Source: Umbilicaria muhlenbergii (taxonomy: Eukaryota > Ascomycota > Lecanoromycetes > Umbilicariales > Umbilicariaceae). Taken from it: a stretch of 64,000 nt of DNA. The position numbers were made by a program, and so were the translations under genes. Below, in pieces: positions 1 through 64,000 of the stretch (positions within the stretch are counted from its first letter, which is position 1; every line of letters starts with the position of its first letter). The stretch spans positions 3,313,072 through 3,377,071 of the forward strand of contig KK106983.1 of the NCBI GenBank assembly GCA_000611775.1. Reading direction: 5' to 3'. The notes under the pieces were generated by a model, which was not told the origin of the DNA, made no database searches, and saw only the letters and a program-made list of their open reading frames with translations.

Positions 1-246
1 ATTCACTTTCCCGCTAAGCGGAGACGGCTCCTGTGTCTACCTTAGTCAATATCCGCTGACCCATTGATTAACATCTCTTGAGCGAGCTATCATACGAAAC
101 AATCCCTAGGCCGCCGCTACCAAACATCAACTGCAAGATCCCGCTGCCTTCGTTCTACTCTTTGGGTCTGATACCCATAACCGACCATTCCAAGAGTGCC
201 CTGACTCTTGAGTCTGTCTAGCACACGGCGACGAGCTTCAGGCGAA

Positions 247-856
247 ATGAATCCTCACCAGAGGAACAAGGTGGACATTGGTGTAAGTAACTCGGACATT
301 CCTCCCCACAATGTGTTCCATCTGGGGGGCTCTACGAATACGGCTATACTGACTCTGGGTCGCTTACAGTCGCTCAATGAAGAAGAGCAGAAGCTGTTCC
401 GTCTATATGGCAAGCTTCCCAACAAGAAAGACCTCCTTCAGAACAAACTCAAGGTCTGTCTCCCTCCGCGCCCGTGACCACTCCCCAGCATCTAGCTGAT
501 TGCTGACCGTCCACGACTGGTAGGAGCGCAAATACTTCGACTCCGGCGACTATGCCCTTTCCAAAGCCGGCAAAGCCTCCGACGTCGGCGTCACCTCCAT
601 CGGCTCTCAACACCCTCTCCCCGAGAACATCCCACATCTGACCTCGCCCGGTCCTAACGGAACCAACGGCACCGGCAACGGGAATGGCGGACAACTGCAA
701 GCGGGGCAGAGTGGTAGCCCTGTAAAAGAAAGCAGCTTCCTGCATCGCGAGACAAGCGTGGACGAGCAGGGGGACAGTCCGGGCAAGGAGGAGAAGGAAG
801 AGAGTGTCAGTCCTGCGCCGGTCAAGGAAGGTGTTCCGATCAGATGGCAGCACTGA
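247..856 (+). CDS. igo1: Endosulfine-family PP2A inhibitor (Igo1/ENSA)
   Basis: Small regulator that, once phosphorylated by a Greatwall/Rim15-type kinase, inhibits PP2A-B55 and controls quiescence entry (family knowledge). Coding exons 247-282, 370-453 and 524-856 give 150 residues. The start at 247 opens MNPHQRNKVD, as in other fungal members; an in-frame ATG at 208 is probably leader. Exon 2 reads EEEQKLFRLYGKLP, and exon 3 opens with ERKYFDSGDYALSKAG, the conserved core whose serine in FDSGDY is the regulatory phosphosite. The tail is Gly/Asn/Ser/Glu-rich. Intron 1 (283-369) has GTAAGT and CTTACAG borders, is 87 nt long and contains no stop, so its retention would insert 29 residues in frame. 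Convergent with MYG1. Confidence 0.95.
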
Positions 857-1252
857 GGTGGCAGAGTCGCGCGACTGGGGCGGCGTGGCTGCTTTGCGAC
901 TTTCGAGCGTGTAACAAAACCGGTGGGCACCACTGTCGTTACTTCTACGGGCTGGGTAGTACTTCTCCGGCGCTCAGCGGGTTGAGGCGTTCTAAGACTT
1001 GGCTTTTGATTGCAGTCGGCTGTGTGGCTTATCTTGATACGACCGGTGAACGAGGGGGGCTCTCCTGCGGACACCAAAACATCTAGGTAGTCCGCTGGAG
1101 AAGAAATGATACCATCTTGCAAGCCAGTTGATCCCCACATGACACTTTTCCCATCACTTCCTTTTTGGGCGCTCGTCCTTTTGCCTCCCTTTTCCAACGC
1201 CATTGCAATGCAATCCACTTCCACCGCGTCGCCATCGACTGTACGCGTTGTC
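857..1252. other. Intergenic, convergent 3' ends
   Basis: The 396 bp between the stops of igo1 (+) and MYG1 (-) should hold both 3' UTRs. No supported gene. The open frame 607-1224 on the minus strand is mostly antisense to igo1 exon 3. Confidence 0.6.
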
Positions 1253-2442
1253 CTACAGCTCTAACCCTCTCAAGGCCATCTTCATCGCCCCCTCAAAGGT
1301 CTTGTTTCCCCCAATAAAGCCACTGGCGTGTACGAAGACACACCCGTCGATCCCCGACACCTCATCCAGCTTCTCATCGCGGAACCCCCTCCACGCCTCC
1401 GGCAAGGGCTTCCGGCTCTCGAAGCTCTCCTTGGTCACGCTGACCGCCTGGATGCGCCATTTCGCCCCTTCATGCGGTCCCTCGGGGTACAGCACATATG
1501 CCACTTTTTCCTCGGACGGATGCGAGGCTTCGAGCGAGTACAGATGGTCCTTCCACGGGACCGAGCGGTCGAACACCATGATCCGACCGTCGGCGGCATG
1601 GGACTTGCGTGCGGCGTAGGCGGCATGCACCACCGTACGTGCGGGCAACCAGGCACGGTGGTAGTATGAGAGTTTGCGGAGGAAAGTCGTGCCCATCAGA
1701 CTCGAGGCTTCGAGGAATCGTCGATCCTCTTCGGCCTGTTCTTCCTCCGGTGACCGTGCCGGCTTCTCGCCATTGATCGGCGTGTCGCTCGGGTTGTAGT
1801 TCAGATCGCCGACGAGACTGGCGAGACTGATGCCGCCGTCGTAGAAGCGCTTTTGGAGGTTGGCGGTGTCGGCGGGGTCGTAGACGCTGATGCCGTTGTC
1901 GTGCGCGTCGAGGGCTTCGACGAAATCGGCGTAGATCTTTTCCCAGAGGATGGAGACTTCGTCGCTGTCTTCCCGTAGTTTGGTGTGTTGCGCGATGATG
2001 GCTTTGCCAAAGTGCATGTAGACGAGGCCGGCGGAGGAGAGCTTGGTGGAGCGGGAGGGGAAGGTGGTGTTGAAGGTCCGTTGGTGGTGGTCGTAGCGGT
2101 TCGCGGCGGGGGAGTATTCGCCACCGACGTCGACGACGGTGTGGCAGGTTGAGAGGAGGGCGGGATCACGGGTGCGGAGGAGGGTGGAAGGGTCGTAGGT
2201 GGGGAGAAGGCGGAGAAGGTAGACGGCTAGGGCTTCGTCGGCGTGGAAGTGGCCGCTGCAGGTGTCATTGACGTGGTCAGCGCAACTTGTCCAGGATTGG
2301 GGTCACGCCACGCCCGAGCAGGAGGGGATGGTGCCAAAGCGAACGTGTACCCGGGCGCACGGAAAAACATGATGGCTTACTTGTGAGTCCCAATGAGGGG
2401 GGGGGATGGTTTGAGCCTCTTTGCAGCGGTTTCTTCAGTCAT
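1253..2442 (-). CDS. MYG1: MYG1-family DHH-like 3'-5' RNA exonuclease
   Basis: MYG1 is a conserved metal-dependent exonuclease of mitochondria and nucleus/nucleolus (family knowledge). Coding exons 2442-2381 and 2255-1253 (minus strand) give 354 residues, the usual family length. Exon 1 encodes MTEETAAKRLKP and ends in LIGTHN. The intron (2256-2380, GTAAGC...CTGCAG) splits the Asn codon, and exon 2 resumes GHFHADEALA, the first metal-binding motif. A second motif, RYDHHQ, follows about 55 residues later. The C-terminal half carries SYYHRAWLPAR and FVHASGFIGG, typical of the family. The run of nine G on the plus strand near 2397-2405 lies in exon 1 and must be read exactly for the frame to hold. 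Confidence 0.95.
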
Positions 2443-3386
2443 TTTGAGGATACTGCGCAGCATTCACGTCAGACCAATCACAGGCGTATTTTAGGTACTA
2501 TGAAGCTGGCCGAAGCACCAGAAAAGATGAACTGTGATGAATGATGATTGTGAAGGTCCAAGCGGGGCAGGCTGACGGCATCCCCCCTGCTTCCAAGTTG
2601 CAAGGAAGACCCTGGCGCATCGCATTAACCGGCAGAGTTAAGATTTGATGGGCCCTTAGGGGCGAGAGGCACTGCCACAGCCAGGCTGTCCCGCCTAGCA
2701 GGCTTTTGCATCTTTGCATCTTTGCATCTTTGCATCTAGGTTTGCATCTTTGCATCTTTGCATCTTTGCATGTGAAAAGGCCCGACCGGTCAATTCCCTT
2801 GCCACTTTCCCTCCCGCCCTGCCCTATCGACACCTTGAGCCTTCGGTGCCTGTACCGAAGAAACAGGCCTGTCTCCTCTTTGTGTCTCTCTCGTAGCCCC
2901 AGGACAGATCCTGTCTGCAGGAACGATAGCGTCCTGAGACCTCCCAGGCCCACTGATCCGCCGCTGCATGTATTAACGACCCTGCTAGGGTGCCGTCGAT
3001 AGAATCACTCCAACCTTGATGGCACGCGACAGCAGCCAATCACCGCTTCAGTGGACTTCCGAGAGGAAACAGGAAACTCCAACATCGTTGCCTTGTTATC
3101 ACCACTCGAATTCCCCATCTTGCTGACCGTGCGAGAAAGGCCATCCTCACTTCACCGTGCTTCTAAACTTTCTGTCCACCACCGCTGGTGGGAAGAGAGC
3201 TGCAATCGGATTCCCGACAAGTCCTCCGCCGAAGAAACCCATCTGCGTTTCAGTATCCTCGACTCCGCCAGGGCGCCAGCGCGATCAACGAGGACGGCTT
3301 GTCCATGATCAGTTGACCAGGTCGTAGTCACCGCCTACCTCGCCACCCCAGCGCGCTTCAACGCGTGCCCGGCGCTTTCAGCGCCA
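2443..3386. other. Intergenic between MYG1 and ICE2 starts
   Basis: Divergent 944-bp spacer that should contain both promoters. Its only distinctive content is the octamer tandem repeat at 2705-2772. The small open frames here have repeat-derived or compositionally odd translations and I do not accept them as genes. Confidence 0.6.
2705..2772. repeat. Octamer tandem repeat, 8 copies of TTTGCATC
   Basis: Units start at 2705, 2713, 2721 and 2729, are interrupted by TAGG (2737-2740), and continue at 2741, 2749, 2757 and 2765. The last unit ends in G instead of C. Otherwise the copies are identical, so the array looks young or is being homogenised. It lies in the divergent MYG1/ICE2 spacer. Confidence 0.97.
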
Positions 3387-4764
3387 ATGTGGATCTTGCG
3401 GATAATCTCCCAGGTCGTCTCGCTCACCTCCATCATCTTCTCGGTCCCCTTGGCATTTGATGTTGGCGGTAGAACGTGCGGCCTGGCGTTCTCGTTGTCG
3501 TTGGCTTCTTTCTACTTCTTCTACTCAATACTACGGTTGTCGACGCCAGACAAATCTCGCTTCCGATGGGCGATAGCGCAGATGATCAGATTCACACAAT
3601 GGCTAGTGCTGCCCATCTTGCTGATATGGTCGCTCAATCGCTTCTCGGTGGACTCAGATAACAGCAGTGGCTGGGTGGAGAGGACGTTCAGCGGAAAGAG
3701 GGCACATGATGCTTCCGTAAGCGAGTGGATCTTTGGCCATGATGGGTTGGTGGAGTCGGCGACAGTGGGAAGCTGGGACAAGATGTTAAGATGGTCAACT
3801 CCGATTTTCCAACTCTGCGAGGGCTTTTGTAGCTTGTTGGTCATTCAAGCGGCGGGCCAGATTACCCGATGGCTAGTAAACCGGGGAGGGAGGTCTGACA
3901 GCTGGATGGTACGTGGTTCGCAACGAGGCCTTGGTCTTCCTGCTGATGGTGCCTGATTAGATCGGACTGCTGGTTATGTCCGCCTCGATTATATCGAGCT
4001 CGGTATACTTCCTATGGCGCATTATGAACTTCCCGGAAATTGGCAACGTGGACGCCACGCTCATTGGGATTACAATCACATGCGCCGTGTTTCTTTGTGC
4101 CTGGGGCATCGGTAGTGGAAAAGGGAATCCAGTCGAAAGCTCCCTGCTCTTCGCCTACATCGTCCTTTGCATCTATCAGATTTTCACCGACTATCAACCG
4201 TCCAATCCAGCAGCAGAAGGGATGCCCCCACCCTCTGAAGCCGCAGACTTCCCGCCTTTCCCGCCTATTATCATGGCGTCTTACACCACCCTTCTGCAGG
4301 CCCTTTCAACACTTCCCTCGACAATACATGCGGCTTTCAACTTCATTACCGCCGCTCTCAGCACGATCACCCCTTCTGTTATCATATCACTTGCCTACCG
4401 CCTCTTCGTACTCTACGCATCAACGCGCATCATACCAGCAGTACGAGACTCGGGTGCACGAGCTCTATCCCAAGAAGCATCTCTGGACGATACGGACGGT
4501 GCTGGCCAAGTGCTAGGCTTACTCAGCTGGTTTAGCCCCAGTATCTTGGTCGCGGTCTATACGAGCCTTCTGATGCAACACTTTGCCTCCACAAGTGGGG
4601 AAGGCAATGGAGGAGACTGGTGGACCAGCCAAGGAGGCGACGCTGGCGGTAACCTATGGCGATGGATCAACGTCGCTGGGACCATGGCTTTGTATGCACT
4701 GGAGTTGTATATTGGGAAAGAGGATATAGATGGGCCTCTCACTGGGCACTGGAAGGCCGATTGA
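3387..4764 (+). CDS. ICE2: Ice2-family ER membrane protein
   Basis: Ice2 is an integral ER membrane protein needed for cortical ER structure; in yeast it links ER growth to phospholipid synthesis and lipid-droplet use (family knowledge). Exons 3387-3908 and 3961-4764 give 441 residues; the intron (GTACGT...GATTAG, 52 bp) falls between SDSWM and IGLLVMSAS. The chain is strongly hydrophobic, with many predicted membrane segments: near residues 1-60 and 70-90, again near 175-255, then around PSVIISLAYRLFVLYAS and PSILVAVYTSLL. It ends in a short acidic/Gly-rich loop, a final helix (TMALYALELYIG) and a polar tail. The start is the first ATG of the frame. Family assignment rests on overall hydrophobic layout and remembered sequence. 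Confidence 0.85.
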
Positions 4765-5608
4765 ACGACCATGGAGGAATGTGGTCGTAGAGAGAAGTAT
4801 AGGGAGAAGAGTGGTCGAACCGTACAAGGTCGACAATGCGGGCTGCCACTCAGGCTACCATATCCAAGAGCTCGAGTTCCGGGTGGTCAGCAAGGCCTGC
4901 GCCGTTCTGGCACACGAGTACCAGGCACCCGTCCAGTGGCTGTGGCACATGAGCTTCTTCACCAGAACCGTCGGGAGAAACCCTGGGGGCGTCTCCAAGT
5001 GATCCACCCTTCCCGACAACACCCCCGAATAGCAAGAGGCTTGGGCAGGAGCTCTTTGGGAGATCAGGGACGCATTTGCAGGTATTAGAGGGTCCGGAAG
5101 CGGCATTTAGCAGGCACGGATTCGTTTTGTGGGCGCGCATATACCTAATTCATTGAGATACCCAGTATGACCCATTGTTGCTAGTTTGTTATGCATGTGG
5201 TTCAGAGAATCAATTTGTATTAGCAATCTGAGTGCTTTTCACCCTGAGATCTCATTGGGATCTTCGAGACCTGTATGCCTCGTGCAAGCATAAAAAACCC
5301 GTCATGGCTAAGGTTGAAGTGTTGGCATTTTGAGGCTGTACATCATTTGATAAATCAACAACAAAAGGATATGGACATGGGTACTGCAACCTTTTCCCCG
5401 ACGTCGAGCCGGACCCAACGGGCATCACGAGATGTCAGACTCAAGTAGAAGAGGACATGATTATTGCTATTCTCAACGCCATGGAACCAAAGCTACCATA
5501 CGACCAAGCCAAATCCGCCGTCGCGACCGTACCTGTGTATCGAGATCATCAAAGGACGCATTGTACAAAAGGTCATGGCAGGTAAACATCCAAAGACACA
5601 TATTGCGC
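4765..5608. other. Intergenic, convergent ICE2 and NOP15 ends
   Basis: 844 bp between the two stop codons. Frames near 4771-5140 on both strands have no recognisable domain and no splice context. I see no gene here. Confidence 0.55.
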
Positions 5609-8600
5609 TCAAGCCGCCTTCTTCGCCTTCCTCGACTTCGTCACCCCCGCCTTCTCCACCATCGTCTTCCCCCCCGCCTTCCGCACCCGGGTCGTCTTCA
5701 CGCTCTCGCTCACGACAACAGTCCCGTCTCCCTCCCCTCCATCCACAACAAGGCTCCTCTCCTGCTCCACCATCTCCACGTCGGCATCCGCGTCCATGCC
5801 CTCGAGCGCCTTCGGCTTCACCGGCACGGCATCCACGCCCTTCAGCTCCCCGGCTTCGAACTCGTATCCAATCTCCTTGAGCTTATCCGCCTTCTCGCTG
5901 CGCCTCTTCTTCTCCCCTTCAATCCTCTTCTCCCACCCTTCCCGTCCCATGCCCATCTCCAATTTCCGGCCTTCGATCTTGTTCCACGGAACGGCCTTGA
6001 AGCGCTTGCCCGCGCCCTTCCACAGGTTCTCGTGGACCTGCTCTTTGGGCACGACCTTGCACTTCAAGATGTGGCCGAACATGAGGTAATTGTCCATGGT
6101 ATCGGCGACGATCTTGGCCACCTCGGAGGAAGCGAATTCGAGGAAGGCGTAGTGCTTGGAGTGGCCGGTGCGTTTGTTGCGCGAGAGGCGGAGGCGCTGG
6201 ATGGTGCCGAATTGGGAGAAGTAGTCGCGCATTTCATACTCGTAGAAGCCGTGGGGGATGCGCCTGAACGAGTATGGATTGTTAGTAAAGTAACAATTAA
6301 ATGGAACAAGTCGGCATGGTGATGCATGGAGCGTCATACCCAACGTAGACCACACCAGGCCCATCTCCCTCGCCTTTGATGCCCTTGAGCTTCTTTTGAA
6401 CCTTCTTCGCGTCCGGAAGAGCAGGAATGTCTTGCCCAGACTTGAACTCCTCACCCTCGGCAGCGTCCTCCTCGTCGTTGCTCTCAAAGCCTTTGAGCAA
6501 GGCTGCAGTCTGGTCGTCTTCGGAAACGTCGTCGTCCTCGTCATTCTCTTCGGCGTCCTCCATCAGCTCACTAGCCGCTTCCTTTGCTTTCTCCTTGCCC
6601 TTCTTGGTCGCGGATTTGGCCGTCTTCTTCTTGTCTTTTAGTTCCTCAACGGCTCCATCAGCGGCCTCTTCGACGTCTCCCATGATAGACTTCTGTGCAC
6701 TACCAGCAAGTTCAACGACATAGTCCTTTGCCTCAGTAGCTTTCTGGACCGCCGCCTCCAGCACTGATTTGGCTGGCTGCTTCGTCTTCTTCGCAGTGTT
6801 CTTGACTGCCTCGGCAGCTTCGGAAGCGCTTTCTACAATTGACTTTTGCGCATCGTCCGCCAACTCACCCAAGGAATCTTTCGCAGCTTCGAGTGTCTGC
6901 GCCGCAGTTTTCAATGCCGATTTTGCGGGCTTCTTGCTCTTCTTAGCCGTATCCACAGCAGCTTCCATGACATCCCCTGCAGTCTCTACCACAGAATCTT
7001 TTGCAGCACCGGCCTTTGTCGCAGCAGAATCCAGCGCCGCCTTCGCTGGCTTCTTTTGCTTTTTAGCAGTCTCTACCACTGCTCCAGCTGCATCTCCAGC
7101 AATCTCGATAGCGGAGTCCTTGGCAGCACTAGCTTTTTCGGCCACAACGTCCAATGCATCCTTTGTAGGCTTCTTTAGCGATTTCGCCGTTGCCACTGCA
7201 GCCTCTGCGGCGTCGCCGGCCGTTTCGAGCGCGGAATCCTTGGCAGCGGCGGCTTTCTGCGCAGCAGCATTCATCGCCGACTTCGCAGGCTTTTTCTGCT
7301 TTCGCAGTTTGTCCGCCGTACCCTCGGCAGCGTTGACAAGAGCTGCCTTTGTGGCATCTACATTATCCCCAAGGCTGTCTTTCATAGTGCTAGCTTTCTG
7401 CTTTGCGGCCGGTACCCTCTTCTTGCCTGCATCCACCGCCGCGGCAGCAACCTCTTCAACTTTCTCCTTTGCCGCCTTGGCCTTTTGCTTGGCCGCCGGC
7501 TTCTTCTTCTTTGCTGCGTCAATGGCACCTGCAGCAGCGTCAGCAGCACCACTCGCTGCCTCTCCAATGTGATCCTTTGCAGCATCGGCGCCCTCCTTTA
7601 CAACCTCAATGGTCTCGCTCTCCATCACAGAGTCTACTGTTTCTTTGGTAGCCTCAGGATAATAGCCCACCATCTTTTCAAGTTGGTCCTTCGCAGCACT
7701 GGCTCTCGAGCCGACAGCTTCGATTCCGGAACTGACGAGACTTCCCAACGTCCGACTAGCACTGTCGGTTGCGCTTGGCTCGGACTTCTTCGACTTCTTT
7801 TTCGCGGCGGTCGGTTCCGGATGAGGGGCAGTGAGGTTCGACTTCACATTACCCTGGTCCGCGTCCGCAGGAGCTTTACGCTTCTTGGATTTGTTTGCTT
7901 GAGTCTTTGACGTCTCGTCCGAACCTGCGGTCGGCTTCTCATCCGAAGTAACGGTTTTCTTCCCCGGCTTCGTGCTAGCTTTTGATTTCTTTGGCTCCGA
8001 AGCTTCTGCCTTCTTGGCAGCCTTGGGCTTGGAGGTAGACTTGGTTTCTTTAGATGTAGCTTCAGCTAGATCAACCTCCTCAGATTGCTCCAAAGGTTTT
8101 GGTTCCATGATCATGACGGGAAGCGAAGCGTCAGCAGCGATGGCCGCTTTCGTTTTCCCATGTTCTGATGCCGATTCAGCACCGGCAGGCTGCTTATCCT
8201 TCTTGGTCACCTTTGACTTCCCTTTAGATTTGGGAATCGTCTTAGGCTCTTTGGCCTCGGCCTCAGCCTCAGCAACGTCATCTCGCTCGGAAGGCTCTAA
8301 AGGCGTAGGGTCCATGATCATGACAGGAAGTGGGGCCTCAGCGGCAATGGCAGCTTTTGTTTTGCCATGCTCGGGCGCTGATGCAGTCCCGGCAGCACCT
8401 TTGTGCTTCTTGGTCGCCTTCGACTTCGCCTTGCTCTTGGGCGTCGCTTCATGCTCCTTGGCCTCAGCCTCAGCGAGGTCGCCTCGCTCGGAAGTCTCTA
8501 ACGGAGTAGGGTCCATAATCATGACAGGAAGTGGGGCTTCCGCCGCGATGGTTGCTTTTGTTTTGCTTGAATCAGTTGCCGTCTTGGACTTCTTCTTTGG

Positions 8601-8819
8601 CTTCTCCGTCTTCGAATCCGACTTCTTCGTGGACTCTCCAGCCTTTGACTCTTCACCATCGAAGAAGTCGGCGGCGCGCTTGCGCGATGATTTTGGCGTC
8701 GTAGATGAGGTAGCTTCATCTTTGGCTGCCTTTGTTGTTGCACCCCTCTTGCTCGACTTGGCTTTTGAACTGGCATCGCTAGACCTCGTCACGGCCATAT
8801 CAGTATTCTTCTTGGCCAT
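5609..8819 (-). CDS. NOP15: Nop15/NIFK-type RRM ribosome-biogenesis factor with giant N-terminal repeat region
   Basis: Nop15 is a nucleolar RRM protein of the pre-60S particle, needed for 27S pre-rRNA processing. Exons 8819-6340 and 6263-5609 give 1044 residues; the 76-bp intron (GTATGA...TTCAG, branch CTAAC) splits the Gly of VVYVG|RIPHGF. The RRM is at about 822-900: GVVYVGRIPHGFYEYE, then HYAFLEF. A basic tail follows. The block ahead of it (ALLKGFESNDEED, GQDIPALPDAKK) matches fungal Nop15. The unusual part is residues 1-770, which are Lys/Ala/Ser/Glu-rich. Three ~66-residue repeats carry PLPVMIM (about 87-250), and an Ala/Lys region (about 385-770) has exact 40-residue units from 509, 549 and 589 plus looser copies. 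The start at 8819 reads MAKKNTDMAV. A likely 5'-UTR intron (GTATGT...TCACAG) lies just upstream. Confidence 0.93.
6936..7295 (-). repeat. Three coding 120-bp repeats in NOP15
   Basis: Units at 7295-7176, 7175-7056 and 7055-6936 each encode 40 residues. They begin KKPAK or KKPTK, pass through AAKDS, and end in an AGDA(A/V) segment followed by TAK. A fourth, longer copy follows from 6935. The pattern (periodic Ala, Lys pairs, AAKDS) resembles amphipathic helical repeats of LEA-like or H1-tail-like proteins; that comparison is inference. DNA copies differ at many third positions, so they are not recent. Confidence 0.85.
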
Positions 8820-9420
8820 GGTGATGCGCAGTTCAGGCCCTGTGAGAACGCGCAAGGTCAGTTGTGTTGATGTATTGGTCTGGTGAGTGTACACGCGAGA
8901 ATAAACATACCTCTCGCGCCTGTTTTGGCAATAGATCTCAGGCGCGTGAAAGACGGGTACTCCTATCCGATTCTTTTGTAGGAACAGAATGCGCAATAAT
9001 GTTGCGATGGTTGGTGGGTGTTGTCGCGCAAAGCGGTTGGAAAAGTAAAGTTGGGGTTCTTGAAGTGGGTCCCTCAGTCGCGCGAGAAACGAGGGAACGG
9101 ACGAAACGAGGCTTGCGGCTTGCGGCTTGCGGCTTGCAGACTGGCAGCGTTGGCTTGCGAGCCGACTGGGCTACCTAGCGTGTGCCTGGGAGCCTGAGAG
9201 CCTGAGAGCTTGAGAGCCTACCTTAGGTACTGGTAACCGCTGGGCTTGTGACTTAACACGCGGCTGAGGCGGCTTACTTGCAGTAGGGGTGCGGCATGCT
9301 AATTGTACGCTACACCATGAGGGAGTTACTCGTAGCTGGTTGAGAGAGTTACTCGTAGCTGATTGTCGGGGAAGCTTCGGTCGCATCGTTCCATCTGACG
9401 AACTCTTATGACTTGATACC
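8820..9420. other. Bidirectional promoter region NOP15 / SMN
   Basis: Divergent 601-bp spacer. On the NOP15 side a 5'-UTR intron is likely. Short tandem repeats are present: four copies of about GGCTTGC at 9112-9139 and a CTGAGAGC(C/T) cluster at 9189-9219. No protein gene is supported. Confidence 0.6.
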
Positions 9421-10146
9421 ATGGGCAAGAAGAACAGGCAACAGTTGTCGCAGGCAGAAATATGGGACGATTCTGCGCTAATCAGGTCATGGGATGATGC
9501 TCTCACTGAATACAAAGTTCGAATTCATGCCCTGGCCTTTTCGAGAGCACGATATGCTAACGGACTACCCAGCTGTATCACAGTATTCATGCTCGTGGCG
9601 AACGAGTTGAAGATGTTCTTAGAGACATAGAAGTTCAGGAGGAGGAGGGAATTGTCCTTGATTCGGCTGCCACCAACGGCACAACGGATCCTGTTGACGG
9701 TGTGGACCATGAGATGCTCGAAGACGGGGAAGTTGCAGAAGAAGAGGCGACCTCTGTACCGCACGACGAGAACACAGAGAGTAAAGCTCCAGTCAGCCTA
9801 TCCACCATATCTCTCCGGGCGCTGGCTGATCAGAGCTCTAGGTGACATCCTCTCTCAATTCTCATTATCACCAGCAAGGCTCCGGCGCGAATGATGGCGG
9901 GTACCGACTGGGAGCACCGATTATGCCAAAAGCTATGCTTGGAGCGGGTATGACATTGGTACCTCTGCGAAAGATGGCAGCCGGCGTTATGACTGACACA
10001 GTTGCATAGTCCAAGACGAAGCCTTAAAGAATTTGATGATGTCCTGGTACTACGCAGGCTACTACACAGGGCTCTATGAAGGTCAACAGCAAGCTGCGCA
10101 GACACCAGCGAAAGGACCATCAGGAGAAAGAAAAGAAGGGGGTTGA
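9421..10146 (+). CDS. Survival-motor-neuron (SMN) homologue
   Basis: SMN with Gemin2 builds Sm rings on spliceosomal snRNAs. The N-terminus has the Gemin2-binding motif: AEIWDDSALIRSWDDALTEYK, spliced (intron 9517-9572) to LYHSIHARGERVEDVL. The last exon (10010-10146) encodes the oligomerising YG box: LMMSWYYAGYYTGLYEGQQ. Between them is a low-complexity acidic linker, then YRLGAPIMPKAMLGA, ending at the 62-bp intron 9948-10009 (GTATGA...CATAG). The middle splice is not settled. The best donor is GTAAAG at 9781. The acceptor that keeps the YG-box frame would be AAG at 9878, with a TAG acceptor at 9841 paired to a weaker donor (GTACCG) as the alternative. Identity is firm; residue count (about 150) depends on that splice. 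Confidence 0.85.
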
Positions 10147-11122
10147 ATGTAATGCGCACCTAGCTATTGAATGCCGAGCCTGGAGTGGTATACCGCTTTG
10201 ACCGGTCCAGCAGGACACCGACACATGCCACGCGCAAAAAAACGGAGGTGATGGTAGCTTGATTCGATTGTTAGTCGCAATGGTGAGCCAACAGTGGAAA
10301 TATTCATGACTTCGAATTTTGGCTGAATTTACTTCCTACGTCTTTCCAGCACCGTGGAGGCAATCTGGATAATAATCGAAGATACACAACGAAGAAAGCG
10401 TGGAGATGGATGAAAATGGAGAACAGACGAGATAGAATTCGACGGCCCCTGAAAAAGAATTGCTGGTCGCTGTCTCTCTTTTTCCTTTCCTATTTCGCAA
10501 TGTTCTTTTGCATATCTGGTTTGTGGCGTGGCATGGGACATCCGAAAATAAGCGTGGAACGGAGGTGAAACGATGGCCACGACGATGACCCAGCTACCAA
10601 TTTTCAGAATCATGCACTAGCGCTACGACTCTGCTCGTGCACCCATGAGAGCATTGCTTATTCTACCTTCGCACGGAAGACTTGATCACAGTGGAAATGT
10701 GCCGCTCTTGTCGTCAATGCCATCGGAGAAAAAGTCTCCCCTCACCAGCCTGCCCTCCGCCTGACCATGGGCATTCTTCTCTATCCTTTCCTGGAATATG
10801 ATACCGTTGTCGTTGCAGCATGATTTGAGCAATCTTGAAAGCACATAGTTATACTGGAATAAAGAATCATGAAATTCCGCGAAGGTCGTCTTCTCGGCCA
10901 TCTTCTGCTGACCTACTATTGCCACACTCTCTTCCACACTCTTTTGCCGTTGCTCCTTCGTTCACTTTCAAGAGCAGGTCTTCTCATATTGAATTCGCTA
11001 TTTTCTAAGTGTTGCATTCATCATAACCACCTTTGCGACTTCAAGATCCATAACTGCCCCTGCCACAGTCCTTTGACTGGCCTCGTACATCCCGAAGCCC
11101 AACCCATCTCAACGCGTATACC
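10147..11122. other. Intergenic upstream of cupredoxin-like gene
   Basis: 976 bp between co-directional genes, presumably holding the SMN 3' UTR and the next promoter. Minus-strand frames at 10329-10613 and 10686-10937 encode nothing recognisable. I see no gene. Confidence 0.55.
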
Positions 11123-12293
11123 ATGGCTCGCATTATCCTCTTCGCCGTCTGCTTTGCAGCAGCGGCTATAGCTGGCGTTGGCGCGAAGGATATGAGTGCC
11201 GGAGACATGAAGCACGATAGCATAAACTCCATGGGTATGAAACCTAGCAATATGCCGCCCTACAATATGGGTGCCGAGAGTCCCTCCAAAAGCAGTGAAA
11301 CCATTGACATCTCTATCGACGTGAACATCATATCAGCTAGCATGGGTGGATCATCCGCGAAGACCGAATACTCAGCACCAGCAATGGCCGCAGGTACGAC
11401 ACATCAAGTACGTACCACATATAGAGGTCTCGTCCGTTCCAACCAACTGACAATCCCGTCTGAATAGGTCACGGTTGGAGGCAGCTCCGGCCTTGTTTAT
11501 AGCCCTGCAACGCTTGAGGCCGCCGTGGGTGACATGGTCATGTTTACTTTTATGTCGACCAACCACACCATCACGCAGTCATCGTTCGGCGCACCATGCG
11601 TGAAGCTCGCTGGTGATGCAGACTCCGGCTTCATGCCAAATCCCAACAACACTGTTAGCCCACCACCGACATTCATATTCCAAGTCACTGTTGCGACCTC
11701 TATCTGTAAGTTATGCCGCGCGGTTATAGATCTTTATCGGCGATACCCCAGAATCTCGTTGATCGTGGGATTCATCAACAGGGTTTTATTGCCGTCAGAA
11801 AGGTCACTGTGGCAAGGGAATGGTCTTTAGCATCAACCCCACTGCCAATAAAACCCAAGCCATGTTCGAGGCGATGGCCATGCAACAGAACGGCAGTACT
11901 ACCTCATCTCCCGCAGGAGCTTCTACAGCAGTCGCCGCTATGTCCGAAAGCGGCTCCATGGCTTCTTCGGCGATGTCTATGATGACCATGTCGACCGGTG
12001 TTGCTGCCGGAGCCGCTTCAGTCGCCACATCTATAGCCTCATCAATGATGATGACTGGCAGCGCCACCACTGCCTCAATGGCCATTGCACCCATCGCAAC
12101 AGAAGCGTTTGCTGCAGCCCAAATGTCAGGATCGATGATTGCGAGTGGTAACGGGAGTGGTGGTAATGGAGAGCAGTGCTCTTGTTCATGCCTTTGCGGC
12201 GTTGCAGCGTTCCCTGCAGGCGCTGGCATGGGAAACTTTGGCGGTTGGGGAGGTTGGTGCCACATCTGCTCGACTTTCAAGGATGCTTACTGA
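11123..12293 (+). CDS. Secreted serine-rich cupredoxin-like protein
   Basis: Exons 11123-11407, 11468-11705 and 11782-12293 give 344 residues. Residues 1-21 form a clear signal peptide (hydrophobic AVCFAAAAIAGVGA). A Met/Ser-rich linker leads to a plastocyanin-like domain at about 90-190: VTVGGSSGLVYSPATL, then NHTITQSSF, then WFYCRQKGHCGKGMVF across intron 2. A type-1 copper set His...Cys-x5-His-x4-Met is visible (Asn-His-Thr, then C, H, M). The rest is a Ser/Thr/Ala/Met-rich stalk, suited to heavy O-glycosylation, and a Cys-rich end (CSCSCLCG, CHICS). Unlike many relatives it lacks a hydrophobic GPI-signal tail. Introns have textbook borders (GTACGT...AATAG, GTAAGT...AACAG). Copper binding in this family is often inferred, not shown. 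Confidence 0.88.
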
Positions 12294-12792
12294 CCCCTGA
12301 TCGCAGGAGCTTTGCCTAGTACAATGATGAACTAGGGCGGACAAGGTCGGCAAGGTGAAAGATACATGGTCCATCATGTCGAGTCCTATAGAGTAATATA
12401 CTTCCATTGAAGGTCTGTGGATATGAATCAGAGGTACGTGCTTGGAGGACTTAGGCGTGATGCACTATATTGGTCCCATATAGATCGGTGGATAGATATT
12501 TGACATCAGAGATCACCAACAAGGATCAATAAACATGATATAGCAGTGCTTCATGATGGAAGTGTGGTGGTGGTACTGACAGCGTCCTCACTCACCCAAC
12601 CAGTCTAGATATTATGGGAAGCCTGAAAACGCTCTCATATGCGGAGTGAGCCAACCTGGCCCCCAAATGAAGACGCACTTCTAGTCAACCTCGCGCCACG
12701 CTAATGCCACAAATTATCCCCTCATCTAGTGACAGCAATGAAAAGCCAAACTCTGCGCCATATGCAAACGTTATGAAGATGGCCTCTGGTTA
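12294..12792. other. Intergenic, convergent ends
   Basis: 499 bp between cupredoxin-like and SERF stop codons. Nothing gene-like seen. Confidence 0.6.
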
Positions 12793-13188
12793 TCACTTCT
12801 TCCCACCGGTAGTGTCAGCCTTCTTCTTCGCATCCGCTGCGATTACATTACTTAGCATAGGCTCTTCAACCACCCAGCCAGATTGAAATATACCTTCTTC
12901 CTGCTTCTGCCGCATGATAGCTGCCTGCTGCTCCTTCGTACGAGCGAACTCGGTGCCAGATTGCTGGTGGTTGATCAGTCTCGTCAAAAGAGAAGCCTTG
13001 AGGTTTTGCCGGGCAAGACATACAGTGTTCTTCTTCTTCTATAAGCGGAAAGGATCAAATTAGCCACTCAATTTCCGTCGACATAGAATTGTAGTTTTGG
13101 GACACCAGAGACAAGTTCGACTTACCATCGAGCTTTGCTCCTTCATATTCTTCTCTCGGGCTTTGTCACGCTGATTGCCTCGAGCCAT
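12793..13188 (-). CDS. SERF/4F5-family micro-protein, 63 residues
   Basis: Small, highly charged protein of the 4F5/SERF family; animal and nematode members accelerate amyloid formation and bind nucleic acid. Four coding exons on the minus strand (13188-13126, 13038-13024, 12963-12894, 12836-12793) give 63 residues. It starts MARGNQRDKAREKN, the family hallmark, continues KKKNTQSGTEFART and IMRQKQEEADAKKK, and ends TGGKK. Exon 2 is only 15 nt (KKKNT). Introns: 13039-13125 (GTAAGT...TATAG), 12964-13023 (GTATGT...ACCAG), 12837-12893 (GTATAT...CGCAG). The last two are 60 and 57 nt with no stop in frame, so retention would give longer proteins. The spliced form is preferred because it restores family sequence at both joins. 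Confidence 0.9.
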
Positions 13189-14196
13189 GGTCGCTGGCTT
13201 CCAGGTGTCCGCAATACAGGTTGTTGTAAGTTCGAAGGGTCGCCGTCAAGGCTGGATATGATGCAGGAGTTGATGTCTTTCTCCACAAGCTCGGGGCTTT
13301 ACTTGGACTATTGACATAACTTGAGCTGAAGTCAGCGAAGCTTTAAAGATATCCATTCACAGCGCGCTAACCATTTTGGGTTTCTTCGAGGGTCGCTGAC
13401 TCCGACACGTTTGCCACGATTCCAAATTCATCTTGTACACCTCCGCTGCCACAAGTGGTACAAAACCAAGTGTACTTCAGTGCAGCTCATGTACCTTCGC
13501 TCGTATTATCTATTCTCTGCTATCTGTCATTTGCTACCGCCTTGGTTCAATCACGAGGACAAGCACCACCGTGTCGGTGTGTCAGGGCTTCGTGTAGCCG
13601 CCAGCTTGTGCCTGAAACACGAGCCCAGAGAACTCTCAAGCAACAACGACCACTAGATTACATTTGGACTACCACTTCTACAGCTGTCTGCTTCTCTAAA
13701 GTCTCACAGACTTGTTTCTCCCCGTAACGTCGGCGCATATCGTGTGGAGAAGTATGGATCTTAAGGTGGGACCCATACGGTCGACCAATAGCTGGCAGCC
13801 ACTGAGTGCATCGCGCTCGTGAACAAGACACCTCAAGTCCTTATTGTGCGACGGCGACAATGAAATCCTTTGACGCGTTCTGCATGAATGACTATTCATG
13901 GGTTCCCATTATTCACTCCCCGGTTCCCATTGTCTTTCGCCTCTTTGTTCGTTCTTCAGGTCTGCCTCTGGCCTCTGCACCAGATTTACTCATCTTCTCA
14001 ATTCGTCCTTCTATTCATTTCTGTATTCAACGATCTCTTACTATCGACAGCGTCGACTTCAATTATTGTTTCGCTTTCTACTGCTTTCTCTGCGGGACAG
14101 ATATCACAGTCTTGTTACAGTCCGAGCGATCTCAATCTCGGTTCACCAAAGGCTCTTTCCTACATCTACGGCTTCCTCAGTGCTCCGAAAGCTGTC
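13189..14196. other. Divergent spacer upstream of four-TM protein
   Basis: 1008 bp between the SERF start and the next gene. The frame of the downstream gene stays open upstream to an ATG at 13888, but the 103 extra codons look like translated pyrimidine-rich leader, so I treat them as 5' UTR. No other gene seen. Confidence 0.5.
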
Positions 14197-15068
14197 ATGT
14201 CTTTCTTCAAACGCTCACTGGCCGGTCCAGGTTACATAATTCTCAATACAATCCGGGTCATGAATATCATCGGTCTCCTGGCCGTCATCGCCGCAAGCTC
14301 TGTCATGCTGGTCAAGACGTTCATCATCTCCAAGTTCTTTTTCTTCGACGGCGTCAGCCATGTCATCACAGCTGGTACGAGCTGTAAGTGCAATCTCCTA
14401 CGCCTTTGCTTGCATCATACTGACTTTACTTTTCGCTAGTGTTTCTCATCATATCCGAACTCCCTCTTTTTCGCGGCTATTTTGCTCGCAATTGGCCTCT
14501 TTTGAGCATCTCTTCCGGCTTCGTAACCCTCGGATTTCTCATGATAGTCGTTGGTGTGGGCATACTCGGAAACCTCAACAAGGCAGCAACGAGCGAGGAG
14601 TCGCTCGGACTCTCCTTCTGGCGCATCGTTATCTCTTCTGGCATCATAGTCCTGGTCTTGGGTGTCGTCAATATCTTCGCTGTAAGTATTCTTGCCGTTG
14701 GTTGTACCATTACGCATAAACTGATCTGTCGCCTCTAGAACTACATTTTCCGCGACACCTCCCAAGGGGTCAACGCTCGCATGGTTCGCGCCCATGGAGC
14801 CGTCGCCCCACAGAAAGTCGACGTCTACCGCTCCGGCACTTCCTCCACCAGACGCAAATCCTTCCACCTCGGCCGTTCCGACAGCCTGCCGTCCTATCAC
14901 ACGCCCGAGACCCGCCAGCAGCAACAGCAGCAGCCAGCTAGGATTCCCATGACGATTTCGGCACCGGTGAGCTCTAATCAAGATCAGTTTGCCAAGTTTA
15001 AGGGGAGCGCCGAGGTGGGGAGGCCGGATTTGGCCCATCACCCAGCTTTGTCAGGGGGCAGATTCTAG
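14197..15068 (+). CDS. Fungal four-transmembrane protein of unknown function
   Basis: Exons 14197-14383, 14440-14681 and 14739-15068 give 252 residues. Four hydrophobic segments: IIGLLAVIAASSVMLVK, TAGTSLFLIISELPLF, SGFVTLGFLMIVVGVGIL and VISSGIIVLVLGVVNIFA. A cytosolic-looking tail follows, rich in Ser, Gln (seven in a row near QQQQQQ) and Pro. I recognise this as a conserved pezizomycotine family (start SFFKRSLAGPG, then GNLNKAATSEESLGLSFWR) without an assigned function. Introns are 56 bp (GTAAGT...GCTAG) and 57 bp (GTAAGT...CTCTAG). The start at 14197 is chosen because the family begins there; an in-frame ATG at 13888 exists. Confidence 0.85.
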
Positions 15069-16494
15069 GCTTAGCCAGATTTTGGGAGGTCACCTTTGCG
15101 AGTGGGATGTCGTACTGTTCTGCAACTTACAAACACTGATTAGCATGGCGTTTGGGTTTGTGGGGGATGGGGTAATGTCGTGACGAATTTCATTACATCT
15201 GTCACTATACCACCATCTACTTGGCAATGTTTTGGATAGCGATTCAGGAATTTAGTCGTTTCACGTCTGAAACCAGATTAGTGATTTTTGAAATCCAGAA
15301 ATATTACGCCCTTTGAATATCTTGATTACGATACCTACCAAAAGCTCCATAAATAGATGAAAGCGAAATGAATACAATCCCGGCTGGATCCCACAGGATA
15401 TTGAGCCGACGTCCACCACTGACCTGGATTTGCCTCTTCTTGTCATCTGCGGCTCGGTTCAAGTAGTCGACTGCGTGACGTTGTCAAATTGTAGGATCCC
15501 TTCAGGAACATATGTTCCCAAGGGCCCAGTGCTCCCCAAAATATCACTGTGATACCTGCTCTGAGAGCAATTGAAAACTTGCTCAACTAGATGCTTGGGT
15601 CGACTTGCATGGAATGAAGGGATTACGTTACATACGCGTTTGGCTTCAATGTGCCATGCCACTGCGTCTTTCGGTCGCCGCTAGCTGGCAGGAGATACGC
15701 CGAGTCAAAGAAGCTCCCGAATGCATGGTTCTAAAGAATCGGTTTTGGGAGACCTGTAGATCTGGGCGTGTGCAAGATAACCGAAGGTACATCGCCAGCC
15801 TCTTCGAGCGTTTCTTGTTACGCATAGGGTGCTACAGAGGCCTCTGTCAAGGCTTCCGCAACTGTGGACACATTTGCCAAAACATTGCTAGATATACTCC
15901 TGAAGTCATCACGAGGATTCGAGGAGATGGGGTATCGAATAAAGTTCTCTATGTAGGGTCAGCCCGCACAAGGTCACCCAGGACAGTAGGACGGAGTCTT
16001 CTTCCAAGGTTTGGAGGACAAGAGGGGAGCCATTGTCAGCTTCTTTCTGGGTCTTTGAATGTAACGGAGAAAAAGTGTAGATCAGAAGGAAAAGCAAGAC
16101 ATGTAGGGCAGGCGTTTTGAGAAAGTACCTGTCCGATATTGATAGCTCCCAATTCGATGTTTCGACGATATGCCAAATATGAATATAGATAGAATTTCAC
16201 CGCAATTGCCACCTATGTGTGAAGGATTTGGTAGGGTAGGCTCACATCCTGGCTCACTGTGCACCGTAGTAGTAAGCGTTGAAAGAAGTCCTCGGGATTT
16301 GGAGTTCATACTCGAAACAACGAGCAGATCCTCCTTATATCAACAGGACTTCAACAAATGCCTTCCTGTCGCACCGCAGATCCTTTGATCCCGGTCGATC
16401 GAAGGGTGCTTCCAACATGTAGCGTTCTCTGAAAAACAGACTGCAAGACGCAATGTCATAATCTCCCCCGGAGCAATGTTTCTCCAGCAGTATA
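15069..16494. other. Gene-poor spacer, convergent ends
   Basis: 1426 bp. A plus-strand frame of 171 codons at 15605-16120 has no recognisable domain or family composition and I do not accept it. No repeats or RNA gene noticed. Confidence 0.5.
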
Positions 16495-17610
16495 TCATCC
16501 AGTAAGAGCGCCTTCCAATCCCATAGGTATCCCCTCGGCGTACATTCGCGCCTCCTCTTCCAACTTCTGGACACTGACCCTCCCACTTTCCAATGCCGCC
16601 CTCACACCCTCTACCACCTCTCTTTCATCCATAACCTCCCCCATAACCTCTCCTTCTTTCTTCCAATACGACTCCGTCTTCTTCCTCAACGCTTCATCCC
16701 TCACAACCGCATTCCGCACAATGCCCACTGCTGATAGACTCCCTCTCACGTTCTCCAAGACCTTGACTACACTCTCTATCCTCTCAGCAGGCGCGGGTGG
16801 AACGGCGAAAAGCCGATTCGTAGACGTCGCCCAGAGGAACGCCGCAAACCCAGCGTCTACGAGAGCCATGACAAGACCGCGAACGGTGCGCATGCGCCAG
16901 TAGAAGTGGTCAAGATCTTCAGCTCGGACGGTCCGCGCATTGGCTTTCCAGTCGCGCGCTCCCATGACATAGCATTCCCCGAGCGCCAATACTACCCCGA
17001 CAATGGCAGCTTGCGTTCTCCATCTGTTCCCCTCATAACCCGACACTGCAGAGGAGGTGGCGAGCCCCAGGGCGAAAAGATGAAGTAGATGTGGCAACAA
17101 GAGGGTCGGGAGTGCGTAGTAGAAGTAGCTGCGTGCATCGTCGGACGTGCAAAACGGACAGTGGGCTAGGACGTCAGGACCGTAGGTCAAGTATAGACAG
17201 CGGGAATCGAGGGAGGCAAGACGAGGACGGAGAATCTCGTCCAGCTCGGTCGTGAAGCCCTGAGGACGGAGAGCAGCTAGGCGTGTGAAGAGGACATCGT
17301 TCGGGGTTTGGATGCGGGATGAGGTGATGGTGAAGATGTTTTCGGGGTAAAGAGTCGGGAGGGACGAAATCAGGGCTAGGACTGCGAAAAGGAAGAGGAT
17401 GTTGAGAGCATTGCGCACATGCTTTGGTGTAGCACGTATAGGAACCTGTGAAGTTCGCGATTCCGTGCGCACTGTCCGGTAGTAGGATATCAGACGAGGT
17501 AAGAGTAAGGGCCCGAGCGTGAAGAGGAGCGTTTTGAGTCTGAATATGGTTAACGACTGAACACCAAACCCAGGGCATGTGGTAGGTCCTTACGTCTGCA
17601 GAATTGCCAT
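16495..17610 (-). CDS. Conserved fungal multi-pass membrane protein
   Basis: Exons 17610-17594 and 17539-16495 (minus strand) give 353 residues. The first coding exon is only 17 nt (MAILQ plus two bases); the 54-bp intron has GTAAGG and TTCAG borders. About five membrane segments: LKTLLFTLGPLLLPRLI, NALNILFLFAVLALIS, YYALPTLLLPHLLHLFALGL, AAIVGVVLALGECYVMG and VMALVDAGFAAFLWATS. A CPFC pair near residues 133-136 sits just before the third segment. The C-terminus is charged and probably coiled (VQKLEEEARMYAEG). I recognise the layout from unnamed proteins in other ascomycetes, some mislabelled as chorismate synthase; nothing here supports that activity. Function unknown. Confidence 0.8.
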
Positions 17611-18256
17611 GGCTGCAGTAGAGAGTGGTGCTATCTAGGGATCATGATGTTGCGAACGTCTTCTTCCGCCGTGGGAGTAATATGAAGATGCGATTCAGAA
17701 GACACGTCGCGGCGGGTGAACAAGACCCCCTGCTCCCAAGCCTCAGCCTCCTCAGCCCTACGGCGGCTCGCTTTGATCCCTGAGAAGATCATTGGCCAAT
17801 TTGATATCGAAATCTTTCTCTCCCTCCTCCACAACTTGACACAGATCACAATTTCTCTCAATAGACCTGATATATGGGTTCTAAAGCGTGATTGATTTGC
17901 TCCAAATTTAGCATGTTCTATCCAATATGACAGCTATGCAATAAATGTTCTCTAATCATGCGGCCGGAACAAACTTTACAGCGCTGCATGATAACCAATT
18001 CCTGCCACCGGCACTTTCGAAGCTTTGGCGATCCTCTTCCCAATGATCACTCAGAGTCAAAAAGAATGCCCAGATGGACATCGTACCTCTGCCAAGAGGT
18101 CATCTCACTTCGTGTTGCAGAACCACAGCGAAAGCCATGACAGGTTTTGCGTCAATAAGATGAGAAACACACCAGTTTCGTTGCTCGAAGGAATTGGGCT
18201 CTATGACAGCACTGTATCTTCATATACGCCAACTAGAACATGGTCCTTTGCTATCC
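17611..18256. other. Intergenic
   Basis: 646 bp between the start of the membrane protein and the 3' end of GET1. Small frames only (for example 17631-17861, minus). No supported gene. Confidence 0.55.
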
Positions 18257-19030
18257 TCAGAGTTCTTTCTTGACCTTCTCTTCCCCACCGCTTCTTGCGC
18301 CCATCTTCATCGGCGTCTTCCTTGCCGGCCCTTCCTTCTGCTTCTGCTCCATGACCAATACTATGATCGCTGTCACTGCCGCCCCGATCAATTGTATTGC
18401 ACAGGCGCACGCAGCGCCCCAAACCTGAATACTAATACTGCCCCTTGGCGCCCTTGGAAACGCCAGTAGCCACTCCACATACCCTGGCAGCCAACCCTGC
18501 GGAATCCAGAAAAGAGGCCGTCTAGCATACCAGAACTGCAGGAAGAAGCGAAGCCCATTTGTGCTGAGCCAGCGCGCTACGGAGACGTAGCGTTCGAAAG
18601 CGGTTTTGAAGGCTTGGAGGGACGATGCTGTTGCCGATAGTCTATTAGCAGGCGGCCTAGGATGAACATGTTCTAGACATGACGTATAGAGGATGCATAC
18701 TTTTCTCATCGTATTCCGCAAGAGCTTTGTCATGTTGCCGCCGTAATTTGGCCCACTTGGCGAATTCATCTTGAGAACTTGTGCTGTTCATCTCTCGCTT
18801 GAGCCGGACGACATCTCTGCGAAGGCGGGTTTGGTCCTCGACAGATTTGGAAGTCGAGGTGGGAAGTTTGTTCCATAGAACCCATAACTTAGGGCTCTGT
18901 CAGCATGCGCTCAATTCAGGACTTGCGGAGGGTGTAGACATACTAAATTGCCAATGGCGGCAGCACCGATGGTGTTGACCAGGTGAATCACCAGCTGCAG
19001 CGCAAACACAGTGATGAGAAGAGAAGGCAT
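18257..19030 (-). CDS. GET1: Get1/WRB subunit of the tail-anchored protein insertase
   Basis: Get1 with Get2 receives Get3-bound tail-anchored proteins at the ER and inserts them. Exons 19030-18944, 18887-18701 and 18627-18257 give 214 residues. TM1 is near the N-terminus ([19 protein letters not shown]). The cytosolic coiled coil ([20 protein letters not shown], then [20 protein letters not shown]) binds Get3. TM2 and TM3 follow ([20 protein letters not shown] and [19 protein letters not shown]), with the family motif [17 protein letters not shown]. Intron 1 (18888-18943) uses a CTAAG acceptor, chosen because it restores IGNLLWVLWNK; a CAG nine bases earlier would break the frame. Intron 2 is 18628-18700. 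The start is 170 bp from the divergent neighbour. Confidence 0.93.
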
Positions 19031-19200
19031 GCTGGAGTCACTGCATCCATAAGATATATTCACTCCGGAATTGGCTTTTGGAGACGTTGACAGTCTCGAA
19101 GAGAAGGCAGAGACGGCAGGAACCAAGCAATCTTTCAGGGTCTCAGCCTTACACACTAGCTCTAAACCACAAGCTTTCCGGCCCCGACCCAAGCCCCACC
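19031..19200. promoter_or_regulatory. Compact bidirectional promoter GET1 / PPTA-repeat gene
   Basis: Only 170 bp separate the two divergent start codons, so both promoters and both 5' UTRs must share this stretch or overlap the neighbour. No clear TATA box seen on either strand. Confidence 0.6.
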
Positions 19201-20223
19201 ATGTCAACACCCCCCCTCGACCAGTCTACCCCTCCAACCCTCTCACAACAAACCCCCTACGCCTTTCTATCAGCCCATCTAGACCTCCACGCTTTCCAAA
19301 TCCTCGAGATCGAGATCCTCCCGTCCTCAATTCCTCTCCCGCCAAACACCTCTTCCCCCATCCTCATCGACAGTCTCAGCCTCGGCCTTCCCAAGCGGAC
19401 CCTCGTAGAAATCTTCCTCGCCGCTTGTCGACTCTTCTTCTCCTCCAATGTTACGGCCACAGAGCGCCACCAGGCAACGCGAGCACTCCTTCTCTTCGAC
19501 CCAGAGCATCTGACCGCAGCCAATTTCCGGAAACGGTGGCTCCTCGATCTAAGATCCGCCGCCGCCAATGGCCGCGGCGGACATGGAGAGCTCCTCCAAG
19601 CGCTTAGACAGGAACTAGCGTTTCTTTCAAGCTTGCTTGCTTCCCCGTTGAATCGGCATACTAAATCGCCTACCCTCTGGTACCATCGGTACTGGGTACT
19701 TCGGACCTTCGCAACACACATCATCAATACAAGCGGGAGGACCGATCATGGAGAACTACGAAGTGGCAGTCATGCAGGAATTGATGGTGATGTTGGGAGG
19801 CTATGGCTATCAGAGCTGACCATCATAATGCGCGCCGGGGAGCGCCACCCGCGCAATTACTACGCCTGGAACTACGCACGCCGCCTCTTCCACTTCCTGT
19901 CTTCTGAGACCTCCAATGTGGTAGCCACAGACCCCACTCTTCTCACAGCAGAGACCATCGAGCGAGTTCAGAACTGGTGTTTCCAGCATCCGCGGGACAT
20001 ATCCGGGTGGACGTTCCTAGCGTTCCTCCTGGAACAGCACTCCCTACATCCGGGGCTATCTGAGCGGAAGAACGAAGGTATGGAAGGAATGCAGAGGGCG
20101 GTCGTGGTGGAGACCGAGGAATGGGCTAGGAAATTTGCGTGGGAGGGGGAGAGTGTGGAATGGTTTTTGAGGATGATGAAAAAGGATGCGGGCCGACAAG
20201 GGAAACTGAAAGGTGTAGGATGA
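19201..20223 (+). CDS. Protein prenyltransferase alpha-subunit repeat protein (PTAR1-like)
   Basis: Single open frame, 340 residues, no intron. It carries helical PPTA repeats: SPTLWYHRYWVLR (about 157-169), HPRNYYAWNYARRLF (about 217-231) and HPRDISGWTFLAFLL (about 263-277). In each, a Trp follows His/Asn-Tyr as in prenyltransferase alpha subunits. It is shorter and more divergent than FNTA/RAM2 or BET4 and looks like the PTAR1 class, whose animal member pairs with RABGGTB to geranylgeranylate the SNARE Ykt6 (family knowledge; the same job here is inference). An in-frame ATG at 19078 would add 41 residues without family similarity, so 19201 is preferred. Confidence 0.82.
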   Translation: MSTPPLDQSTPPTLSQQTPYAFLSAHLDLHAFQILEIEILPSSIPLPPNTSSPILIDSLSLGLPKRTLVEIFLAACRLFFSSNVTATERHQATRALLLFDPEHLTAANFRKRWLLDLRSAAANGRGGHGELLQALRQELAFLSSLLASPLNRHTKSPTLWYHRYWVLRTFATHIINTSGRTDHGELRSGSHAGIDGDVGRLWLSELTIIMRAGERHPRNYYAWNYARRLFHFLSSETSNVVATDPTLLTAETIERVQNWCFQHPRDISGWTFLAFLLEQHSLHPGLSERKNEGMEGMQRAVVVETEEWARKFAWEGESVEWFLRMMKKDAGRQGKLKGVG

Positions 20224-20827
20224 TTTTGTGGTTGAGGATGGGATGGAAGAGCCCGATACATGGACCTAGCTCTTCGGGTTTGGATGCTAAGGAGGCTAAT
20301 GAACTAGCGCAGCATCATAGCAGTTGGCCGTTGTTTATTTGAAGACCCGTTTGATGGCTCAACAAATCAAGTCGTTTTCGAAGAACACCATATACAAGTT
20401 CCCCAAAGTCATGACTTCTACAATCGCCACATTGCTGCAATTCTTATACAGATTTCTTCGCTACCGAATTACCGAGAAGGTCCTCAAGCTATCAACTCAA
20501 TTGATAGTCAAGTCCCCCAATACCCGCCGCTGATTTCTCATTCGCAAAAATCAGAGTCCAACCACCACATCATGCTGTTTCCCCCGAATTATCCATCATG
20601 TGCGCCATCGATGGAACCAATCCACCCGCCAATGCATATCCAACGGAGAATCATGAGGTATCTTCCAACCGAAACGGAAAAATCTCCAAAAACACCGCCG
20701 GCGCCCGCTAATATGCTCCGTGTTCCGTAGCCTGCAGATTCCGTTTCCACCCTGTGCCCGTAGTCCAATGCATGCATCATGTTTGCAATTCATATTCGTC
20801 AAGTGTTGCCCCAGTATTATACCACGC
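20224..20827. other. Intergenic, convergent ends
   Basis: 604 bp between the PTAR1-like stop and the DENN stop. Nothing gene-like seen. Confidence 0.6.
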
Positions 20828-23800
20828 TCACTCTGGCGGCGACTGCGCCAGTCCATTCAGCCTCCCGTTCGGCCCCAACATGCTCGGTATCGGTTTTCTT
20901 CTTGCTTTCGCGGTGTTAATCCGCGGTACGCCTTGATAGACTCGGGGCTCTTTCATCAATGTCGGATCAAGTTTTGCCGGTACTGTGGGTCAATTCCAAG
21001 TCAGCAAAGATGTGCTGCAAAGTTTTCAAGAACGACTCATAGCGATGAGAAACATATTTAGCACTGGGCAAAACCTACTTCTTGTGATGATTGATCGATA
21101 GTCGCCTGGAAATCTACCTGTAGGCGGCGTCGCGGCGGCAGACCGCCATAGGTGGTCGGAAGTATCGGAGAGAAAGCTGGTAGTTGATTTACTGAAGAAG
21201 GATGTGCGGCCGCGGTTCTTTTTGCAAAGAATGATCTGGTCGAAAAGTAATATTGCCGGGTCATTGGCCGGTTTCAATTCACGTTCATGGATGAACTCAT
21301 TGAACCCTGCATGGTGTGTCAGCTTGGACGACTGAAGATCGTGGAGCACGTAAGCCGTTGAGTATCGATAGATAATTACCTTGCGTTTGCTGCAGCGTGT
21401 GCACGTAATCAGCATTCTCGCGGGGAAGGCTCTTTAGAAACCCTTCCATGTTAAACCGATAAAGCATCCCGGCCTTCTTTTGGTCGCCAGACGCTGGCTG
21501 AAGAAACTTCCTGTAGGTGTAGAAGAGGCTTGCGAAACATCTCACGAAGGCTGCGCGAATTTGTTCTGGATGGAACGCCGCGGGGCAGACAATGCAGATC
21601 TGGGTGGCACAGCGGCCATGAGCACTCATACCACACTCAGTGCATTTGTAGATGCCTTCCTCGGCTTTATCATCACATACAGAGCAGAGTGCCCTGTCTT
21701 CATGTGGCCGCCACTGAAGGCAGTGGCCTTCCCTCCAGCTTGTCGTCTCTGTGTTACGAACGGGCTGCATCAAGACATTAGGCATGACCGTCGAAGCTGC
21801 CAGAGTTGACTGGGCATACGTCGAAGGCGCGTAATTTGATGTCGACTGACCGTCGGTGGATATCGTTGCCATCGACAGACTAGAAGAGTGACCACTAAAG
21901 GGCATGCTCGGGCGCCTTAACGTGGGCACTCGGTCGAAACCAAACGACGAGCTTCGCCGAGATGATGCATCGAAATGTCCCGAACGCTTTTCACGGAGTG
22001 TTGCTTGTAAAGCAAAACCAGAGTCGTTGCGAGAGACAGGTGTTGTGGGTAAAGGTGGGAAGGAAACTGACGTGGGCGAGAGTCCAGGAGACTCAGCCGA
22101 ACCTTTCGCAGTGGAACTCGTCGAAGGGCGGTCACCTGACCGCCGGGAATCATTCTTGGACTGGGTAAAAGCATTAAAGACAGGAGGTTGAGGCGTGAAG
22201 TTGGAGCTACTATCGCCGAAAGAAGAGGAGTTCAAGCTGACGAACTTGGCTAGCGAGCTGGGCGGTGCATTACCGGTAAATATCGATGGGTTCTCCGACG
22301 AGAACGCATCGAATGGGAAAGTCTCAACAGCATAGGCAGGTGGTCCTGATGGGACGCCATAACGATTGTGGTGTTGGGCTGCGACGTGCAGCAGGGACGT
22401 CAACTTCCGTCGCTGCTGCTTTGGCAGTGGCGCAGGTTTCGCCGTGCTTTCAATCTCGTCTTGATCCAGATCGACAAGTACAAAATCGTCCTCGGGCAGC
22501 TCGATCTTCTCATACCGCCGCTCGATGCCGACAATGTAGGGACATGGAGCGTCCAGAGCCTGGATCAATCTTGCTGGAAGGATCGGTATAAAGATACCAG
22601 ACCAAACTAGCGGATATAGGAGTTCAATCAAGGCTTTACTCGCGAGATGCAGCATCGATGTATGCGATGACAATAGAATAATGCGAGATTCTGATAGCGC
22701 AAACTGTCAAATTGTGTCAGTGGAGATATTGTATCAGCAGGGATTTTCGATCTTACCTCGAACAGAATTACAATATTAGGTATTGACAGGGCACGGAACA
22801 AAGCATATAAGTCGGTCTAATAGCAGCAGTCAGCTTCTAGTACGTCTGATAGGTACAACTGAACTCACGTTCCGGGATCCGGGGAGCTCATTAACAGCCT
22901 CATTTCTCGCGAACAGACGAAGTTCCCTTACAGCAATCTCAACCTGGGTCTTTGATGATATTGGACTCAACGCCTCAGCGCACAAGTTGACAACATATCT
23001 TTCAAGCGGTTGCCATGTGCCAATTTTCGGTGAGCTTGGCGGTACCCGCAGTATGCCCCCATTCGTCATGGGTACAACAACAGCCCTAAGCCACTCCTTC
23101 CAGAAGCTGGTGAGCGATGGGTCTCGACCGAGGATTCCGTAAGACCTTGGAATCCAGAGGCCAGTCTCTCCATCTGTCAAGCCATCAATTTTCGATGCAG
23201 CACCATGACGCACCGGGCGGAGCAGGTCTGTCATCAAACCGATCTTCTCCTCCACCGCACTGATTTCATCCTCGAGGTTTTCCCGTGCTTCGGAGCCCGA
23301 CGACACCGATGGCAAGCGTGCCAATAGCCTTGAGAGTTTCGCCCGCTCTATAGCCAACCTTTCGCCCAGACTACTTGCCAGCTCCCGCTCTTCGTCCGTC
23401 ATGTTGTCTCGCCTCCATTCTTCGCATCTTCGCTCGAGCTCTCCCGACGCTTTCTCATTCAACGGCATCCATACGATGATGCAGATACCATGTAACCTTG
23501 AGTTATCGCCAGACGTCATTGCAAAGCCATGCCACGTCGACCTAGGCCGTTCATCGGAGGAGACAATGTTGACATCATTTGGGAATGCGAACATGGGGAC
23601 GTAGTCCGGAAACGAACCCCTCCGTCTGGTCTCATCAACCATGCTTTTAGGAGGGTATCGATCCAGGAGTACAGGCTCGAATCTTCTTTTTAGGGGATGC
23701 ATGTTCGTTTCGGTATTAAGGGGCTGAGGATTAGGTATGACAGAATTGTAGTTACTTAGACGTCTGGATGTGCGAACCGAAGCTATAGAGCAATGGCCGT

Positions 23801-24565
23801 CAGCGTACGATCATTACTACGTCAACATTGCCAATAAACAGATTTTATAGTTTCATTGCCAGGGAACAGTAGATAGAGGAGGAACGGCCCGGGTGCTTAC
23901 CTTGCCTCACAACAGACGTCTGTCTCTTCAAACTGTTCATTTCTCGAAAAGAAATACGCCGTCTGATGCTCCCAACTCCCGATTTGAGGCCTGTAGCTTC
24001 TTCATTGACTATGCGTTGTGTCTTTGGACGGGGCTTTGGCCGATTGGGAACCACCGCTCCTGCGCTGAGGGTGAGATCTGACAAGAAAGAGTCCCGTTCG
24101 GAGGCAAACTTCCGTAAAGCCTTGTCGAAGTCCAAATCATTGAGTCCTCCGGAGCCATTAACTTGAGCTCCCCTGATCGTAGCACTGCTCCTATTACTAT
24201 CCGTGCCCCTACCTTCTGGTGTGAGCGAGATCGACTGGATTGACAGACGCGCTTCGTCGGAGAGCCGCGATAGACGTTGGTAGGAATTGCGCTTGACATG
24301 TCGAGGTGTGAAAGGTGGGCTTCTTGGTGATCCTTCATCTACCTCGGCGAGTCTGTCTTCCTCGATTGTCGTCTTCACAGGCGCTTGCGCGTTGCCACTT
24401 GCCGCCGTGTCTTCCTCTCTACTCCAGCTCAGTTCTTCACTATCGACACCTGCTAGAGTGTCAGTTCTGACATCCCAATTGCGTCGAAGTGGTGTGCAAA
24501 CCAGAAATAAAAAACCAGTCGGCAAGAGGTGCCGAAGATATGTCGGCGGAAGCGACTGGAGCCAT
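20828..24565 (-). CDS. DENN-domain protein with a C1-type zinc finger
   Basis: DENN proteins act as Rab GTPase exchange factors. Seven exons on the minus strand (24565-24502, 24452-23901, 23782-22869, 22816-22757, 22703-21380, 21306-21079, 20982-20828) give 1098 residues. Exon 1 starts MAPVASADISSAPLADWFF, the uDENN opening; a Ser-rich insert follows. The uDENN core resumes near residue 225 (MHPLKRRFEPVLLDRYP) with WHGFAMTSGD, a coiled coil and GLWIPRSYGILGRDP. cDENN spans exons 4-5 (FRALSIPNIVILFE, IILLSSHTSMLHLASKAL, PCPYIVGIERRYE). A Ser-rich linker leads to a C1-like finger at about 850-895 (CSVC, CTEC, H-x2-C, C). dDENN follows, then PRINTAKARRKPIPSMLG. Introns are 49-118 bp; the first has a weak GTTTGC donor. 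Confidence 0.9.
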
Positions 24566-26549
24566 CGGGGAGAGCGCGAGTTGTCATGTAAAGGATTGTG
24601 GGGTGCAGAATGCACGTCAGAACTACGTCGAGATCGTATCGGTGGTCATGGGCGCCATGTGCTGCCAACCGGCGAGTTGTATGGCACACCGTCTTCTAGG
24701 CTGTTCCGGTTCACTCTCCCACTGAGGCCAGAGCGTGTGTCACTCCTTCCAAGCTAGTGGTCGGACGGATTGCTGCTTTAGGTCGACTATGCGGGCGTTA
24801 GGTGGTGAGATTGAATTAGGAGAATGTACGAAAAGCAAGTCAATAATGCTTCGCGTGCCCTCACCTCAGATGCAGCTTAGCAGACCCCTATCGTTGGCAC
24901 ACATGTGCAATCCCTTGGCTCACTATCTAAAGTACTCTCAGTCTATGCTCGAGTAACTCCTAGAAGGGCAGCCGCAGATTATGAAAAGTATTCATTCGAA
25001 CGGCGGTTAATTCGAGCAGTAACAGTTGCCCCATAACGGACTGATAGCAAGCGAAGGTACAAGGGATCAGCGAAGGAGGGGAAGGTGGAGACGGACCCTC
25101 GAATTGCGTCAAGAACGTTGTCTTTGCCAAATACGTTCAAGCATATTATCTCCTTCTAGAAGATGGTTGGGGGGTCTCGGTTTAAAGCACATCAACCTCC
25201 GGCTTCTGAGCGAGCACAGCGCCGTGAATGAGATTTCATTCGCCCAAAGGGTCGAGGACGTGCCTTGTGGCCAGCAGCGGCAGTGATTGCGAGCCAGTGG
25301 CCCAGCGGCCTAGTGGGGCAACTTTTATATAGATTGGCACTAGCACAGCCGCTGCAAAAAGAAGAATACCCTTGTTGTTTGTTTCATCGGCCTACTAAAC
25401 GCTCGAAAGGGCGTCCGTTGTTGAGGCCAAAACGCGGTTAGACGCGTAGCCTACATTGACCTGTACATTCAGGGGTAATGAAGCTGGGTCGTGGTGACGC
25501 AGCCCATGCCGTGCGAAGGAGTAACCGGGGTCGAATTCGATCACGTTACACTGCATCACAACGGCTACGAGTACCGGGCAGACGTCAGAAGTCCCTGTCA
25601 TCGAGCATTCGAGACTACCAGTCGTCAGGCAGGCAGGCGTGGCAGGAGTGTCTTCTGAATGATAATTCGATGCCGATGGCGACGTTGATGTTCGTGCAGG
25701 GATGCTCGCTAGACCATGCCAAACCAGCAGTGCCATCCCACGCCTTGGCTGCAGGGGCTCCTCACGCTGTCGTCCTCTTAAGAATGAAATTACCTTAGAG
25801 ACTGAGTCCTCCCTATCGCTTATACGAGCTTTATCGGTGCCCAATCCAGGCTCAGCTTGACAGCAAATCTCGCAAGTCACGAAACCATTAGTCGATTGAC
25901 CATGCTATCGGCCAGCTTACGTGGAAGGCCGAGCAAGGTCATGACGGCTAAGGGCGGGCTTCAATAGGCTCCCGTTTGCAAGCTATCTATCTTACTTAGC
26001 CTTTGACCAATCTTGGACCCAGCTGGTAGGGCTGTCGACTGTCAATTTATTATAATTGTGATGTACTGCACGCTTCGTCAACTGTTACTCCAATCGTTCT
26101 CCAGCAAAGCTCGCTGATGCACTAATCTCCAACGCCACGTGGGTGAACCTGGAAAGCGCCTGTCTTTGGCTTTCCGTATGTGACGTTCTCCGCCCTCCAG
26201 AACGGCACTAAACACTGAGTGGAAGCATGCCATTGGCTGCGCTTGTAGAGAAATGTTCGATGGCCCAAACCACTCAAGCCCGCAGTGACAGCTTGGCGTA
26301 TTATATCCCCGTTTGCCGCATTGATAGACCTTCACATCGAATATCGGTATCGTTCGAAATCGATCAGGCTTGCCAAGACACTCGAATTTCATTTTTATGC
26401 TGCAGACTAAAGAAACACACGTGCCACGGAATTTAACTTGCAAGACCATGTTGGTGTTTACCCTCACGTAAGAGAAGCGTCGTCACAAGCCCATAGTGGT
26501 AAATGGAGGAGTCAACACCAAATGTCAACATGTATGGCGCACAAAGTCC
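24566..26549. other. Gene-poor 2-kb spacer
   Basis: 1984 bp between the DENN start and the TRAPPC13 stop. The longest frame (25395-25880, minus, about 161 codons) shows no recognisable motif; others (25026-25286, 26078-26467) likewise. No inverted repeats, tRNA or long low-complexity tract noticed. It could hold a non-coding gene or decayed DNA, but I cannot support either. Confidence 0.45.
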
Positions 26550-27720
26550 TCACCGCCTCTTTGTCGTCAACCATCCGGTAGTCAAGTAACCTAAATCCCC
26601 CATGGAACTGCGCCACCGAACATTGAGCTGGCCAAGGATTATTCGTCCATCTTTTGTGAGATCGTTGCGAATCAGTTCTCCACCTTCCTCGACGTCTTTC
26701 CGCTGCTCCAGTAGGAATGCTACCTGCCAAACATCCCGAGGCGCCAGTTTTGTTGAACACTCTTGCCCTAAACTTGGACGGTGAACGTCCCAATTCAAAG
26801 ATGAAGATTTGAACGGTGATCTCGGCTCGAACGTTACCCCCTCGAGAGTGATGGGACCATCTGCCATGTTCTCCAACTGAGCCTCAAGTGTGAAGCGGAG
26901 GAGCTTCCCGTCCATTGATTTCTCGCCTTCTCTTCCTGATGGTGGTAGGTCTGATGCCTTCGTCCGGACGCTGATGCAAGGTTGAGCAATGAACTGATAA
27001 AGCTTCCTAAAAGTTCGCACACGTCCACTGAAGGCTGCATATTCGCCCTTCGACATGGTCGTCTCAGTATAGCTCAGACTTACAGCAAGAATGTGATTCC
27101 CTTCCTCTCTGAGATCAAAGCGGACTATCTTCTGCACAGACTCCCCAGGCTTCATGCCGGATTTTGTAGAACCGTCGTCGGCCGGAGTTAAATCAAGAGA
27201 TGTAGTTTGTGAGGGTGTCTGCATTTCTGCCGCTATCTTGATAGAGGTGACGAGTCGATCGTCCCCAGCGGATAGCTCATTGTTCCCACACAATGTACAA
27301 GAGAATGGTTCTCCTACGTAAGCGGAGCCAAATGACGGCGGTAGGGTAAGCTAGGAGAGCGATCATAAGCAGGCAAATATACACAACTTGGAAAAGTACA
27401 TAAACGTACAACAGGACTGAGAATGAACCGATCATCGGTACTTCCAGCGGGTAGACTCAAAGCTGCCTTTGGGTTGAGAGGCGAACTGGAGCTTTGCGAT
27501 GGTAGAGGATATTGCTGAGCAAAGGAAGGTCTCGAAAGTCTATCTCTTCAATCAACAACTACAAAGCCCTCAGATTCCAGCTCGAAGCTTACCGTAAGAC
27601 TGTCCATTTAAGTCAGCCGCTGGCCTTGTAAGATGGAATGATTTGCGGTGTGACACCTTTCAGGGACACCGAGTGAGGCTCCTTCTGCCCTTCTATAGCT
27701 GTCTGATTTCGGTGGGCCAT
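26550..27720 (-). CDS. TRAPPC13 (DUF974) TRAPP complex subunit
   Basis: Subunit of TRAPP complexes that activate Rab GTPases in ER-Golgi traffic and autophagy. Exons 27720-27657, 27599-27593, 27539-27410 and 27350-26550 (minus strand) give 333 residues. It begins MAHRNQTAIEGQKEPHSVSL; exon 2 is a microexon of 7 nt (TCTTACG) whose splicing yields KVLRLSRPSF. Immunoglobulin-like beta domains follow, with PPSFGSAYVGEPFSCTLC, the hallmark of the family start, then AAEMQTPSQT, RFDLREEGNHILAVSLSY, RKLYQFIAQP and LEAQLENMADGPI. It closes with GDLGYLTTGWLT. Intron borders: GTGTCA...GACAG, GTAAGC...GATAG, GTACGT...CCTAG. Without the microexon the frame fails and the conserved VLRL motif is lost. Confidence 0.9.
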
Positions 27721-27854
27721 CACGTTGTTTACATTGTTCACATTGTGGCCGAACTGAATATTACATCGAGGTGAGCAAGTCTGCAGATCGGATTGGCTGA
27801 ATTAATCAATGGAGACTGACGATGAGGCATCGGAGGGCTAAGCGAAGGATAGCC
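27721..27854. other. Short TRAPPC13 upstream region
   Basis: 134 bp between the TRAPPC13 start codon and the first mobile element, which therefore sits in or next to the TRAPPC13 promoter. Confidence 0.5.
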
Positions 27855-28743
27855 TTGTATATGCGGTGGTTTGCTAATATACCCTGAAAAGTTTTTTATT
27901 GTTACTTTCTCCCCCAATCCCAATTATTTTTTAGTTTATACCTCCTCCCCCAGGATTGAGTTCTATAGATGTGTTTTTAGGCGTTTAAGTTATATGTTTC
28001 AGGTTTAGACGTTCTTGAAAGCTCTGATTTTGACTTCTTGATTTTGCTTGATTTCTGGCTCAATTTCTGGCTCGATTTCTTGCATGGTTTCTTGCTCAAT
28101 TTCTTCTATGGCTAACTATCTCACTATGTAGGAGGACCTCGCTGTCACCGCCTCACCCCGCCCCTCACTGCCGCCGCCGCCACTGCAGCTCCCCTGCTGC
28201 TGTCGCCCCCTCCCCGCTCCTGCAAGACACTCATCCCATATGTGGGAGAGATCTTACAGCTTTGCCTGCCGAATCTGCAGCTTCCTGCCCTTCCTCACCC
28301 GCTCTGTTGCTGCTGCCGCCGCCGCCTTGGAACTGGGCCTCGCCACCCACCCTGATCGAGTGCGTTTTGGAGAGGCTCAGGCATGACGGCTGCAATACTG
28401 ACGGCATGGACAAAGGGAGGGTTGGGGGAGGTTATTAGGTGTTGAAAAAACGTCCGACAAGAAGGGGAAGACTCAATTGCAAGAGGTAGGGCTTAAGAAA
28501 GGGGGGGGTGGCTTGAGGACTACTCCAAAGTACGGGTGGCAGGCTTCAAGCTTTTTCTGAAAAAGTTAGATTTCAGCATGGCGTCAGCGAGGTGGGCTTT
28601 TGAACACTTTCAATTGGTCTATTCTATTCTTCTAAACGTTAGTTATATAGAAGGGGTATAGACTAAAAATCATTGGGTTTGTGGGAGAAAGTAACAATAC
28701 AAAACTTTTCGGGGTATATATTAGCAAATCGCCGTTGTATCTG
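27855..28743. mobile_element. Non-autonomous TIR transposon A, 9-bp target duplication
   Basis: Body 27864-28734 (871 bp). Left arm 27864-27942 and right arm 28655-28734 are inverted copies of about 80 bp, starting CGG(T/C)G(G/A)TTTGCTAATAT and sharing GTTACTTTCTCCC; they differ mainly by transitions and small indels. Flanks TTGTATATG (27855-27863) and TTGTATCTG (28735-28743) match at 8 of 9 bases, so a 9-bp target duplication that has since picked up one change is likely. Nine-base duplications fit the Mutator (MULE) superfamily. The interior is GC- and triplet-rich with CT(G/C) runs (about 28130-28340) and no transposase; minus-strand fragments encode EIEPEIEPEI-type repeats. It is a deletion derivative or MITE. 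Confidence 0.78.
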
Positions 28744-28950
28744 AGGCCGTCTCACATAAGTTCCACTTTGCCCCTGCATACAATCGGAACATGCTCCGTA
28801 ATGATCGCTAAAGTCCTAGAGGCAATTGAAGCGGTGAAGTTGGAGAGAGCTGCTGGACTCTTGATGGTTTTGGATACCCCAAAAGGCATTAGAAGTGGCC
28901 CGAATTATCATAGTCACCCTGAAAGACTGGAACTGACGGGCTCGGACCAG

Positions 28951-29407
28951 GTCGAGGAGTTTTCGCAGCGAAGGACATCCCGGCACAAACAATAATTGAA
29001 GTGTGCCCGGCATTAGTCTTGCCTCCTGAGGATTTGAATACCATCAGAAGCACGCAGCTAAATCATTACACTTAGTCAGTACAAGCTAATCTTTTTGGGT
29101 GCTGGAGCTGATGCATAATAGCAATTGGCCGTATCGAGAAATGGAAAATGGGAAAGGAGTCACAACACAGGCTGTTGTACTAGGATTGGGACCAATGTTC
29201 AATCATTCCACTCATGATCAAAACGTGGTCTGGAAGCGGGATCTCAAGGCTCAGACCGTCACATATCGAGCTTTACGGAACATAAAAGCCGGGGAAGAAC
29301 TCTGCATCAGCTATGGTAGACTATGGTTTGTTGACTCGGATATGGAAGAAGAGGTGGTAGAGGGCGATGGCTTGGACCTTCTCAATAGAATAGCGGTAAA
29401 TGCCTAA
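28951..29407 (+). CDS. Small SET-domain protein, 5' end unresolved
   Basis: SET domains transfer methyl groups to lysine. Two clear exons: 28951-29074 and 29122-29407, joined over a 47-bp intron (GTCAGT...AATAG, branch GCTAAT) that restores LNHYTYNWPY. Core motifs are present: GRGVFAAKDIP, MFNHSTHDQN (the NHS motif) and GEELCISYGRLWF (the Tyr motif). This is a compact fungal type without pre- or post-SET cysteines; substrate unknown. The 5' end is not clear: a CAG acceptor precedes 28951, but no upstream ATG with a phase-matched donor was found (the frame from 28801 is phase-incompatible). The gene may start elsewhere, be truncated or be decaying. Its last codons (AVNA, stop) come from transposon B. 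Confidence 0.72.
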
Positions 29408-30042
29408 AATGAACCCCCCCCCCCCCCCATAACCCTCAAAACTTCATAATTCCTCATTTGACCCTCAGCCTTCTATAGAGTTGCTTTCAGGCTGTCTTTC
29501 ATGCATTTATATGTATGACTCAGGATGTTTAAAAAGGGTCTGAACTGACTCTGATCTACAGTCTACTTGTCACACTGACTCACCTACCTCTTTTCTTTGT
29601 GAAGCTCTTAATAGGTTCATGTAATCGTGCCTCACCAACTAGAATTCAGCACTCTCAGTTGAGTTTTTAACTATAATCTTAATTAAATCATGCCCCGCTG
29701 AGTCCGCCTAAGGTACTAATAATCGTTCTGATAAGTGAATGATTATTAATAGGCGGGTATGGCGGGGCATGATTACCTACAATGAACATCATAAGTATGT
29801 GACAACACAAATGTTTTCTACACCCACCTTTGACTCAGTCTCTGAGAAACAAGTCTTGAGAGAGAGTGAAACACTGTCATCAATTTGTCCCCTGATATTA
29901 ACTTGATTGAGGAAAGAACAGTGCTGACAGTTCTATACTTCAATATTTGTAGGGGGCCAAACGAGGAATTATGAAGTTTTGAGGGTTATTCCGGGAATTT
30001 ACAAGTTGGGGGGGTTATTTTAGGCATTTACCGATAGAATAG
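29385..30042. mobile_element. Non-autonomous TIR transposon B, perfect 9-bp target duplication
   Basis: Body 29394-30033 (640 bp) between identical direct repeats ATAGAATAG at 29385-29393 and 30034-30042. Termini are inverted: CGGTAAATGCCTAAAAT at the left and its complement at the right. Homology continues through ATAACCCTCAAAACTTC to about 29466 (left) and from about 29952 (right), with a C-run (15 C) and a small indel in the left arm. There is no transposase frame. The 9-bp duplication and the CGGT end, shared with element A, point to a MULE-type MITE; arm sequences of A and B are otherwise different. The perfect duplication suggests a recent insertion, into the end of the SET gene. Confidence 0.9.
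29686..29774. repeat. 89-bp imperfect palindrome inside transposon B
   Basis: Outer arms AATCATGCCCCGC (29686-29698) and GCGGGGCATGATT (29762-29774) are exact inverted copies. Inner arms CCGCCT...TAATAATC and GATTATTA...AGGCGG also pair with small gaps. It would fold into a long hairpin. It may be a tiny nested element or a structural part of element B; no clear flanking duplication seen. Confidence 0.85.
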
Positions 30043-30338
30043 ACATAGATTTGTAAAGAAATCACAAGCAGCTCACAAGCATCTCTCAAGCACTGTTCAT
30101 TAGGCATTCGCTGTCTTCGAATGCACTGCCACTGTACTGCTTACTTGTGAAAGACGTTCGCGGGAACATTACTTTTACTTACAGTTATAGTCATCGATTC
30201 TAGGGCTACATCTGTACGTGCCCGAATGACGTCATATCTGAAGCAGACGACAAGACCTCAACCCTTCGAAGTTCAACCACCCATTAATCCTTGAACCAGT
30301 CTGGCTTTCGCCTGTACCTCAGTTCAACAAAGACTACA
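30043..30338. other. Short intergenic
   Basis: Begins with ACATAGATTTGTAA, which in the pre-insertion allele would have completed the SET frame (IDIDL, stop). The remainder is the upstream region of the SWIM/RING gene. Confidence 0.55.
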
Positions 30339-31621
30339 ATGGCAGCACGTACTGTACAAGGTTACCCTGGAGGCAAACTTACCCGAAGTAAGGCGAAGAT
30401 CATGTCTACACCCTTTGAGCCGTCGTCAACCCGCACAGTACCTCAACCCAAGACTCAGCCGGCCTTTCCAGGCAAAGGGGAAAAGCTGTCCGAAGCTCCA
30501 GAGCTGTTATCTTCATTGATTCCGTCGAAGAAGCGCAAGAGGCCGTCCGGTTCCGTACCAGCGCCACTTAACAAGGTACCTGTCGTGGATATCACTGGGG
30601 ATGACAACGAAGCAAATGTGGACCTCACGACAACGCCCAAAAAAAGAAAGACCAAGGCTTTGCCCAAAGGTCAGGGTGAAGAGAAGAGGTTGAGGGTGTT
30701 TAGAAAGAAGGCGCCGTTATCATACATAGAGAAACTTGAGCGAGCAACGGGGCAAAGGTAAGACGCTCTTTGATATTTACGGAGAGATCGCGAACAGAGC
30801 TTATTCTCACAGGATGTTCGTCATCGATCGCATTCGAGAAGGTACAGATGAAGTTCCCGAGGAAACAATCGAGATGGCTGGTACAACAGGCAACATATAC
30901 AGCATCAACATCAGCCATCTCCCAAGCTGTACTTGCCCCGATAATCAGAAGGGCAATCAATGCAAACACATCGTTTACGTATGGTATCTTCGATCAGCTC
31001 AAGGGATCTTTCACTGACCATTCTTCAAGGTCCTACACAAGGTCCTCAAAGCTCCAGCGCACCTCCAGTACCAACTCGCCTTCATCTCCTCCGTGAGCCT
31101 ACCTGGTGATATCAACGCATCTTCATCTACTAACAATCTCCGACAGGAACTCCGCGAAATTTTCTCCAACGCACCTCCTCTCCCCTCGTCCCAAGCCTCA
31201 GACGCCTCAACCGCACAGCCCAACAACCGCAAAGAAGTTTCCGGCGACTGTCCCATCTGCTTCACAGAGTTCGAGCCCGAGACAGAGGATATTGTATGGT
31301 GCAAGGCCGCGTGTGGCAACAACATCCACAAGGGATGTTTCGAGCAATGGGCCCGGAGCCAGAAGGGAAGGGAGGTTCGATGTGTATACTGTCGTTCGCC
31401 CTGGCAAGGAGACGAGGACTCGATCAAGAATATTAAGGCGAAGGGGAAGGTCAATTCGGAGGGGTACGTCAATGTTGCGGCTGAGCTAGGGCTTTCTGGC
31501 GCTAGAGGTAAGTACGACTTGTGGGAATGCTATGCCAGTTTCGCATGCTGAGGAATTGTTGCCATTAGATTACTCTTCGTACCATCAGCCTTGGGTGCGG
31601 AGGCAATTTGGCTACTACTGA
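30339..31621 (+). CDS. SWIM and RING zinc-finger protein, likely E3 ubiquitin ligase
   Basis: Exons 30339-30757, 30813-30978, 31030-31092, 31147-31507 and 31569-31621 give 353 residues. The N-terminus (1-135) is basic and disordered with nuclear-localisation-like clusters (KKRKRPSG, PKKRKTKALPK) and an acidic VDITGDDNEANVDLT stretch that could be a SUMO-interacting motif (inference). A SWIM finger follows (SCTCPDNQKGNQCKHIVYVL), spanning intron 2. Then comes a RING: CPICFTEFE, WCKAACGNNIHKGCFEQW, RCVYCRSPW. The same SWIM-RING order occurs in ZSWIM2- and MEX-type E3 ligases. It ends HQPWVRRQFGYY. Introns are 51-61 bp. Substrate unknown. Confidence 0.9.
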
Positions 31622-32080
31622 ACTTTTGATTGATCCAAGGGACGCATCTCAGGTATGGGCGGCTAGTACTTGGTGTTTAAGGACGGCGCAGGCGGACAGG
31701 CGATGGATCTGGATGTTGTGTACGATCTAAGTTGCTTTGTGATGATACCCCACATTTGCTACATGGGGTTCTCAAGGTGTTTGGAGCCGGATGACTCAAA
31801 GCCTGGAGGAGCAAACGAGATAGTGCCGTCGAAGTTTGGCTAATGGCTTTACGGTGGAACCACGTATCTGGTACGGGCCGTTCCCGCCATATTTCTCGAG
31901 CATTAAGCTTCACCATTGTCAGAAAATAGCTCAGAATTGAAGCTTCTGCTTTTCCTATCAACTGCTATCGCAACTGTGTAGAGTAAGATAATTACAATGA
32001 TCCAGCGCTGAAAAGACATGCACTAGCCTTGAGATCACGTAACACAAACCCGACTAAAGCGGTGGCAACCCCCAGATTCC
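31622..32080. other. Intergenic, convergent ends
   Basis: 459 bp; no supported gene. Confidence 0.6.
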
Positions 32081-33876
32081 CTAGCGGTATCCAGCATCTC
32101 CCACCACGAAGTCTCTGATGAAGGCAAAGGCCGAGGCTGGCTGATCGTGCGGCACGGCGTGCCCGGCGTGGAGGATGTGGTGGTAGGATAACCCGCGCTA
32201 GGAAGGGCGTCAGTGTTTTTGAGGCTTTACAATTCATGCTGGGATGGGTCAGAATACCTCGTAACCCCAGTTGCCAGCAACCTCGCCATCGACGGTGAAA
32301 TTCTTGTCCGGGGGCGACTGGAACCCTTGCTTGCCGCACCTGAAAGAATTGCGTAAGTCGAGAGCATGTTATCGTCGGTAGAACAAGGTCCATGATGATG
32401 ATGATGACTTACCATGTCATATTCTGAATAACCAGCTCCGTTCCTATGTGGTTGAGAAGGAAGTCGTAGTCCCCGGAGTAGAGGTGGATTGGAATGCCCG
32501 CCTCCAGGATCGAGGGGATCAGCGAATAGGCGGGTGGGGTGACTATTTCCAACGCCAGGGTGTCCAGGATTGTACTGTTGCAGTACGCGAAGGTCTTGTT
32601 GGGCGCGTGGATGGCTTCACGCACGCCTGGGAGGTTGAGGTATTCGGTAAAAGGGTTTATGTTAGGGACGTTTGCGCAAATGTATTCTATGCCGTAGACG
32701 CTGAAACTGGTGGAATATTAGTATGTCTGCTGGTCCGAGCCGAGATCGCGGTCTGGGTATCTTACCATGGCCGAGTCGCTGTCAGATAATCTGCTGCTGT
32801 AGACCATGTGGCGCATCCACCGTAGCATGCCCCGTAGATCGACGAGTTGACCGTGGCTGCGGTAGTGGGATTGATGTCGCATGAGCCTGTCGTGTTTGAC
32901 GCCTGACGCCCCTCCACACTCCGCTTGAAGTTGTCGTCTTCTGGATCACCAGGAACGACAATCTTGCTCCCTGGAGGGTACGCTAGTCCATCCAACACGT
33001 TTGTAAACCCACAGACTTGGTTGGCATCCTCGAAAGTGGTCAGAATATCGTATGGTACTTCGAGAACCAGGTTCTGCTCTTCCAGGTATTTGACAATGGT
33101 AACGTCCGTCATTGCTGCGTAGTTTCCAATAGAGCCATCTCCGATGGCAATAGATTTGAGGTTGAGCTCAAGTTCTGCCTTGTTGGCTAGTATTGCTTGT
33201 GTGAAATATGGGATCTGAGAGCTGTCAGCAGATGGATACAGTAGAAGAGCTAATACTCACGAAAACGCCTGCATAGGATTCGCCAATAAGGTGTATGTTC
33301 TTCGACTTCAAGTTGGGGAATACCTCGTAGAAGGCTCTAAGCCAATTGTAGAAGTCGGCGGTGACCTGGGCATTCGTGGTCGCTTGGTCACTTCCACCAG
33401 AGTAGCCTGTCCCCACAGGTTGATCGATGTAAACTACATTCGCCAGTTTGGTCCACGAGTATGGATTCGATTTTGGTACCGTTAGATTAGCATAGAATGC
33501 AAGAGGACTGTTCTCGGAGGCTAGGCCGTCAAGTGAGGAGCACCCGGGACCACCATTGAGCCATACTAACACTGGATTTAGCTTATGCTATCCGCAGTGT
33601 CAGGGTCCTCGTACTGATAAGGTCATCGCTCTGCGATTGATCCTCCGCGGCAAACAGCCAGAAGAAGAGCTCGTCGTCCCTGGTGCCAGTTACGGAGATC
33701 TGGCCGGCCCAGCTCTGAGGTAAGTTGAATCCGAGGTCCGGAAGATCCCCGACAGCGAACCTGGTCGCATTCGTACCCAGCAATGTGGCAATGTTCGGGG
33801 AGTTCTCCGTACCGCAAGCGATAACGAAGGTCAGGAGATGAAGGAGTGCGAATGCGACACTGGATCTTAAGTACAT
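32081..33876 (-). CDS. Secreted serine carboxypeptidase (peptidase family S10)
   Basis: Exopeptidase removing C-terminal residues, secreted or vacuolar. Exons 33876-33615, 33571-33261, 33214-32766, 32706-32413, 32339-32258 and 32197-32081 (minus strand) give 504 residues. A signal peptide occupies about 1-21 (hydrophobic VAFALLHLLTFVIA). The oxyanion/substrate loop is WLNGGPGCSSLDG. The catalytic triad is visible: Ser in GESYAG, Asp in YSGDYDFLLN, His in GHAVPHDQP. Potential N-glycosylation sites include NAT, NLT, NTT, NSS, NKT, NST, NMT and NFT. Intron 1 is only 43 bp (GTACGA...TCCAG), near the lower limit for fungal splicing; the others are 45-73 bp. There is no long propeptide as in vacuolar CPY, which favours secretion. 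Confidence 0.93.
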
Positions 33877-36756
33877 GGTTAAGAGCCTTTGAACTGATTT
33901 TGTGCGGGTGAGAGGATGGATGAAGCAAGGTCAAGGTGATCAGTTGTCCAACTTAAACCATGAACCTATTGTTAACAAAATTGGTTGCGGGAGCATACTG
34001 ATGCGACTAAGCTATATGAGATATTCAATAAAGCAGAAGGTAAGCAGACAATAGAAGTAAGATGAAACATCTCGGAGATCTGAAGAGGTTGAGAGACAAG
34101 TTCCCGAGTAATTCACAAGTGCTATGACAAAGTCTCATCACGGATACCATTACCTCTGTTCACTCCCTATTAGTTATTTTTGGTCAATTACTCTTCTCTT
34201 CGCTTTGGGTTGAGCCTTCCATCTATGGCCTTGCGAACTCGCCACGAACAGTAGTCGTATCCCCATGTAGGAGTATAAATGTCGATTGCGAACATATCCT
34301 CAGCTTCTGCGTGGGATCTGCTCGCGCACACCATAGACTCGGGCAGCATCAGGCGAAGCGTCCAAATAAGTGGTAATCTAAGAGCATGAGTAATCCGGGG
34401 GACCCTCAACAGCTAAACAGATAAGAAACAACGCTTGTCTTTCAGTAATGGCAAGAGGGCAGTGCTAGAGGCTAAAGCTTTTCGAAATTTTCCTCGTTGA
34501 TAGATTATCAAGAAGGGGCCTCCTCGTCGGAAGACTGCTATTGCTCTCATGGCATCCAGGTGATCCACAGGTATCATCGTTGAAAAGCTTTACCCTAGGT
34601 TTGCTTGAGGTGTTGGACACAGCTGGAGCTGGGTCAATATGTCGAGATGATGACGAAACGACTATCAAGACGAAATGCAGGGCTATGAGCAGATCACCAT
34701 TCAGGCGCTATTGGCTTGTCGTTGTTTACGGGACCGAGGAAACGAGGGATCGTCGAAGAGGGTCTAAGGTTTCGCGAAACAAGGCGAACAAGGCGACCAC
34801 TGAGTGTACCAGTAGTGCTAAGGCAACAGATACCTCTACTTCTTCAACTTCACATAGACCACGCAACCTGTCACCTAGACACATAATTGAGACGTTACTC
34901 TTCTACGGAATCTATGCGTCGATAACCATTCCTGGTGTCAATGACATCTATGTCGTCTCGACTCCAAGGAAAAATCCAGGAGACCGCCTCACTTTGGAAA
35001 GGTTATCGGTGATTCCTTACCTGCTCTGGTGATCAATCCAGCGCAGGCATGATCCTCCACGGAGTCGGGAGAGCATCTTGGCTCCAGCTGAGGATAGCAC
35101 TGGCATGGCGGCATGATTGCTGCCGATACGACGGAACACCGCTGCCACTGCCGCTGCCGCTCTAAGCGGGTTCTAGGGCCTTGATTCTACTAATATTAAT
35201 GTGGTGCACGCAATCGTCTTCACTCTACCAATACCGTGAAGGCTGATTAAGCCCCATCCTCTATGACCATCATCCTTGGACGAAACGTTACGCCAGTCTT
35301 CCTGTCGATGGATCAGGGCGTGAGCCACTCGGTCCGATTCGGGTACCGAAGCATCCTCACATTCACAACCCGCGGTTACAGGTGCTCAAGATGATCTGGT
35401 TTGCTTCATTTCCAGCATCTTAGACCTCGGTATCACTCCCGTACGCCGGATCCCGGGTTCGCCAGAACGGGTGGGCCCAAAGACGAATGACGCACTTCAA
35501 CTGCGTGGTTGATACCGTATCCAAGCAATTCTAGGAGCCGTGGAAAGGCTTTCACATCGCAATCGCCATAGGGACAACACACTTGACAGCTTCGGGTAGG
35601 GAAGCACAGCTGCCTCAATATAGTTGTGAGGACTGCGGGTGAAACAATAGGCTTTGGCCCGTGTGCGACAGGCTTACGGCCGGAGCCGACGTTGACAAAT
35701 TGCAGGAAGGCACGCTTCGAACGCCCAGGGCAGGAGACGCTGCATCCTCTTGTCAAAGGAAGAACTCTGGCGTCGTAGCTGGCGACGCTGTCTTATAACC
35801 AGGGCGACAGGCCCTGCATATAATGATATCAGACCCAGGGCTTGTGTCAGCCTCAATCTCGGGGGGCTTTTCCCGGGGGTAACACTTCCTTATCCCTGAT
35901 CGACGTCGGAAACAAGTGAATCCACGTCCAGTCACGGCTTCAGCAAGCTCAGCCTCATTTTCCCACTCAGCAGGATCATGAATAGAGTCTTTAACATGAT
36001 AAGGCAAACATGATTTCTGTTATTTCCGCTTCGCATTCTTCCCCCACAGATAGCGATTCCTGTCTTGCCCAGGTTGTACAACTTCATAAGATCTGTTGCC
36101 AGTACGCTTGGTGTACGAAAGTACTGCTGCCCTGGCTGCTTTGCTCATAGGTATGCTTGCTCCGTGGGAGCTTTGTCGTCGGCTGTCTACCATAGCGTCT
36201 GGACATTCTGTAGCGCCCTGATCATAGAATCGTGCGTTCCGTACGAACAAAGAGTGTTTGCATAAATCGCAAGCGGAACGACACGTTTCTTGTACCACAT
36301 ACCAATCATCAAACTACTCCAACACAAAAAACCCCATATCCCAACCGCTATCTATAGCTGTACCTTTAAGCTAACACTGTGCCCAGCTTCACTGCAATAC
36401 CATTAAAACATCAATTCCGGCGCCGCGCGACTATCGACGAATCCTTCCTGCCCTAGAACTAGCCTAGCGTCGGCCCCTTGTCACTACTCTGTATCTTCCA
36501 GTCGCGGTCTTGGCCGTCAAGCGCGCTATTGAAGCACGTGGCATTTCGCAAGCTGGGAGCATACTCGATATCTTAACGTGAAGCAAGCGCAGAGGCTAAA
36601 GTAGAAGTCATTGATATTTTTCATCTGCCTCCTTCGTTTACTTGATAAGAAGGTGCCTTTTCGTTATCAGGTTGCTGCTGAGGAACCCCCTGATACTTGG
36701 GTTTAAGACTGCCACTTGATAAGGTGGTTCGAGAGCAGCCTGAGTCGGACATACGA
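33877..36756. other. Gene-poor 2.9-kb region
   Basis: The largest gap in the window. Several frames of 80-160 codons exist (34541-35032 plus; 35433-35756, 35753-36007 and 36020-36298 minus), but none has a recognisable domain or convincing splice joins. A short (CTGCCG)n-like patch lies at about 35138-35161. The three consecutive minus frames at 35433-36298 are the best place to look for an unannotated small gene. Confidence 0.45.
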
Positions 36757-38833
36757 ATGTGTCACTCTTCTGAGAAGCCAGCTCGCACTCTCCGTCCTCA
36801 CGCGCAAGAGGGGTTTAGGAGTATCACGGAGGGGCACCAGCAAAACGACAAGCTCAAACGTAGTGAACCAAGTCAACATCCTCGTCGCCATGATTTGCAA
36901 AAGTCCAACACCCGTGGGAAGGACATTAAAGCCCGACGACCGACAACAGCGCCAATACAATGTATTTCAGATCACCGAACGTGGGACAGATCAATATCAC
37001 CAGAAGGTCTTGCGGAGTTTCTCACAAGCGGGGAGCTAGAACGTTTTAGACTGGAATCGGAGGCCTTGGGGTCCCTCTGGTCAGCCGATATAAGTCTTGA
37101 CCCGCCCGTCACCAAGGCATCGCTGGGCGAGCTGGACCTAGTCAGAATCATGAACGATCCTAAACTCAGGCACGATCTCAATTTCGAACGCGAAGTGGCA
37201 TTTAGACCAAATCTGTACGGCTCAAAAGGAAAAGAGAAAATACGGCATGCCAGAGAATACTGGGAGGCTCTGGTTGTGGAGCTTGCGGTATACATCGTAC
37301 GTTGTCACCGAGTTTCTAAAACTCCGTCGGTCTTGTCGAGTTGGCTGCTTAGGCCTGCGTTAATATCGAACCTACGATGGAGACTGCCTCGGTTATTCGA
37401 AACGATTCGAGATATATTGAAGACTCTCGTCCCCGCACCGGAGTGGGCCGCAGTGGACCAGCGACTCGACATCGACTTGCTCATGCAGGAACTCGACCAC
37501 GGTTCTTGCGACCTTACGGCTCTTAGCGAATGGCTTGGAAGACTTTTGTTAGGCTCATGCTCGCCACTCCGTGACCCGTTCGTTACCGAGATGGTTTCGA
37601 GAATAAAGCAAGGTGTGGAGCTTAATAACGCACGCACACTGGTGGACGGTCTCAAGTTATTATTTGGGATACTAGAGACAATGAAACTGGTGAGCACCTG
37701 CATTGTTGTAGCTGTTGAGCATTCAAGGTTAATGAGTACAGGATGTCGCCAATCATCAGATTCGATATCTTCGGCTACTTATGGTGGACGACACTGTAGA
37801 CTTTGAGCAGAAATATTTTTTGTGGATTATGTCGAGTAACTCTGCGGCATTGGACCTTCCCCATGCTTGTGCTTGGTACGGTAGGGTATGCGCCAATGGC
37901 TGCCTGGAAGAGCTCAATGGGGAATCTAGAATGACCACATTTGTAAAGTCTATCATCGAACTCATCCTCACCACTGGCGAAAGCTTCCCTTCAACGTTCA
38001 TGTTTGACTATGAACGCCTTCAGAATGTGCGCTCGGATTTTCGTTCTTGCGTCTACCAAGCAATATGCATTCAAGTCTTTGAATATTCATTGTGCCCAGA
38101 GGGTCGGGTCTTCTTACCTTCTCAAAACTGCGATAGTCTATTGAAGCGGATCATGAGCGTTGTGGGGCCCGATATGTCAACACACAGTTGGGCGAGAAAC
38201 GCAAGTGCTGTAGCGTTGGAGATCTTAAGAGAAGTCTACACACTATGTAGTTTCGAGGGTCTACCAGACGAGACTTTGCTCGAGCAAACAGAAAACAGCT
38301 TACGGCAACGTTGGGATTTCAACTCGGCTGCTTACGAAGACGTCGAAAATGACCTGTATAGCAGGCTTGAGGTTCTGGTCAAGCAAGAAATCGAAGCAGT
38401 CGAGCACTTGACGCCGCTACAGGGCCTCAACTATGTACACCCTGGGCCTTGCGACTCCAACACAGAAGAGGACAATGACCCACTGCTCAGCATTGCAAGG
38501 CGCATCGCACACATCGGCGTCCTCCACTGGCGCGTTTGGGCTCCGATACTATACGAGCAACAGCACGCCAACAACTTCTCAAGATCCGGTATGGGGGCGA
38601 TAACTGTGAACTTGCCAAACAGCGCCGCGACTTCATCAGAGACAAGCTTCGGAAGTCTGCGGGAGGAGTGGCCGAGAGACACTGCTAAAGAATTTGACAA
38701 GGCAGACGACAGACCAGAAATTTTCAAACAACAGGAGGTGGATCTTGAAGGCGACTTTTTCGAAAACAGATCAGACCAGTCCGAACTCGTGGCAGAGCTG
38801 AATAACTGTTCCATATCAATACCCAAGTCATGA
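36757..38833 (+). CDS. TCP11/SOK1-family regulator
   Basis: T-complex protein 11 family; the yeast member Sok1 suppresses loss of cAMP-dependent kinase. Exons 36757-37689 and 37742-38833 give 674 residues, joined by a 52-bp intron (GTGAGC...TACAG). Residues 1-95 are basic and disordered. The Tcp11 domain runs from about 100 to 600: PPVTKASLGELDLVRIM, HDLNFEREVAFRPNLYG, HAREYWEALVVELAVYI, LRDPFVTEMVSRI, then the second exon with RYLRLLMVDDTVDFEQKY and VLHWRVWAPILY. The C-terminus is polar. The start is the first ATG in the frame; an additional upstream exon cannot be excluded. No membrane segment or signal peptide. Confidence 0.88.
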
Positions 38834-40051
38834 GCTCTTACCGGGATACCTTAGCCTTCAACATCTGTTCCATCACTCCCAATGTTGTTCGAATATGGCT
38901 ACACAAGTGTGACGATACTCTCTGTCATCTACAGGCAATCGGTCTTGGAGAGAGCCGGAAAATTCTTGGTGCGTGTCTGGACAGTGATGAATGCCAATCG
39001 ATTTAGGATTTTGCATGGCGCGTTAGACGTTTGCAGCCTATTTGCCCGGAGGATAGGTGTCCGAGGCTAATTGTTGGCGAATCTTGTTGGCAAAACTGTG
39101 TGTATGTTAGAGGCCGGTCGTATGTTGTGTCACAGAACTGTCATTTGTGAAATATTCCCGACTTTTATGTAGTAGAAATCCAACTTCAAAAAGTTCTATA
39201 CATTTGTGGCTCTAATGCACTATAGTCTTAGAACGACACTGACATCGAAGCAGGCCGTAGAGAACAAACAAGAGCATCTTCCCCAAAACTCCTGGCCTTG
39301 GTCTTCATAGTCTAGAATAGAGGGATATCAGCACCCATACACTCCCACCACCCCACCACCACCACCCCCAACTCATCTCCCACGAAGCCCCCCAACCCTT
39401 GATCTCAAGGCCCTCTCAAGGCCTGAGCCTCACTCCCACGCCACCCCTCAAACCGCCCCACTCAAAGCAAACCATGTATGCCAAAAAGCGAACCCGACAA
39501 GCCCACAAGAGACCGCGAAACGTTCTCGGGCGATCGTCGGGATTATGAAAGGCTCAAGTAAGTTCTCCGTCTGCTCGGGAATGTGCACTAGAAACTGAAT
39601 ATGGTGTGTGGGTTCTAGGTCAAGGGTATGTTGAGGACGTTTGACAATAATATGTGGAAAGAAAAGAAGAGAAGGGGTTAGGAGGAGGAAAATTGGTAGG
39701 AGGTGTGGTGGGACTAAGCGAGGCTAGCTGGTTTGGGATGGCGTGTGGGGTCTCAGGCATTTGGACGAAGAAGTGGCAGTCTCCGGCAGGGAATCCTCTT
39801 GGTGATACAAAAATGAAAGCAATATAGGAAGATCCTTAGAGTGGATATTGTAGTGTTCAATGCTTTGTACCATCTCTGCGTTGAGCATTCCCTAAAATCT
39901 GTCTTGGGCTTCAAAGTACTCGAGGGGACCCCATACTGAGGACCGCCACTTATTCGTCCACACGCCTGGCGTGGATGTGTAAAGTATAGGATATCATTTT
40001 ACTATGAGTATTCTAACAACTTGTGCAGGTCAAATGCGCTGTGTTTCGAAA
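38834..40051. other. Intergenic, convergent ends
   Basis: 1218 bp. It includes a CCACC-rich low-complexity stretch at about 39343-39375. Short frames only (38882-39070 plus). Nothing supported. Confidence 0.5.
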
Positions 40052-41362
40052 CTATAGCGAACTGTGTTTGGGAATGTCTCCTGACATCGGTGGAGGCGAT
40101 GGTCCCGGTACCTCATCAATAGTCTTGATATCGATACACTTCCTTCCATTCATCTTACGCTTTAGATCGCTGCTTGCTGGGTAGACTACAGAAGAAAATC
40201 GATCAGCGTCTATCCAGAAACACTAGATTGGGGTTACTCACCAACACGCCGCAACCTGTTTGGCGACCCGAGTGGCTGGAACGACTTTAATCCCATCCAC
40301 GGGTCCAGACGCATGTGATCCTCCCAGAAAGTCCTGAACTCCGCGTTGAAGGAGTCCTGCTTTGGGATGACTAGCTTGGCCACCGTCTGCCATGGGTACT
40401 TCTCTGGATCCCATACTTTACCCGCGTTTTCAACGGGCTGGTCTTCAAGGTTTTCGCACAACTGGACTTGGAACAAATACTCGGCGTCATGATTCTCGTG
40501 GAAGTTGCTCACCCATCGATGCAAGATGTCCGAACCGTCCTCCGGCTTTACTGTCTCTTCGTAAAGCTTCTTTTGCGTTTCGGTACTCGGTACGAGACAG
40601 TATTTGACCACATAATCCCCAAAGCGGTAGGCTGTCTGAGAGTATTGTCGGGTAGATTCCAGGTGGGTGTTTCGAACGGTGTCGCGGAACTTTTGCAAGT
40701 CGGTGTCCGGTCGTGCTTCCAGGTGTTTATAAAGCTCGGGTTGGTCATTGCCATATTTGATCCGGAGATCGATGATCTCACGGGTGGTTTTGGCATCGGC
40801 CAAGTCTAAAGCTGGGGTGGAGTTGAATTCGATGTCGTGGGTTGGGAGGTCTTTCCCGGCATCGAACATCTCCCCCTCGACATTGAAGACTTTTATTCCA
40901 AAGCCGCGCGGTTGAGGGATCCGGTCCTGAGATTTCGTTAGCTCTAGCCAGCCCTCTACGCCGGCGGCACTTTACATCCAAACCTGCGTCACCAGGCTCG
41001 CTGCTGTAACGGCACACAACTGGATATTCCGCGCCGTGATCGAACAAGGTCTGCTTCAGATGCTTAGGCAGGTCGTTCGGGACAATGAGCTTGCCCTTAA
41101 CGACTCCCTGTGTCCTCGCATGCGTGCCTTTGAGTCAATCAGCTGAGCAAGCATAGAGAGTGTCGCCTAGGAGGGGCTTACCCCCAAACGCGTGGCGGTG
41201 CTGGTTGTACATGGCTCGTTGAATTGCATTGATTTGCTCAGCCACGGCCTTGATGTCTTCTTCTTCATGAGGTTGTATCTTCTCCACTCCCTCCGCATCC
41301 CAGCGGATGTACTTCCTACCCTCAAGGGCGGCCTCGTCGCCTTTCTTGTTCGAGATATCCAT
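40052..41362 (-). CDS. Catalase-like haem protein (minimal catalase/SrpA type)
   Basis: Compact relative of haem catalases that lacks the C-terminal lobe; relatives act as catalase, peroxidase or oxylipin enzymes. Exons 41362-41182, 41127-40976, 40926-40242 and 40185-40052 (minus strand) give 383 residues. Visible landmarks: distal His in GTHARTQGVVKG, the RYSSEPGDAGLDDRIPQPRG loop, HDIEFNSTPALDL, and near the end PLGSPNRLRRVVYPASS, where the Tyr fits the proximal haem ligand of R-x3-Y. That last motif is split by intron 3 (40186-40241). No signal peptide; no obvious peroxisomal SKL end. A TATATAA box (41438-41444) lies about 75 bp upstream. The actual reaction cannot be told from sequence. 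Confidence 0.87.
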
Positions 41363-42030
41363 GGCTAAGTGGTAAAGATAAATGTACAGGAGCACTTATA
41401 GAATGTTTTCCAATGGAAAATGAGCGCATAATAGTCATTATATAGAAGCGCATCAGCAACGAAGTAGGTGAAGATGGTGGGGCTCTGGGTAGCAAAATGC
41501 GGGGTTAACTTTCACCGGATCAGTATGCTTAAGGGAAAGCACGGCCGCAGTTCGATCTTGTAAAGCAATAGAGGCCCATCATTGGTGGAAACGACTTCGA
41601 TGAAATGTAGATGTAGATTCTAGCCCCCGCAGACAGGGTCAAGGCCCCCCCAAGGCCCCCCCAAGATCTCCAGTTGCGTTGAGCATTATGCTTCTTCGGG
41701 TAGAAGGGTAGATGGAGGAGTGGAGAGAGGCAGATTGCACTGAGCAATTCCAAATCCACACTTAGACGCACGTGCAAACGCTCCTCGAACCGATAACCAA
41801 GGGCACCAGGATCGCACAGTAGTCTGCACGGGGTCCGCAAGATGAAAGCAGGCGGTTGGTCACTCCAGGGCCCGTTGGAAGCCATTTCAGGGTCTGGGTC
41901 TCTAGGAAGCCTCAAAGTCGGGCCAGTCTCAGGGGTGCCCTTCCTCCGCTCGGCAGAAGCCGCTAGTGTGACCGACGAATTGCTGAGAGAGACACGATGA
42001 ACAGCACCTAAGTTGGATAACCGATGCACA
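41363..42030. other. Divergent spacer catalase-like / RUD3
   Basis: 668 bp holding both promoters. A minus-strand frame at 41529-42104 covers much of it but shows no family features and overlaps RUD3 exon 1. Confidence 0.55.
41438..41444 (-). promoter_or_regulatory. TATA box of the catalase-like gene
   Basis: TATATAA on the minus strand, 76-82 bp upstream of the start codon at 41362. Good TATA boxes are uncommon in this window and often mark stress-induced genes in fungi. Confidence 0.55.
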
Positions 42031-44038
42031 ATGTCAACTGTCGGGACCTTAGATCCTTCACAAAGCTCTGCCCCAGGTACGTTGTCCATGTTGGGGAAAT
42101 ACAAATGTTATTGCCCCGTGGTACAATGAATCAAGAGCTGCGCTGACCGGATTACGCGGCCTCTAGCATCAAAGGGCAAGAAGCACAGAAAGAAAAAAAG
42201 AGCTGGTAAGGTCGAAGAAAATGGGGATGCGGGGAAGACGAACGGCGCGGGCAAGGATTTGGACGTTGAAGGCAACAATGGCGAAGACGAAGAGCCTGAG
42301 ACGCCTTCCGGACCCGTACAACCAGACACCCCACAAGAGCCATCCGCTCCTAGCCCTACAACCGACGGGAAAAACGGTGCTGCCGTTGATGAGCCACCGA
42401 CTCTTGAAAACGCCGTCAGCAATGGAGCTGACGATGAAGGCGTCGGAGATACAATAGCGAAGGCGGATCCTATAGTCCCCAACCAGCCAAATGGAGTCTC
42501 TCACCACTCCTCGACGTCCTCTTCATCGGACACAGAAGCAAGGCTGGAAGCATTAGCAAGAGACAGATACGCACTTACGGAGGAAGTTGCAGAGCTGCGA
42601 CGATCGCTCGAAGAGATCCAGAATAAGCATCAAGAAGAGCTAGGCGGGGTGCGGGATCAGCTTGAAGAAGCACAGGGCGAAAAAGAACATGCCGAGAGCA
42701 AGTACCAGGATTTGCTTGGAAAGGTCGGCACCATCAGATCGCAGCTCGGGGAGCGGTTGAAGGCAGATGCCGTATGTCACACAGCACTATTTGTGGAATA
42801 TTAGAACTAATCTCTTATCCAGGCAGACTTGGCACAGGCTCGGAGTCGGATTGAAGAACTGGAGGAGCAAAATGACAATTTGAGAGAGGAAAGCGAGGCT
42901 CGGTCAGCTGAATTGGCAACGCTTGCGGAGGAGGGAGAACAAAGGTCGAAAGAGCTGTCAAGCCTTCGTAATCGGACCAATCTGTCACAGCAGAATTGGG
43001 CCAAAGAACGAGATGACCTGATCCAAAGAGAGGCTTTTGCTAGAGAGGAGTTTGAGGCAGCCAAGCAGGCCATGCAAGACTGGGAGGTCCTGGCGATGGA
43101 GGAACGATCCATTCGGGAGAACCTTACAGAACGGGTTTCGGACCTTGAAGAACAAGTTACAAGCCATCGAGAGGCGTACGAAAAAGCGGCCTCAGAGCGA
43201 GACAGCCAATCGTTGACGGTGGATGGATTGCAGCGAGCATTACGGGAGATACAGGATGGTTTGTCTGCTCAATCCCCTCCTGCAGATCACATCTAATCCG
43301 TGGTACTAGCCCGCAAACAAGAATTGCGTGAGCTGGTTGAGAACTCGCAGACGCAGATCGAGAGCTTGAGAAAGCAGCTTGAGGAAGTCGAATCTCGGGC
43401 GGGGGAGTCAAGCACTGCACTCGAGTCCGCTCAGAAAGAGCTCGAAAGAGCCTTGCCATTTGAAAAGGAGGTCAAGGAGAAGAATCTCTTGATTGGGAAG
43501 CTCCGGCATGAGGCTGTGATACTTAACGACCACTTGACGAAGGCTCTAAGGTTCTTAAAGAAGGGTAAACCCGAGGATAATATTGACAAGTGAGTCAAAA
43601 TGAGGATTTGATTATCGAGAAGGTCTAATAAGGGCAGACAACTCGTGACTAACCATTTCCTTCACTTTCTTACGCTCGATCGCTCGGACCCGAAGAAATT
43701 TCAGATTCTGCAGATTATCGCAGCATTGCTTGGCTGGACCGATGGTACGTTCGCTTTTCTGCACCAGCATATCCCAACGGTGGCTAAGTAAGGCAGAACA
43801 ACGAGAGCAAGCTGGTCTTGCCCGACCCGGCGCTTCGAATCCTAATCTAAGGGCTCCAATCTCGCCGTGGCATCGAACGCCCAGTACTCCATCACTGTCG
43901 ACGGATTTCTTCCCGGACAGCGGCAGTAGTAAAGAATCCGTGGCTGAGCTATGGGCAAACTTCTTGGAGCAGGAAGCTCAAGAGGGTGCAAAAACTTCAA
44001 GGTCAACTAGCATTTCAAGTACAGCGAAGCCAACATGA
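42031..44038 (+). CDS. RUD3: Rud3-type golgin with GRAB domain
   Basis: Cis-Golgi tether related to GMAP-210. Exons 42031-42076, 42167-42771, 42823-43258, 43310-43589, 43638-43744 and 43797-44038 give 571 residues. Exon 1 encodes MSTVGTLDPSQSSAP and joins over a 90-bp intron to a Lys-rich stretch (SKGKKHRKKKRAGK). Residues about 15-165 are acidic and disordered. About 165-450 form a long coiled coil (for example RRSLEEIQNKHQEEL, DLAQARSRIEELEEQ, SLRKQLEEVESRA). The GRAB domain, which binds Arf1, is at about 456-505: LVTNHFLHFL, KKFQILQIIAALLGWTDEQ, REQAGLARPG. A Ser/Pro tail follows. Five introns of 48-90 bp, all canonical. The GRAB motif separates it from GRIP-domain golgins. Confidence 0.92.
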
Positions 44039-44495
44039 GCTCGTCCTGCCACTTTTCACTTTGTCATGTATTACGACGGGCATCGGGCGCGCATTTCGGA
44101 CTACCCAAGGTGGATGTGTATCTCGATTTTTATAGACGGCAGGCTTTAGGGCTATGCAGCTGTTGGCCATGCATCATCATTACCAACCTCACTTGACAAC
44201 GAAAATACCATTGTAGAACAATGTGATTGCCCTAGTTTGTCCGCGGCTAGGCCCGCCACTAGGGCATCACGGGGGTAGTCAGGGATACGAAAGGTCGATC
44301 TGCCGTTCACCGCCTTGCCGAGTTCTGCCAGTATCGATAAACCCAATTCCAAAACTCCAGTTCCACACACTCTCGTATTTATAGCCCCCTTCCCCTATGT
44401 TTCTTCGCCCCTCAAAGCCTCTGACCAGTTTCCTTGTTCCTTTACGACCGCTGCCACCCTCCTTTTCGCTCTCCCACACTTGCAGACCATTCGCA
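44039..44495. other. Intergenic
   Basis: 457 bp between co-directional RUD3 and guanylate kinase; no gene seen. Confidence 0.6.
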
Positions 44496-45328
44496 ATGGC
44501 CCCCACCGGTACCTCTCCTTTGCTGTTTACTGCCCCCTTCAACCCTCCAGATGGCTAATCGAGCCTTTCTCTACAGCAACGCAAAAGAAACGCCCAGTGG
44601 TCATATCCGGTCCCTCCGGCGCCGGCAAATCCACCCTCCTCAAACGCCTCTTCGCCGCCTACCCAGACACCTTCGGCTTCAGCGTATCCCGTCAGCCCCC
44701 CCGCCCCTTTCCCCAATACCTTAAACACTCGACTTCTTCCAGCGCGGTGCTGATGCTTTTTGGTTAGACACGACGCGCGCGCCGCGACCCGGCGAACAAG
44801 ATGGCCGCGAATACAACTTCACGACGCGAGAGAAGTTCCTCGCATTGGTCGACGAGGGGGGTTTCATCGAGCACGCGCAGTTTGGCGGGAATTATTACGG
44901 CACGAGCACGAAGGCTGTTAGGGATGTGGCTGAGAAGGGAAGGATATGTATTCTGGATATCGAGATGGAGGTACCCATTCCCCTCTTTCCTCCGCCTCCC
45001 CGTCCCATCGTCTATTTCCGGATCTATTCGACGATTGCTGAAGGGGGAATGACAGGGCGTCAAACAAGTCAAACGCACCGACCTAAACGCACGCTTCCTC
45101 TTCCTTGCTCCGCCCTCAATCGAAATCCTTGAACAACGACTCCGCGGCCGGGGCACGGAGAATGAGGATAGTTTGCGGAAGCGGCTACAGCAGGCGGAGC
45201 GGGAGCTGGAATACTCGAAGGTGGAGGGCGTGCATGAGAAGGTTGTTGTGAATGATGATTTGGATAAGGCGTATAAGGAGTTGGAGGAGTGGGTGGTTGA
45301 TGGTGGGAGGTTTGGGAACGAGCAATAA
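44496..45328 (+). CDS. GUK1: Guanylate kinase
   Basis: Phosphorylates GMP to GDP; essential cytosolic nucleotide enzyme. Exons 44496-44508, 44577-44690, 44768-44970 and 45056-45328 give 200 residues, the standard size. Exon 1 is just 13 nt (MAPT plus one base). The P-loop is at about 16-23 (GPSGAGKS). Intron 2 (44691-44767, GTCAGC...GTTAG) restores [14 protein letters not shown], the GMP-binding signature. Then [42 protein letters not shown], and the lid arginines in [17 protein letters not shown]. All catalytic elements are intact. The second intron's GTCAGC donor is weak, but the family match leaves little doubt. Confidence 0.96.
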
Positions 45329-45660
45329 TTGGCAAAAGCGGGCAGGGGCCGCGGCATGGGGGAGGCCGGGGGGTATGGGCATGGGCTATGCTGGGGGTGC
45401 ATTTAGATGGCATAGAGGTTATAGATACCAGGTAATATCCCGAACCCAGGAGGGCGGTAATATAAAAGCCACTGGTTTGATGCTTCTATTAACTGGTTCG
45501 CTATACCTTGTAAAAGCCGCACACTGGTAGACGGAAACGGGTAACATTCTGCTCGAAGATGGAAAAGCCAGCGAAACCTTCACCCGTGATAAGAGTCTTG
45601 GGAACCTGCTTTTTCAGAGACGATCGCCGGACCCCACAACTCCCTTCTGTTCTAGCAACC
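45329..45660. other. Intergenic, convergent ends
   Basis: 332 bp between GUK1 and CDC10 stops; nothing seen. Confidence 0.6.
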
Positions 45661-46917
45661 CTAATAACCATTCATAGTCATCCTTTGTGAATTTCTGCTG
45701 AGCTCCCGATCCGCAGACGGGCTGATGGGTCGACTTCCAGAGTGCCCACCAGCAGCGCTGCTCTCCTTCAATGCCAACAATTGCTTCGCGCGGAATGTCT
45801 CATAGTGGATCTGCGACGTGGTCTCGATGAGGTCTTGCAGGTGCGTCCGAGTCAGGAAGTTCCTCAAAGATACGAATTCGCAGTGATTCTCGTCCTCGAC
45901 ATTGATGACGCCCCATCTGTTCTGCCGGCCTCGTACGGATCTTCCGCCTACAACTATGGACTTCTCGGATCCGACGACGGCAAAGGGAATGAGGTCCTTG
46001 ATCTGTGTGTTCATAGCGCGTTCTTCTTCGTCTTGCTCCTCGTTGTCGTAGGGGTACATGCGGAGATTGTGGAAGGCAAATTCCTCCTTGATGCGCTCTT
46101 TGAATTCCATGCGTTCTTCGAGGGTCAAGGAGTCGGATTTGGCAATTACAGGAACGACGTTGACGACGTCTGAGAGCTTCTTTAGAACGACAATGTCAAT
46201 GGGCTTGAGCCTGTAATATGTTAGTTGCTGCGACCGGGTTGGCGTTTATAACCACTAAACCAGTGGGAACGTACGCATGCCCTGACGGCTGAATGAAAAA
46301 GAGACAGCAGTGCACACGGGTATCTTTTATGTATCGCTCTCGTTCTGCAGTGAGTTCCTTGCGGAGGTATGATGAGTGCTGGTCTTTGATGTACTTGACA
46401 ATAGGGTCCCAGCTATAGCTAGTCAGCATACTCTTATCCGAGAGACTAAATGCATTGCCTCCTACCATCTATCATTGTTGACTTGGTCGCCATAACCTGG
46501 TGTATCGACGATGTTGAGCCGTAGGCGCACTCCGTTCTCTTCGATGACTAGAAGCTAGGTTCAGCATCCGCGCTTATGGATTGGTATTTAAAAATTTTAC
46601 CATGAGATACGGCTTGGATTTCGGTCGTCGATCGTACCGGCTCATTGGGCGTCAAACGGCCTTTCGAGTCAATAAGATGTGATGCGAAGATAGTATTGAT
46701 TAGTGTGGATTTGCCCAGCCCCGTTTGACCTATATCATCTGTCAGCTTGCCACCACCTCGAAGAACATTGATCTCTGTCCTTACCAACGCAAATGACATT
46801 GAACTGGAAGCCCCGCTTCAACAGCTTGCGCTCTATCTGGTTCGTGATACTGTCGAAACCAACGTGGCTCTGGGGTACCACGGGGCTTTGCTGGGAGGAC
46901 ATAACGGAGGTAGCCAT
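45661..46917 (-). CDS. CDC10: Septin, Cdc10/AspD group
   Basis: GTP-binding filament protein of septa and cortex; Cdc10 is the central subunit of the fungal hetero-octamer. Exons 46917-46785, 46729-46601, 46547-46466, 46412-46275 and 46210-45661 (minus strand) give 343 residues. It starts [10 protein letters not shown] and reaches [19 protein letters not shown], the Cdc10 signature with its polybasic patch. The P-loop is GQTGLGKST (about 45-53), split by intron 1. Then [13 protein letters not shown] (G3), [13 protein letters not shown] (G4; Ser replaces the common Ala), [27 protein letters not shown] and [11 protein letters not shown]. There is no C-terminal coiled coil, as expected for this group; the protein ends TMNGY. 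Introns are 53-64 bp. Confidence 0.95.
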
Positions 46918-47243
46918 GACAGCGTCAGGGAATGAGTCGCGCAGAACAATTGAAGCAGCTTGACCGGACTTGGAAATTGTATTCGAGGAACTGCAAAAGA
47001 CGGACGACTTCTCAATCGTTATGAATATCGTTATGGATGCCAACGGTAGTTGTTTCTGAATAGGGGACGACTTTAGCGCGAACCGGGGGAAAGGCGCTAG
47101 TGAAGAGATGCATGTGCGGTCCCTGAAGAGCTTCAAATATTTCTAACAGCGTCAGATTCCACTCATTACACACCCGGTGTTCGCGATAGAACAACTTGTT
47201 TTGTCCCCCGGCGGTGCTTTGGACTTGGTGGGGCTTCGACAAG
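46918..47243. other. Bidirectional promoter CDC10 / bL32m
   Basis: 326 bp between divergent starts; both promoters must lie here. No clear element identified. Confidence 0.55.
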
Positions 47244-47714
47244 ATGACATCACGCCAGCTTCCCTCGCGATGGCGCACATTGACCAGACCGTCACATGCT
47301 GTACAAGCAAGGACAACCTCATCAAATACACGACATTTTAGCTACATCGCCTCGACACCTTTCTCTCTAGCTCTACCCGCCGCGGTCCAATTGAATATTC
47401 CATCTCTACTCTCGGGGATATGGGAGTCGATACTACGAGCTGCGCCGAAGAAGAAGACGTCACATATGAAAAAGCGTCATAGGTTCATGGCAGGGAAGGC
47501 ATTGAAGGACGTTACAAATTTAAACAAGTGTTCAGCGTGTGGGAATGTGAAAAGAGCGCATCTGTTGTGTCCATACTGCGTCAAGGGTAAGCTTAGGCAG
47601 ACGCTGAGACGGGATTGAGAGGGAATCTGACATTGTCGCGCAGATATTCGAGACATGTGGATGGGGAAGAAGAAGCCGGCGGAGGACGATACGTCGTCCA
47701 AGGTGGAGGCATGA
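47244..47714 (+). CDS. MRPL32: Mitochondrial ribosomal protein bL32m
   Basis: Large-subunit protein of the mitoribosome. Exons 47244-47586 and 47644-47714 give 137 residues; the 57-bp intron (GTAAGC...CGCAG) follows the zinc ribbon. Residues 1-70 look like a cleavable presequence: Arg/Ser/Thr-rich with no acids until late (RQLPSRWRTLTRPSHAVQAR). In yeast this processing by the m-AAA protease gates ribosome assembly. The mature part starts near APKKKTSHMKKRHRFMAGKA, then the four-cysteine ribbon CSACGNVKRAHLLCPYC, then IRDMWMGKKK. All four zinc ligands are present. Confidence 0.94.
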
Positions 47715-48080
47715 TCTTTGGGAGGGCGGAGGTGGATTGGGAGACTCAGCATAGTTCAGCGAAGGGAAGCATTGGGCATGGCGTTTGGGGTCAGGGCAGG
47801 CATACGTCTCTGGAGAGATTAGAAATCTGCAAGGGAGAATTGTCCAACTCAAACATCAATCAGAACCTGAGACCACCATATCAATGCCTAAGTTGTAGTT
47901 TTGTACTAGCTACTTCATGTATCCGGTGATCGAACTTGACCTTTTGTTTATCTTGCTCCGACCTACCTCTACTCTTCTACAATCCACATAGCCACTATGC
48001 CGACAGTAATCGAACCCTTGATGACGACCAGTGTGGTATGATCAATCAAGATACCAATACCAGTAGTCACTTGTTCAATC
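47715..48080. other. SKI8 upstream region with a uORF
   Basis: 366 bp. A short upstream frame starts at ATG 47998 and stops at 48042 (MPTVIEPLMTTSVV), 40 bp before the SKI8 start. If transcribed it could lower SKI8 translation. Confidence 0.45.
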
Positions 48081-49373
48081 ATGGTAAGTCTCAAGTCTAA
48101 AAGCCCATGACCTTACAATCCTAGCTAACCCCAACTCAGTCCAAACAATACCTCACCACCCACACAATCGACAACGGTAAGACCTCCTCCCCACCTCCTC
48201 TTCAACCCCCGAACTAAACCCCCCGGTAGCCCACCCAACCGACATCTTCTCCCTCGCCACCACCCCCACCCAAATCCTCTCCGCCTCCGGTTCCTCATCC
48301 CTCAAAATCCACTTCACAACCTCTCCCGACTTTCCCCTCACGCAAACCCTACCCCAAGCCCACGCGCTGGGATGCCACCACATCACAACCAGCAAAAGCG
48401 GCCTCAAAGCCGCCAGCGCAGGGTTCGGCGGCGAAGTCAAGATCTGGTCTATGCGGGAAGACCAATGGAGTGAGGAGGGCAAGATTGTAGGTGTGGATCT
48501 CTTTCACCACCCATTACCAAAATTCGACATGATGGGGTGCTAACAAGAGCATTGGAGGTAGATGGCAACAAAGCGGGGGAGATCTGGGCGATAGCGCTGT
48601 CGGAGGATGGGCAATACCTTGCTAGCACGACCTACGACGGCCGCATCAACGTGTGGGATAACGTCGCGGGACGGCAGAAGATACGGGAATACGAGACCAA
48701 GGGCAGTTTCGGCATGTGCATCGACCTAGTAAGCTTCTTTCTCACGCCAATGATACAGTCATGGATGGCTAACAGCGAGGCTTTACTGTACAAGTCAGTC
48801 AATGGCAGATTCACCGCATCCGGACACGAGAATGGGGGTGTCTACATCTTCAACAACGATAGTGGCCGCTTACTCCATTCGCTGCCTGGTAGGTGATCAC
48901 TCTTGGCCGAAACAGTTGCGACTCCGTCTTCCTGACGCAGCCCAAAGGACTAGCCAAACCCGTCCGCGCCATCGCCTTCTCCCCCGGCGGCAAACTCCTC
49001 GCCGCGGCCGGCGACGCCAAAGTCATCGCCCTCTACGACGTCTCCTCCGGCGAGCAAGTCGCGAACCTAATGGGTCACGGGGCGTGGGTCATGTCGCTAG
49101 ACTGGAGCGACACAGGCGAGTACCTGCTAAGCGGGTAAGTTGGTCGTTCGTTTGTGTTCGTCCTTTCTTGGCTGATACTACGCTTTCAGGGCATTCGATG
49201 GCAGAGCCAAGGTATGGTCGATTGACCAACGGACGTGCGTGGCGACGCATACGGAGACGGAGAAGACGCTGTGGGCGGTGAAGTGGCTGCCGAAGACGGG
49301 GAAGAACGAGGGGTTTGCGACGGCGGGGGCGAATCGGAGTATTTCGTTCTATAGGGAAGCTACTGGCGGATGA
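48081..49373 (+). CDS. SKI8: Ski8/Rec14 WD40 protein
   Basis: WD-repeat subunit of the Ski complex for cytosolic 3'-5' mRNA decay; also acts with Spo11 in meiosis in some fungi. Seven coding exons (48081-48083, 48140-48176, 48230-48486, 48558-48728, 48795-48888, 48948-49134, 49190-49373) give 310 residues. The first coding exon holds only the ATG; the intron starts GTAAGT directly after it. The protein reads MSKQYLTTHTIDNAHPTDIF, then WD blades: SSSLKIHFTTS, GGEVKIWSM, DGRINVWDN, NGGVYIFNND, AKVIALYDV, DGRAKVWSI and a closing NRSISFY. It ends REATGG. Introns are 53-71 bp. The AKPVRAIAFSPGGKLLA and HGAWVMSLDWS blocks are typical of Ski8. Confidence 0.93.
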
Positions 49374-49809
49374 ATACTATTAACAGAAGTCCAGGTTTGC
49401 TGATTAAATTACAACACCTTATGCTATTTGGCATGCTCAAGTTCATCGTCATTGTTGAATGTCAAAACCACTGCATGGCAAAGAGGCTAGAGGGCCCAGT
49501 TTGGTTCAACCTTTCTCATGTCTTCTATACACTTCCCGACCTGTAATAGACTTGATGCTCCCTTCACAACCCTGCGGTTGTAGACGTCTTCGATCACCGT
49601 CGGACCTCGTGAAATCATGAAACCTAACCTTGGCGGAGGACATTACTTGCTTCGGTTCGAATTTGGACGCCGAGGCGTGCTCTACTCATCAATGACAGAA
49701 AACCGTTGTATACATACTTCCCATTCTATGCTTCGCTTCCGGGCATGAAGTAGTGGAACCCCCTTTCTGGGGCTCAACCTAGCTCTCCTGTGCGTAGCAG
49801 ACCACTATC
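49374..49809. other. Intergenic, convergent ends
   Basis: 436 bp between SKI8 and palA stops; no gene seen. Confidence 0.6.
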
Positions 49810-52672
49810 TCATCCAAATTGAACCCCTCGACTGGGATCCCACGGACCACCACGTATCTGCCCGCCATTCCGCGTATTTGGATATGTCGGATTGTGCACA
49901 TTGCCATTTGCGGGCAGTGATGGTGCCGGGCCACCGAATTTGATGCCCATCTCCGGGGTCCACATGCCCGACGGCGCCGGTGGAGGAATAACGGCGGCCC
50001 TGGTTGGGGTCGGTGCGGTCAAAGGCTCATCAGCTGGTGCTTTGGCACTGTACTGCGAGCGCAGGTTCTCGCGTTGCTTTTGATCGTGCAAGTTACTGGT
50101 TTGCGATATATTCAGCGACGACGTTGCGTTCGAGAGATCACTATATTGGCGTTAGCATACCAAGCGGTCATGGTGAGGAATGATATCGTACGACTCCATT
50201 TGGCCAGCCTCGATTCGCCTCTGATATGCAAAGGTACTGCACTCATCCCTGAACCGATTGACAATCTTGGCTAGGTCGTTGTAGAATTTCCTGCCCACGT
50301 CAAGGTTTGACACGATTTCCTTGTACTTGAAGTAGGCGTTCTCGAGTCTTTGCAAGGCTTGCTCTCGCTCTTTTGTTGATGAATCTCCACGCTTTGCGTT
50401 GGCAAAGGCAGCGTTGGCCTCTTGTATCTGTGATGACAGTCGCTCTTGCTCCTCCCTTTCTTCACTTACCATGGCCCGATCACTATCATATCGTTGGAGA
50501 CGCTCTGCAAAGAGGCCCTCGAATTGGGCAGGTTCGATCTTTTGCATCGGAAAGTCTCGCTCAAGACGTGCGGTCTCTGCTAGTATGGCGGTATCTAAAA
50601 CATGTTAGTGAAACATCTAAGATTAGTGGTATAGTCTCCTGACTTATATCATCAGCCTTTGCTTTCTGCCTCAAAGCTTCAATCTTCCGTCTGCGTCGGC
50701 TTTCAAGTCGGTTAACCTCATTGAGAACGGTCCTGAGCCGAGTAGCATCCTTTTCAACTTTGAGTGGCATAGTTACTCTGCGACTACTCGGTACGTAGTT
50801 CTCCAGGTCTCTGTCCGTACCGGAGAGTATCTGCAGTATGCTTTCACAGTCCTTCAATTTACCCTTGACCAGCTCATCACTGCTGCTCGCAGATTTCAGA
50901 TAACCACCGATCTCTTCAATTTGTGCGTAGAGCCTTTCGGCTGCTTGCCGTGATCGCTGTCGTGTCCATCTATCGGTCCCATATTTCAGCTTCGCCTGCT
51001 CGTCCTCCGCGGCCTCCGCACGGAGAATCTCTACGCCGTCGTGATACATGGCAACATCGCTTGCTTTTAGCTTCTCTGTCTCATGCATCGAACGCCGAAG
51101 ACGATGGATTCCATCCTGTTGGCGAATCTCCTCCGCGTGAGAGACCAAAGTTGGCGGTAGCCCTAAAGGTTTCTCAAGCGCTTGAAGTGAACCTGGCAGA
51201 TTGAGCGACTGTAGTAGGCTAGGTAGATGTTAGTAAATGTCGGATGATATAGTGGTGCACTCACTCTCTAAGTTTGTTTGTGAGACTCTCTAATTCGTCG
51301 ATTATCGTATTGTTCACCAGTCTATCCTTTCGCTCGGCATATATGCTTGCAGCGATGTGTACTGCGTATGGCACGAGTTTGGCAAACAAAGGCTGACCGA
51401 AGATACCGCGGTCGCCAAGGGAGGTCGAGGGGTCAGAGATTTCTTTTGGCAGTTTAGGAACCGCCATACTGGCACGATCCAGTGTCTTGAGCTCGGACTT
51501 TGGAGGTACTGTCATGAGATATATTATGTCATTATCCTTTTCAGCTCTCTTCAAGTCCTCAGAAACCCTAGTCTTTAGGCCATTGAGATCTCCCAATACC
51601 ATCTTGTTGATCCATTTTCCTTCCTTCAATGCTTCGTTCACGCAAACTAGACTGTCCTTTAGTCTGGCCACTTCTTCGCCATACTTTCTCTTCTCTAGAG
51701 CATCACAAGCTGCTCGGTACTGAGCCGCCGCCGCAAAGTGATGATGCTTCGCCGTCATATGATGAATCCAATCTGTGCTGACCGTGTCTGATTTGGTTCC
51801 GTAATCTGCGGCTTGATCATAGAAATCTGATACTTTGGCCGCTAGCTTTGCAATAGAAGCATCTTTCAGCCCATCCTTCACGGCTTTGGACCAGAAACAT
51901 TCCTGAGCTTGTGCTAGCAATAGCTGTTCAATGCATTCCAGCGTCATAGTATCCATGTCCTCTGGCGGTGTAGATCGAAGGTCTGAGATGATATCTATTC
52001 TTAGATAACGTACGACTCCGGCCGCTTGACAGAAGTAATTGCACGCAGACTTCAGACCTTCGCCCGTGCTTCGATTCAGGGACACGGCCAGCTGAGAGTA
52101 CAGGGCGGCTAAGTTGTACAAAATATTCGCGAGCTCAAAACGAAGATTGTTCTGTGAGTCTAGAAGAAATGTAAGTCAGTGTCTGACAGCCAGCTCGAGA
52201 TAATGTCTTACTTGGTCTTTGCGTATTAAATCCCAAAGCAGGATACCATGTAAAATCCACCCCGATCTGTTAACTCAGAAAGCCCCCAATTAGTAACGCT
52301 GCATTTTCCAGATCTCCCAACATACTTCCATCACTATCCCCCAAGGCAACGGAACGGAAGGTTAAGCTGCTTACATCGATGGGGAATTTCCCACCTATCC
52401 AGACTAGTTGGGCGGCGTATGCTGCCAGTTTTCTTATACCACTCACGTGAGGCTCCAGAGCGGTCACAGCATCTGCGCGTAGTCTATCTATGGCTTCGAG
52501 GTCGCGGGCAAACATGTCGGGGTGCTGGTCATATTTGGTGGATATGTATTGCTTGATGGCTGCCGAGAGCTGTACTGAGTGCGTTCGCCGGAAGGGCAGG
52601 GAGAGAATGTTGCTGGAAAATACGATCAGCGCATATCATCATGAGACGTATCTAGGGTACTTACGATGTCAT
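49810..52672 (-). CDS. palA: PalA/Rim20 BRO1-domain pH-signalling protein
   Basis: Scaffold of the alkaline-pH pathway: binds ESCRT-III Snf7/Vps32 and YPxL motifs of PacC/Rim101 for its proteolysis. Exons 52672-52665, 52612-52375, 52266-52212, 52159-51265, 51218-50644, 50594-50192 and 50140-49810 (minus strand) give 834 residues. Exon 1 is 8 nt (MT plus two bases). The BRO1 domain is about 1-390: SNILSLPFRRTHSVQL, KYDQHPDMFARDLEAIDRLR, GVDFTWYPALGF, LYNLAALYSQLA, WIHHMTAKHHHFAAAAQY, FAKLVPYAVHIAASIY. The V domain (about 400-730) has SLQALEKPLGLPPTLVSHAEE, YGTDRW and ENYVPSSRR. The tail is Pro/Ala-rich. It is PalA rather than Bro1 by the LPGSLQALEKPLG block. Intron 2 is 108 bp, the others 46-52. 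Confidence 0.94.
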
Positions 52673-52992
52673 GATCAAGGCCAACGAGGGCTCACGTTCT
52701 TAGTATTGCGGTGTCTGGAAACTTGCTTCAACGTCGGTGACGTCTCAACCGCCGCCGGAGTTTCGGTAGAATGAACAGCGAAGCCCTGCGCGCATCCGCC
52801 TCGCTCCTCATCGCCCTCCACCCTTCCCTGATGCGAAGCGAATGCCCCCAAGGTTTCTCTGCCGATTATGCTTGTCGTTTCATTTGTTCGTTCTCGTTCA
52901 TCGTTCATCGTAGATGGTATTCGTATTCTTTTTCTTTCATTTGAACTTGAATGTACCTATAAGCAACATTGAAAAGAGTTTCTGTAGTCGAT
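52673..52992. other. Bidirectional promoter palA / flavocytochrome b2
   Basis: 320 bp between divergent starts. No clear motif recognised. Confidence 0.5.
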
Positions 52993-54707
52993 ATGACCGA
53001 GCCTAGACTTCTCTCTATCAGGCAGATTGCTGAACACGACAGGCCCGACGACTGCTGGATAGTCGTTGATGGTCATGTTTGGGACCTTACTGAGTTTGCG
53101 CCCTTGCATCCAGGCGGCGCTGGCAGTACGCTTTCCAACACCGATTCAAACTAAAGAATCCTTACTGATAATCTCTTTGAATTTCTAGTAATTCTTCGTT
53201 ATGCTGGACGAGACGCAACAGCACCGTACTCGGAGATTCATTCATCTACACTCCTCCCCGAGACCCTTACTACCTCAAAACTGGTCGGCATCGTCGATAC
53301 CTCCACTATCTCCGACCAATGGTCCAAGCCTCCTCCCTCTGCGAACCCTAAACTTACCCTTTCCCATGAAAGACCCCCTCTGGAAACCCTCATCTCCTCT
53401 CATGACTTTGAGCGCGTCGCCCAGGATACTCTTAACCTCAAGGCATGGGCATTCTATTCGTCGGCTGCTACAGATCTCATAACTGTGGGTGCGAATAAGT
53501 CCTTCTTTGACCGGATATGGTTCAGACCCAGGATATTGAGGAATGTCAGAGACATATGTACAAAGACCGTCATCTTAGGAGCAGAGACTGCGTTGCCAAT
53601 TTTGGTTGCCCCGGCGGCAATGGCGAAATTAGTCCATAAAGATGGCGAATTGGGGATTGCCAGAGGCTGTAGGGCAAAGGGAGTTATCCAATGTGTGAGT
53701 TCTCTTTTATGCTGGGGATTGTTTTGGCATCACAACAAAAGGATCTCGTAAAAAACTGATTGCAAATTATGTACCGCGGCGAGATCCTGTGGCTGATTTG
53801 GGGCAATCCATGTTGAGCATCGCAGGTCTCCACAAATGCAAGCTTCCCCATACAGGATATTGTTAATGCAGCACCCGACCACCCGTTCTTCTTTCAGCTC
53901 TATGTCAATAAGGACCGGCGCAAATCAGAGATTCTTTTAGAGCAGGTCTACAGTCTTGGCATCCGCACAGTCTTCCTTACTGTCGACGCGCCTGTCGCTG
54001 GCAAACGGGAGGCAGATGAAAGGATAAAAGCAGATGAAACGCTCAGTACACCCATGAGTGGGACCAAAGCTACGAATGACAAGCGAGGTGGGGGCTTGGG
54101 CAGGGTCATGGGTCAATATATCGACCCGAGGTTGAATTGGGATGATTTGACCTGGTTGAGGAAGGTATGGAGAGGGAAAATCGTTTTGAAGGGTGTGCAA
54201 GGACATCTGGATGCGCGACGAGCTGTCAAGGAGGGCATTGACGGCATTGTTCTGAGTAACCATGGAGGCAGGAGTCTGGACACGTCTCCGCCGGCTATTT
54301 TAATACTGCTGGAGCTGCAGAAGTGTTCTCCCGAGGTGTTCGATCACTTGGAGGTTTATGTTGATGGAGGCTTACGAAGAGGTACGGATGTACTCAAAGC
54401 AGTCTGCTTGGGAGCTACTGCCGTGAGCATTGGAAGGCCGTTTCTGTATGCTTTGAATTATGGGCAGGACGGTGTGGAGCATCTCATCGACGGTGAGTCT
54501 ACTCTGCACCCAGGGCATTCTGTTACTGGTGGATTAACAGACACACTAGTCTTGCGCGACGAACTCGAAACTTCGATGCGCATGGTTGGTATAACGGACC
54601 TGTCCCAGGTTCATCCAGGACTAGTGAACACGCTGGATGTTGATCACTTGGTACCCAGCACTGAGGAACACCCATATGCTAAGTGGAGACCGAGACCCCG
54701 CATTTGA
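52993..54707 (+). CDS. Flavocytochrome b2-type L-lactate dehydrogenase
   Basis: Oxidises L-2-hydroxy acids (L-lactate in yeast Cyb2) and passes electrons through haem b to cytochrome c. Exons 52993-53125, 53189-53694 and 53826-54707 give 506 residues. The cytochrome b5 domain is about 1-80: DDCWIVVDGHVWDLTEFA, haem-ligand HPGG, then AGRDATAPYSEIHS. The FMN barrel is about 120-480: AWAFYSSAATDLITVGAN, FRPRILRNV, PILVAPAAMAKLVH, FFFQLYVNKDR, FLTVDAP, IVLKGV, catalytic His in VLSNHGGR, and YVDGGLRRGTDVLKAVCLGA. Residues for FMN and substrate look intact. Intron 2 (131 bp) is the longest in this gene group. No mitochondrial presequence precedes the b5 domain, unlike yeast Cyb2, so location is open. 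Confidence 0.92.
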
Positions 54708-55475
54708 TAGATAGCAACTCGATGAGCCCATTCTGCATGTAGAAATGGGGACCTCAGATCGAGCAGAGATATCACGAGGTTTTATGCGTTGGTACTCTAA
54801 TGACACAAGTGCATCTCTATGCCGATTGTCAATCCAAGTTTGATGCGGCCAGTAGACGTCCGAATCGGCATCGTTTGAAGATTGCACCACCTTATCTTGA
54901 GAACAGCTTCCCTGCAGCAATATGTTCTAGGCGATACTTAAGGTAGTGCGGGGGGTGGAGAGGGCGGCATCGGTTGAATTGGCCGTACTGAGCAAGCAGA
55001 CTGACGAGACCATCAGTAGCAGATTGGGGAGGGGAAAGAATAGTGGGTAACCCTGATAGCGCAATTTGGAGCACACAATCATCTGCAATCAAGTTGCTGT
55101 TGAGATACTCCGGGGGATGTTCCGACTCAAGTCTGCCATTAAGTACCTTACGATGGTGCCACGCGGGTCCAGAAGCGCGCAAAATAAGCTTCGCCGATCC
55201 GGATGGTTCACGCGAGGCTGGATCGCTTAAGGTAAGCATGAAACGATCGGCGGCACGTTTTCTCGGCATCCAGTGCATGAAGTCATAATCCCGCCGGCTT
55301 CCACCTCACGATTGGGTGGGGGGGAATACCTCACGATAATGGACGCCATGTCCTCGTCTTCATCCCGACTCTACCCTTTCCCCCACTCCCAATTAGACAG
55401 ATCCCCCTCCCATTCGTATATCAATCGGTTCCCTCCCGAGGTCCTCCAGACGACCTCTCGCTCACTATCCTCACC
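54708..55475. other. Intergenic between two FMN dehydrogenases
   Basis: 768 bp between co-directional genes; no supported gene. Confidence 0.55.
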
Positions 55476-56913
55476 ATGTCAGACCCGAAGAACCCCAACA
55501 TCGAGAAGAGGAGCACTCCTCAATATGCTCTGTATCAAAGGGAGCTCCTCTGGAAGCCCCACAATACCGGCCAAGTACCTCCCTTCAACACCGGTAAGCT
55601 GAACCTATTGTACAAATCCGCATACAGCATCGGCTGACCTCCTTCCGCAGACCCAGGCAAACTCGAAGAATTAGCCAAACAAAAGCTCACAGAAGGCGGC
55701 TGGTACTCTCCCCTCACTCCTTCCCACCGATAAGCCTCTCATCCCCAAACCCAGGTACTACGCCTCCTCCAACGCCGGCTCCTCCTACACCCACCTCGCC
55801 AACCGCCAAGCCTTCTTCCGGCACCGCATCATCCCCCGCCAACTCGTCGATACCAACACCCGCGACACAACCACCACGATCTTCGGGCACAAAGTCTCCG
55901 CCCCCATCGGCTTCGCCCCAATCGGCATCAACAAAATCTACCACCCCCTTGGCGAACTCCCCGTCGCCACCGTCGCCAAAGAGCTCAACCTGGCCTACTG
56001 CCTCAGCACCGCCGGCAGCACCCCGATCGAAGACGTCGCCGCCGCCAACGGCGACGGGCCAAGGTTCTACCAACTCTACATGCCGCACGACGACGAACTG
56101 ACCGTGTCGCTCCTCGAGCGGGCTTTCCAATCCGGCTTCTCGGCCTGCATCCTCACGACCGACACCTGGCAACTCGGCTGGCGCCACGACGACGTCGCCA
56201 CGGGCAACTACGCCTTCTACAAAGGCATCGGCGCCGACCTCGGCCTCACCGACCCGGTCTTTCAGAAACGCCTCGCCGCCGCGGGCATCGATCCCAAGAC
56301 CCACCCCGAAGAGGCCGCGGCCTTGTGGATCGACAACGTGTGGCACGGGCGCGCGTGGACGTGGGCGAAATTGCCCTGGCTGATGCAGACGTGGAAGAGG
56401 ATCAGCGGCGGGAAACCCTTTTGCTTGAAGGGGATCCAGAGTGTGGCGGACGCGGAACGGGCGGTCGAGATCGGCTGCGATGGCATCGTGGTGAGTAACC
56501 ACGCGGGCCGGCAGGTGGACGGGGCGATTGCGAGTCTGGACGCGTTGGAGAGTATTGCGGCGGCGGTGGGGGATCGGATTTACATCATGTATGATTCGGG
56601 GATTCGGGGCGGGGCGGACGTGGTGAAAGCGTTGGCGTTGGGGGCGAAGTTTGTGTTTGTCGGGCGGTTGTGGGTTTGGGGGCTGAGTATTATGGGGGAG
56701 CATGGGGTCAGGCATGTCATGAAGAGTTTGTTGGCCGATTTTGATATTTTGATGAGTGTGGGCGGGTTTCAGAACGTGGAGCAGATGATGGATCGGTCGG
56801 TGCTTGGTATGTACTAGGTTCCTTCTTGAAGGGGTCCTGTGGAGTTTGCTAATGTGGAGGCAGAGTCGTATCCAAAGGCGTATTCCATGATTGCTGAGAA
56901 GTCGAAGTTGTGA
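55476..56913 (+). CDS. FMN-dependent 2-hydroxyacid oxidase, lactate 2-monooxygenase-like
   Basis: Exons 55476-55593, 55651-55702, 55755-56806 and 56864-56913 give 423 residues. No cytochrome b5 domain. The N-terminus (LYQRELLWKPHNTGQVPPF, EELAKQKLTEGGWYYASSNAG) is typical of the lactate-2-monooxygenase branch. The FMN barrel shows PIGFAPIGINKIYHPLGE, AYCLSTAGST, FYQLYMPHDDELT, CILTTDTWQLGWR, PFCLKGIQSVADAERAV, catalytic His in VVSNHAGRQVDG (Ala in place of the usual Gly after His), IMYDSGIRGGADVVKAL, and FVGRLWVWGL. A long insert (YKGIGADLGLTDPVF to HGRAWTW) is characteristic. The 3' exon adds YPKAYSMIAEKSKL. The coding DNA is strongly GC-biased at third positions compared with its neighbour. 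Confidence 0.9.
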
Positions 56914-58243
56914 GTTCAGGGTTTGGCTCATGTGGTTCTGGGAGTTCGGATTCGGTTTCACGAAGAGCGGAATATAGGAATAGACTCCAATCATGAAGAC
57001 ACAGATTCGCTCCGTTCCATTCTCATTCCTGCAAACTCTCTTCAACAGTCCACCTCGTCTGCCGCCCTTCTCACGTGGCAAACCACCCCGCAGACTATCA
57101 GACCCAATCCCGTCGACTCAAGAGTAAGGCAACCCCGATCAAAGACTCTCCATCACCTATCCCACGCACACCCCCGGTCACAGCCCCATCCCCACCCCAC
57201 CACCTACAACCACCGCCCACACCCAACCTCCCCCCACCCCCCTCCCACCCGCACCACTCGCACCAACCCTCCCCCCACCCGAACGCCCCTCCCCCTCCCC
57301 ACAAGCCGGCACCGCAGACGAGAAAAGATTCGTCCTCTCCGCCTCAGCCACACCAACAGTGCCATCAGGAAGTCCAACAACAGCGGCCGAGCCAGCGGCG
57401 TTAATATTTCCGTCGATGCCATCTGCGGCGTTGCCGGCCGTGCTGCCGTTAACGACGGGAAGCGAAACGGTGGTGTTCGTGGTCATGTCCGTGGCGTCGA
57501 TGTTTTTGACGTAGAAGGAGAGGAGGGAGATGAACGACGGGAGGATGGGGAGGAGGAGGAGGATGGTGGAGAGGGGGAGGGAGGGGGCGAGAAGAAGCAT
57601 GGTGGTGAGGAGGGGATGGTGTGGAGGTGGAGGTTGGAGAGAAGAGCGGAGGGGGGAATGGTCGTGGGTATGTGCGGTAGCTGTGGATGGATCGGATTGC
57701 GCGGTGTTGGATCGGTGGGGCGGAAGTGGTTGAGAAGACGTGTCTGGTGTGGAAGGTTGAGAGAGGGGAGGTTGGGAAGATCTATCTCGTCTTCGTCGGT
57801 ATGAGTCTTTGGTTGGGGTCGATGCGGTGAAGTATGGGGAGTCAGAGGTGCAGGACGCGGATGAATGACAGGGCGGCGCGGCTTCAGCGTGAATGAGAGT
57901 GGCAAGGCGTGATGGGCAGTCTATCAGAATGAGTGGCGGCTTTTGGAAGACGCGGTTGAAGGCTTGTTCAGCAGCAGATTGCTTCTGAGAGCGGTATTCC
58001 GCAATACGGAGAGAGTGGATTTCCAGAGCTCTCCATTTCTTCTCGAAACTGCGGATATCACTTTTCTTCTAGCCGTCCTTTCTTTGGTGACTAATCGAGA
58101 ATTTCCTGCAGGTTTTGACTGTGAGCTACGGTCCATTTTGACGAATGTACCCAACGGTGCTGAGCTGCAATATTCAGTAGGACATACAGCGCACGAACAA
58201 CAAAAGCACTCCGCCAATCAGAAATTGTCACTCTTGTACTCCA
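56914..58243. other. Low-complexity spacer with strand-skewed tracts
   Basis: 1330 bp. At about 57130-57310 the plus strand is very C-rich; at about 57500-57800 it is very G-rich. A minus-strand frame 57600-57178 (about 140 codons) opens with a long hydrophobic stretch (LSTILLLLPILPSFISLLSF) followed by KNIDATDMTTNTTVSLP and an Ala/Gly-rich part. It might be the first exon of a small membrane protein, but I found no family match and no clear downstream exon. Other frames here are proline- or serine-run artefacts. Confidence 0.4.
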
Positions 58244-58959
58244 CTAAACCGGCTTGACCGTCCTCCCATGCAACGGCACATCCCCCATCCCCGTCTTCGG
58301 TTTCCTCCTCCATGCCATCAAAACCACCCCAACATACAACAGAACCATCACACCAGCCAAGACGCCATATGCAATCTTGCCATTCCGAATCGTACTCGGC
58401 ATCTGATTGCCCGTGTCGCTCGCCAGGTTCAACCCAATGCCGCCCTCGATGATTCCCAGCGCAATCAGCACGCGACCGTACCACACATGCGCATGTGTCC
58501 AGATGCTACTGCGGCGCTCTTTGACGAAGACACGATGGTGCATGACGCCCAGCAAGGGCTGGAAGAAGAGCAGGACGACGATGGCGATGCCGAGGGGAGG
58601 ATGGCTGTCGCTGTTAAACTGTACGTCGTTTGTCAGCGCACTGAGGTAGACAGGTATTGAAGTGAGAGCTTTCGTAAGGGCCCGTGTTTGTTTACATTGT
58701 GTAGATTGTCAGCGAGCCAGACGCCCAAGCCCAATCCCACAATCGCCATGACGTAGGCGAAGAGTTGCGTCCCGACATGCACCCAGAAAGCTCCTTTGAG
58801 GCCGGGAAGCCGTATCGCCATGGCGCCGAGGGGGAACAGTATTATGAAGACCAGGCTCATGATGATTCCATGAGCGGAAGCGACTCGGTTGATTTTTATG
58901 AGTGGGTTCACTTCTTCTTGTCCGCCCTGCGGCCTGCCGTCGCCGTATGCGAAAGCCAT
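58244..58959 (-). CDS. Cytochrome b561-type membrane protein
   Basis: Fungal proteins of this type carry haem b in a four-to-five helix bundle and may move electrons across membranes. Exons 58959-58696 and 58618-58244 (minus strand) give 212 residues, joined over a 77-bp intron (GTAAAC...TACAG). Helices: ASAHGIIMSLVFIILFPLGA, FWVHVGTQLFAYVMAIVGL, GIAIVVLLFFQPLLGVMHH, HVWYGRVLIALGIIEGGIGL and GVLAGVMVLLYVGVVLMAW. Candidate haem-ligand His pairs: H in ASAHGI and WVHVG; H in VMHHR and HAHVWYG. The start MAFAYGDGRPQGG is the first ATG of this frame. Upstream in another frame (59120-58985) is a signal-like stretch (LLSLAFLLAFGLLPPLA) that may be a spliced first exon supplying a signal peptide. Confidence 0.8.
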
Positions 58960-59912
58960 GCCCGCTAATGAATCCGGTCAGCTCAATCAATGGAGACACG
59001 GCGAGGGGAGGGAGCAGACCGAACGCGAGGAGGAAGGCGAGGGAGAGGAGCTTCACCGTAAGCCAACGGGGACAATGGGCAGAAGTAGGGAGCGCTCGAG
59101 ATATGAAAGAAGTCATACAAGGGCGAGTCACGAAGCAGAAATGGTACGGAGCTGGCAATGTCTCGTCGCACCACACGTCGTGTTAGAGGTGGAGGGCCAC
59201 GCAAGCAACAAACACCAAGAAATCACGGCGGCCGATTCGGCACGCATGACCGTTTGGACAAGAATGCCATTCAGCCCATTTCGCCCATTTCAGGCGAGCC
59301 GGGCGGGAGCAGTGAAAGGCAGAAAGCGACGCGCGGTTCGCAAGCAGCATGGAGCCTGGCGACTGGTGACTGGGGATTGGTGACTGGTGAGTGCAGTCGA
59401 CTCAGCCCCCACCGTCTGACACTGCGCAGGCCGCGCCGCCATCGTCACGGTCCACGGTGGACAGGAGCGAGTCCCATGTAAGAATGGTGCGGCCTCCTTG
59501 AGGTGCAACACACAGGAGTGACAGGGGACCGCAACTTGCCGGCTCGGCTAGCGTTTGCGGGGAGTCGCGCTAGCGTCTCGGATCGGCACTAGCTCGAGAG
59601 CTTATTCCATTCTTCGGCGATTCAGGGTCCAAACAGAGGGCGAGGAGGCGCAACGGTGCCGTCGGCAGCAACGACGGATCCACTGCCATCAGCATGCCTC
59701 CATCCGCCAACATGGAGATTGCCTGGGCTGATCCTCGACCTACACAGGTCCCTTGCGTACGCCGTCTCAGCCCCTTCGTGCCCAGACATGGCCCAGCCCG
59801 GTGATGTTCATATACAACCCTGTCCTTTCTGCTCGTGTGCGTCCAATTTCCACAACATCATCATCACTCTCTCCCCTCGATAGCCATTAAATTCATCCAG
59901 ACCGAAGCAGTC
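58960..59912. other. Divergent spacer b561 / cupredoxin-like
   Basis: 953 bp. It may contain the signal-peptide exon of the b561 gene on the minus strand (about 59120-58985). Short tandem repeats of GACTGGTGACTGG type lie at about 59358-59390. A CATATACA box near 59808 could serve the next gene. No other gene seen. Confidence 0.45.
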
Positions 59913-60720
59913 ATGTTGCCATCCTCAGCCATACTTGTCTGCCTCCTGCCCTTGGCCTATGCTACGACTCACGTGATCGGCGTCGGCGATGGTGGTCTCG
60001 TCTTCAAGCCAGACACCCTGACCGCCGCCGTGGGCGACGCCCTCGAGTTCCAATTCTACCCCGCCGACCACAATGTCATTCAAGGCAGCTTCAGCCAGCC
60101 GTGCCAGCCCATCAACTCTTCCGCTTTCTATTCCGGCTACATGGCCGTTTCTTCCGGACCAGGCGTGAGTTGATGTGGCCCACCAGCACCGCAGCATGCC
60201 AGAGTTCTAATCCGGATCGCTGCACAGAGCAAGACGTTTACCGTCATGGTCAACGACACCAACCCCATCTGGTTCTACTGCTCCTACGGTTCTCACTGCC
60301 AGAGTGGCATGGTGGGAGTGGTCAATCCCCCGTAAGCGCTCCCACCTTCTCATCTTCAGTGGGATGGTGCTGATTCCACTCGTCGACCGTAGTTCGGATA
60401 GCAGCATGAGCCTCGCCGGGTACAAGAGTGCCTCCTCGAGCGCCACCAGCAAAACCCCGTCCGTGGTCCAAGGTGGGGTCATCGCACCCTTATCGAGCGG
60501 GTCGTCAACAAGTTCGGCGTCCACATCGACTATGTCGTCCAGTATGTCCGGCACAGCGACCACGACCATGTCTGGCTCAGCCACAGTGGCGTCGGGTACG
60601 GTGACTCCGTCAGCCAGCGCAACCTCAACGTCTGGAGGAGAGATGATGAACAAGGTCGTAACATGGGGTGCATTGGCTGCGACATTACTCGCAGCTTTCT
60701 TTACCAGCCAGATGATCTGA
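59913..60720 (+). CDS. GPI-anchored serine-rich cupredoxin-like protein
   Basis: Exons 59913-60164, 60228-60331 and 60393-60720 give 227 residues. The signal peptide is about 1-17 (SSAILVCLLPLAYA). The cupredoxin domain is about 18-118: HVIGVGDGGLVFKPDTL, AADHNV-type His (PADHNVIQGSF), then NPIWFYCSYGSHCQSGMVGVVNP. The set His...Cys-x5-His-x4-Met is complete. A Ser/Thr-rich stalk runs to about 195, and the C-terminus is hydrophobic (TWGALAATLLAAFFTSQM) after SGGEMMNK, a plausible GPI-attachment region. Introns are 63 bp (GTGAGT...CACAG) and 61 bp (GTAAGC...CGTAG). It shares exon layout with the larger gene at 11123-12293, so the two belong to one family, but the other lacks a GPI tail. Confidence 0.9.
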
Positions 60721-61007
60721 TTTCGCCATGTATGGCACGCATCAGGTGCACAGCGTATTGATTGGCGGTCATGAATGCAGACACTGAGGGGATTATCGGC
60801 AGCAAATCATCAATAAAAGCACTCAAATACATCTAGGACTGCAGAGTGTAAGATTGAATAACTCCTACCATTCTGCGCACCTGGTCCTATCTCAGCCAAC
60901 AGATTGGACATTTCAAACACCATTTCCGGCCCCTATGATTATGCTCGAAATCCCCCGTCCTGACTTCATGCTTAATGCCAATGGGCTTAGGTCTCCCAAG
61001 CGGAGCT
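60721..61007. other. Intergenic, convergent ends
   Basis: 287 bp between the cupredoxin-like stop and the stop of the unknown gene; nothing seen. Confidence 0.6.
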
Positions 61008-62957
61008 TCACACCATCATTTCGTCCTCATCCAGGGTCAATCCATGAGCCGGACGGAGACACAATTCGCTCTCTAACAGGGCCTCGTTTCTATCATTGAC
61101 ATCCCTCCGCCATAGATCTCTATCGCACTCACGTCCCTTGAAAGGGTTGCAGCTTTCACTATCGATGTAGTGAGAAACGGCCAAGTCCTGCGGTGAGTAT
61201 TCTCCCTCCTCGCAAAGTTCTCCTGTGAAAATGTTATTGATGCGTCCAAACTGCTGTTCGATGTCTTGTGTACCATGGAAGAGTTCCGCGGACCCTAATT
61301 TCACCATTCCGGGGGCGCATTCTTCATCTTGATAACCATCCAGCAGTCTGTCATCGTCCATCACCTCTGCAGCATCTACAGCGTCCGAGAATAGCAGATC
61401 ATCTTCCTCCTCTTCAATAAAATCTGAGAATATCAAAGCATCGTCTTCGAATCCACCCAATGACTTAAGTTCGATTTCACGACTCGAGACTAGGAGATCC
61501 TCAAGTAATCCTTCTGAGAGCGTGGGATCGAAAGACGACGCACTGGACAACACTGTGATAGGTTTCAGTTTGCGAGCTGCAAGTCGATCGAACAACGTGC
61601 GTTGCAACATGCTCCAGAGACGGACTTCAATCTGACACGATATGGCACCAATGGGGTCTACCGGTCTCAGCGTTTGATCGTCGTGTATGGGTACTGTTGC
61701 CGGTAGTTCCCCTACGCGATTGAGCTTCTTCCTAAGTGTAGTGGAGGTGGTACGTCGCTGCATGCATGAAAACACATGAGCTATCCGAGGAAGGAAATAA
61801 CTGCGTTGCGAGACAGCCTATATATCTGAGGATCAGCGAACTAGATAAGCTCACCAACATTGACTTTGGACTTACATCATGGTAGCCAGGACTGAATAAT
61901 GCTGGTGCGATTTCCGACAGCTTCGGGCCCATTTTTTTGCTGAAACATTTGATGCCTGCGGTGGTACGATTCCTGTTGTCAGAGATCAACGTCCGTAATG
62001 CAGTATCGGTTAACTCGACTATTTCATGTAGGTCCGGCCCTGCGTGCAACGGCTCATCATCGGCTCTTCTTTTCCTAGCTGTCTTTCGTACCCAATCACT
62101 GCGGGATGCAAGGCCAGTAGTTTCGCTAGAGTTTGACAGCACGCTCGAAAATGGTTCGGTGCCGCGCTCAGGGCCGTACGATCCATCATGGAGGTTCTCA
62201 TCTGACAGGTAGACTGGCTGCGTAGCGGATCGATACTCTTCCGGGCCAGTGTCGAAAGTATTTACTTTGGCTAGCGTAGGTTGCGACATGCAGAGTCTCG
62301 CCCCATTGACAAGGCCATAGTCGTCGAGCAAAGGGGAAACGGCACCAACCCCGTGGCTTTTGATTCCTGGGAGCGTAAGTCTCTTCTTTGTCTTCGGTTT
62401 CCCTGTTGAGATTTCTGATAGGCAAAAAGAGACATTCACTGCGCGCAGGCCTCCTTGTGCAACACCTTCTGGGGGTTGCGCGCGGGAGGCATATCTAAGG
62501 CCTTTTTTAAAGTCTTGAGAATGGGCTATGGAGAGAATAATGTCCGCTGCAGAGGAAGCGGGCCCATTGTCGGCCGCAGGGAGGGTCAAAGACGCCTGGA
62601 GACAAAGCTGTGGCCAGATCTAGATATTCAACGGTCAGTGGATCATCAGTTTGACACACGGCTGAATAGCACCTCTGCGTTGCGGAGCGCCAGTCCTAAT
62701 CCTTCAACCAGCGACGGCTTGTCGAGGTAGCCGATAATGGATTCAGTGAAAGAAAGCTGGACACATATTTGTAGGCCATCACCGCGAGATAGCCATAGAT
62801 CTCTATAAGTTAGTTGTTCGGGCTGTGGTGAGTTGCTCGCAGCTGTAGCAAAAGTTTCTGGTACAGATATCTCCACCGAGCAATTCGTGACGAGCTTGAG
62901 GTCGTGCTCGCAATACTTGTGTACGAGCTTGCCAACGTCAAGCAAAATAGAGGGCAT
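61008..62957 (-). CDS. Unrecognised 612-residue protein
   Basis: Exons 62957-62673, 62619-61876 and 61817-61008 (minus strand) give 612 residues; both introns are canonical in length (53 and 58 bp), joining ALRNAE to IWPQLCLQAS and SPGYHD to AVSQRS. I do not recognise the family. Residues 1-130 look folded (LLDVGKLVHKYCEHDLKLV, SFTESIIGYLDKPSLVEGLG). Then comes a polar stretch with basic clusters (KPKTKKRLTLPG, RKTARKRRADDEPL) that could be nuclear-localisation signals. A segment near 350-420 (CQIEVRLWSMLQRTLFDRLAARKL) looks helical. The C-terminus is acidic (DFIEEEEDDLLFSDAVDAAE) and ends DEDEMMV. No membrane segment or signal peptide. A nuclear role is a guess from composition only. Confidence 0.7.
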
Positions 62958-63379
62958 GAATGATGCCGTCTACCAGATTATCAATGAGAGGTTGAAGACG
63001 TCAGACTATATAACACCAAGAGATATCAAGAAGAGAGATATGGAGAAGATTAAGGATATCGGAGAGACCGAACATCAGAACGTAGATAGAAGAGATTTCA
63101 ATCAACGGGGAGTATCAAGCCATAAACCGCGGCATCTATGAATGCCACGATTGACACATTGAGGCCTTGATTGACGTTAAACACATCAGTCCGGTATTCC
63201 GCTGGCAAAAACTCAATTGGCCTTATGACTGTGATTGGTCAGTGGGGGCAAGTCAATATATCGTGCGAAGTTATGAAGCCAGGATTACCGCAAACCCTCA
63301 AAAGCTCCAAGCGAGGTGCCCCGCGTAACACTCTCGATACCTTCACCTTAACCAACGCTGCACTGTCACAGACCGCACG
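62958..63379. other. Divergent spacer to thioesterase
   Basis: 422 bp. A purine-rich patch with repeated GAGATAT/AGGATATC words lies at about 63020-63070. No gene seen. Confidence 0.5.
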
Positions 63380-64000
63380 ATGTGGCTGTCAAGGTGTATC
63401 CGGAGCGTTCATGGCAGTAATGCAGGTCGACATGGGCACATGCGGGCAGCAAGACAGCTTCATACCACGGGACGATGCCTTACAGATGGGGTCTACACAG
63501 CGCTCACAGAGATGCGTGTAAAGACTCCATGGATTGAGGCATTACGACGGCAAAGGGAAGAAGACAATGATACAACCAAGAGATCCAACGCCCCGGCAAC
63601 CCTGAACGACCGCGACTTGTCTCCCAAGAGGATGTCCGACAGCTACCATCGAGTCGTGCGTTCTCACAGTAACATCCCTATGGCTCAATCGACTGATCGA
63701 TCCAGGCGTAGGTACTACCATTGGCTCGTGATCCTTGGCTACTTGGTATGTACACTGCTTAGACTTCCACTTATACGAGTTAACCCGTTTTCTAGACAAT
63801 TACCTCAATGCCTCTGGGCACATCAGGTGTGCTCCTTCGTGATAGCTTGTCCCGTATACAGAGACTGAAGGTCCTGGAGGCTAGGCACCATCTTCATGGA
63901 TCTCGATGCCTTATCGGGCGTCATCGCATATAAACACACGGGCGAAAGTGTTACCACAGTCACAGCTGCGGTGGATAGAATCACCATCGATAATCCCCTC
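63380..64000 (+). CDS. Mitochondrial acyl-CoA thioesterase (ACOT9-like), 5' part
   Basis: Hotdog-fold enzyme hydrolysing acyl-CoA in mitochondria. Exons seen: 63380-63655, 63712-63745, 63796-63826 and 63880 to beyond the window edge. The N-terminus is an Arg/His/Ser-rich presequence (MWLSRCIRSVHGSNAGRHGH, then RAARQLHTTGRC). Then LTDGVYTALTEMRVKTPWIEA, SPKRMSDSYHRV, and across three short introns VLPLARDPWLLDNYLNASGHIRLGTIF; the last exon continues MDLDALSGVIAYKHTG and VTAAVDRITIDNPL, the first hotdog domain. Exons 2 and 3 are only 34 and 31 nt. Introns: 63656-63711 (GTGCGT...CGTAG), 63746-63795 (GTATGT...TCTAG), 63827-63879 (GTGTGC...GGAG). The rest lies outside. Confidence 0.87.

Follow-up and report, generated by a model that had tools for sequence, protein, structure and literature searches.

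The NOP15 gene of Umbilicaria muhlenbergii, located on the minus strand at positions 5609-8819 of the 64,000-nucleotide stretch of DNA analysed here (the window), consists of two exons and one intron and codes for a 1044-residue protein, the last third of which is, on sequence comparison, a clear Nop15/NIFK orthologue, preceded by a long extension made of two different repeat families. New here are the third-position-biased divergence between the repeat copies and an array with a phase-coherent periodicity of 99.0 degrees. Most likely, the extension is translated in its present frame and did not arise by recent slippage, and it probably has a real function, perhaps that of holding the protein in the nucleolus, because its protein sequence has been kept while its DNA drifted and because about half of it carries the pattern of a long helix. 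The reading that we prefer, with a probability of about 0.4, is that of a multivalent nucleolar anchor bearing three partner-docking motifs and a helix that would fold on binding, in which we infer the anchoring, the docking and the folding alike.

Nop15 belongs to the core factors of ribosome assembly, and its N-terminal part is usually regarded as disorder. A phmmer search against 177,635 distinct PDB sequences gave 126 matches with E no higher than 0.01, and the five best are all Nop15/NIFK proteins (E 3e-67 to 3e-27), in agreement with the initial annotation of the gene; among the matches listed (the best 60 of the 126), the next RRM protein follows at E 9e-10. The top match is C. thermophilum Nop15 (8i9p_CI, 414 aa, E 3e-67), joined by the S. 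pombe (C1827.05c, 8esq_o, 276 aa) and S. cerevisiae (11aa_o, 220 aa) versions and human NIFK (8fkp_SH, 293 aa), these four covering E 3e-67 to 2e-28, with a 111-aa yeast fragment in fifth place. The known members of the family had been described as short, and the four solved orthologues indeed measure 220-414 residues, with N-termini of differing length. Similarity sets in at residue 728 with the S. pombe protein and at residue 731 with that of S. cerevisiae; therefore, the extra part amounts to ~730 residues, so that the original estimate of ~770 was right about a very long extension and overstated its length. The alignment to C. thermophilum Nop15 begins at residue 653, inside low-complexity sequence. 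Near the onset of the part common to other fungal Nop15 proteins sits an acidic stretch, MEDAEENDEDDDVSEDDQTAALLKGFESNDEEDAAEGE (6450..6563, minus strand; residues 753-790), as seen in the alignments to 8i9p_CI and 8esq_o, and the C. thermophilum protein shares this stretch as well as the C-terminal region and a QTxAL motif ahead of the RRM. The conserved region after the RRM is also present, with alignments reaching residue 976 (S. pombe) and residue 1042 (C. thermophilum). Orthologues from yeast (PMC5702609), C. thermophilum (PMC10702828) and Arabidopsis (PMC10267116) are reported to bind ITS2 in the foot of the pre-60S particle, and we infer that beneath the extension the U. muhlenbergii protein is an otherwise standard ITS2 foot factor.

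Neither the repeats of the first family, with their LPVMIM core, nor the 40-residue array of the second is seen in the aligned C. thermophilum, S. pombe and yeast Nop15 proteins. The N-terminus of C. thermophilum Nop15 is K/A/E-rich and, at ~100 residues, shorter than the extension, and its residues 14-108 align to the latter with a score no better than that of shuffles. Among the titles and abstract openings of the open-licence literature, we found no description of an extension of this kind on a Nop15/NIFK protein, and a broader search for ribosome factors with extensions turned up no paper. Other foot factors encoded in the genome (searched as a 34.79-Mb assembly of 7 contigs) show no sign of general inflation, since three further families have frames of ordinary size, measured from stop to stop within exons rather than as gene models: 657 and 59 residues for the Nop7 family, 394 and 104 for Nop53, and 79-429 for five matches to the L1 domain, the family to which Cic1/Utp30 belongs. 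A search of viral contigs with the RRM exon gave a single stretch that fitted a pattern and none that was confirmed.

The gene model, all on the minus strand, starts with an ATG at 8819 (context CACCATGG). Exon 1 (6340..8819) specifies residues 1-826 and two bases of codon 827, and comprises the entire extension and the beginning of the RRM (VVYVG). The phase 2 intron of 76 nt (6264..6339) opens with GTATGA, contains the branch-site-like sequence TTACTAAC and closes with CAG, and exon 2 (5609..6263) supplies the remaining RRM, including a Pfam RRM_1 match (6068..6256, residues ~830-892, E 1.7e-11), the C-terminal region and the stop at 5609. The coding frame of exon 1 has 0 stops, as against 8-48 in the other five frames and a mean of 34.7 (minimum 21) in 200 nucleotide shuffles. 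The splice links VYVG to RIPHGF inside the RRM, with a junction that is free of gaps in the alignments to the C. thermophilum, S. pombe and yeast Nop15 proteins. The 826 open codons and the splice that falls exactly within the RRM place extension and RRM in one reading frame, as had been claimed, and an artefact or misjoin was rejected on these two grounds and on that of codon constraint between the repeat copies. A neighbouring frame of the window (3976-4764) corresponds to ICE2.

The same gene structure bears on the idea of two products, with the repeat part being separate and Nop15 starting from an internal methionine such as Met 753. This residue does lie near the onset of the part shared with yeast, and GC3 stands at 0.54-0.65 in five segments of exon 1 versus 0.86 in exon 2; however, the larger GC3 step falls between residues 771-827 (0.65) and 828-1044 (0.86) and not at 753. 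Moreover, no stop separates the two parts, the first RRM strand is joined exactly by the splice, and the unspliced exon 1 frame runs into a stop within the intron, midway through the RRM. We hence regard an internal start as extremely unlikely.

The first repeat family comprises three units on the minus strand, namely residues 86-152 (8364..8564), 153-221 (8157..8363) and a shorter third at 222-271 (8007..8156). The claim of three units of ~66 residues stands as to their number; the measured spacing is 67 and 69 residues (starts at 86, 153 and 222). For this family, TRF reports a period of 207 at 8104-8566. Each unit reads KTKAxIAAxAxLPVMIM(D/E)PxPLE and continues with an acidic stretch and then Lys-rich sequence, the first unit being composed of KTKATIAAEAPLPVMIMDPTPLE, its acidic stretch and its Lys block. 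A DNA pattern for LPVMIM plus D/E occurs three times in the 34.8-Mb genome, all in NOP15, with 0 occurrences for the reversed control, and a search of the genome for relatives of this family recovered solely the gene's own three copies. The family gives no helical Fourier peak. A named short motif for LPVMIM, such as the SUMO-interacting motif, was set aside as a resemblance only.

In the second family, three units of exactly 40 residues (6936..7295, minus strand; residues 509-548, 549-588 and 589-628) share the pattern KKPxKxAx...AAKDSxxExAGD...TAK; their spacing was found exact, as originally described, and to them we add a fourth, diverged and weaker unit at residues 629-668 (6816..6935, minus strand). 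There are two different repeat families, as first described, and they stand well above chance: the best local self-matches score 411 at lag 40 and 339 at lag 69, whereas the highest value among 300 composition-preserving shuffles is 133, and the lag-69 stretch spans both families. Residue lags of 4, 7 and 11 are likewise enriched. Relatives of the second family in the genome are limited to itself and two weak matches (E 0.03 and 0.96), and a PDB sequence search with each of the two repeat regions gave one match apiece (E 0.6 and 0.44). Pfam and NCBIfam yielded sub-threshold matches only for both families (Apolipoprotein, ApoLp-III and bacterial families), the bacterial ones, at E 0.003 to 9, being judged chance.

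The repeat copies were also compared codon by codon. In the core of the first family (the first 24 codons), the three pairs have pS of 0.45, 0.71 and 0.62 and pN of 0.037, 0.145 and 0.10, giving dN/dS of 0.05, 0.08 and 0.08; over 40 codons, two pairs have dN/dS of 0.17 and 0.13 and the third is saturated. Four of the six pairs in the second family have values of 0.15, 0.22, 0.33 and 0.17, with the other two saturated at synonymous sites; as the copies were chosen for their protein likeness, dN in all these comparisons is biased low, leaving the high synonymous divergence unaffected. Variable columns fall at codon positions 1, 2 and 3 in the ratio 3/2/16 for the first family (16 of 21 at the third; binomial P 7e-5) and 11/14/34 for the three exact units of the second (34 of 59; P 1e-4). 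Because third-position changes dominate and dN/dS between copies is low, the repeats look old, translated and constrained as protein, and this codon-level constraint is as good a reply to the doubt about coding as sequence can give. An expansion by recent slippage was rejected, the synonymous sites being much diverged between copies. One might still suppose a functionless low-complexity expansion, neutral and tolerated at a disordered Nop15 N-terminus. Such a picture finds some footing in the variable N-terminal length of the solved orthologues and in the statements of PMC10267116 that the Arabidopsis N-terminus is likely disorganised and that crystals of yeast Nop15 were obtained only for a form lacking the N-terminus. 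It is nonetheless quite improbable given a protein kept despite diverged and in some pairs saturated synonymous sites (dN/dS 0.05-0.33 where computable) and a helical phase retained across the diverged flanks.

That phase belongs to an amphipathic array of hendecad type spanning residues 401-770 (6510..7619, minus strand). The Fourier transform of hydrophobicity over residues 405-770 has a single sharp peak at 99.0 degrees, with a power of 23.8 where the 99th percentile of 400 shuffles is 6.1, and with 2.3 at the hendecad angle of 98.2 degrees and 0.2 at the heptad angle of 102.9 degrees. An angle of 99.0 degrees is equivalent to 11 turns per 40 residues, that is, three hendecads and one heptad. 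The phase is coherent across ~370 residues, from ~401 to 770, and thus beyond the three exact units; since equal 40-residue copies hold their phase by construction, the flanks serve as the test of periodicity. Relative to residues 509-628, the phases of all seven flanking segments differ by -54 to +16 degrees, a coherence that has P 2e-4 under uniform phases and is equalled by 0 of 5000 segment shuffles; the bounds of 401-770 used for it were chosen after the phases had been seen. Scanned from 80 to 120 degrees, the flanks by themselves again peak at 99.0 degrees. Residues 341-400 do not share the phase of the array, though 361-400 are helical by pattern. The mean 18-residue moment is 0.29 versus 0.16 in shuffles (maximum 0.22, n=200). 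Amphipathic Ala/Lys units had been proposed from the outset, and the helical wheel resolves them into an Ala/Leu/Val sector, a Lys-rich sector and an acidic (Asp/Glu) sector, with a hydrophobic face that is mostly alanine with few Leu/Val. Between residues 441 and 682, prolines punctuate the array at gaps of 29, 41, 40, 40, 40 and 51 residues, five of which fit 7+11n with a phase shift of at most 9 degrees; the gap of 41 shifts the phase by 99 degrees. By sequence pattern, about half of the extension would correspond to one long, striped, three-sided helix.

An angle of 99.0 degrees comes near the twist that a straight alpha-helix has by nature, and this, with the coherence of the stripe over ~370 residues and the enriched lags, raises the prospect of a self-associating coiled coil or a straight helical rod that oligomerises Nop15 or serves as a long spacer. 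The Ala-dominated face with its few Leu/Val, the prolines every 29-51 residues and the mere 0.2 of power at the heptad angle make this distinctly unlikely.

Helices based on 11 residues are known in apolipoproteins, synucleins and perilipins (PMC6164224 and PMC5889406), and LEA proteins have long predicted amphipathic helices (PMC6164224). The array resembles perilipin 4, alpha-synuclein, apoA-I and LEA group 3 in its pattern of such helices in long arrays, with a weak Ala-rich hydrophobic face and Lys and acidic faces, and it shares with apoA-I the punctuation by prolines. Unlike in these proteins, its period is 40 and its angle 99.0 rather than 98.2 degrees; it is joined to an RRM ribosome factor, and it has no family match above cut-off, with no perilipin family among the Pfam matches listed for the 1044-residue protein. 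Hence, judging by these likenesses, the array could act like the helices of apolipoproteins, synucleins, perilipins or LEA proteins, but by Pfam it is not a member of those families.

One reading of this likeness would make the array a giant amphipathic helix binding lipids or interfaces in the style of apolipoproteins and perilipins and folding on a membrane or droplet. The composition of residues 401-740 (hydrophobic 0.44, aromatic 0.003, charged 0.34, moment 0.29) is near that of alpha-synuclein (0.47, 0.02, 0.24, 0.30), apoA-I (0.40, 0.065, 0.35, 0.39) and Plin4 (0.35, 0.002, 0.15, 0.257) as given in Table 1 of PMC5889406, the moments here and there coming from different programs. Among the gaps between prolines are those of 29, 40 and 51 residues, and the Pfam Apolipoprotein A1/A4/E family (PF01442) does match at E 0.001; yet its 19.2 bits are far below the gathering cut-off of 90 bits. 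The hydrophobic face is mostly alanine, and we know of no lipid surface bound by a nucleolar RRM protein. We hold lipid binding to be improbable.

A different function for an array so rich in Ala, Lys and Glu and nearly without aromatic residues is that of a LEA-like protectant, which, tethered to the pre-ribosome, would keep the RNA and assembly factors of the nucleolus in solution during stress by desiccation, heat or crowding. Of the 375 windows in residues 386-770, 6 fit a consensus of the LEA group 3 hendecad at 8 or more of its 9 scored positions, with 0.46 expected and a maximum of 4 in 2000 shuffles, and a separate frame of the genome (L013) has 33-residue LEA-like repeats. Its match to the second family is weak (E 0.03), however, and Pfam gave no LEA match with a limit of E 10, at which HMMER filters drop most matches above ~0.1. 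Such a protectant would also leave the first repeat family unexplained, and we consider it unlikely, though not far-fetched. Pfam thus lends no support to the LEA or H1 membership that had initially been raised: the linker histone H1 globular domain (PF00538), with a single match in the genome at C6:712516, has none in this protein, and an H1-type protein was rejected for want of that domain.

Nopp140/Srp40 and nucleolin are Lys-block/E-rich disordered nucleolar scaffolds, as are POLR1F/G and treacle. PMC10936679 describes a grammar of nucleolar disordered regions, kept in fungi, in which Lys blocks alternate with acidic residues and D/E tracts occur. The extension appears to be like these scaffolds in its alternating charge blocks, and is like them in the acidic stretch before an RNA-binding domain. 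Its charge-block variance, measured as the variance of smoothed net charge and not as the published z-score, is matched by 4, 0 and 1 of 1000 shuffles for residues 81-270, 386-770 and 1-385, the first of these lying within the last. These blocks fit, as a matter of sequence grammar, a nucleolar role for the extension, and the functions first suggested for it (chaperone-like, RNA- or chromatin-binding, phase-separating) are conceivable as well. It is unlike the scaffolds in having a regular amphipathic-helix pattern between the Lys blocks and a hydrophobic motif family, and in its CK2-type sites, which show no clear enrichment: residues 386-770 have 13 versus 8.3 expected, a count reached by 5.1% of shuffles, and for residues 1-810 the figure is 17%. 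A Nopp140-type scaffold of CK2 tracts was rejected on that account.

In the anchor that we prefer, the RRM and the C-terminal region would, by homology, dock on ITS2 in the nucleolar pre-60S foot, and the Lys blocks alternating with acidic/Ala segments would, by electrostatic contacts to rRNA and to acidic proteins, retain the protein and its particle in the nucleolus. The three LPVMIM motifs on their Lys-rich linkers may be repeated docking sites for one partner, whose nature is a guess, and the 370-residue array, weakly helical alone, would form long, straight, three-sided amphipathic helices on binding, its folding being triggered by a partner surface or by another copy. Against such an anchor stand the near-neutral array (net charge -6 over residues 386-770), which is unlike a simple basic tail, the absence of significant CK2-site enrichment, the one proline gap of six (41) that breaks the register, the out-of-phase residues 361-400 and the resemblance of the C. 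thermophilum N-terminus to the extension by composition only. By analogy with human NIFK, which does not arrive at the periphery of mitotic chromosomes when Ki-67, a giant repetitive protein proposed as a surfactant, is missing (PMC8354752), Nop15 might here itself be a nucleolar-surface amphiphile: with a giant, charge-striped amphipathic extension of its own, it would coat the boundary of the nucleolus or that of pre-60S clusters, like a perilipin on a condensate in place of a fat droplet; this we regard as very improbable.

Because the copies have diverged and their codons drifted, with the protein kept and the helical register preserved, these observations suggest that selection for a definite physical shape can act on a long "low-complexity" extension in a nucleolar factor. 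The NOP15 extension offers a compact test object for how Lys blocks and amphipathic repeats set the nucleolar retention of pre-ribosomes.

The NOP15 repeat array of Ala/Lys hendecad-type amphipathic units (residues 401-770) gave a weak match (E 0.03), in a search of its own genome, to L013, a separate frame of 296 residues located outside the window on the minus strand (G000:C1:10172337-10172834). This frame contains five LEA-like units of 33 residues each, as exemplified by TSSGTDDAEGTAKSYMQSAQDTASNTAEKVTDS.

Within the single NOP15 gene (5609-8819), GC3 differs between the exons, being 0.86 in exon 2 as against 0.54-0.65 in the segments of exon 1. On the upstream side, 290-550 bases from the start of NOP15, lie three short tandem arrays (9110-9365) with units of 7, 8 and 23 bases. 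A purine-rich tandem repeat of 18/36 bases (57539-57641) is found inside a plus-strand open frame (56923-57804).

The plus strand opposite NOP15 also carries three long open frames (5432-8886), of 296, 267 and 304 codons, which may be a mere by-product of the codon composition of NOP15.
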